Positions 1 to 36,263 are shown, numbered from the stretch's first letter. The stretch is DNA of 36,263 nucleotides from Candidatus Zixiibacteriota bacterium (GCA_020346225.1 CP070777.1:914083-950345), one strand, 5' to 3'. Notes: a model not told the origin generated them from the sequence alone. Numbers and translations: made by a program.

Positions 1-400
1 CTGTATAATCTTCCTGGCCGACCTCATGCGGCACATCAAACTGCCGATGGAGCTTGAGTTTGTATCGGCGGCTTCATATCGCAAGGGAATATCCAGGGAG
101 GACGATATCGTAATTGGCGGCGGCGTCGAGGTACCCCTCAAAGATCGTCATGTCCTCCTGGTTGAGGGGGTGGTGGATTCGGCGCGAACGGTGTCTACCG
201 TTCTGACCCGGCTCCAGAAGGAGAACCCGGCCTCGATAGAGCTGGTGGCCCTGCTGGACAAGCCGAGCAGCCACCGGACTCGGGTAGGGATCAAGTATCG
301 CGGGTTCGCGATCGGTAATGAATTTGTAATCGGTTACGGTCTGGATAATACGCAGCGGTACCGCAATCTGCCTTTTGTGGGGCGCCTCGTTGACGAATAA
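1..400 (+). CDS. hpt: Hypoxanthine phosphoribosyltransferase, 5' end outside window
   Basis: Purine salvage enzyme converting hypoxanthine or guanine plus PRPP to IMP or GMP in the cytoplasm. The frame is open from base 2 (reads CIIFLADLMRH), so the start lies upstream of the window; about 133 residues are visible. Family marks are the PRPP-loop segment 'VLLVEGVVDSARTV', then 'LLDKPSSHR', and the C-terminal 'FVIGYGLDNTQRYRNLPFVG', which is typical of bacterial Hpt. The PRPP loop is unusual: the usual E-D-x-x-D-T/S-G reads E-G-V-V-D-S-A, so the second acidic residue and the glycine are replaced while the catalytic-base aspartate is kept. It is followed 89 bp later by ftsH, the very common hpt-ftsH order. 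Family assignment is secure; the effect of the loop changes is unknown. Confidence 0.93.
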   Translation, partial: CIIFLADLMRHIKLPMELEFVSAASYRKGISREDDIVIGGGVEVPLKDRHVLLVEGVVDSARTVSTVLTRLQKENPASIELVALLDKPSSHRTRVGIKYRGFAIGNEFVIGYGLDNTQRYRNLPFVGRLVDE

Positions 401-425
401 GAATCGCAGTATCCGGGCGATAATC

Positions 426-455
426 TTGAATCAATTGTTGCTCTGGACGTATAAT
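426..455 (+). promoter_or_regulatory. Candidate sigma-70-type promoter for ftsH
   Basis: A perfect TATAAT at 450-455 is preceded at 18 bp by TTGAAT (426-431). It lies in the hpt-ftsH gap, 34 bp ahead of the ftsH GTG start. No experimental support; the -35 matches consensus at four of six positions. Confidence 0.45.
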
Positions 456-489
456 CAGAGCCGGAGATAACGACGAATACGGAGTACGG

Positions 490-2451
490 GTGACCAATCC
501 AGAGAACAACAATAGACGCCGACCCGGTCCGGGCGGCGGTCGTGATGATGGCCAGAAGCCGCCCCCCAAGCTGTGGGGGTCGGGACGATCGCTCATTTTC
601 TGGCTGGCACTGATCCTGTTGGTGTTTCTGACCTACCGGTATTTTGCCGGTTTTGATCAGGACATGGTCGAGATCACTTACACTGAGTTCATTGCTGAAA
701 TAGACCTCGAGAATGTCTCCGAGGTGACATTTTCTGATCGTGAAGTGGAAGGTGAGTTGATCTCACCAAAGACCTTTGCCTCGTCGCGGTCCACCGAGCC
801 GGCGACCAAGTTTCGGTCTCGGATCCCGTTTGCCGACCTCAACTACGAGTTGATCCACCGGCTGGAAGACAAGGGGGTCAAAATAACGGCCCGGGTCGAC
901 GGCCCGGATTTCTTTTCGATCCTGATATCTATCGCTCCCTGGCTGATACTGATCCTCATATGGATTTTCTTCCTGCGGCAGATGCAGGGCGGTGGCGGCG
1001 CCCGAGGATTGTTTTCATTCGGAAAAAGCAAAGCGAAACTCCTCACCGACGAACGCCCCCGGGTGAATTTCACCGATGTCGCCGGGGCCGAAGAAGCCAA
1101 AGAAGAGTTGCAGGAGATTATCGAGTTCCTCCGGGAGCCGGGCAAGTTTCAGAAGCTCGGCGGCAAGATTCCCAAAGGCGCCCTGCTTCTGGGGCCTCCC
1201 GGAACCGGCAAGACCCTTCTGGCCCGCGCCGTGGCCGGTGAAGCCGGCGTGCCCTTCTTCTCGATGTCTGGCTCTGATTTCGTCGAGATGTTCGTCGGCG
1301 TTGGCGCCAGTCGCGTTCGCGATTTGTTCGACCAGGGAAAGAAAAACGCGCCGTGTATTATATTCATCGACGAAATCGACGCCGTCGGCCGCCATCGCGG
1401 CGCCGGACTCGGCGGCGGACACGATGAACGTGAGCAGACCCTCAATCAACTACTCGTAGAGATGGACGGCTTTGAATCAAACGAGGGCGTCATCCTTATC
1501 GCCGCCACCAACCGGCCCGATGTTCTCGACCCGGCCCTGCTCAGACCCGGTCGCTTCGACCGCCAGATCGTCGTCCCCACCCCCGATGTCAAGGGCCGCG
1601 AAGGTATTCTTAACGTGCATGTCCGCAAGATAAAAATCGCCGACGATGTTGACCTGCCCATTCTCGCCCGGGGTACCCCCGGCATGTCCGGTGCCGACCT
1701 CGCCAACATGGTTAACGAAGCCGCCCTGCTCGCCTCGCGCAAAGACCGCGAAGCCGTCACCATGGAAGACTTCGAGGAGGCCAAGGATAAGGTGATGATG
1801 GGCTCGGCCCGAAAGTCCCTGGTTATCAGCGACGAGGAGAAGAAGGTTATTGCTTACCATGAGGCCGGGCACACTCTCGTGGCCAAGTTCCTCCCCAAAG
1901 CCGACCCGATCCACAAGGTGACTATTATCCCGCGCGGCATGGCTCTGGGCGTGACCCAGTCCCTGCCGGTGGACGAGCGTCATACCCATTCGCGGGATTA
2001 TCTCGAAACGGTTCTGGCCGTGTTGATGGGCGGCCGGGTGGCCGAACTGATTGTCTTCGACCAGCTCGATACCGGCGCCGGCAACGACCTCGAACGGGCC
2101 ACCAAGCTGGCCCGCAAGATGGTCTGCAACTGGGGCATGTCGGACAAAGTCGGCCCCGTTACCTTCGGCAAAACCGAAGAGCATATCTTCCTCGGCCGTG
2201 AGATACAGCAACACCAGGACTATTCTGAGGCAACCGCTATCGTTATCGACGAAGAGGTTCGGGCTTTCATAGAGAGCGCCGAAGAGACGGCCAGAGGGAT
2301 CCTGACTGAAAACGTCGATAAGCTGCATGAGCTCGCCAAAGCCCTTCTCGAGAGAGAGATCGTCGACAGCAAGGAAGTTGATGAGATTATCGGGCGGGCC
2401 GCGGGCGATGTGGAACCCAGAGAACAGCCAACCCCGACTCCCAAGAAGTAA
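490..2451 (+). CDS. ftsH: ATP-dependent zinc metalloprotease FtsH
   Basis: Membrane-anchored AAA+ protease that extracts and degrades misfolded membrane proteins and short-lived cytosolic regulators; it works as a hexamer on the cytoplasmic face of the inner membrane. The 653 residues show a Pro/Gly-rich basic N-terminus, TM1 (about 33-50), a periplasmic segment, TM2 (about 142-161), Walker A GPPGTGKT (235-242), Walker B IIFIDEID (290-297), the second region of homology ending in RPGRFDR, and the zinc motif HEAGH (457-461), with '[11 protein letters not shown]' further on supplying the third ligand. Length is normal for the family. The start is GTG, with GGAG at 481-484 five bases upstream. 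In many bacteria folP follows ftsH directly; here two reverse-strand genes intervene. Nothing suggests loss of function. Confidence 0.97.
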
Positions 2452-2481
2452 GGGGCAACCCGCCAGCGCCGGTCTTCGCCT

Positions 2482-2536
2482 AATTCTTGCCAAAGAATCA
2501 GCCCCGCCCGACGGATAGCCGCGTTGCAGCGGGGCT
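2482..2536. terminator. Candidate bidirectional terminator hairpins between convergent genes
   Basis: Two inverted repeats lie between the ends of ftsH (+) and the propeller-dockerin gene (-). ATTCTT/AAGAAT (2483-2488/2493-2498, 4-nt loop) is followed by AGCCCCGC/GCGGGGCT (2500-2507/2529-2536, 21-nt loop). Downstream on the + strand the sequence is T-rich but has no clean T-run, so an intrinsic terminator is plausible rather than certain. Confidence 0.4.
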
Positions 2537-2568
2537 TCTCATACAATCTATTTAGATTTGCCCGGATC

Positions 2569-4923
2569 TTACTCGGCGCAATCCGGTGGCGCGGCGCCTT
2601 CCAGCCAGATGTAGTCAACCAGAAAGATCAGGTCTTCGGCGTCTGCCTGACCGTCGTCGTTGACATCCACTTCACCAGGGCAGACAGGGTCGTTCCCACC
2701 TGCAAAAAGCCAGTCAACCAGGTAGATGACGTCGATCGCAGTAACCAGATCACCCTCATCGTAATTCATATTGCCCCTCTTGCCGTTACAGCAGCCGATT
2801 TCCAGCTTGATAATAAAAGCATCACGGGTGCCGCGTAGCCACTGCTGAATGGGGTCCATTAGCGGGAAATCGTTCGATAACGTGTAACCGGTTATGTATA
2901 CGTCTCGGTTATCATCCACCTGCAGGGTCCGGGCATAGTCCGTAGAATCGCCACCGAAGTACGTGCTGAATTCCAGCTCGTCGCCGGAGCTGCTGACTCT
3001 ACTGATAATAGCGTCCATCACGTCGTCGGTCATAAGGCTGTCGATAGGGTTGACCAGAGGAAAATCCGGGGAGTTGGTTGCCCCGACCACGAAGGCGTTA
3101 CCATAGCGGTCGATTTTTATACCTGCGGGATGCTCGTCGTCGCTGCCGCCGAGGTAACTGCTATACTCGAGGGAGGCACCCGAAGGATTTACCTTGCTTA
3201 CGAAAAGGTCAAGGCCGAACGTCGAGCCTCCAGTGAACACCGGCTGAAAAGCGTTAACGATGGGAAAATCGGGGGATACTGTTCCGCCCGTGACATAAGC
3301 GCATCCGCTGGCATCAATATCTATGCCTGTGCCAAAGTCGCCCTCGCTGCCTCCGAGAAAACTGCTGTATATCAGTCCGTTCCCCTGGTTGTTGAGTTTC
3401 GTCACAAAGGCGTCTGTGGACTCCATGGACGGATCAAAGCCGCCTACCACCGGAAAATCCTGCGAATACGTATGACCGGTAAGATACACGCAGCCATTGT
3501 CATCTACTACCAGGGCTTTGCTTTCGTCGTCCTGAACCCCCCCCAAATACGTGCTGTACAGCAAGGCGTCTCCGGCAACGCTGAATTTGCTCACCGTGAT
3601 ATCCTTGGTGCCGTTGCTGGGGGAGATCTGAAATGGATCCACCACGGGGAAATCTTCCGAATATGTAACCGTCGACACGTACGCGTTACAATTCTGATCA
3701 ACGTCGATAGCGTTACCGAACTCGTCCTCGATCCCACCAAGGAAGGTGCTGAAGACCAGAACGTCGCCAGTGCTCGAAATTTTGGCGACGATGGCATCTG
3801 AGAGACCGTCCAGGCTGTTGTCAAACGCATTAACAGTCGGGAAATCCGGCGATTGGGTTCGCGCCGCGATATAGACGTTGCCGAAATGATCCAGCGTTAT
3901 GCGCGGGTTCTCATCCTGTGCTGAGCCGCCGAAGTAAGTGCTGAAGAGCAGGGTGCTGTTTTCCGGGGATATCTTGCTTACGAACAGGTCCATCTCGCCG
4001 GCCAGTGCGTCCTGGAAAGAAACCGCCGTCGGAAAATCCGTCGAGTTGGTCATGCCTACCAGGTAGGCGTTGCCCGCATCATCGACCCTAGCGCCCCAGC
4101 CGTAGTCGCTGCGCGTTCCCCCCAGAAATGAGCTGAATATGATTACCGGGTCGATCACGAGCGGCAAATCACTGCTGTACGCCTGGTCTACCTCAAAGCC
4201 GAACGTATCGTGCGATATGACCGTGTATGCACCGCTGATTTCAGTATAAACCCCGCTATCCTCCACCTGGTAGATAGTCGGCGCCAGCTCCGTAACCTGT
4301 CCCCAAATGGTCTCCAGCACCAGTTCACCGGCTTCATTCACCGAGAGGGACTCGATGCCTTCATACTGCACCTGAATCTGGGATACATCCGCCCCCGGCG
4401 CGACCACGAAGTCATACTCGATACCCTCCGACTGACCGTAATACCTCAGATCAATACCCGGATAGACATTGCGGTAAACGATTCCGGCATAGTTGCCAAC
4501 GTTGGTCCTCCACTTCTCCTGATCGTTTCCCAGGAAATAGTTGCACTTATAATCCAGAAGCTCCTTACCGACGAGATTGACCGAGGCATTCGCCCCCACG
4601 AACGAAGCCTTGATCATGAGATATTCGACCGAACCAGGGGAGGCGTCGAGGTCCTCGAGCGGATGGCTGTCGCCCCGCGGGGAGTGTGCTTTAATTCTCA
4701 CCAACTGGTAATACGGTCCGTCAATAGTGAACCAGACCGTGGCCCCCTCGCCGCTGGCGCGGAACTTAATATCATTACCCCACTGCCCCTCGTTCTTGGT
4801 AAATGTCGGCGGGAAATTACCGATCAGATCCTGCGCAGGTTCCGATCGCACCGTCCCCGGTAACATCGCCGCCGCAGCCGTTGCCATAAGCAACGTGCCG
4901 ATTGCAACTAACTTCGATAGCAT
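2569..4923 (-). CDS. Secreted seven-repeat SBBP beta-propeller protein with C-terminal dockerin
   Basis: Exported protein of unknown role, probably a cell-surface or extracellular adhesin or binding protein. The 784 residues start with a signal peptide (about 1-28), then a conserved N-terminal domain (about 35-255, beginning 'FTKNEGQWGNDIKFRA'), then seven SBBP repeats whose 'FSTYLGG'-like starts fall at about residues 263, 327, 391, 456, 519, 586 and 652, i.e. every 63-67 residues, with the recurrent 'G.aYvtG.T.S.DFP' strand. The C-terminus (about 710-784) is a type I dockerin-like domain with two calcium-loop repeats (YDEGD, DVNDDGQAD) and four cysteines. RBS GGAGGG (4933-4938) lies 9 nt from ATG. 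It lies 118 bp downstream of a paralogue on the same strand and convergent with ftsH. Ligand and substrate are not predictable from sequence. Confidence 0.88.
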   Translation of the reverse strand: MLSKLVAIGTLLMATAAAAMLPGTVRSEPAQDLIGNFPPTFTKNEGQWGNDIKFRASGEGATVWFTIDGPYYQLVRIKAHSPRGDSHPLEDLDASPGSVEYLMIKASFVGANASVNLVGKELLDYKCNYFLGNDQEKWRTNVGNYAGIVYRNVYPGIDLRYYGQSEGIEYDFVVAPGADVSQIQVQYEGIESLSVNEAGELVLETIWGQVTELAPTIYQVEDSGVYTEISGAYTVISHDTFGFEVDQAYSSDLPLVIDPVIIFSSFLGGTRSDYGWGARVDDAGNAYLVGMTNSTDFPTAVSFQDALAGEMDLFVSKISPENSTLLFSTYFGGSAQDENPRITLDHFGNVYIAARTQSPDFPTVNAFDNSLDGLSDAIVAKISSTGDVLVFSTFLGGIEDEFGNAIDVDQNCNAYVSTVTYSEDFPVVDPFQISPSNGTKDITVSKFSVAGDALLYSTYLGGVQDDESKALVVDDNGCVYLTGHTYSQDFPVVGGFDPSMESTDAFVTKLNNQGNGLIYSSFLGGSEGDFGTGIDIDASGCAYVTGGTVSPDFPIVNAFQPVFTGGSTFGLDLFVSKVNPSGASLEYSSYLGGSDDEHPAGIKIDRYGNAFVVGATNSPDFPLVNPIDSLMTDDVMDAIISRVSSSGDELEFSTYFGGDSTDYARTLQVDDNRDVYITGYTLSNDFPLMDPIQQWLRGTRDAFIIKLEIGCCNGKRGNMNYDEGDLVTAIDVIYLVDWLFAGGNDPVCPGEVDVNDDGQADAEDLIFLVDYIWLEGAAPPDCAE

Positions 4924-5041
4924 GGCTGACTTCCCTCCAGACGCCTTGAGCTCGGCGTAGTAGACTTGGGTATATAAGAAACCGTTACTTTATTCATTAG
5001 AAGAAACCATCCGGCGATTCGCCGTCGCCGCCGCGCCCACC

Positions 5042-7369
5042 TTAATGGCACGGTACCGGCAGCGGCCCGCTCAAGTAGAGCAGGTCCACTATAAAAATCA
5101 AATCCTCCACTGTTACTATTCCGTCGCCGTTGACGTCGGCTTCGTCCACGCAGGGCGGCGGCGGGCCCTCTAGGAAGATCCACTCCACAGCGTACACCAG
5201 GTCGAGGACATTCAGAACATCATCAGCATCACCGTTGTAGTTCCCGGTCAGGTTCCGGCAACAGGTGGGTCCCACCTTGGCCGTGAATCCGTCACGGGTG
5301 CCCAGGCGCTGCGCCTGGTATGCACTCATTGTCGGAAAATCCTGCGAAAGAGTGTACCCCGTGATATAGACGCTGCCGGAGGGATCAAAAGCCACTGTTC
5401 TCCCGATATCGGAAAGACTCCCGCCCAGCAGTGTGCTGAATACCAGACTGTCGCCCGAACCCGCCATCTGGGTGACAAAAGCGTCGACTTCTCCGGAGTG
5501 CCCCGCTCCGGCCATGGCGTACGTGGGAAAATCCACCGAGTAGGTTCCGCCTGTCAAATAGACGTTGCCGTCGGCGTCCACGGCCATCCCGTAGCCGAAA
5601 TCGTCGTCCGCCCCGCCCAGGTAGGTGCTGTATCCAAGCGATTGCCCCGAGCTGCTGAGCTTGGCCACGAAGAGGTCGGTGCCTATGTGACTTCCACCGG
5701 CATAATCCGGCTGGATCGCGTTCGCGGTCGGGAAATCGTCACTTTCCGTATCGCCGCAGACATAGATGTTATTGTCCGCATCGGTGGCGATGCTCTTGCA
5801 CCAATCGTTGCTGCTGCCGCCCAGGTAAGTGCTGTATATCAGATCGTCTCCCGCCTCGCTGAACCTGGCCACAAAGCCGTCACAGAAGCCATCCAGACTG
5901 CCATACAGCGGATTGACGACCGGGAAATCTCTCGAATATGTCTCACCGCTCAAACAGGGTCGGCCGAGCTGGTCCAGCCCGATGCCCCGGGCGGCATCGT
6001 CCTTGGAGCCGCCGAGATACGTGCTGAACACCAGCTGATCACCGCCCGCCGTGAACTTGGTCAAATACGCGTCCGAACCACCTGCCAGCTCCCCGCTCCA
6101 GGCCGACGCTGTGGGGAAATTGGACGATTCCGTTATCCCGACAACATACGCGCTGCCGGCGACATCCACCGCTATTCCGGTGGCCCACTCGTCGGAGGTG
6201 CCGCCGAGAAAGGAAGCATATACAATCGCGTCGCCTCCGGGGCCGAGCTTCGCCACAAAAGCGTCACTGGCGCCGTTCAGGGTGCCGGAGTAGCCGTTGA
6301 CCACGGGAAAGTCCGGCGATGAAGTGCGCCCGGCCACGTACACGTTGCCCAAATCGTCAAGTGTCAGACGGGGATTTTCTTCCCGGCCCATCCCGCCCAG
6401 GTAGGTGCTGAAAATCAGCGCATCGCCCGACGGTGCCAGCTTGGATACGAATATATCGCAATCCCCGGCACATTCCTCCTGCAGGGCTGCCACGGTTGGA
6501 AAATCGGCCGAGTAGGTCAGGCCCGAAACATGCGCGCAGCCCTCGTCGTCCACCGCCATGCCCCAGGCATAGTCGCTGCCGCTGCCCCCGAGATAGGTGC
6601 TGTAATGGAGCGAAGGATCGATAACGAGAACCCGTTGCGTGTCGTATTCTTCCTCGACGCAAAAACCGAAGCTGTTTTCGGAAAGCAGCCGGTAGCTGCC
6701 GTCAACCGCTCGTGGTCCGGCCCCGGTCACCTGGTACAACAATGGCCGGCGTTCGGTGACCGCGCCCCATTTCGTTTCGATAATGAGTTCACCGTCACCG
6801 CTTACGCGCAGCCGCTCGGCTCCCTCGTAGCGAATGCGAATCCGGGCCGGGTCACCGCCCGGGAGCACAATGAAGTCGTACTTGATTTCTCCGTCACATC
6901 CGTAGTACCGTAGATTCGTATTCGGGTAAATCTCGCGATAGACAATCGCCTCGTAGTTGGCCACGCCCGTCCGCCACCGGCTCGGATCGTTGCCGACAAA
7001 GTAATTGCACACGTAATCCATTTTGTGTTCGCCGATGATCAGGACATCCGGGTTGGCACCGACAAACGTGGCCCTGATCATAAGACATCGGCCGGCCGGA
7101 CCTTCGAAACTCCCTGTTCCGAGCGGCCCTTCGCCGGGCATACTCTTCACGAACTGATAGTAAGCCCCCTCCTGAGCAAACCACATCGTGGCGCCGTCCG
7201 CACCGGCGCGAAATTTGATTTGATTTTCCCACTGTCCTTGGTTCTCAGTGAAGACGAAATGGCTGGCGGCCCGGGCAGTTTCGGCGGTTAACGGCCCTGC
7301 ATCCTGCGAAAAGGCGGTTTGGAAGATAAGCATGACCAGACTGCAGGTGAGGAGATGCTTCACTGGCAT
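5042..7369 (-). CDS. Secreted seven-repeat SBBP beta-propeller protein with C-terminal dockerin (paralogue)
   Basis: Close paralogue of the next gene downstream, with the same architecture over 775 residues. It has a signal peptide (about 1-21, cleavage near 'AFSQDA'), an N-terminal conserved domain (about 36-250, 'FTENQGQWENQIKFRA'), and seven SBBP repeats starting near residues 256, 320, 384, 448, 512, 580 and 644. A Cys-Cys pair (703-704) leads into the dockerin-like tail, with calcium loops 'YNGDADDVLN' and 'DVNGDGIVTVED'. An SD-like GGAG (in 7381-7387 on the opposite strand) precedes the ATG by about 11 nt. It is probably exported and folded as a seven-bladed propeller. It probably arose with its neighbour by tandem duplication followed by considerable divergence. 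No cohesin gene is present in this window. Confidence 0.88.
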   Translation of the reverse strand: MPVKHLLTCSLVMLIFQTAFSQDAGPLTAETARAASHFVFTENQGQWENQIKFRAGADGATMWFAQEGAYYQFVKSMPGEGPLGTGSFEGPAGRCLMIRATFVGANPDVLIIGEHKMDYVCNYFVGNDPSRWRTGVANYEAIVYREIYPNTNLRYYGCDGEIKYDFIVLPGGDPARIRIRYEGAERLRVSGDGELIIETKWGAVTERRPLLYQVTGAGPRAVDGSYRLLSENSFGFCVEEEYDTQRVLVIDPSLHYSTYLGGSGSDYAWGMAVDDEGCAHVSGLTYSADFPTVAALQEECAGDCDIFVSKLAPSGDALIFSTYLGGMGREENPRLTLDDLGNVYVAGRTSSPDFPVVNGYSGTLNGASDAFVAKLGPGGDAIVYASFLGGTSDEWATGIAVDVAGSAYVVGITESSNFPTASAWSGELAGGSDAYLTKFTAGGDQLVFSTYLGGSKDDAARGIGLDQLGRPCLSGETYSRDFPVVNPLYGSLDGFCDGFVARFSEAGDDLIYSTYLGGSSNDWCKSIATDADNNIYVCGDTESDDFPTANAIQPDYAGGSHIGTDLFVAKLSSSGQSLGYSTYLGGADDDFGYGMAVDADGNVYLTGGTYSVDFPTYAMAGAGHSGEVDAFVTQMAGSGDSLVFSTLLGGSLSDIGRTVAFDPSGSVYITGYTLSQDFPTMSAYQAQRLGTRDGFTAKVGPTCCRNLTGNYNGDADDVLNVLDLVYAVEWIFLEGPPPPCVDEADVNGDGIVTVEDLIFIVDLLYLSGPLPVPCH

Positions 7370-7660
7370 GTTATATTTGTCTCCAGGTCAATATGATAGG
7401 TACTGTCAATATTGCTGCGGTATTCTACACGGGGGGTACGACACCCGATATAACAGTATAGTCCCGGCCACCCCTTTTGTCAAGACAAAATGGCTTCGAA
7501 ATGGCCACGTTTGCGGCCTCGTTTCGCTCTGGGCCGCCCCACCCTCCCGCCTGCCTATTCTCCCGTCCCAAACCTTCGTTTCAGACAATATCTCTTGCCT
7601 CAACAGCCGTTTAGGGTTATATAATCCTTAGGGAGTCGTTTTCATAAGGTGTTGTTTTAG
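7370..7660. other. Divergent intergenic region with a 7-bp inverted repeat
   Basis: This 291-bp gap separates the reverse-strand propeller gene from folP and must hold promoters for both. A perfect inverted repeat TTTTGTC-AA-GACAAAA lies at 7475-7490. With only two bases between arms it suits a protein-binding dyad better than an RNA hairpin. A weak -10-like TAGAAT for the reverse gene lies at 7422-7427. No small ORF of convincing quality and no RNA gene was seen. Confidence 0.45.
7595..7625 (+). promoter_or_regulatory. Candidate promoter for folP-cdaA
   Basis: A perfect TATAAT at 7620-7625 is preceded by TTGCCT (7595-7600) at a rather long 19-bp spacing. The -10 is 36 bp before the folP start; the RBS-like AAGGT is at 7646-7650. 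Confidence 0.4.
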
Positions 7661-8533
7661 ATGACGTTAACAGACCAGAAGAATCATGAGCGCGCTATTC
7701 GTCTTGCTTCCGGCGGCCGGCTGCCCCTGTCGCATACCCTGGTTATGGGCGTTCTCAACGTCACTCCGGATTCCTTTTCTGACGGCGGTATATTCCGCGA
7801 GCCTGCCCGTGCCGTCGAGCACGCTCTGGCCATGGAGCGGCAGGGAGCTGACATTATCGATGTCGGCGGTGAATCCACCCGTCCCGGAGCCGACCCGGTG
7901 CCGGCCGGCGAGGAGATCCGGCGTGTGATACCCGTCATTGAAGGCATTCGCCGGACCTCGAGCGTGCCCCTGTCCATCGACACCTTTAAGGCGGCCACGG
8001 CGCGCGCCGCTCTCGACGCCGGAGCCGATATCGTCAATGACATCTCCGCGCTGCGCTTCGACGAGGCGATGGCCGAACTGCTCGCGTCGAGGCAGGTGCC
8101 GGTGATTCTTATGCACATGCTCGGAACGCCGCGAACGATGCAAATAGCCCCGTCCTACGAGAACTGTGTCGCCGAGATCACCGAGTTCTTCAAAGAGCGC
8201 CTGCGCTACTGCGACAGCCGTGGCATCGACCGGGAACGCGTCATACTCGACCCCGGCATCGGATTCGGTAAACGGCTTCAGGATAATCTCGATATTCTTG
8301 CCAATCTCAGGGAATTCAAGAAACTCGGCCAGACTTTGTTGACAGGCACCTCGCGAAAATCGTTCATTAACAAGGTCAACCCGTCCGATGGTCCGGCCAG
8401 TGCCCGGCTCGGCGGGTCGATAGCTTCCATGATCACCGCCGCTTTTGGCGGCGCCGATATCGTCAGGGTGCACGATGTTGCCGAGACGGTTGAAGCGCTC
8501 AAGGTCGCCCGGGCGATAAGGAAGAGGCAATGA
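7661..8533 (+). CDS. folP: Dihydropteroate synthase
   Basis: Folate biosynthesis enzyme that condenses dihydropterin pyrophosphate with p-aminobenzoate to dihydropteroate in the cytoplasm; it is the target of sulfonamides. At 290 residues it is normal length for a TIM-barrel DHPS. Signature segments are 'MGVLNVTPDSFSDGG', 'GADIIDVGGESTRPGA', 'SIDTFKAATARAALDAGADI' with 'VNDIS', 'LDPGIGFGK', 'LTGTSRKSFI' and the terminal 'VHDVAE'. All expected substrate-binding motifs are present. The ATG has AAGGT about 10 nt upstream. The stop codon overlaps the start of cdaA (ATGA), so the two are translationally coupled. In many genomes folP follows ftsH directly; here it is separated by about 5.2 kb carrying two reverse-strand genes. 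Confidence 0.96.
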   Translation: MTLTDQKNHERAIRLASGGRLPLSHTLVMGVLNVTPDSFSDGGIFREPARAVEHALAMERQGADIIDVGGESTRPGADPVPAGEEIRRVIPVIEGIRRTSSVPLSIDTFKAATARAALDAGADIVNDISALRFDEAMAELLASRQVPVILMHMLGTPRTMQIAPSYENCVAEITEFFKERLRYCDSRGIDRERVILDPGIGFGKRLQDNLDILANLREFKKLGQTLLTGTSRKSFINKVNPSDGPASARLGGSIASMITAAFGGADIVRVHDVAETVEALKVARAIRKRQ

Positions 8534-9291
8534 CACTTTTTCAGTTCGATTTCATCAAATTCGGACTAAAGGACCTGGTCGACGTTCTCATTGTGTCCTT
8601 TATCATCTTCCAGGTCCTCAAACTCGTAAAAGGCACCCGCTCGGTACAGATTATCGTCGGGCTGTTCCTCGTGGCCGGGGTGGCCTTTGTTGCCTACTGG
8701 TTTCAACTCGAGGGCCTCACCTGGCTCTTTTCCAACCTGACCACTTTCGGCCTGATTGTTCTGGTCATTGTCTTCCAGCCGGAACTCCGCTCGGTTCTGG
8801 CCCAGTTCGGCCAGAGCCGCTTTCTGCGGCGCTTTGTGACCCTGGAGCAGCGGCGTTCTCTGGAAGAAATCTGCCGGGCCTCGCTGCGCCTGTCCGAGCT
8901 CAGCCACGGCGCCCTGATTGTCATCGAGCGCGGCACCGGGTTGCGCAATTTCGCCGAGACCGGCAAGGAACTGAACGCCGAGCTGTCCGCCGAAATGCTG
9001 ATCACCCTCTTTACGCCCTACACGCCGCTTCACGACGGCGCCGTCATCGTCTCCGGCGAGTTTATCGTCGCCGCGGCGGCTTCGCTGCCGCTGACCACCA
9101 ACCCGCGCTATCGTAAGCTTTACGGTATGCGCCATAAGGCGGCCATCGGGGTGAGCGAGGTTTCCGATGCCGTGGTGGTGGTGGTTTCCGAGGAAACGAG
9201 CCACATTTCGATCGCCTACGACGGCGTGTTGCACCGCAACATCAACAAGGCCGACCTCCGCGACCGACTCATGGAATTCTTCAAGAAATAG
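8530..9291 (+). CDS. cdaA: Membrane diadenylate cyclase, CdaA/DacA type
   Basis: Makes the second messenger c-di-AMP from two ATP at the inner face of the cytoplasmic membrane; in other bacteria c-di-AMP controls potassium and osmolyte balance and wall homeostasis. The 253 residues show three N-terminal membrane segments (about 12-33, 39-57, 63-82), a linker, and a DisA_N/DAC domain. The domain carries the DGA motif within 'PLHDGAVIV' (169-171) and 'GMRHKAAIGVSE' where RHR is usual (201-203 read RHK). The length is typical of CdaA. Its 4-bp overlap with folP shows co-transcription. The usual partners cdaR (YbbR) and glmM do not follow; the next gene is an exported protein of unknown function. 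The R-to-K change is conservative and activity is likely but unproven. Confidence 0.92.
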   Translation: MTLFQFDFIKFGLKDLVDVLIVSFIIFQVLKLVKGTRSVQIIVGLFLVAGVAFVAYWFQLEGLTWLFSNLTTFGLIVLVIVFQPELRSVLAQFGQSRFLRRFVTLEQRRSLEEICRASLRLSELSHGALIVIERGTGLRNFAETGKELNAELSAEMLITLFTPYTPLHDGAVIVSGEFIVAAAASLPLTTNPRYRKLYGMRHKAAIGVSEVSDAVVVVVSEETSHISIAYDGVLHRNINKADLRDRLMEFFKK

Positions 9292-9414
9292 GGGAGTGCT
9301 TTTCCTGAACGCTACTTATTTCGATTCTCAGTCGGTCATACGGTGCAACCGGTAACTCCATAGTGTGTTTAAGAAATGCCTGCTTGGAATGATAATTCTG
9401 TAACTTCGATCATC

Positions 9415-10671
9415 ATGACTAAGGTACTCACAATAGCTCTGCTTCTCCTGCCGCTGCCCGCCGCTGCCGCCTCGCTGCTTATCCCCATGGATAAGTCCCA
9501 GACCGACCACCTCAAGGCCTACGGTGTCGTCTACAAGGCCCTCGATACCGGCTCCAAGGCCCAGTGGCTCCTCAACTACAAAGGCGGCTCGTTCCTCATC
9601 GATTACTCTCAGGACGTCGCTAACATGTGCCTGCTGATGGGCGTAAGCTGCGAGCAGGTTACCTCCGGCCAGGTGGCCGATATCTATCGCGTCATCGAAG
9701 TCGAAAACATGGAACGGGTGGAACTTGAAAAAGCCCCGAAAATTGCCGTCTACTCGCCACCGTCCATGCAGCCTTGGGACGACGCCGTCACCCTCGCCCT
9801 CACTTACGCCGAAATAAAGTACGATGTCGTCTGGGACGAGGAAGTCCTTTCCGGGGCCCTCGACGAGTACGACTGGCTCCACTGCCACCACGAGGACTTC
9901 ACCGGCCAGTACGGCAAGTTCTACGCTGCCTACCGCCACCAGTTGTGGTATCAGGCCGATGTCCGGGCTAACGAAGACATGGCCGCCAGGCTGGGCTACA
10001 GCAAGGTCTCGCTGATGAAACTCGATGTCGCCCGGACCATTTACGATTACGTCCGGCGCGGCGGCTTCCTTTTTTCCATGTGCTCCGCTCCGGAGACTAT
10101 CGATATAGCCCTGGCCGCCGAGGGGGTCGATATCGTCCCCCGTGAGTTCGATGGTGACCCGGTCGATCCCGGCTGTCAGGAACGGCTCGATTACAGCCGG
10201 ACTTTTGCTTTCGAAAACTTCGTAATCACCATCGACCCGCTCCTGTACCGTCACTCGGAAATCGACACTTACCCCGACCGCCAGATCCGCTTCCCCCGCC
10301 AGGAGGACGACTTCTTCTACCTGTTCGATTTCGCCGCCAAACTCGACCCTGTCCCCACCATGCTGACCCAGAACCACCGCAACACTATCGACGGTTTTAT
10401 GGGGCAGACGACCGGCTTTAGAAAATCGCTCTTGAAGAAATTCGTAACCGTGATGGCCCAGCCGGATAACTACGATGAGGTCCGCTACATCCACGGCAAC
10501 CTGGGCCGGGGAACGTTCACTTTCCTGTCCGGCCACGACCCAGAGGACTACCGTCACATGGTTCATGACCCGCCCACGGACCTTCTCCTGCACAAGAATT
10601 CCCCCGGCTACCGGCTTATTCTCAATAACATCCTCTTTCCGGCGGCCAAGAAGAAAGAGCGCAAAACATGA
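9415..10671 (+). CDS. Exported conserved protein of unknown function
   Basis: I recognise the sequence style from Bacteroidetes-like genomes, where similar proteins are sometimes named 'asparagine synthetase B'. No glutaminase Cys1 or ATP-pyrophosphatase motif is visible, so I do not adopt that name. The chosen ATG gives 418 residues with a clean signal peptide (MTKVLTIALLLLPLPAAAA), then 'SLLIPMDKSQTDHLKAYG'. An upstream in-frame ATG at 9376 would only add 13 polar residues; neither start has a good RBS. Strongly patterned segments are 'PKIAVYSP', 'QPWDDAVTLALTYAEI', 'YDWLHCHHEDFTGQYGKFYA', 'GGFLFSMCSAPETIDIALA' and 'GRGTFTFLSGHDPEDY', suggesting an alpha/beta fold resembling ThuA or glutamine-amidotransferase-like domains. 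The HCHHED cluster could bind a metal. It overlaps ruvX by 4 bp, so it is probably in the cdaA-ruvX transcript. Confidence 0.8.
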   Translation: MTKVLTIALLLLPLPAAAASLLIPMDKSQTDHLKAYGVVYKALDTGSKAQWLLNYKGGSFLIDYSQDVANMCLLMGVSCEQVTSGQVADIYRVIEVENMERVELEKAPKIAVYSPPSMQPWDDAVTLALTYAEIKYDVVWDEEVLSGALDEYDWLHCHHEDFTGQYGKFYAAYRHQLWYQADVRANEDMAARLGYSKVSLMKLDVARTIYDYVRRGGFLFSMCSAPETIDIALAAEGVDIVPREFDGDPVDPGCQERLDYSRTFAFENFVITIDPLLYRHSEIDTYPDRQIRFPRQEDDFFYLFDFAAKLDPVPTMLTQNHRNTIDGFMGQTTGFRKSLLKKFVTVMAQPDNYDEVRYIHGNLGRGTFTFLSGHDPEDYRHMVHDPPTDLLLHKNSPGYRLILNNILFPAAKKKERKT

Positions 10672-11102
10672 CCGACCGCCCCCGCCGCGAACTGATTGCT
10701 ATCGACTACGGTTCCCGCCGAATCGGCCTGGCCAAAAGCGACCCTACCGGCACTATCGCTTCGGCTCTAATAACCTTGGAGGTTAAGTCGGCGGCCGATG
10801 CGGTCAGGCAGCTCAGCCGCGTTATCGAGCAATATCAGCCCGATGGCCTCATAATCGGCTACCCGCTAATGCCGTCGGGTGACAAAAGCGACAAGTGCCG
10901 CGAAATCGACCGCTTCGTGGAGAAGCTTCGCAAGGTCTACGATGGCCCCATTGAAAAGGTCGATGAGCGCCACTCTACCTCCGAAGCCGCCGACATAATC
11001 CACGCTCACGGCCGCAGGATCGGCCAGGACAAGAAGCGCCTCGACCGGCTGGCCGCCGTCATAGTCCTGCAGCGCTACCTCGATGAGCACCCCCGGCCCT
11101 GA
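10668..11102 (+). CDS. ruvX: RuvX/YqgF family putative Holliday junction resolvase / 16S pre-rRNA nuclease
   Basis: RNase H-fold nuclease; the family has been linked to 5'-end maturation of 16S rRNA and, less firmly, to Holliday junction processing. The 144 residues are the usual size. The first acidic motif is 'IAIDYGSRRIGLA', the middle strand 'GLIIGYPLMPSGDKS' matches the family's 'VVGLPL..G', then 'DERHSTSEA' replaces the common 'DERLTT.EA', and the C-terminal Asp lies in 'KKRLDRLAAVIVLQ', close to the usual 'D..AA..IL..YL'. Its ATG overlaps the stop of the preceding gene (ATGA). It precedes mltG, a frequently conserved neighbour. Confidence 0.9.
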   Translation: MTDRPRRELIAIDYGSRRIGLAKSDPTGTIASALITLEVKSAADAVRQLSRVIEQYQPDGLIIGYPLMPSGDKSDKCREIDRFVEKLRKVYDGPIEKVDERHSTSEAADIIHAHGRRIGQDKKRLDRLAAVIVLQRYLDEHPRP

Positions 11103-11133
11103 AATTCCGCCCCCTGAGCTTTCCGCTTTTTAC

Positions 11134-11161
11134 TTGAAAAGAACCTGCCGACATGTTTAAT
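11134..11161 (+). promoter_or_regulatory. Candidate promoter for mltG
   Basis: TTGAAA (11134-11139) and TTTAAT (11156-11161) are separated by 16 bp, each differing from the sigma-70 consensus at one position. They lie in the 97-bp ruvX-mltG gap, 38 bp ahead of the mltG start. Confidence 0.4.
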
Positions 11162-11199
11162 GTAGAATTCAGCAGACGATTCAGGCTGCGAGAGAGCGC

Positions 11200-12189
11200 A
11201 TGAGAACCAAATTCGTCCTGAAACTGGTGGCGGTGGTGGTCGTCGCCGTCGTTGTATACGGCGCTTATCTGTATTACCGTACGGTCGACCTCGGTGACCG
11301 GGTCGCCACCATTGTCATCAAACCCGGTGATACTCTCACCGGCATAGCTCGCCGGCTGCTCGATGAAGGCGTGGTGCAGTCGCGGCTGATGCTCGTCTAC
11401 CCGGGCCGTCTCATGAACATCGACACGAAACTCGTTCCCGGCCGCTACGACTTCACCGGGAAGAATTCCTGCCGCTCTGTTCTGGCAAGACTGAAAGCGG
11501 CCGATTTTGTCAGGATCAAGGTGACCGTCCCCGAGGGCGCCACGCTCTGGAAGGTCGCGTCAATTATGGCCGACAAGCTCCAGCTCGATTCGGCGGGGTT
11601 TCTTGGTCTGTGTCAGGACTTGACCTTTTTGGATTCGCTCGATCTGCCGACTCTCGAAGGTTACCTTTTCCCGGAGACATACTTCTTTCCGTGGGGCATA
11701 AGCGATACCGCTGTGGTGGCCGGAATGCTGCAGATGTATCACTCCCAGACCGACAGCATCTGGCCCGAGGTCATGCCTGACGGCTTTGGCCGGCACGACA
11801 TCATCAAACTGGCCTCGATCATCGAGGCCGAAACCGGCCAGATCGATGAACGCACGCTGGTTTCATCGGTCTACCACAACCGTCTGCGCCGCAACATGCG
11901 CCTGGATGCCGATCCGACCGTCATATACGGACTGGGCGGTCTGGACCGGCCGCTGTATCGCAAGGACCTGACCAGGGACACCCCCTATAATACCTATCTC
12001 CACCGGGGCCTGCCGCCGACACCCATCAATTCGCCTGGCCTGGCGTCTATCGTGGCTGCTTTGCAGCCCGAAGAAACCGAATTCCTATACTTCGTGGCCG
12101 GTGATTCCGGCCGTCACGTTTTCTCGAAGACCAACGCCGAGCACAATCGTGCCAAGCAGCAAATCGATAATCTCAGGAAGAAAAAGTAG
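11200..12189 (+). CDS. mltG: Endolytic peptidoglycan transglycosylase MltG
   Basis: Inner-membrane enzyme that cuts nascent glycan strands in the periplasm and so sets strand length (YceG family). The 329 residues have a single N-terminal membrane anchor (about 8-26), a LysM-like segment 'IVIKPGDTLTGIARRL', then the YceG domain with 'PEGATLWKVASIM', 'LEGYLFPETYFF' and the active-site stretch 'KLASIIEAETGQ', where Glu209 matches the catalytic Glu of E. coli MltG. Next come 'VYHNRL', 'LDADPTVIYGLG', 'YNTYLHRGLPPTPINSPG' and 'YFVA...GRHVFSKTNAEHN', all family hallmarks. RBS is GAGAG just before ATG. Only 12 bp separate its stop from that of the convergent GAF gene, leaving little space for a terminator. 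Confidence 0.95.
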   Translation: MRTKFVLKLVAVVVVAVVVYGAYLYYRTVDLGDRVATIVIKPGDTLTGIARRLLDEGVVQSRLMLVYPGRLMNIDTKLVPGRYDFTGKNSCRSVLARLKAADFVRIKVTVPEGATLWKVASIMADKLQLDSAGFLGLCQDLTFLDSLDLPTLEGYLFPETYFFPWGISDTAVVAGMLQMYHSQTDSIWPEVMPDGFGRHDIIKLASIIEAETGQIDERTLVSSVYHNRLRRNMRLDADPTVIYGLGGLDRPLYRKDLTRDTPYNTYLHRGLPPTPINSPGLASIVAALQPEETEFLYFVAGDSGRHVFSKTNAEHNRAKQQIDNLRKKK

Positions 12190-12201
12190 ACTGAGGCCAA
12201 G

Positions 12202-12738
12202 CTAAGCGGACCAGGGCTGGTCGCGCAGGACACTGGCAAACTCGGCCAGCAGGTTGTCCATGGCTCCTTCTTCGAACAGCGTAAAGGCCGTGGGACTCTC
12301 ACTGCTGTAGCCGATCATGCCGATGACCTCCCCTTGGTGGCACAGCGGCTGCAGAACGAATGACCGCGAACCTTCGTCAACGAGCAGCTTGCGCTCGAAG
12401 AAATTGCCGCTGAAAGCCCCACAGAAATTCTCGGTATATACCCGGCCGCACTCGGCCACCTTTTCGAACAGCGAGGATTCGCTGGGCAGTTTTATCGCCA
12501 GGCCCTCCCGCATCTGGCCGTTGTTCCAGGTCGATACCGCCGCCAGCGGCCCGCCGATGCCGCTGCGAAGCAGCAAAACTCCCCGGCTGATTTCGAATCG
12601 AGTCTTCAGCCGCCGCGTCAAATCAAAAAACAGTTGCGCCGGACGTTCATGCATCCCCGTCCTGGCGGACAGCTCCATCGCCGCCCCCTGATTTCCGACC
12701 GGATCCTTCGCCTGCCCGGCTGTCTTCGGTCCATCCAT
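12202..12738 (-). CDS. Small GAF-domain-like protein
   Basis: Last gene of a reverse-strand trio. The chosen ATG (12 nt after the stop of the regulator gene, with a G-rich 'GGGCGGCGG' in front) gives 178 residues; a longer frame would overlap the regulator by about 50 bp and adds only low-complexity polar sequence. About residues 40-175 look like one GAF domain: 'LTRRLKTRFEISRGVLLLRS', 'KLPSESSLFEKVAECGRVYT', 'LLVDEGSRSFVLQPLCHQGE' and 'VIGMIGYSSESPTAFTLFEE'. There is no output domain, no membrane segment and no catalytic motif, so it may be a ligand-binding partner of the two signalling proteins encoded upstream. The ligand is unknown. Naming it a GAF protein rests on pattern only. Confidence 0.72.
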   Translation of the reverse strand: MDGPKTAGQAKDPVGNQGAAMELSARTGMHERPAQLFFDLTRRLKTRFEISRGVLLLRSGIGGPLAAVSTWNNGQMREGLAIKLPSESSLFEKVAECGRVYTENFCGAFSGNFFERKLLVDEGSRSFVLQPLCHQGEVIGMIGYSSESPTAFTLFEEGAMDNLLAEFASVLRDQPWSA

Positions 12739-12749
12739 ATGCCGCCGCC

Positions 12750-14150
12750 CTACTGGGCCACCTTTTCTCTCTTCAGGTTGTATTTTTTCACCTTGCGCCA
12801 TAGTGTCGTCCGTCCGATTCCCAGCTCCTGGGCGGTCTGAGTGAAATTCCAGTTGTTCTCGGAGAGAGCTTTGATAATGATCTTGCGCTGACCCTCGTCC
12901 AGAGTGCCGCTCTTTCCGGTCGGCGCCAGCCGCTTCGCTGCTCCCGCTTCGACCCTGTCCGCCGCCTCGGTGCCGATGAACAGTATGTCGTCCGCGTCGA
13001 TCTGGTCATCCCGGCACAGTGCCGCCGCCCGCTTCAGGGTGTTCTCCATTTCGCGCACGTTCCCCGGCCATTTGTGACCGACAAGAAGATCGAGCGCCCG
13101 CCTCGTTACCTGAATTTGCGGCCGCCCCGTTTCGTGCGACAGCCGCCGCAGAAAATGCTCGGTCAGCATTTCGATATCTTCCGCTCGCTCGGCCAGACCC
13201 GGCATCTTCACGGGCAACACGCTCAACTGGTAGAACAGCTCTTTGGAGAAGCAACCCTCCTCCACTACCGCCGGCAGGTCAACCGTAGTTGCGGAAATAA
13301 CTCTGACATCGACCTTTTTGGGCTGGGCGCTCCCCGGTATCGGCACCGTGAAATCCCGCAGGAACTCCATCAGCCGTGGCTGCAACGATGCCGGCAGGCG
13401 GTCAACGTCATCGAAGAATATCGTGCCGCCGTCGGCCTCGGACAGCAAGCCGGTAAAGCCCGTTCGACCCATTGGCGTGTCGCCGCCGGTTTCGCCGAAC
13501 AACTGCATTTCGAGCACCTGCTCGGAGGTCGTGGCGCAATCGACAATCACGAACCTGTTCTTCCGACGATTCGAATGGTAATGAATTACCTTGGCCACCA
13601 GCTCCTTGCCGCAGCCGGCCGGTCCCGTCAGCATCAACGATATGTCGGTGGCCGAAACCCGCTGGAGTGTCTCCTTCAGGTTTACGATATGCTTGGATAT
13701 GCCTACGATGTTGTCGAAACCGTAGCTCATGGCCATATGCACCCGGAGGTTGGTGAGTTCGTTCTTGATACAACTGTGCTCCAGGGCTTTGTTCAGGCGG
13801 AGCACGAAATCCTCGTAAGTGAAATTCTCCGTGACGCAGTCATAAGCTCCCGCCCCGACTATCCCGTAAGCGGCCTCGGTGTCGCCGGAGTCCAGCACGC
13901 CGAAAACCTCCACCCAGGGGTACGAGGACCGCACCTTCTTTACGATTTCGCCCAGCTCGCCGCCGTCGTCTCCGCGAACGACTATCAGGTGGTACGTGTT
14001 CTCGTTCAGCCTGACCGTAGCGTCTTTCAGGCAGTCCACCGTGGTCACCTGAATGTTGCCGCGCTCCAGCGGCAGTACGGGCGCGTCCGGCCTGCTGCCG
14101 GTGCTGAGATAAAGCACCCGGAATCTGTTATTGTCGCCGGTTGTTTCCAT
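12750..14150 (-). CDS. Degenerate NtrC-like AAA+ / Fis-type DNA-binding regulator
   Basis: Three-part layout of a sigma-54 activator in 466 residues: an N-terminal receiver-like domain (about 10-125), an AAA+ domain (about 147-380) and a Fis-type helix-turn-helix (about 417-460, 'NWNFTQTAQELGIGRTTLWR'). Key residues are missing. The receiver has no convincing phospho-Asp (LIVVRGDDGG). Walker A is present (GPAGCGKE, 176-183), but the GAFTGA loop is replaced by GDTPMG (223-228, gap-free alignment between the FG and ADGGT anchors). Walker B ends DD not DE (247-248), and both arginine-finger positions of 'FRxDLxxRL' read Ser and Gln in 'FSKELFYQL'. The DNA-binding helix looks intact. I infer a DNA-binding regulator that does not remodel sigma-54 holoenzyme. 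It follows the sensor-like gene by 9 bp and precedes the GAF gene by 11 bp. Confidence 0.85.
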   Translation of the reverse strand: METTGDNNRFRVLYLSTGSRPDAPVLPLERGNIQVTTVDCLKDATVRLNENTYHLIVVRGDDGGELGEIVKKVRSSYPWVEVFGVLDSGDTEAAYGIVGAGAYDCVTENFTYEDFVLRLNKALEHSCIKNELTNLRVHMAMSYGFDNIVGISKHIVNLKETLQRVSATDISLMLTGPAGCGKELVAKVIHYHSNRRKNRFVIVDCATTSEQVLEMQLFGETGGDTPMGRTGFTGLLSEADGGTIFFDDVDRLPASLQPRLMEFLRDFTVPIPGSAQPKKVDVRVISATTVDLPAVVEEGCFSKELFYQLSVLPVKMPGLAERAEDIEMLTEHFLRRLSHETGRPQIQVTRRALDLLVGHKWPGNVREMENTLKRAAALCRDDQIDADDILFIGTEAADRVEAGAAKRLAPTGKSGTLDEGQRKIIIKALSENNWNFTQTAQELGIGRTTLWRKVKKYNLKREKVAQ

Positions 14151-14159
14151 GGTTTCTCA

Positions 14160-15545
14160 TCAGCCTAATATGGTTAACTCTGTCACCAGGTCGTCATTGT
14201 CTATGTGTAAGTGTTTGACTATTTCCACTCCGATGTGCGCGGCTACCGTCTGTGTGAAAATGCTGGCCTGCGGGCTCAGACCGCTGAGCCGTTTATCGCC
14301 GGGCAGCGACGATACGAATCCAACCACGCAGCCCCCTTCCGCATTCGGCGTCACCGTAATGCTCACGCGCGCATCGCTGCCGGCAAACGTGGTGTGAGCC
14401 AGCAGCGTTTCGTAAAACAGTAGCCGAAAGGCGTCGCCGGGGGCGCTGGCCGTCCGGCCGCCGCCGTGCACCCGCACGGCTATCTCGAGGGAGCCTCGAT
14501 GCTGTCGGCGTAAGTCGTCGATGGCTTTGTCCAGCTCGCCGCAAAGATCGCACGTCTGCTGCTCTTTATCGTCGATCCGCAGCACCAGGGCGAGCTGTCT
14601 GGCCAGAAGGTGCGTCTGACAGGCCGTCCGGCGGACATCCTGCTCCGCCTCAGACCCTTCGCCCACCGCCTCCGTCCTTTCCGCTTGCGGAAGAAGAGAA
14701 GCGCGTTCGAGAAGTTCGGCCGAAGTACTTTCCAGCCGATCCGCCATCTGGTTCAATACCGTCCGGTCTTCCGTTTCCCCGGCCGCACGGGGCTCGAAAG
14801 TAATCACCGAAAGATCCAGCCCCCTCGAATCGAGATTATCCATGCGGAGATTGTATCGCGGCAGCAGCGGTGAGATGTGATACCGCAACTGGTCCATACC
14901 GATACCGACCAGCATGCGCTCCGGCCGCGACATCAACCGGCCGGCGGTCCGATTGACCGCCAGCAACCGTCCCGTGCTGCGGTTTATTACGATGGTCGCG
15001 CGGCTGCGACTCAGGTGCTTCCGCAGCGGTGCGATGTCTCCGGCTATCTTTTCATATGCATCCCGGCAGGTGTTCACCAGTCTGACGAAGTGGCAGTCCT
15101 CGGAAAAGGCGCCCAGCCGGTGTTCCAGACCGAAAAAGCCCAGGACTATTTTATTGTCCTCATCTGGATTGACCGTCGCCGAGAATATCCGGTAGTGCTG
15201 CCCGCTTTCGACCATCGCTTCCGGCCGGTAGCGATGAGAGAAAATGGCCGCGCCCGCCTGGGTGGCCGTGGTCTCGATCTCTTCGAAAGGGAAAAGCTCC
15301 AAACCTTCCGGATGTATGTACGTCCGCTCTCTCACCAGAAAAGTCAGGCAATCTTCCGGGGCCAGGCCGTCCAGAAAGACTTTCTCCTTGTCCGTGATCC
15401 ATCCGCTCAGAAACATCCTGGTAAGGAGTACCTTCATTACCCGGCTGGCCTCATTCTCGTCAAAACCGAACGGTTCCGGGGCGGGGTCGAAGCGAGGCCT
15501 CCTTTCGACCCGAAGTGCTTCAGCGTGAAACTGTTTAGTTAGCAT
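14160..15545 (-). CDS. Histidine-kinase-like sensor protein lacking catalytic motifs
   Basis: First gene of the reverse trio; soluble, 461 residues, no membrane segment. A GAF-like region (about 60-170, with 'GLELFPFEEI' and 'NKIVLGFFGLE') is followed by a PAS-like region (about 180-250, 'ATIVINRSTGRLLAVNRTAG'), a helical stretch rich in Glu/Ala/Leu (about 260-345), and a C-terminal part shaped like a HATPase_c domain ('DAFRLLFYETLLAH...ARVSITVTPN' then 'GCVVGFVSS'). The expected H-box histidine is not seen, the N-box Asn is absent (LLAHTTFAG where LxNAxKF-like sequence is expected), and the DxGxG and GxGL loops are missing. It is probably a pseudokinase that signals to the NtrC-like protein by contact. 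The ATG start has only weak 'GAGAAAG' in front. Fold calls are by eye. Confidence 0.72.
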   Translation of the reverse strand: MLTKQFHAEALRVERRPRFDPAPEPFGFDENEASRVMKVLLTRMFLSGWITDKEKVFLDGLAPEDCLTFLVRERTYIHPEGLELFPFEEIETTATQAGAAIFSHRYRPEAMVESGQHYRIFSATVNPDEDNKIVLGFFGLEHRLGAFSEDCHFVRLVNTCRDAYEKIAGDIAPLRKHLSRSRATIVINRSTGRLLAVNRTAGRLMSRPERMLVGIGMDQLRYHISPLLPRYNLRMDNLDSRGLDLSVITFEPRAAGETEDRTVLNQMADRLESTSAELLERASLLPQAERTEAVGEGSEAEQDVRRTACQTHLLARQLALVLRIDDKEQQTCDLCGELDKAIDDLRRQHRGSLEIAVRVHGGGRTASAPGDAFRLLFYETLLAHTTFAGSDARVSITVTPNAEGGCVVGFVSSLPGDKRLSGLSPQASIFTQTVAAHIGVEIVKHLHIDNDDLVTELTILG

Positions 15546-15585
15546 GATCGCTTTCTCGTTTCAATATGACACAACTATGCTATGT

Positions 15586-15600
15586 ATCGGAACGTCCGAT
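15586..15600. promoter_or_regulatory. Inverted repeat, possible operator in divergent promoter region
   Basis: A perfect dyad ATCGGA-ACG-TCCGAT lies about 40 bp upstream of the reverse-strand trio and 62 bp upstream of pyk, in the 117-bp gap the two transcripts share. A second dyad, CCGGCCG (15620-15626) with CGGCCGG (15651-15657), ends five bases before the pyk start codon. Either could be a regulator site; the second could also fold in the pyk leader RNA. Confidence 0.35.
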
Positions 15601-15662
15601 AAATCCTTTAGCCGCTTACCCGGCCGCTTTTTTGTTGATTTTCTGAGCATCGGCCGGTAGTA

Positions 15663-17105
15663 ATGAGCACGGTGAGAAAAACCAAGATCATCGCTACCTA
15701 CGGACCGGCTGTAGCCTCGCCCTCCCGACTTTCACAGCTTGCCGCCGCCGGAGTCAACGTCTTTCGCGTCAATTGCGCCTACGGAGCCGCCTCTGACTTC
15801 GTCAAGGCCGCCGACATGATCCGCAGGTCGGTCGCCAGAGCCCGCTTTCCCGTCGGACTGCTTTTCGATATCGCCGGCCCCAAGCTGCGGCTGGAACGGT
15901 TTGACGGCAAGATCAGCCTCAAAGCCGGCCAGACACTGAAGCTTACCGCCGGGCGCGCCGACCCCAAGGCCCGATCGGTGACCGTCAATCAACCGGCCAT
16001 TATCAGTTCTCTCAAGAAAGGGGAGAGGGTGTATATCGATGACGGCAGCCTCGCCTTCGATGTTACTTCCGCGGGCCGCAAGTGGGCTACCCTGAAAGCT
16101 CTCGACGGTGGCACTCTGCTGCCCGGCAAGGGAATCAACCTGCCGCAAAGTAAGATTAACATACCGACCTTGAGCGAAAAAGATAAGGAAGACATCAAGA
16201 CCGCTATCAGGGTCAAGGCCGATTACATTGCTCTGTCATTTGTCCGGTCGCCCGATGACGTCGTTCAGGCCAGGCATATTGTCGAGAGCTTCGGCGGCGA
16301 TCAGCGCCTCATCGCCAAACTTGAAAAACGACAGGCGGTAGAAAAGCTCGATGAGATTGTACAGGCGGCCGACGGTGTTATGGTGGCGCGCGGCGATCTC
16401 GGCGTCGAAACCCCCTTTGCCCTCCTGCCGCGTCTGCAAAAACGGATTATCGCCCTGGCCAACGCCCAGCACAAACCGGCCATCGTAGCCACGCAGATGC
16501 TGGAATCGATGCGCTTTTCCGCGCGGGCCACCCGGGCCGAAATCAACGATGTCGCCTCGGCCGTTTTTGACGGTGCCGACGCCGTTATGCTCTCCGCCGA
16601 AACGGCCACCGGGAAATATCCGCTGGAAACCGTGAAGACCATGGACCAGGTTATTACCGCCTCGGAAGAAGACCTCCGGCCGCCCGGGTCATCAGCGCCG
16701 CCCGGCCCGTCGACCGATATCACCGGCACCATCGCCGAAGCGGTCAGCCGTCATGACGAGCGAGCTGTCAAACTTATCCTGGCTTTCACCACCTCCGGCC
16801 GCACCGCCGCCGCCATCTCCTGTCTTTTCCCGATGCAGCCGATTGTGGCCCTGACCCCGGGCGCCCGGGTGCTCACCAGACTGTCGCTTCTTCGCTCCGT
16901 CTATCCCGTCCGCATCGAGCAGCCGCGCTCGTTCGAGGATATGCTGGCCACCGTTCAGGATGTCGTTTCCACCTACCGTCTTGCCGGTCCCCGCGATAAA
17001 GTCATTATTGCCGGCGGGGCGCCCTTCGGGTCCACCGCACCGACCAACTTCATGATGCTTTACGAAATCGGAAAGAGGAGAAAAAATGCGCGCCGCCAGA
17101 AATAG
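15663..17105 (+). CDS. pyk: Pyruvate kinase, predicted potassium-independent type
   Basis: Last step of glycolysis, phosphoenolpyruvate plus ADP to pyruvate plus ATP, cytoplasmic. The 480 residues cover the A, B and C domains. Catalytic features are present: Arg35 and Asn37 in 'FRVNCAYG', Lys219 and Glu221 in 'LIAKLEKRQ', 'VMVARGDLGVE' (Asp245), 'ATQMLESM' and 'ATRAEINDVASAV'. The usual 'DTKGPEIRT' reads 'DIAGPKLRL' (69-77): Lys at the position that is Glu in K+-dependent enzymes, hydrophobic residues at the flanking positions, and Ala39 in place of the Ser that helps bind K+. Published comparisons associate this pattern with K+-independent pyruvate kinases. No obvious SD precedes the ATG. 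The end overlaps the next gene by 20 bp. Confidence 0.94.
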   Translation: MSTVRKTKIIATYGPAVASPSRLSQLAAAGVNVFRVNCAYGAASDFVKAADMIRRSVARARFPVGLLFDIAGPKLRLERFDGKISLKAGQTLKLTAGRADPKARSVTVNQPAIISSLKKGERVYIDDGSLAFDVTSAGRKWATLKALDGGTLLPGKGINLPQSKINIPTLSEKDKEDIKTAIRVKADYIALSFVRSPDDVVQARHIVESFGGDQRLIAKLEKRQAVEKLDEIVQAADGVMVARGDLGVETPFALLPRLQKRIIALANAQHKPAIVATQMLESMRFSARATRAEINDVASAVFDGADAVMLSAETATGKYPLETVKTMDQVITASEEDLRPPGSSAPPGPSTDITGTIAEAVSRHDERAVKLILAFTTSGRTAAAISCLFPMQPIVALTPGARVLTRLSLLRSVYPVRIEQPRSFEDMLATVQDVVSTYRLAGPRDKVIIAGGAPFGSTAPTNFMMLYEIGKRRKNARRQK

Positions 17106-17985
17106 CCTGTGCCTTGCCGTTTCGGTCGTGACCCTTGTGGCTGTGGCCCTGCCCCTTGACGACTGTGTCGCGGGGAAGAAGAAGCCCACGGAAATATGCA
17201 TCAGCTTCGACGAACTCCCGGCCGCTCAATCGTTCGACGAGGTCGACCGCGAGGCCGTGACTTACCTGATTTTGGAAACGTTGAAGAAGCATAAAGTGAA
17301 AGCGATCGGCTTTGTGGTCGGCAACCAGATCGAGGACAGTTTCGACATCCTCGGCCAATGGCTCAACGACGGCCATCGCCTCGGCAACATGACCTACTCC
17401 AACCAGGACCTCCATCAGCTCGGTATTGAGCAGTTCATTCTCGATATCAAGGCGGGCGCCGATGCCCTGGAAACCATGCTCGAAGGGTTCGGCCAGAAAG
17501 AGCGCTATTTCCGATACCCCTTTTTGCATTACGGCTCCACCGTCGAGGCCAAGAAGCAGGTCAAGCTCTATCTCGAGGAGCACGATTACACCGTCGTACA
17601 CGCTTCCGTGGTGACCGAGGACTACCTCTATAACCTGTCGCTCGAGAAAATGGGTAAAGTGCCCGATTCCGCCGAATACGACAACCTCCTTAATGAGTAT
17701 GTTAACCATGTTCTCGATGAGATCGAGCGCATGGAAGCTCTTTCCGCAGAGGTTCTCAAGCGCCCCTGCCGGCATATCCTTCGGCTCAAGGCAAATCGCC
17801 TCAACGCCGTGTTTCTCGATGAGATGCTCACCGCCATGAAAGACATGGGCTGCCAATTCATCTCCGTTGAACGGGCTCTGGAAGACGAACTCTACTCGGC
17901 CCCCGAAGCTTACTTCGGGGCGCGGGGCGCCAGTTATATCGACATGATCCGGCTGAGCGACCCCGACCACCTCCCGGCCGAATGA
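17086..17985 (+). CDS. Exported NodB-like polysaccharide deacetylase homologue lacking metal-binding histidines
   Basis: Member of the carbohydrate esterase 4 (NodB) fold group with an N-terminal signal sequence (about 1-30), 299 residues. Motif 1 'TFDD' reads SFDE (40-43). Motif 2, normally H-x3-H in 'GNHTYSH', reads 'GNMTYSN' (100-106), so both zinc-binding histidines are replaced by Met and Asn. Motif 3 is 'YFRYPFLHYG' (141-150), close to the family's R-x-P-Y/F. Its relatives in other genomes, as I recall them, keep 'GNHTFSH'. It may therefore be inactive, bind sugar only, or use another metal geometry. The start overlaps pyk by 20 bp and has a strong GAGGAG-type RBS inside pyk, so the two genes are co-transcribed. 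The substrate is unknown. Confidence 0.8.
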   Translation: MRAARNSLCLAVSVVTLVAVALPLDDCVAGKKKPTEICISFDELPAAQSFDEVDREAVTYLILETLKKHKVKAIGFVVGNQIEDSFDILGQWLNDGHRLGNMTYSNQDLHQLGIEQFILDIKAGADALETMLEGFGQKERYFRYPFLHYGSTVEAKKQVKLYLEEHDYTVVHASVVTEDYLYNLSLEKMGKVPDSAEYDNLLNEYVNHVLDEIERMEALSAEVLKRPCRHILRLKANRLNAVFLDEMLTAMKDMGCQFISVERALEDELYSAPEAYFGARGASYIDMIRLSDPDHLPAE

Positions 17986-18025
17986 CAATCGGCCCCGGCC
18001 GCTTGCCTCTCGCCGACAAATGTGA

Positions 18026-18054
18026 TTGGCCTTTCCGCTTTTCCTTCGTATAAT
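18026..18054 (+). promoter_or_regulatory. Candidate promoter for nrdJ
   Basis: TTGGCC (18026-18031), a 17-bp spacer and a perfect TATAAT (18049-18054) lie 46 bp upstream of the nrdJ start. I saw no clear NrdR box or cobalamin riboswitch in the 115-bp gap, which is too short for a full B12 riboswitch. Confidence 0.5.
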
Positions 18055-18100
18055 AATATAGACCCGGTAATCCGATAATAGAGGTAAAGAGGACCGCTAA

Positions 18101-20341
18101 ATGTCTGCCTATAGAGATATTTCTCTCTCTGATAACGCCCTGGCCGTCCTGAACCGGCGCTACCTCGTCAAAGACAGCCGCGGGCGGGTAATAGAGAGCC
18201 CCAAAGACCTTTTCCTCCGCGTATCGAACTTTATCGCCGAGGCCGACCGCGCCTACGGCGCTGACGATAACGGCGTCAAGGACACCGCGTCACGGTTTTA
18301 CGACATCATGACCTCGCTGGAGTTTCTGCCCAACTCGCCCACCCTGATGAACGCCGGGCGTCCCCTCGGACAACTCTCTGCCTGCTTTGTTCTGCCCGTG
18401 GGCGACTCGATGGACGAAATCTTCGAAACCAATAAGCATGCCGCCCTGATTCACAAATCCGGCGGCGGGACCGGCTTCTCGTTCTCTCGTCTCAGGCCCA
18501 GGAACTCTATCGTCGCCTCCACTTCGGGTGTCGCTTCGGGACCGGTCTCATTTATGAAAGTCTATAACGCCGCCACCGAGGCCGTCAAACAGGGCGGCAC
18601 CCGCCGGGGCGCCAATATGGGTATACTCCGCGTCGACCACCCCGACATTCTCGAGTTCATATCCTGTAAGCGCGACACCGCCGAGATCACCAATTTCAAC
18701 ATCTCGGTCGCCATAACCGACGCCTTCATGCAGGCCCTTGAGCGCGACACCGCCTACCCGCTCTTCAACCCGCATACTGACAGCGTGCACCAGGTGGACG
18801 GTCAATCGGTGGAACTGAGAGCGCGCGACGTCTTCGAGCTCATCGTCGACCACGCCTGGGCTACGGGCGAGCCGGGCATAATCTTTCTCGACCGTATCAA
18901 TGACCTGAATCCGACCCGTCCCTCCGAGGTCATCGAGGCCACCAATCCGTGCGGCGAACAACCGCTGCCCGCTTATGACTCGTGTAACCTGGGCTCGGTC
19001 AACCTCGGCCGCTTTGTTCTCGACCCGCTCCCCTCCGACTACACCGTCTCACGATCGGAGGAGGGCATCGACTTCGACCGCCTCGGCGCCGTGACCAGGA
19101 CCGGTATTCATTTCCTCGACAATGTCATCGACCGGAACCGCTACCCGGTCGAGGAAATCGAAAAGCAGACCCTCAGGAACCGGCGCGTCGGTCTCGGCGT
19201 GATGGGCTGGGCCGATATGCTGGTCAAACTCGGTTTGCCCTACAACAGCGCGCCGGCCTTCGAACTGGCCGAAAAAATTATGGCCTTCATCGAAACCGAG
19301 TGCCGCAACCAGTCCTCCGAGCTGGCCAAAACGCGCGGCCGGTTCCCCAATTGGCAGGGCTCGGTCTACCGCGACGAAAACATGGCCATGCGCAACGCCA
19401 CCGTCACGACTATTGCTCCCACCGGCACCATCTCCATCATCGCCAGCTGCTCTTCCGGCGTGGAGCCCTATTACGCTGTTGCCTTCGAACGCAACGTTCT
19501 CGATGGCACCAAACTTGTCGAACTCAATCCCCTCTTCGAAGACACCGCGCGCCGGATGGAGTTTCTGTCCGATGAACTGGTAACCAGGGTCTACCGGACC
19601 AGGTCCCTGGCCGATATTGACGGCATTCCCGACGGTGTCAAGGCGCTCTTTCTCACGGCCGCCGATATCTCTCCCGAAGACCATATCCGTATGCAGGCCG
19701 CCTTCCAGAGGCACTGCGATGCTTCTGTGTCCAAGACCATCAACTTTCGCGAATCCGCCACGCGTCGGGATGTCAGAAAAGCTTATCTCCTCGCGTATGA
19801 ACTCGGCTGCAAGGGAGTTACCATCTATCGCGATAATTCGCGCCCCGAGCAGGTCTTGTCGACAATGGCCGAGCCCGCTCCCGAGACCGTCGTTTCCAGG
19901 GTGAAAGAGAGGCCGGGAGTCCTCAGCGGCATCACCGAGAAGATCAGGACCGGCTATGGCAATCTGTATGTCACCGTCAACACCCGCGACAACCTGCCCT
20001 TCGAGGTCTTCGCCCACATCGGCAAGTCCGGTTACACCACCATGGCCGATACCGAGGCCATCTGTCGGCTGATCTCGCTGGCCTTGCGCTCCGGCGTCCC
20101 GGTGCAGCAGGTCATCAAGCAGCTTCGTGGGATCGGCGGCTCGAGCCAGGTGTTTGCCAACGGCGCCAAGGTCTCGTCCATCCCCGATGCCATTGCGCAA
20201 GTTTTGAACAAGCATTTCGGCGCTTCCGGCCACAGCGCGCCGCCGCCCGGATCGGCCGAGATCTGCCCCCAGTGCTCCGCCGCCATGAGATTCGAATCCG
20301 GCTGCTTTACCTGCGCATCTTGTGGTTATTCTACCTGCTGA
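18101..20341 (+). CDS. nrdJ: Adenosylcobalamin-dependent ribonucleoside-diphosphate reductase, class II
   Basis: Reduces ribonucleotides to deoxyribonucleotides using a thiyl radical generated from adenosylcobalamin, with no need for oxygen. The 746 residues match the common single-subunit form. 'NSPTLMNAG' and 'LSACFVLPV' carry redox Cys95. 'NPCGEQPLPAYDSCNLGS' (282-299) holds the catalytic Asn282/Cys284/Glu286 set and Cys295, the second redox cysteine. The phosphate-binding loop is 'IAPTGTISIIASCSSGVEP'. The C-terminal tail 'CPQC...CFTCASCGYSTC' is the Cys-rich tail typical of the family and thought to pass electrons from thioredoxin. RBS GAGG/GAGGA lies before ATG. This enzyme implies access to vitamin B12 by synthesis or uptake; neither pathway is in this window. 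Confidence 0.97.
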   Translation: MSAYRDISLSDNALAVLNRRYLVKDSRGRVIESPKDLFLRVSNFIAEADRAYGADDNGVKDTASRFYDIMTSLEFLPNSPTLMNAGRPLGQLSACFVLPVGDSMDEIFETNKHAALIHKSGGGTGFSFSRLRPRNSIVASTSGVASGPVSFMKVYNAATEAVKQGGTRRGANMGILRVDHPDILEFISCKRDTAEITNFNISVAITDAFMQALERDTAYPLFNPHTDSVHQVDGQSVELRARDVFELIVDHAWATGEPGIIFLDRINDLNPTRPSEVIEATNPCGEQPLPAYDSCNLGSVNLGRFVLDPLPSDYTVSRSEEGIDFDRLGAVTRTGIHFLDNVIDRNRYPVEEIEKQTLRNRRVGLGVMGWADMLVKLGLPYNSAPAFELAEKIMAFIETECRNQSSELAKTRGRFPNWQGSVYRDENMAMRNATVTTIAPTGTISIIASCSSGVEPYYAVAFERNVLDGTKLVELNPLFEDTARRMEFLSDELVTRVYRTRSLADIDGIPDGVKALFLTAADISPEDHIRMQAAFQRHCDASVSKTINFRESATRRDVRKAYLLAYELGCKGVTIYRDNSRPEQVLSTMAEPAPETVVSRVKERPGVLSGITEKIRTGYGNLYVTVNTRDNLPFEVFAHIGKSGYTTMADTEAICRLISLALRSGVPVQQVIKQLRGIGGSSQVFANGAKVSSIPDAIAQVLNKHFGASGHSAPPPGSAEICPQCSAAMRFESGCFTCASCGYSTC

Positions 20342-20402
20342 TTCTGCCGATATATTTTTAGAAGGCCTCGGGCCTTCGTATGTACATTTGCAACGGTATC
20401 GT

Positions 20403-21053
20403 ATGAGTACGCCCAGCTTCATACCCAACGGCCGGACCTCGCGCGTCAAGAAAGACGGCCTGGCCCTGCAGGTGCAGACCGAGTACGCCTTTAGGCCTTA
20501 CCCCAGGCTGACCACCACCATTCTTAACGACGGTCAGGTTATTCACAAAATCGAAAAGAAACTGGACCGGCCGGTGGGGTCTGTCGAAGAGCAATCGGAG
20601 ATGGAGCAACTTATAAAACGGCAGCACAGTGAGGTGGTCTCGGTAATAAAGGAGAAAGCCTCCGCAAGCTCGGCCACCCTGCAGGAGTTCAAAGAATCGG
20701 CCAGCGGGTATATTTCTCTGTCGGATCGGCTCCGGTCAATCGCGGGTGTGCAGTCCGTTTATGAGTTGGATAACGAAGGTAACTTCTGCCGGCAGGACAT
20801 CGAGGAAAAGTTCCGAAAAGCCTACAGCGCCCTGTTCAAAGGTTTGAAAGACCTCATCGAGGTCTTTGCCGCCGTTCCCGGTCTCGGCATGACCCGCGAG
20901 CGCGGCGTCTACGAAGTCGAACGGGAACGGCTGTACCTGGTGTCTTGCGGCGACGAGATCTGCGTCGTCACTGTCAAGAGAGGCGCCAGCTCGGAGACGA
21001 ATTACGAGCAAACGCTCAGGCAGACCCTCGAGGATTTCTTTCAGCAGTCCTGA
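20403..21053 (+). CDS. Uncharacterised protein, possible roadblock/LC7-like C-terminal domain
   Basis: Not a protein I recognise. The chosen ATG (MSTPSFIPNG) gives 216 residues; an upstream in-frame start at 20322 would overlap nrdJ by 20 bp and add an unconvincing leader. The N-terminal part (about 15-55, 'VQTEYAFRPYPRLTTTILND', then a stretch ending 'HKIEKKL') looks like a compact beta domain. A charged helix follows (about 60-105). The C-terminal 110 residues ('LSDRLRSIAGVQSVYELDNE' ... 'RLYLVSCGDEICVVTVKRGA') have the rhythm of a roadblock/LC7 (MglB-like) fold. It is cytoplasmic, with no signal or membrane segment. It lies 61 bp after nrdJ and before a hairpin cluster, so it may share the nrdJ transcript. 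Function is open. Confidence 0.7.
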   Translation: MSTPSFIPNGRTSRVKKDGLALQVQTEYAFRPYPRLTTTILNDGQVIHKIEKKLDRPVGSVEEQSEMEQLIKRQHSEVVSVIKEKASASSATLQEFKESASGYISLSDRLRSIAGVQSVYELDNEGNFCRQDIEEKFRKAYSALFKGLKDLIEVFAAVPGLGMTRERGVYEVERERLYLVSCGDEICVVTVKRGASSETNYEQTLRQTLEDFFQQS

Positions 21054-21090
21054 CGGCCCCCACTGGTTCCCCCCTGATTCCCGTTCTGAA

Positions 21091-21157
21091 TCGCCGTTCC
21101 GGCGACGTTGCATAAGAAAAGACCTGCCTTCAAGCAGGTCCTCCAAATTTTTTGGAG
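21091..21157 (+). terminator. Cluster of three hairpins, candidate terminator of the nrdJ transcript
   Basis: Three perfect stem-loops follow one another: TCGCCG-TTC-CGGCGA (21091-21105), GACCTGC-CTTCAA-GCAGGTC (21121-21140) and CTCCAAA-TTT-TTTGGAG (21141-21157). The middle one is preceded by an A-rich AAGAAAA, so on the opposite strand it looks like a textbook intrinsic terminator (stem then TTTTCTT). On the + strand the T6 run lies 7 bases after the stem, inside the third hairpin. Terminator is the likeliest reading; a protein or attenuation site is possible. Confidence 0.5.
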
Positions 21158-21451
21158 AGAGGTTTGCGATTTGAAAAACTCCCCTACTGTTACGGTAAAG
21201 GGTTTTTACAGCCACTTTCTCGCGTTTAGCCTCGCTGCCGACCGTCAGGCCGGGTCACGGCGAAGACGCAGCGAAATAAGAGACGACCTTCATCGACTAA
21301 TTGTTAGAGATTTTCAAATGACCGTCCTCTCTCCATTTCACTATCATGATATCCTGTTCAAAACCGCCACGCAATTATTTTTTCTTACGGTTGCCTGGGC
21401 CTTTTGATTTTGATATTTTACACTGAATCTACGACTCAATGGAGACGGCGT
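21158..21451 (+). promoter_or_regulatory. Gene-free leader region of acpS-pyrE with candidate promoter
   Basis: About 290 bp without a supportable gene. A possible promoter is TTGCCT (21391-21396), a 17-bp spacer and TATTTT (21414-21419), placing a start about 30 bp before the acpS SD. The more upstream part (21180-21340) is A/T-richer than the flanking genes and shows no tRNA, known riboswitch or coding pattern that I can identify. Confidence 0.35.
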
Positions 21452-21826
21452 TTGCTTAAATCGATCGGCTTGGATCTCGTTGAGGTTGACCGGATTAGAG
21501 CGGACCTCGATAAATACGGCGAGCGCTTCGCGCATCGCGTTCTGGGCGCCGACGAACAGCGGATTTTCGACCGCCGTCGCGACCGACCGCTCTTTTTGGC
21601 CGGGCGTTTCGCCGCCAAAGAGGCCGTTATAAAGGCTCTTGGGCACTATCTTGCCGATCGACCGCCGCTCTCTCATCTCCAGATACTTAACGACGATACC
21701 GGTCAGCCCGTTCTCCGATTGCCGCAATACCTGAAGGATAAGATGTCCGGTGTCAGGTGCATGATATCAATCACCCACGACCGAAACTACGCCGCCTCGG
21801 TCGCCGTCTTTGTGGAGGAAAAATGA
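21452..21826 (+). CDS. acpS: Holo-[acyl-carrier-protein] synthase
   Basis: Transfers the 4'-phosphopantetheine arm from CoA to apo-acyl carrier protein, activating fatty acid synthesis. The start is TTG at 21452, chosen because GGAG (21441-21444) sits 7 nt before it and the protein then begins MLKSIGLDLVEVDRI, exactly where AcpS proteins begin; an earlier TTG at 21404 would add 16 unrelated residues. The 124 residues match family length. Motifs are 'GLDLVEVDRI' (the Mg-binding Asp), 'RFAAKEAVIKALG' (the catalytic Glu/Lys region) and 'ISITHDRNYAASVAV' near the end. It overlaps pyrE by 4 bp (ATGA). Confidence 0.92.
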   Translation: MLKSIGLDLVEVDRIRADLDKYGERFAHRVLGADEQRIFDRRRDRPLFLAGRFAAKEAVIKALGHYLADRPPLSHLQILNDDTGQPVLRLPQYLKDKMSGVRCMISITHDRNYAASVAVFVEEK

Positions 21827-22401
21827 ACCAGGAAGACGTTCTACAGCTGTTCAAACAATCCAACGCCCTGCTCTCCGGCCACTTCAAGCTCAGTTCCGGC
21901 CGCCACAGCGATATCTACTACGAAAAGTTCACGCTGCTCAAACAGCCGTCTCTCTGCACCAGGATCTGCGAAGAAATGGCCCGTCGCTTTTCCGGCTCCG
22001 GCGCCGTGACCGTGGTGGGACCGACCACCGGCGGCATTATTATCGCCTATGATGTTGCCCGGTATATGGGTATTGAAGCCATCTATGCCGAACCGGGTGA
22101 TCAGGGGAGAGTCTTCAAGCGCGGCTTCTCGCTCGACCGGGGACAGAAAATCGTGATTGTCGACGATGTTCTCACCACGGGCCGATCCGTCTTTGAGGTA
22201 ATCGATCTGGTAAAACGGTATCAGGCCAATATCGTCGGCATCGGGCTTATGCTCGATCGCTCCAACGGCACCGTGGTGTTCGAATACCCGTATTTTGCCC
22301 TGGCCAAAGTCTCGGCCGAAAGCTGGGCGCCGGACGAATGCCCGCTGTGCGCTCAGGGGATCGAAATCACGCAAAGGGGAAGTCGGAAATTCAGATCGTG
22401 A
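21823..22401 (+). CDS. pyrE: Orotate phosphoribosyltransferase
   Basis: Pyrimidine biosynthesis: orotate plus PRPP to orotidine monophosphate. The ATG at 21823, with GGAGG at 21813-21817, gives 192 residues beginning MNQEDVLQLF; a frame open to 21757 overlaps acpS and is not used. Family marks are 'LSSGRHSDIYYEKF', the 'VGPTTGGIIIAYDVA' loop and the PRPP signature 'IVIVDDVLTTGRSVFEVI'. A C-terminal 'CPLCAQGIEITQRGSR' is shared by one subgroup of PyrE proteins. It is translationally coupled to acpS. The stop is 3 bp from the stop of the convergent signalling operon, so the two transcripts almost certainly overlap. Confidence 0.95.
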   Translation: MNQEDVLQLFKQSNALLSGHFKLSSGRHSDIYYEKFTLLKQPSLCTRICEEMARRFSGSGAVTVVGPTTGGIIIAYDVARYMGIEAIYAEPGDQGRVFKRGFSLDRGQKIVIVDDVLTTGRSVFEVIDLVKRYQANIVGIGLMLDRSNGTVVFEYPYFALAKVSAESWAPDECPLCAQGIEITQRGSRKFRS

Positions 22402-22404
22402 GCC

Positions 22405-24123
22405 TCAGGCTGTGGCCGGGGCGTCAGCCGCCTGACCCGCCGGAGCCGGGATCTCCCGCGTCGGTTGCTTCAAGGGCAGGGTTATGGCAACAGTGGTTCC
22501 CCGGTCGCCGGTTGAATCGATTGTGAGCTGACCGTTGTGGCTTTCGATTATACGTCGCGATACCAGCAGCCCGAAACCGTGGCCCTTCTCTTTGGTCGTG
22601 AACTTCTCATTGAACACTTTCGGGAGGAGATCGCTCGGGATGCCCACTCCGGTATCACTGATGGTTACGCAGAAGGTTTCCCGGTCTTCGTTTATGCGCG
22701 CCGAGACCTCGATATCCCTCCTGTCGCAATCCACCATGGCGTCGGCGGCGTTGTTGAACAGTTTGTACAGGACCTGCTGTATGTGGATGGTGTCGGCCTC
22801 GAACGGCAGCGGATGGCTGATCGGGGCCAGCCGAATGTCAACTTCCTGGAACCGTCGCTGCGGTTTTAAATAGTCGATTACCTCCGCGATCAGCCGGTCG
22901 AAATGCACCACCTCTTTCCTGCTCGAAATCGGGCGCAGATCCATCAGGTTGCTGGTGAACTTCTTGATCTTCTCGATGTTGTCGGCCATGGCCAGGACGA
23001 ATTTCTCCAGCTCACTGTAGTTCTGCCGCTTCAGGTTGTGGTCCAGAAGCGACAGGTTGCCCGCCACGACACCGAGAAAGTTGTTCAACTCGTGGCCTAT
23101 TTCCGCCGACATCTCGCCTCTGGTTGCCATCTTCTCCAGCTGGATTGTCTCGTCCTGAAGCTCTTTCAAACGGGTATAGGCGTTTTGTGCTTCTTCCAGA
23201 AGTTCCAGGTTCTCGAGCGACATGGCCAGCTGATGGGCCGTAAAGTTCAGAAACCTCAAGCCGGCTTCATCCAGCCTGGGAGAATTCCGGTCAACGCCGA
23301 CCATCAAAAAGCCGAACACGGTTGAGCCGCGGCTGACCGGCACCACTATCTTTGTCTGGTAGTGGTTCCCCGGGCAGGAAGCGATTTCCCTGTCCAGTTC
23401 AGAGTCGTTGCCGTCTCTGAACAGGGCGTGGTCTCTCAGCGATGACACCAGCGCCGGTTCCGGCGGGGCCGCCAGCTTGGTGCTGCTGAGACACTCCAGC
23501 CAGACATGCTCGGGCAGTGTTCTCTCGGTGACCTCGTCCTCCGAAATCGAAACGAGATTGACGTCCGCCGTATTGCTGTTCCAGTGAACGACGACTCCGG
23601 CGGTTGAATCGCAGTGCATCATGGCAAAACGCAGGGACACCGTCACCAGTGTCTTACGGTCGCCGACTGTAAACAGCGTCTGGTGCAGGTCCGACAGCCG
23701 GTTGAGTTGCTTGTCGGACTCGCTGGCATCGGTTTCCGACCGGATCTTGTCACACGCCTTGCTTACCGCTTGGCGAATCTCTTTGAGTTCGAATGGCTTG
23801 AGAATGTAGTCGCTGGCCCCCTGCCGGAGAGCGCCTTTGGCGGAATTGAGGTTGGCGTACCCGGTGGTGAAAATCACCTCCACCTTGGGGTGAGTTTTGC
23901 GGACCTGCTCCACCAGCTCGAGGCCGCTCATCTGCGGCATTCTGATGTCACTGACAATCAGATCGATATGGTCGTGTTCGATTATCTCCAGGGCCTTGAG
24001 GGCATCCGGGGCCGTGGCCACGCGGAAGCCGTCGTCCTCAAGCGCGTCCCGGACGAGCGAAAGCACCACTTCCTCGTCGTCCACCACCAGAATGTTTATG
24101 TCTGTTTTCTCGAGCTTTGTCAT
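22405..24123 (-). CDS. Receiver-GAF-histidine kinase hybrid, soluble
   Basis: Last gene of a five-gene signalling operon, 572 residues, no membrane segment. An N-terminal receiver domain (about 8-125) carries acidic pocket D15/D16, phospho-acceptor D59, the T/S position in 'IFTTGYA' and Lys109. A GAF-like sensor region (about 145-300) is followed by a coiled coil (about 300-335) and a HisKA domain with H344 in 'EIGHELNNFL'. The HATPase domain has N-box 'LYKLFNNAADAM', G1 'ISDTGVGI' and G2 'KGHGFGLLVSRR'. All catalytic motifs look intact. The receiver-before-kinase order suggests it takes phosphate from an upstream kinase, or has its activity set by receiver phosphorylation. Its ATG overlaps the preceding gene (ATGA). 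Confidence 0.9.
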   Translation of the reverse strand: MTKLEKTDINILVVDDEEVVLSLVRDALEDDGFRVATAPDALKALEIIEHDHIDLIVSDIRMPQMSGLELVEQVRKTHPKVEVIFTTGYANLNSAKGALRQGASDYILKPFELKEIRQAVSKACDKIRSETDASESDKQLNRLSDLHQTLFTVGDRKTLVTVSLRFAMMHCDSTAGVVVHWNSNTADVNLVSISEDEVTERTLPEHVWLECLSSTKLAAPPEPALVSSLRDHALFRDGNDSELDREIASCPGNHYQTKIVVPVSRGSTVFGFLMVGVDRNSPRLDEAGLRFLNFTAHQLAMSLENLELLEEAQNAYTRLKELQDETIQLEKMATRGEMSAEIGHELNNFLGVVAGNLSLLDHNLKRQNYSELEKFVLAMADNIEKIKKFTSNLMDLRPISSRKEVVHFDRLIAEVIDYLKPQRRFQEVDIRLAPISHPLPFEADTIHIQQVLYKLFNNAADAMVDCDRRDIEVSARINEDRETFCVTISDTGVGIPSDLLPKVFNEKFTTKEKGHGFGLLVSRRIIESHNGQLTIDSTGDRGTTVAITLPLKQPTREIPAPAGQAADAPATA

Positions 24124-24488
24124 CGGGTCTTGATTGTTGACCGCAGGCTGTCAAGCATCTGTTGCACTTCCGCCAGGTCGAACGGCTTTCTCAAACAGCT
24201 CCAGCCGGTCGGATGGCCGCCGGTGTCCGCTGTGTCGCCGGGCAGAGAATCAGTCATGATGAAGGCTACATCAGGCTTTCGCGATGTTACATCGCTGTAT
24301 ACGTCAGGACCGTCCTTTTTAGGCATGTGCATGTCGCATATGATAATTTGATAATCTCCGGCCAGGGCCTTCTCGACACCTTTAAGCCCGTCCTCGGCCG
24401 TATCGACCCGGTATCCGAGATCGGTCAGGTAGTCTTCCAGAAGCCGTCTGATCACTTCCGAGTCGTCGATTACCAGTATTCGTATCAT
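24120..24488 (-). CDS. Stand-alone receiver-domain response regulator
   Basis: CheY-like single domain, 122 residues from ATG at 24488 (MIRILVIDDSE), with AAAGGAC five bases upstream; the longer frame to 24581 runs into the preceding gene. Phosphorylation site D52 in 'IIICDMHMP', acidic pocket D8/D9 and the Lys in 'LRKPF' are present; the usual Thr/Ser position falls in 'FIMTDSLPG'. A Gly-rich insertion-like loop (PGDTADTGGHPTGW) sits before the Lys strand and is unusual. There is no output domain. It overlaps the following hybrid kinase by 4 bp, so it probably shuttles phosphate within this operon. Confidence 0.88.
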   Translation of the reverse strand: MIRILVIDDSEVIRRLLEDYLTDLGYRVDTAEDGLKGVEKALAGDYQIIICDMHMPKKDGPDVYSDVTSRKPDVAFIMTDSLPGDTADTGGHPTGWSCLRKPFDLAEVQQMLDSLRSTIKTR

Positions 24489-24499
24489 ACCGTGTCCTT

Positions 24500-24868
24500 T
24501 CAGACCCCGATCGCGCTGGTTACCGCCTGCAGTAGTTCCTTGATGCTGAATGGCTTGGACAGGAAGGCACAAGCCCCGCAATTGACCGACTGGCTCACCG
24601 TGTAAAGGCTGGAGTACCCGGATATCACGATAACCTTGGAGCCGGGGTCCGCTTCACGGGCGAAACGAACCACCTCTTCTCCCGACACCTTAGGCATCTT
24701 AAGGTCCGTTATGATCAGGTCGTAGCTTTCATCCTGAATCTTCTCGATAGCCTCGTCTCCGTCGCAGGCAACGCTTATCTGGTAGCTCTCATTGAGGACT
24801 TCGAAGAGAAATTCCCGTATGATTTCCTCGTCATCGACGATGAGAATTGTCTTCTTGTCAGTATTCAT
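24500..24868 (-). CDS. Stand-alone receiver-domain response regulator
   Basis: CheY-like single domain, 122 residues from ATG at 24868 (MNTDKKTILIVDDEE), only 4 bp after the stop of the membrane kinase gene; a longer frame to 24982 would lie inside that kinase. Acidic pocket D12/D13, phospho-acceptor D55 in 'LIITDLKMP', Ser in 'VIVISGYSS' and Lys in 'LSKPFS' are all standard. There is no DNA-binding or enzymatic output. It is the most likely direct partner of the membrane kinase encoded just upstream. Confidence 0.9.
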   Translation of the reverse strand: MNTDKKTILIVDDEEIIREFLFEVLNESYQISVACDGDEAIEKIQDESYDLIITDLKMPKVSGEEVVRFAREADPGSKVIVISGYSSLYTVSQSVNCGACAFLSKPFSIKELLQAVTSAIGV

Positions 24869-24872
24869 TGAG

Positions 24873-26567
24873 CTAATCCACCGGCTTACGAGCCATGTCG
24901 GCAAGATAATCCTTATTCTGGATATCGGACGGCGGCTGGCGTTTCTGAACGGGCAAAATAACCGTGAAAGTTGTCCCCTCACCGGGGGCCGACTTGACTT
25001 TTATCTCGCCGCCGTGCTCCTTGATGATGCCGTAGCTCACCGAAAGACCCAGGCCGGTGCCTTTGCCCACTTCCTTGGTGGTGAAGAACGGCTCGAAAAT
25101 TTTCTTTATCTCCTCGGGCGGGATACCCACACCCTGGTCGCTGCAGAGTATCTCCACCGCCCCGGCGAATTCTCCCAGGGCCGGGCTCAGACGGGTCACC
25201 ATCTTGATGGTCGTTCCCGGAACCGAAGCATGCATGGCGTTGATGATGAGATTGGTGAAAACCTGTTGAAGCTGCCCGGCGTTGCCCTGAATGGTCGGCA
25301 GCTTCTCCGCTTTTTCCACGACCAGATCGATGTGGTTCATGCTGAGCTGGTGCTCTACAAAGGTGCAGGTATCGTCGAGCACCCGGTTGATATCGATGTC
25401 GTCAAAGGCCGTCGTCCGGGAGGACCGCGAAAAGCGAAGCAGATTCTGGACAATCGTCTTGCAGCGGCGGGCCTGCGCCTCCACGTCCGACAGATACCGA
25501 ATATAGCTGTTGATCTCCTGGGCGGTGGCCTTGTCGGGGTCCAGCTTCCTCATCTTCTCCAGTGCAAACTGGGCGTAACCGAGAATACCGCCCAGCGGGT
25601 TGTTCAACTCGTGGGCCACCCCCGCCGCCAACTGCCCGATGGCGCTGAGCTTCTCCGACTGAATCAATTGCGCCTGTGCCTCTTCCAGCTCCAGCGTGCG
25701 CTCCACTATTTTCTGCTCCAGCGTCCGGTTGTACCTCTCGATCTCATCGCGGGAATGCTTGAGAGACGCCACCATCGCGTTGAAGGTCTCCGCCAGATGG
25801 CCTATTTCGTCTTGCTGCTTGATATCCACCTTCTGGCTCAGATCGCCCCGGCCGATCTGGTCGGTCGCTTCCACCAGCTTCTTGATGGGCCGCGTCACCA
25901 GTTTGGCGAACGAGGTCAGGATCAGAAGCGACAGCAGCAGTACCACCAGCGTCAGCGTTACTACCGTCCGCTTCGCGTCGGCTATCGTATGGTTGACCAT
26001 CTCCAGAGAGAGTATCAGCCGGATCGATCCGATGCGCTCGGTCGTATAGGCCGGGTCAAGGGCCCGGTCGAGCCCGCCCGTGATGCCCAGTGTCTCGCGG
26101 TCGAGCTTCTCGATCCGGGAGGTTACGGGAACGACCAGCTCGATGAATTCGTGGCCGGCATCGTCTTTGTGGTACAGGTGCTTGCAATCCCAGTGTGCGA
26201 CCCGGTCGAGATGGGAAAGCTCTGCGGCCGAAACGAACCGGTTTTCGTTCCAGGCGCCGATCTCGGCCAGAACCTCACCCTCACTGTTGGCCACCGAGGC
26301 ATACTGCACGAAGTCAAAACGCTTCAGGATGCTCAGGGCCTCCTCCAGATCATACCGGGATTCGAAAAGCACGCCGCTCTCGACATTCATCTCCAGCATG
26401 CGTACCATCGTTTCGCCGTTCGTCTCCAGCTCCCGCCGGAAACCGTCCGCCTGCTGTTTGATTAGCATCAGGCTGATAGAGAGAATAACCACAATCAGCA
26501 ATCCCGAGATCGGCAACACGAACTTGGTTCGCAGGTCTACCCGCTTGGCTCTCTGCAGGAGGTTCAT
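24873..26567 (-). CDS. Membrane sensor histidine kinase with HAMP domain
   Basis: 564 residues. TM1 (about 15-36) and TM2 (about 199-220) enclose a periplasmic sensor region of about 160 residues. HAMP follows (about 221-275), then a coiled coil with '[20 protein letters not shown]', a HisKA domain with H319 in '[14 protein letters not shown]', and an HATPase with the N-box in '[13 protein letters not shown]', '[12 protein letters not shown]' and '[15 protein letters not shown]'. It is fully equipped for autophosphorylation. The start overlaps the upstream binding-protein gene (ATGA), so the two are made together. I infer that the binding protein presents a ligand to the periplasmic domain. 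The signal sensed is unknown. Confidence 0.93.
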
Positions 26568-27535
26568 CGGTACACCTCCTTGGCGATCGAGGCCAGCTCC
26601 TGAGGAATGCTGATATGGATGCGCTTGGCCGTATTCTCGTTGTAGTGAAACCAGATCACGTCCGCCGTGGTGACCCTGATATCTCCCGGCCGCTCGCCGG
26701 CGATTACCCGGTTTACGATGGCGCCCGCTTGAAACCCGACCGCCTTGTAGTCGAAATCAAGTGCGCACAGCGCTCCCGATTCCACCACATAGCGCGAAAA
26801 CCCCATGAAGGGAATTCCCTTGCGAACCGTGTTCAAAAGGATATACCGCGTCGACGTCGGTTTGAAGAGATTGGCGTCGGCCACCGACCAGATTGCTTCT
26901 ACCGACTCTATCAGCGAATCCAGCGCCTCGGGCAAATCCCGGTCGCTCTGCACGTGTACCGCCACCAGCTCCAGGCCCATCTGCCGGGCGATCGCTTTGG
27001 CCCCGGGAATCAGGCTCTCGGTGTTCTTGGTATAAAGAACACCCAGCCGCTTTAGCTCAGGGATGATCCGGCGAAAATACTTGAACTGGATGTCCACCGG
27101 GATGTCCAGCGAGGCTCCGGTGATGTTTCTGCCCGGCCGGCGTGCCGACTCCACGAATCCCGAAAGCTCCGGGTATTTCACGGACGAAAACACGATCGGG
27201 ATACCGGTAAAGTTCTTCTGAGCCAGTTCCGTGGCCGAACTGCCCACTGTCAATATCAGTGATGGGTTGAGATTTCTTATTGAATCCACTGCCGCCGCGT
27301 GGTGCTCGGGGTCCTTATCAAGGAAGAAGACAGTGAATCGCGTTTCGGGATGGGCCCCAGCAATCACCGTCTTGGCACCGCTCAGCGTTCGCTGTGTCGA
27401 CGTCAGGTTGTCGCTGGTCAGAACCGCAATATCAACCGCCTGCACCTGTTCTGCCAGCCCGGCACATTGGCACAGTACAGCTGCAACGGCAACAGCCAGG
27501 GTCTTTCTGAGGCAATAACCCGTATGCTTAAACAA
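26564..27535 (-). CDS. Periplasmic ABC-type substrate-binding protein (TrpX-like) without a transporter
   Basis: 323 residues with an N-terminal signal sequence (about 1-32). The body resembles the ABC_sub_bind family (PF04392-like): 'VDIAVLTSDN', 'PSLILTVGSSATELAQKNF', 'IPIVFSSVKYPE', 'NITGASLDIPVDIQFKYFRR', 'KRLGVLYTKNTESLIPGAKA' and 'GIPFMGFSRYVVESGALCAL'. The start is TTG at 27533-27535, with GAAGGGG (27544-27550 on the other strand) 8 nt away. No permease or ATPase gene lies nearby; the next gene, overlapping by 4 bp, is a membrane histidine kinase. It is therefore more likely a sensor subunit than a transport component. Members of this family elsewhere bind aromatic amino acids, but the ligand cannot be read from this sequence. 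Confidence 0.85.
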   Translation of the reverse strand: MFKHTGYCLRKTLAVAVAAVLCQCAGLAEQVQAVDIAVLTSDNLTSTQRTLSGAKTVIAGAHPETRFTVFFLDKDPEHHAAAVDSIRNLNPSLILTVGSSATELAQKNFTGIPIVFSSVKYPELSGFVESARRPGRNITGASLDIPVDIQFKYFRRIIPELKRLGVLYTKNTESLIPGAKAIARQMGLELVAVHVQSDRDLPEALDSLIESVEAIWSVADANLFKPTSTRYILLNTVRKGIPFMGFSRYVVESGALCALDFDYKAVGFQAGAIVNRVIAGERPGDIRVTTADVIWFHYNENTAKRIHISIPQELASIAKEVYR

Positions 27536-27799
27536 CCGGAAATCCCCTTCAATTGACTGCCAATCGATTGTTGACGGCGATTGCCCAGTCGGGCGCGGTT
27601 TTCCGTCCTATCACCGAACTTATCGGAATACCGCATCGAAATCTGAACACCTCCGGCAATAATAGACTGATTTTGACCTGATTACCCCGCCGGCTTTAAA
27701 AACTCTTTGTTAAGAATCCGCGGCGGCGTCCGATAATTTCAGAAAGTCATCCAGTCTGTGACTGGGTAGAAATCCTAATGTTAAAAAGTAAAGCGGTGA
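27536..27799. promoter_or_regulatory. Divergent intergenic region with candidate promoter for the TonB receptor
   Basis: 264 bp between the reverse signalling operon and the forward receptor gene. For the + strand, TTGACC (27673-27678) with TTTAAA (27695-27700) at 16 bp, or GATAAT (27732-27737), are possible promoter elements. A short dyad CAGT-CTGTG-ACTG lies further toward the receptor start. Nothing resembling an RNA gene was found. Confidence 0.3.
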
Positions 27800-30508
27800 A
27801 TGATGCTTTCCGTAGAAGGGATCAGATCGCCATCCAAGCGGTCGTTTAGAGCGGTCCTCACGCTCTTGTGTTTCGCTTGCCTCTGTTTCAGCGCGACGAC
27901 GTGGGCCGGGGTAACGGGCAAGATAGCCGGTGTCGTCATCGACGCTGACGGCAAAGTGCCCATTGAGGGTGCCACCATTAGAGTGGTCGGAACCGGTATC
28001 GCTACCGAAACCGATGCCGATGGGGAATATTTCGTTATCAACGTGCCCGGTGGCAAGTACGATATTGCTGTGACGGTCGTTGGCTACGAGTCGGTTATCA
28101 CCAGAGATGTGCGCGTCCTCGTGGACCTGACCACGCCTCTTGATTTTACGCTCGTCCAGGAAGCCGTCCAGCTCGGGGAAAAGGTAGTCTATGCTGAAAA
28201 CCCCATCATTCAGAAAGACCTTACCAGCTCCAAGATTATATTTACCTCCGATCGCCTGAAAACTCTCCCCAATATCACTACCGTGCAGTCGGTCCTGACC
28301 AATTACCCGGGCGTTATCCTCGACCGCGACCAGGCTCTCCATGTCCGGGGAGGCCGGGCCGGACAGATCAGTTACTATTATGATGGCTTCTCGGTTCAGG
28401 ACCCCTTCTATGCCACTTCCGGTATCCACATCGTACCCAACGCCTTAGAGGAGCTAACCCTCACTTCCGGCGGCTATGCGGCCGAGTACGGTGAGGCCCT
28501 GTCCGGAGTCGTCAGCGCTGTCTCGCGCGAGGGAACCGGCAACTACCGGGGCAGTATCAAAGCCTACCAGGGCTTCACCCACGCCTACGACGTGAATACC
28601 GGCGACTGGAGCGGTCTCAAATCCGTCGGTAACTATGCCACCGCAATGAATCTTTCCGGGCCGGTGCCTCTGGTCGGTTCCGAAGTGCACACCTTCAGCG
28701 TCGCCGGTGAATACCGCCACGACCCGACCGACCTGCCCCACAACGGCCGGACTGCCTGGACCGTAACGGGCAAACTCTCCCTGCAGCCGTTGAGGAAGAT
28801 GAAGGTCGTGTCGAACGGCACCTATTTCGAGTCCGAGGGACAGCTTTATACTCACCGCGATGTAAATGGCGTTTCGTATGATTTCAATCTCGACGGGCTT
28901 CCTTTCTTCAAAAAGAGGTCATATTTGTTCGGGTTTTCGAGTAATTATCACTTCAACGATAATATGGTGGCCACCACCCGGTATAACCGCTTTTACACTT
29001 TTACCAAGTCCGCGCCGGAACACCTGTTTGACACTTACTGGAGCGACTGGCCCGGTTATTCCGAGGACTCAACCGACACCTATAACGGCACCATCGATGA
29101 TGATAACTACCTGAACGATGTTGACTGGTCGGATCCTATGCAGGTTGTCGGCTTCACTATCGGCGACGACTATCAGCCGACTTTCCGCCGTCGCGAATCC
29201 AGCTACGACGCCTTCCATCTCAGTCTGATCAGTCAGCTCGGCAGTTCCAATGAGCTGAAAGCCGGATGGGAATACCGTAAGTACCGCGTCGAGTGGGATT
29301 TCAAACAGTTTTATAACACCCGCCCGTACGGAGAAAACTACTCCAGCCAACCGGACTACATGTCGCTGTTCTTGCAGGATAAATTGGAATATGACTATTT
29401 CGTCATTAATATGGGCCTGAGATATGACTACCGCAACGCCGACGTCTCATACACCGCCTGGACGGTAAATGAGGATGGTGATGGTGTCCCGTATCGGAAA
29501 GATGCCGATTCACGCTGGGAGCTGTCGCCTCGTTTCGGCGTCTCCTATCCCATCAGCGAAAAATCCGTGATGCACCTCAACTATGGTGTCTACTATCAGG
29601 TGCCCCGCTTCACTTACCTGTACACGAACATGGACGGCGACATTTCCAGCGGCTATCCCATCGTTGGCAATCCCGATCTCCAGCCGGAACAGACTACCTC
29701 TTACGAGATCGGTCTCGACCATCTTGTCGGAGAGTCCTTCCGCTTCGATATCACCGCCTATTATAAAGATATAAAAGACCTTGTGACCACCCGGTCGTCG
29801 TTCAAAGTCGCCGGGAACTCGGTCACTTTCTTTGTTAACGATGACTATGGCTCGGCCAAGGGTCTTGATATCAGTCTCGAGAAATTAGCCTCGGGCGGCT
29901 TTGTCTCCGGCTCGGTATCATACGGATATATGATAGCCAAGGGGGTAGGCTCCTGGGCTCTCGAGCCTTATTACACCTACCTCACTTCGACCGAAGATAC
30001 CCTGGCGCCGGTCAATGAGTATCCTCTCGACTTCGACCAGAGACATACCGTCACCGCCGTGGTCGACTTCCGCGTGCCGCATGACAGGAAGCTCGAAGTC
30101 GCCGGCGTCGCTGTTCCTGGAGGCTGGGGCCTTAATGTCGTCGGTCACTATGGCTCCGGGTTGCCTTATACCCTGACCGATGTCGACGGAAACAGGCTGG
30201 GCGAACGCAACGAGGGACGCCTGCCGGCTTACTATACCGTCGACATGCGCTTTAACAAAGATTTCAGGTTTGCCCGCGGTCAGTACGTGCTGAGTCTTTT
30301 CGTTGAGGCCGACAACGTCTTCGACCGCCGCAACATCATCGATGTTTACTCGCTCACGGGTCGGCCGGACTACGACGGCTCGATACCGACGGCGACTCTG
30401 GCGCTGAGCGCGGAAGACCTGCAGAAGTACGATGCCCTTTATGACCATGACCCGCAAAACTTCTCGCCGCCCCGGACAGTCCGGGCCGGCTTGGAGTTTA
30501 GCTTCTAA
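27800..30508 (+). CDS. TonB-dependent outer-membrane receptor with carboxypeptidase-regulatory-like N-terminal domain
   Basis: 902 residues. After a signal peptide (cleaved near 'TTWAGV', about residue 36) comes a beta-sandwich domain, 'GKIAGVVIDADGKVPIEGAT' to 'GYESVITRDVRVL', typical of Bacteroidetes-type TonB receptors. A plug domain follows (about 130-255, with 'VLTNYPGVILDRDQALHVRG' and 'ISYYYDGFSVQDP'), then a long beta-barrel ending in the aromatic 'RTVRAGLEFSF'. It probably imports, or passes across the outer membrane, a bulky nutrient; the ligand is unknown. A weak SD (AAAG) precedes the start; an alternative ATG lies one codon downstream. The surface-protein gene begins 13 bp after its stop, suggesting a three-gene envelope operon. 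Confidence 0.93.
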   Translation: MMLSVEGIRSPSKRSFRAVLTLLCFACLCFSATTWAGVTGKIAGVVIDADGKVPIEGATIRVVGTGIATETDADGEYFVINVPGGKYDIAVTVVGYESVITRDVRVLVDLTTPLDFTLVQEAVQLGEKVVYAENPIIQKDLTSSKIIFTSDRLKTLPNITTVQSVLTNYPGVILDRDQALHVRGGRAGQISYYYDGFSVQDPFYATSGIHIVPNALEELTLTSGGYAAEYGEALSGVVSAVSREGTGNYRGSIKAYQGFTHAYDVNTGDWSGLKSVGNYATAMNLSGPVPLVGSEVHTFSVAGEYRHDPTDLPHNGRTAWTVTGKLSLQPLRKMKVVSNGTYFESEGQLYTHRDVNGVSYDFNLDGLPFFKKRSYLFGFSSNYHFNDNMVATTRYNRFYTFTKSAPEHLFDTYWSDWPGYSEDSTDTYNGTIDDDNYLNDVDWSDPMQVVGFTIGDDYQPTFRRRESSYDAFHLSLISQLGSSNELKAGWEYRKYRVEWDFKQFYNTRPYGENYSSQPDYMSLFLQDKLEYDYFVINMGLRYDYRNADVSYTAWTVNEDGDGVPYRKDADSRWELSPRFGVSYPISEKSVMHLNYGVYYQVPRFTYLYTNMDGDISSGYPIVGNPDLQPEQTTSYEIGLDHLVGESFRFDITAYYKDIKDLVTTRSSFKVAGNSVTFFVNDDYGSAKGLDISLEKLASGGFVSGSVSYGYMIAKGVGSWALEPYYTYLTSTEDTLAPVNEYPLDFDQRHTVTAVVDFRVPHDRKLEVAGVAVPGGWGLNVVGHYGSGLPYTLTDVDGNRLGERNEGRLPAYYTVDMRFNKDFRFARGQYVLSLFVEADNVFDRRNIIDVYSLTGRPDYDGSIPTATLALSAEDLQKYDALYDHDPQNFSPPRTVRAGLEFSF

Positions 30509-30521
30509 CCGGAGCATGCTG

Positions 30522-33251
30522 ATGGAAAAGCGTGGCGCTTCACTACTCTTAAAGCCGGCAATCATGCTGGCAATCGGTTTGACCGCCGTTAGTGTCGGCT
30601 CTATGCCGCCGGGACAGAATCCCGCGGACTTAAGCAAGGACGACCGCTCCGGGTTGGCTCTCTTTCCGGAACCCACGACGATCGACCGCATTATCCAGAG
30701 CGAAGGCAACATCGTCACTACCGTCGATAACTGGGGGCTGGTGGGCGGCTATCCCGGTTACCTGCCCTCGGGCGAGTGGCCGCGGAATTCGGGCCACGAT
30801 TACCTGGCCGAAATACGCTACTGGATGGGGGCCGTAACGGCCGCCGGTGACACCCTCGTGGCCAACACTTATGATGATTTTCAGGCCATGCTCATGCCTG
30901 TCAGCGGCGTCGATAAATACCGTGTCTATCTCTCGACTGACTCCAGCCGCTACTATGATTATGACCCGACCGACACTGTCGGTGCCGGCGATGGTCACCC
31001 GGCTTACGGATGGCGCATCTGGGACGCCCAGACGGAAACCTACGAGTACAACACCAGCTATAACCCGCTCAGCACCAGCTTCGTGCAGGGCGGTGCCACC
31101 TCGCTGCAGGACTCCCATTATCGTTTCAATGATGCCGCTCTGGGGACCTCCCTGATGGGTCTGGAGCTGACCCATACCGCCATGCAGTGGAATTACTGTT
31201 ATAATGAAGATTTCATATTCTTTGAGCTCGATATAACCAACACCTCCGCCGTGGATTATACCGAGTGTGCCTTCGGGCTTTACGTCGACATCGATGTTGG
31301 CGGTCTCGACGGTACGGGCGGCAACGGCAATATGGAAGACTCCGTTACCTATTTCCCGGGGGACGACCTTGCTTACATATTCGACGTGGTCGGCATTGAC
31401 CCCGGCTGGGGCCCCACCGTGCAGACCGGTATTATGGGTACCAAGCTGCTCGAGACGCCCGGTGATGTCGGCATGACCGCCTTTTGCACCGGCGACTGGT
31501 CATATCTGCCTGATGACGACCCGGGCCGCTTCGAGATGATTAACAGCACCCGTTTCGACGATCCGCTGCCGCCGACTGACCAGTACTATGTTCAGTGCGC
31601 CCGTGGCTTTGACCTGCCGGCCGGGTCGACCGTGAGAATGGTTTATGCCCTTATTGCCGGGGAAGATTCGACCGATTTCGTGGCCAACGCCGAGATGGCT
31701 CAAACCATGTACGATAACAACTTTGTCGGTCCCCAGCCCCCTCCGACACCCACCCTCAGGGCGCGGGCCGGTGATGAAAAGATATACCTGAACTGGGGCG
31801 ATACTTCCGAGGTCGCGGCTGACCCGCTCACCGGAGAAAACGACTTCGCCGGGTACAAGCTCTATCGCAGTGACGATCTCGGCCGGACCTGGGGTGCCGA
31901 AGACAGAGATAACGACAATGCCTGCCTCGAACTTGAATACGTTCCGGTGGCCCTGCACACTGTAAGCACTCCGGGCGACCCCATCCCACACTCATTTATC
32001 GATGATGATCTCATCAACGGTGTCGAATACTGGTACTGTCTGGTCGCCTTCGACCTCGGTGATGAGACCATTGACCCGCTTCAGTCCGGTTTCGGTGTGG
32101 CCGGGCAGGCCGTTAACGTCATTTCCATCCGCCCCGAAAGCGCCCCGGCTGGTTATTACGAAGCGGCCACGACCGTGGAGCACATATATAATGGTGATGA
32201 ACAGCCGTCCGACGGCGAAGTTATTCCGGTGATATTCGACGAGAATGCTCTGCTGGGCACTCAGTACAGTGTGGTGTTCGAGGATGACCCCACCTGGACC
32301 TACTGGCACCTCATCAACAACACCACCGGTGACACCATCCTGGCCGACCAGACCCTTTACAACGGCGAGCCCGAGATGTACGAGCTGGCCGAAGGCGTCC
32401 GGGTGGTGGTACAGAATCCCGAGGTCACGCCGCCCGACATTTATCAGAGCGCCGGCGGCGGCGCCGGACCCACCCTGGAGGTCGATGAGTTTTCCGGTCC
32501 CTGCCTCGTCTACTGGTATGGTATCGATGATTACACCTTCGGATACGCCCAGTATCGCGCTACGTATGAGCTCAGGTACACCGACGACTCGACTCTCGCT
32601 CCCTGGATGTGGGAATACTGGGAGCCGGGCAACTTCCCCAAGATTCCGGTGCCCTTCGAGGTCTGGAATCTTTCCACCAATCAGCGAGTGTCACTCGCGA
32701 ACGACGAGTGGAATTACGATGGGCAGTGGCAGCCCGGTGATGGCCTGATCATAGTTGACTACCCCTACGACCCCGTCGGTGACTTGACGGCCGACGCCTT
32801 TCCGTATTACTACGGCTGGCGCTTTACCCTGGTCGACTCGGTGTTTAACCCGGCCGATGGCGATGTCCTTACTATTGAGGGTGCGCCTCTCAACGGCCCC
32901 GATGACATCTTCACCTTTGCCCTCAGCGGGATCAACAGTGCCGATGCCGCCAATCAGCTCAATAATATCCGGGTGGTTCCCAACCCGTATTTTGTCCAGT
33001 ATTCGTCGCGGGTGGAAACGGCGGAAGGCGAGTCGGTTCTCTATTTCGATAACCTTCCCGCCCGATGCACCATCCGCATTTACACCCTGGCCGGCGATCT
33101 GGTCAGGACCATTGAACACGACGACGACTCCGGGGCCGAGCAGTGGAATCTGCTGTCCAGCGATAATCAGCAGGTTGCCTCCGGTCTCTACCTGTACCAC
33201 GTTGAGTCGGAGTATGGCGAGCACCTGGGCCGTTTCGCGGTGATAAAATAG
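30522..33251 (+). CDS. Large exported protein with C-terminal FlgD/T9SS-like sorting domain
   Basis: The ATG at 30522 is chosen because GGAG (30511-30514) lies 7 nt upstream; this gives 909 residues beginning MEKRGASLLL, with a signal sequence (about 1-30). The central part is rich in Tyr, Asp and Thr and holds fibronectin-III-like stretches ('PTLRARAGDEKIYLNWGDTS', 'FAGYKLYRSDDLGRTW'). The last 95 or so residues ('RVVPNPYF', 'RCTIRIYTLAGDLVRTIEHD', 'ASGLYLYHVES', ending 'GRFAVIK') look like the C-terminal domain that marks Type IX-secreted proteins and FlgD-like Ig folds. It probably goes to the cell surface. Substrate or partner is unknown. It lies between a TonB receptor and a PorV-family gene and is presumably co-expressed with both. 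Confidence 0.85.
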   Translation: MEKRGASLLLKPAIMLAIGLTAVSVGSMPPGQNPADLSKDDRSGLALFPEPTTIDRIIQSEGNIVTTVDNWGLVGGYPGYLPSGEWPRNSGHDYLAEIRYWMGAVTAAGDTLVANTYDDFQAMLMPVSGVDKYRVYLSTDSSRYYDYDPTDTVGAGDGHPAYGWRIWDAQTETYEYNTSYNPLSTSFVQGGATSLQDSHYRFNDAALGTSLMGLELTHTAMQWNYCYNEDFIFFELDITNTSAVDYTECAFGLYVDIDVGGLDGTGGNGNMEDSVTYFPGDDLAYIFDVVGIDPGWGPTVQTGIMGTKLLETPGDVGMTAFCTGDWSYLPDDDPGRFEMINSTRFDDPLPPTDQYYVQCARGFDLPAGSTVRMVYALIAGEDSTDFVANAEMAQTMYDNNFVGPQPPPTPTLRARAGDEKIYLNWGDTSEVAADPLTGENDFAGYKLYRSDDLGRTWGAEDRDNDNACLELEYVPVALHTVSTPGDPIPHSFIDDDLINGVEYWYCLVAFDLGDETIDPLQSGFGVAGQAVNVISIRPESAPAGYYEAATTVEHIYNGDEQPSDGEVIPVIFDENALLGTQYSVVFEDDPTWTYWHLINNTTGDTILADQTLYNGEPEMYELAEGVRVVVQNPEVTPPDIYQSAGGGAGPTLEVDEFSGPCLVYWYGIDDYTFGYAQYRATYELRYTDDSTLAPWMWEYWEPGNFPKIPVPFEVWNLSTNQRVSLANDEWNYDGQWQPGDGLIIVDYPYDPVGDLTADAFPYYYGWRFTLVDSVFNPADGDVLTIEGAPLNGPDDIFTFALSGINSADAANQLNNIRVVPNPYFVQYSSRVETAEGESVLYFDNLPARCTIRIYTLAGDLVRTIEHDDDSGAEQWNLLSSDNQQVASGLYLYHVESEYGEHLGRFAVIK

Positions 33252-33265
33252 AGAAGGTGAGACTT

Positions 33266-34267
33266 ATGAAACGTCTAATGATATCGGTTTTACTGTCGGC
33301 GCTGCTGGTCTCTTCTGCCTCGGCGGAGTTCACCAAGGTCGGATCGAGCGGCGCCCAGTTTCTCAAGATTGCTGTTGGCTCGCGTTACCAGGCCATGGGC
33401 GAGGCGGCCGCCGCCACTGCCGATGATGTCTATGCCACCTTCTTCAACCCGGCCGGTCTCGCCGAGATCGGCAACGGCGCCATCAGCTTCACCAAGGTCG
33501 ACTACCTTCTCGACATAGACCTGAACTACGTGGGATTCGCCAAGTATTTTGACGATGTCGGCGTCCTGGGGCTCTCGGCCACCATGCTTTCGGCCGGGGA
33601 CCAGGAAATAACCACGCTCGAACAGCAGGACGGTACCGGTGAATACTACACGGCTTCCTCCTATGCCGTGGGTGTTACTTACGCTCGACAGCTCAACCTG
33701 CGCTTCTCCTTCGGGGCCTCGCTCAAGTATATCGCCGAACGCATCCATAACGAAAGGGCCGAGGGCTTTGCCGTCGATTTCGGCACCCTTGTCTACCTCG
33801 GCTACCGCTCCCTGCGCCTGGGTATGGCTATCAGCAACATGGGTCCCGAGATGAAGTTCTCCGGTTCCGACCTGATAGTGCAATACTATGACGAACCTGA
33901 TGATGACCCCACCGGTCCGGTCAGCGCCGAGCTGAAAACCACCCCCTACGATCTGCCGCTCCTGTTCCGGATCGGCCTCGCTTATGACATCGACCTCGGA
34001 TACAAGTCGGTTATGACCGTGGCCGGGGAACTCAAGCATCCCAACGATAACGTTCAGCAGGGTGCTTTCGGCGTTGAATATGCTTTCGACGATAACTTCT
34101 TTCTGCGCGGCGGCTACAAGCTGAACTACGACGAGGAAGGCCTGACCGCCGGCGCCGGACTGGCCACCGACCTCTCCAAGTCCACCCGGCTGGTCATCGA
34201 CTACGCCTGGCAGGACTTCGGCCGGCTCCAGTCAACACAGCGGTTCTCGGTTGGTTTCACCTTCTGA
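33266..34267 (+). CDS. PorV/PorQ-family outer-membrane barrel protein
   Basis: 333 residues from ATG at 33266, where GAAGGTGAGA gives a usable RBS; a GTG at 33257 is in frame but worse placed. The signal peptide is MKRLMISVLLSALLVSSASA. The mature protein begins 'EFTKVGSSGAQFLKIAVGSR' followed by 'QAMGEAAAATADDVYATFFN' and 'PAGLA', the hallmark start of PorV/UPF0164-type barrels (distant FadL-like fold), and ends with alternating strands and a terminal Phe (RFSVGFTF). In Type IX secretion PorV receives secreted proteins at the outer membrane. Next to a gene with a T9SS-like C-terminal domain, such a role is attractive but not proven; no por/gld secretion genes are in the window. Confidence 0.88.
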   Translation: MKRLMISVLLSALLVSSASAEFTKVGSSGAQFLKIAVGSRYQAMGEAAAATADDVYATFFNPAGLAEIGNGAISFTKVDYLLDIDLNYVGFAKYFDDVGVLGLSATMLSAGDQEITTLEQQDGTGEYYTASSYAVGVTYARQLNLRFSFGASLKYIAERIHNERAEGFAVDFGTLVYLGYRSLRLGMAISNMGPEMKFSGSDLIVQYYDEPDDDPTGPVSAELKTTPYDLPLLFRIGLAYDIDLGYKSVMTVAGELKHPNDNVQQGAFGVEYAFDDNFFLRGGYKLNYDEEGLTAGAGLATDLSKSTRLVIDYAWQDFGRLQSTQRFSVGFTF

Positions 34268-34302
34268 GGCCATCGCTTCCCGCCCAATTTCTCCTCTCCG
34301 GA

Positions 34303-34320
34303 CTCCCTTTTAAAGGGGAG
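34303..34320 (+). terminator. Candidate weak terminator hairpin after the PorV-like gene
   Basis: CTCCCTT and AAGGGGAG can pair (about 7 bp including one G-U, 4-nt loop) 36 bp after the stop. It is followed by CCAATTCTGG rather than a T-run, so support is weak. Confidence 0.28.
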
Positions 34321-34387
34321 CCAATTCTGGACTTCACCTGTAAAAAGTTCGTATATTTGACAAAATCCATCATCGAGGAGGTCACTT

Positions 34388-35965
34388 GTGCCCGGATATA
34401 TCCGCTTTCCCGCGGCAACCGTCATTCTATCCATCGTGCTTTCAGCAGCAGCCGCCGTTGCCGAAACACCCACCCAGATGCTCAACGAATACAGCGAACT
34501 GGTCATCTCAGGCAACTATGAGTCGGCCCGGGGGTTCTGGACCGATGAATCCCAGCGGCGCGCTTACCGTTTCGGGATCGAATACACAGGCATTCCCCTC
34601 AAGGTGGATTGCACCTCGCCCCTGGTCAGATACACCGGCGCTCCGTCGGATTTCACCCGTCGCTTTATCGGCGGCGAAACGAAACTGGCCACCGGCGAGT
34701 ACTCGCGCTTCCCGTACGAAGTCGAGGTCGGCGGGACCACGCTGAGCCATTACTATTACACATACCATCAGGGCGATTACTACTGGCTCATGTATCCGCA
34801 GGATTATTTTTCGCAGGGCTGGCGCGATATGGCAACCCGCTTTTTCGAAATCCGGTACCATCCCGATGATAAGCCGCGCCTGAACCCGGTCGTTCTGGCC
34901 CAGGCCGACCGGTTTATCGAGCGCACCGCCAAAGCGCTGGGTCTGACCGACAAGGACCTGAAGCTTCTCGAAAACGAAAAAATACACTACTTCTATTGCC
35001 CGGGTGACAACATTGTGAGAGAAATCACCGGCCACGACATCAAGGGCACCTACGACCTGGCTTCCGATGACATCATCTCCGCTTTCTTCCCTCACTACCA
35101 CGAGCTGGTTCATTTCCTTCTCAACTTCCGTCTTCGCCGCCTGGATATGTACACCCAGCCGCTCATGCGCGAGGGCCTGGCTGTCTGCTATGGCGGGCGC
35201 TGGGGCAAATCGCCGACCGCCATCCTGGCCCTGGGGGGCTACATCTATCGTGAAGGCATCGTCTCGCTCGATTCCATAATGACCATGCAGGGTTTCGAGC
35301 AGAGTGCCGGGGCCGATCTGTCTTACCCGCTCTCGGGCCTTTTTGCCGCCTTTCTTCTCGAAAAAGCCGGGACCGAGGCGACCCTGCGGCTGTACCGCTC
35401 TCTTTCCGGCGATTTCGAAAGCCTGGCGGCCATGACCATTCCGCAGGTGGAGGACACCGTCGCCGCCGCCCTGGATGAGCCGTGGGAGGACGTCCGGGCC
35501 GATTTCGATAAATTCGTGGACCGGTGGCTGGCCGACCGGTCCGACCTGTATCCGGGCGTGCTTGATGGCGGCAAGGAACTGCTGCGCACCGACAAACTGC
35601 TGGTGGCCGAGAAGGACGGTTGGATCTCGGTGACAGCCTCGGCTGATTCCGGCGCCACGCCGCAGGGCAATATCCTCTTTGGCCGGGACTCTGCCCTGAT
35701 AAATACTCCGTCGGTTCTCTACGAACTCCAGTATCAGGGCAAGAACACGCACCCCGGCTACCGTTACGGCATCCGCTTCGACAAAAACGAGGTGGGCGTC
35801 TATGACTACGCCACCAACCACCTCTTGAGCAAGTATATCTGGGGCATCGCGCCGTCTAAAGACTACTACTCGGCCGAGAGCAACACCGTTCGTTTCCGCT
35901 TTCCGAAAGACGTCGCCGGCGGCGCTCTGCCGACCGAAAACGCGAGCAAGATTCTCTCGCAATAG
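34388..35965 (+). CDS. Exported gluzincin-type metallopeptidase homologue (HExxH)
   Basis: 525 residues from GTG, preceded by a strong GAGGAGGT (34375-34382, 5 nt spacing). The N-terminal signal peptide runs to about residue 25 ('AAAVAETP'). The zinc site reads 'HYHELVHFLL' with HELVH at 238-242 and the third ligand Glu262 in 'MREGLAVCYGG' 20 residues later, the pattern of peptidase-MA/M1/M61-like gluzincins. The N-terminal third (about 30-150) may be a small beta-rich domain ('PYEVEVGGTTLSHYYYTYHQ'), and the C-terminal 150 residues look like a separate beta domain. The protein is probably periplasmic or surface-exposed. Substrate is unknown. Nothing in the active site looks degenerate. Confidence 0.85.
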   Translation: MPGYIRFPAATVILSIVLSAAAAVAETPTQMLNEYSELVISGNYESARGFWTDESQRRAYRFGIEYTGIPLKVDCTSPLVRYTGAPSDFTRRFIGGETKLATGEYSRFPYEVEVGGTTLSHYYYTYHQGDYYWLMYPQDYFSQGWRDMATRFFEIRYHPDDKPRLNPVVLAQADRFIERTAKALGLTDKDLKLLENEKIHYFYCPGDNIVREITGHDIKGTYDLASDDIISAFFPHYHELVHFLLNFRLRRLDMYTQPLMREGLAVCYGGRWGKSPTAILALGGYIYREGIVSLDSIMTMQGFEQSAGADLSYPLSGLFAAFLLEKAGTEATLRLYRSLSGDFESLAAMTIPQVEDTVAAALDEPWEDVRADFDKFVDRWLADRSDLYPGVLDGGKELLRTDKLLVAEKDGWISVTASADSGATPQGNILFGRDSALINTPSVLYELQYQGKNTHPGYRYGIRFDKNEVGVYDYATNHLLSKYIWGIAPSKDYYSAESNTVRFRFPKDVAGGALPTENASKILSQ

Positions 35966-36074
35966 ACCCGGCTAAATGCTCCGGCCGGGCGAACCTGCCG
36001 CCGCCTGTGGTTGTTAAGGCAGGAAGACATCAGAAGTTGCGCTATTGACCGTTTGACCCGGGAGGAACCTCCAT
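35966..36074. other. Short intergenic region with an inverted repeat
   Basis: The 109-bp gap before the last gene holds CCCGGC/GCCGGG (35967-35972/35984-35989) with an 11-nt loop, starting just after the peptidase stop codon. There is no T-run, so termination is uncertain. No recognisable promoter stands out. Confidence 0.25.
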
Positions 36075-36263
36075 TTGGATACGAGAGAATTCGATCTTGT
36101 TGTCATAGGCTCCGGCCCCGCCGGCGAAAAAGCCGCTATCGAGGCCGCCCGGATGCACAAGAGTTCGGCCATCATCGAGCGAAAGTCCGTTCAGGGCGGC
36201 GTGTGCATCCATACCGGCACCATCCCGTCCAAGACCCTGCGCGAAACGGTCGTCTACCTGGCC
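36075..36263 (+). CDS. sthA: Soluble pyridine nucleotide transhydrogenase, N-terminal fragment (3' end outside window)
   Basis: Flavoprotein that transfers hydride between NADH and NADPH in the cytoplasm. The start is TTG, with GGAGG at 36061-36065 nine bases upstream. The 63 visible residues show the FAD-binding '[20 protein letters not shown]' and '[20 protein letters not shown]'. Lipoamide dehydrogenases carry a C-x4-C redox pair in this second motif (GGTCLNVGCIPSK). Here the second cysteine is Thr, as in SthA proteins, which argues for transhydrogenase over lipoamide dehydrogenase. The remainder is cut by the window edge. Confidence 0.88.

Follow-up and report, generated by a model that had tools for sequence, protein, structure and literature searches.

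How a kinase and an NtrC-type regulator could convey a signal when neither keeps the residues for phosphate transfer is the question raised by an operon in the window, the 36,263-nucleotide stretch of a Candidatus Zixiibacteriota genome (GCA_020346225.1, CP070777.1:914083-950345) analysed here. With a probability of about 0.6, the operon is read as a phosphorylation- and sigma54-independent feedback repressor of flagellar genes, modulated by pseudokinase and GAF partners.

Organization and conservation of the operon

Three tightly packed minus-strand ORFs form one operon in the order KINl (the pseudo-histidine-kinase), NtrCl (the regulator) and GAF protein (Table 1). The ORF coordinates give gaps of 9 bp between KINl and NtrCl and 11 bp between NtrCl and the GAF protein, confirming the tight reverse operon of the original prediction. 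The start of the GAF protein is placed at the ATG at 12736-12738, 11 bp past the NtrCl stop, and its PF01590 match (E 3.8e-5) agrees with the small GAF protein expected at this position.

KINl matches are found in 37 of 61 related genomes at E <= 0.001, so the observation is not a matter of chance. Most genomes of the order match the KINl profile strongly, the GAF protein occurs in 76 of the 132 genomes of the phylum, and named records bearing the trio are mostly Candidatus Zixiibacteriota. Nearly all loci keep the window's arrangement, in which KINl-NtrCl-GAF, in this order, converges on MltG and RuvX. In the profile and synteny searches that had been suggested, this arrangement spans an order of Candidatus Zixiibacteriota, with full-length ORFs.

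Several features of the neighbourhood vary or stand apart. The plus-strand gene at 9376-10671 of the window, a neighbour of RuvX and MltG, encodes a protein without any Pfam match, which is 71-89% identical over many genera and is among the best conserved products of the neighbourhood. L046, L058 and L108 have neither the GAF gene nor the KINl histidine; the regulator is intact in L046 and L058. A few genomes (L145-L150) carry second, more distant GAF paralogues outside the usual locus. In family f9 (L137-L140), an extra 122-aa receiver, with a Response_reg match and a weak match to FleQ, stands between the genes for the NtrC-like and GAF proteins.

Table 1 Coordinates of the operon, its upstream elements and the additional receiver of family f9
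Feature	Coordinates	Strand	Description
KINl, pseudo-histidine-kinase, 461 aa	14160..15545	(-)	PAS-PAS-DHp-CA fold, catalytic residues missing
NtrCl, 466 aa	12750..14150	(-)	Pseudo-receiver, degenerate AAA+ and Fis-type helix-turn-helix
Small GAF-domain protein	12202..12738	(-)	PF01590
Sigma28/FliA-type promoter	15585..15610	(-)	TAAA 15607-15610, CCGATA 15585-15590, 16 bp between
Conserved operator TGTGTCATATTGAAACG (consensus TGTNYCANNNTGAAACR)	15557..15573	(-)	Palindrome, conserved among relatives
f9 extra receiver	L137 2955-3323		
f9 extra receiver	L138 2943-3311		
f9 extra receiver	L139 5326-5694		
f9 extra receiver	L140 5371-5739		

KINl retains a kinase fold without catalytic residues

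Searches of KINl against Pfam and NCBIfam return zero matches, HATPase_c and HisKA included. AlphaFold2 models of KINl and NtrCl, a structure prediction proposed at the outset, were computed from alignments of these proteins and their relatives. In the KINl model (mean pLDDT 82), two PAS-like domains are followed by a paired-helix DHp domain and a CA domain. Residues 329-461 of the latter match the CA domain of NtrB/NRII (1r62; Z 16.9, rmsd 1.8, 123 residues), other kinases, RetS and DivL among them, are also matched structurally, and a sequence profile with KINl finds ZraS (E 4.8e-7).

In the alignment, canonical relatives read FSHQLRGKLGAI, LVTNAIEA and AGMGL at the kinase motifs, whereas KINl of the window reads QMADRLESTSAEL and ETLLAHTT and has no G-box. 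The H-box His, the N-box Asn and the G2 box are all lost, and with them the phospho-acceptor and the ATP-binding motifs of a two-component kinase, while the fold is retained. The alignment of the 14160-15545 product, which the original prediction had named as a possible refutation, finds neither an H-box nor ATP-binding residues. The predicted HATPase-like fold without H-, N- or G-box residues is supported by this alignment and the 1r62 match, while the GAF content ascribed to the protein gives way to a PAS-PAS appearance. At the place of the N-box, KINl proteins of family f1, the family of the window, carry FExxLxxH (F377, E379 and H384 in the window), the His of which is present in 37 of the 39 f1 rows with a CA domain and in no row outside f1.

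NtrCl lacks the receiver and sigma54-contact residues

NtrCl matches PF00158 (sigma54-activator AAA+, E 1.9e-42), an AAA lid and PF02954 (Fis helix-turn-helix, E 3.4e-13), the combination of a Sigma54_activat-related AAA+ with a Fis helix-turn-helix that is expected of the NtrC family; the domain search gives no receiver-family match. Its model (mean pLDDT 82) matches NtrX, NtrC1, FleQ and FlrC, and the L1 region is disordered. In the receiver, the phospho-Asp, whose apparent absence had been noticed before, is indeed missing, together with the acidic pair, Thr and Lys of two-component receivers: the phospho-Asp region reads LIVVR-GDDG vs LVISDLRLGN, and the Lys region TENF vs TKPF.

The degeneration extends into the AAA+ domain, a loss missed by the original prediction. 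The L1 loop reads GETGGDTPMGRTGF, not the G[AS]FTxA of a GAFTGA-type loop. Walker A is kept, Walker B is DD, not DE, and the arginine fingers are lost (FSKELFYQL vs FREDLYYRL), leaving NtrCl without the Walker B DE and arginine fingers with which sigma54 enhancer-binding proteins hydrolyse ATP. Because the sigma54-contact loop is lost, sigma54 output from NtrCl, previously considered possible, is unlikely. Judged from the residues, the cassette is also unlikely to transfer phosphate or to activate rod and hook genes through sigma54. The Fis helix-turn-helix LGIGRTTLWRK is unchanged across all loci having that region.

Intact versions at the same locus

The first gene of families f2, f4 and f9 encodes a conventional kinase that has HisKA and HATPase_c domains and its H-, N- and G-boxes; their second gene encodes a response regulator that is intact and bears a G[AS]FT[GSN]A loop. 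The KINl proteins of family f1 all lack both N-box and G-box. In some f1 members the DHp histidine persists beside an intact regulator; in others, including the genus of the window, both are gone, and several are without the CA domain. Because these outgroup families have catalytically intact versions at the same locus, the cassette is, on sequence comparison, a degenerated descendant of an intact kinase/regulator pair with which it shares common descent. The loss of catalytic residues from both proteins and their presence in the outgroups also favour the non-phosphorylating rewiring first put forward.

Of the regulators, 40 have lost the L1 loop, Walker B Glu and arginine fingers together, 24 retain the three, and 8 show a mixture. 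Mean pairwise identities for the receiver, AAA+ and helix-turn-helix are 0.20, 0.36 and 0.66 in degenerate regulators and 0.46, 0.64 and 0.60 in intact ones. On a quick MltG and RuvX tree of 57 rows with many weak branches, single features change 4-9 times, a rough count from a tree that alone cannot separate gain from loss. The His state of KINl and the Asp state of the regulator agree in 54 of 64 loci. A statistical claim that the two losses are coupled was discarded, the coupling being non-significant on the tree's independent pairs.

Promoter and operator of the operon

In the window, the operator lies 11 bp past the -10 box of the sigma28/FliA-type promoter and 11 bp ahead of the KINl ATG. 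Its 17-bp consensus, TGTNYCA-N3-TGAAACR, is near-invariant: 12-13 of the 13 fixed bases are matched in 51 of 71 upstream regions, where shuffles reach at most 11, and correction of over-long ORFs brings the operator to 63 loci. The TAAA-N16-CCGATA promoter scores 9-10 of 10 in 60 of these 63 loci (shuffles, 0.6 of 63), and the operator sits 11 bp past the -10 box in 43 of them. The dyad at 15586-15600, initially designated as the binding site, coincides in part with the sigma28-like -10 box, and relatives do not have it; the conserved operator lies at 15557-15573 instead.

The operator of intact members occupies the same position as in degenerate ones, so that the operator alone gives no sign that degeneration changed its use. 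The palindrome has the 17-bp geometry of NtrC-family sites. Given this geometry, autoregulation and the invariant helix-turn-helix, NtrCl is the likely, predicted binder of the operator. The helix-turn-helix and the matching palindrome are both almost invariant, in keeping with the proposal that the Fis domain provides the DNA output.

In the genus, sigma28-like promoters additionally lie ahead of HDOD, signal-peptidase-like, PilM-like and prepilin-like genes (L170, L173, L183, L191, L195 and L198). This distribution suggests a wide FliA regulon, many of whose pattern hits may be chance.

A second site ahead of fliR

Exact matches to the operator are present in 70 of 80 genomes from the order, usually 1-4 per genome, where a reversed-pattern control gives mostly zero. 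A second recurrent site is found 45-55 nt ahead of fliR in f1, f2 and f3 genomes, where YGTTTCA-N3 runs into the -24 box of a TGGCAC-N5-TTG sigma54-type promoter and the element overlaps that box. Because the other half-site coincides with the -24 box, only YGTTTCA and the spacing count as independent evidence. In the genome of the window, which encodes one sigma54 and one FliA-type sigma factor, this site (1943799-1943815) is followed by fliR, flhB, flhA, flhF, flhG and fliA.

When fliR regions were picked irrespective of an exact site, GTTTCA-N3-[TC]GGC was found before fliR in 11 f1/f2 regions of one set and in most f2/f3 regions of another. Most f4 fliR regions are without it, though f4 genomes carry the trio, and GTTTCA is absent before fliR in G019 and G021, near-complete f1 genomes without the trio. 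The flagellar link of the trio is drawn from DNA sequence, namely the sigma28-like promoter and the fliR site; a literature search on Zixibacteria flagella found nothing relevant. The two elements suggest a flagellar context for the operon, which had been overlooked, and a nitrogen link finds no support.

GTTTCA was rejected as a general mark before sigma54 promoters, as it is absent at that spacing from the other TGGCAC-N5-TTG sites of the genome. TGTTTCA palindromes elsewhere were likewise rejected as a conserved regulon, since they mostly involve differing genes in each genome and some are intragenic. Among these other palindromes, only a cyclic-nucleotide-binding-type gene recurs, in 3 of 4 genus members; perfect palindromes TGTTTCANNNTGAAAC stand near position 1501 of L153, L154 and L158, before this gene (MRINNLSSTNPALDL...).

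Proposed mechanism and alternatives

In the proposed mechanism, a soluble kinase/NtrC-type pair of the FlgS/FlgR, FleS/FleR and FlrB/FlrC sort would have lost its phosphorelay and sigma54 activation. The trio would be transcribed by the FliA-type sigma factor, and the Fis helix-turn-helix of NtrCl would bind the operator just past the start of its own promoter, thereby repressing the operon. At the -24 box of the sigma54-type fliR-flhB-flhA-flhF-flhG-fliA promoter, NtrCl would repress as well. Because FliA would transcribe the trio, and NtrCl would sit both past its own start and across the fliR...fliA -24 box, FliA output would lower new synthesis of the export gate and of fliA, forming a negative feedback. 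KINl and the GAF protein are hypothesized to set the DNA-binding or oligomeric state of NtrCl through direct contact and/or a PAS/GAF ligand, with no phosphate involved.

We infer repression from operator position alone, and a regulator touching sigma28- or sigma54-polymerase at these positions could instead activate. NtrCl would then activate without sigma54, by recruitment or remodelling of the sigma28 or sigma70 polymerase, a mode proposed for HupR and Rhodobacter NtrC. The constant distance of 11 bp from the -10 box to the operator would suit polymerase contact, and GAFTGA-less relatives work at sigma70 promoters (PMC10274813), but operators located past the transcription start or covering a -24 box are typical of repressors, and such an activator is unlikely. 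Less probable still is a dominant-negative partner, in which NtrCl mixes with a resident intact sigma54 activator, poisoning that activator's ring or taking up its sites; the genome offers 23 sigma54-AAA matches, NtrCl among the weakest full-length ones, and one sigma54, yet the degenerate AAA+ surfaces are widely diverged and NtrCl owns a conserved operator.

The f1 KINl proteins that keep the DHp His without an ATPase (e.g. L040, L049 and L050) might form a ChpT/Spo0B-like phosphotransfer intermediate between another kinase and an intact NtrCl. Their FxxHxMRNKxSAI is kept in the absence of N-box and G-box and alongside an intact receiver, but the cassette of the window, having lost both His and Asp, falls outside the scheme, and L112-L115 keep the His though their receivers lost the Asp; it is doubtful to a degree between that of the activator and that of the dominant-negative partner. 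The lost catalytic residues and the low identity of KINl and receiver would also fit a functionless, drifting relic. Decay is highly improbable, however, given full-length ORFs with order and place constant across the order, a helix-turn-helix as conserved as in intact members, a near-invariant operator and promoter, and a new conserved pseudo-CA His in nearly all f1 rows with the domain.

Building on the feedback repressor, a broader and more tentative reading, somewhat short of even odds, is that phosphate signalling was converted to contact or ligand signalling several times within one order. Operon, promoter and operator would have been kept while both proteins became pseudo-enzymes, FExxLxxH was gained and the FliA-to-fliR...fliA loop was closed. 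The on/off switching of pseudo-receivers has been described as a mystery (PMC12632262), and here one operon joins a pseudo-receiver and its pseudokinase, with the likely operator known. Many related genomes carry this locus in intact, intermediate or fully degenerate form, a natural series along which phosphate-free signalling could be followed step by step, and the cassette would yield a first model of how flagella are controlled in an uncultured phylum.

Comparison with known systems

FlgS/FlgR, FleS/FleR and FlrB/FlrC are presumed to represent the ancestor type of the cassette, with which they share a soluble kinase (with PAS in FlrB and FleS) and an NtrC-type regulator. Whereas these systems pass phosphate and activate sigma54, the cassette has lost that chemistry and added the GAF protein. 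AAA+ folds close to the NtrCl model are found in FleQ and FlrC, and FleQ-FleN is an example of a flagellar NtrC-family regulator under protein-contact control. FlgS/FlgR, FleS/FleR and FlrB/FlrC belong to flagellar circuits with sigma54 and FliA, in which the kinases sense the export apparatus (PMC7064773), and FlbD is a flagellar NtrC-family regulator controlled by contact with FliX (PMC3096577). Unlike NtrCl, FleQ and FlbD are sigma54 activators with a working ATPase and without a pseudokinase in the operon.

Like TyrR, HupR, VpsR and the NtrC of Caulobacter and Rhodobacter (PMC10274813), NtrCl has lost the sigma54-contact loop but kept its DNA-binding part, and Caulobacter NtrC is also a repressor (PMC10274813; PMC3162934). 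Caulobacter and Rhodobacter NtrC, however, still signal through the phospho-Asp and a functional kinase; NtrCl goes beyond GAFTGA-less NtrC in that the Walker B Glu, the arginine fingers and the partner kinase have also been lost, repeatedly in one order. RetS and DivL resemble KINl in their DHp-CA fold with altered catalysis, and protein contact would correspond to their mode of action, but they act on other kinases, whereas KINl is without all catalytic motifs and is paired with a pseudo-receiver regulator. While no description of the whole combination was found in the literature, each part resembles a precedent in TyrR, Caulobacter NtrC, RetS, DivL or FlbD-FliX.
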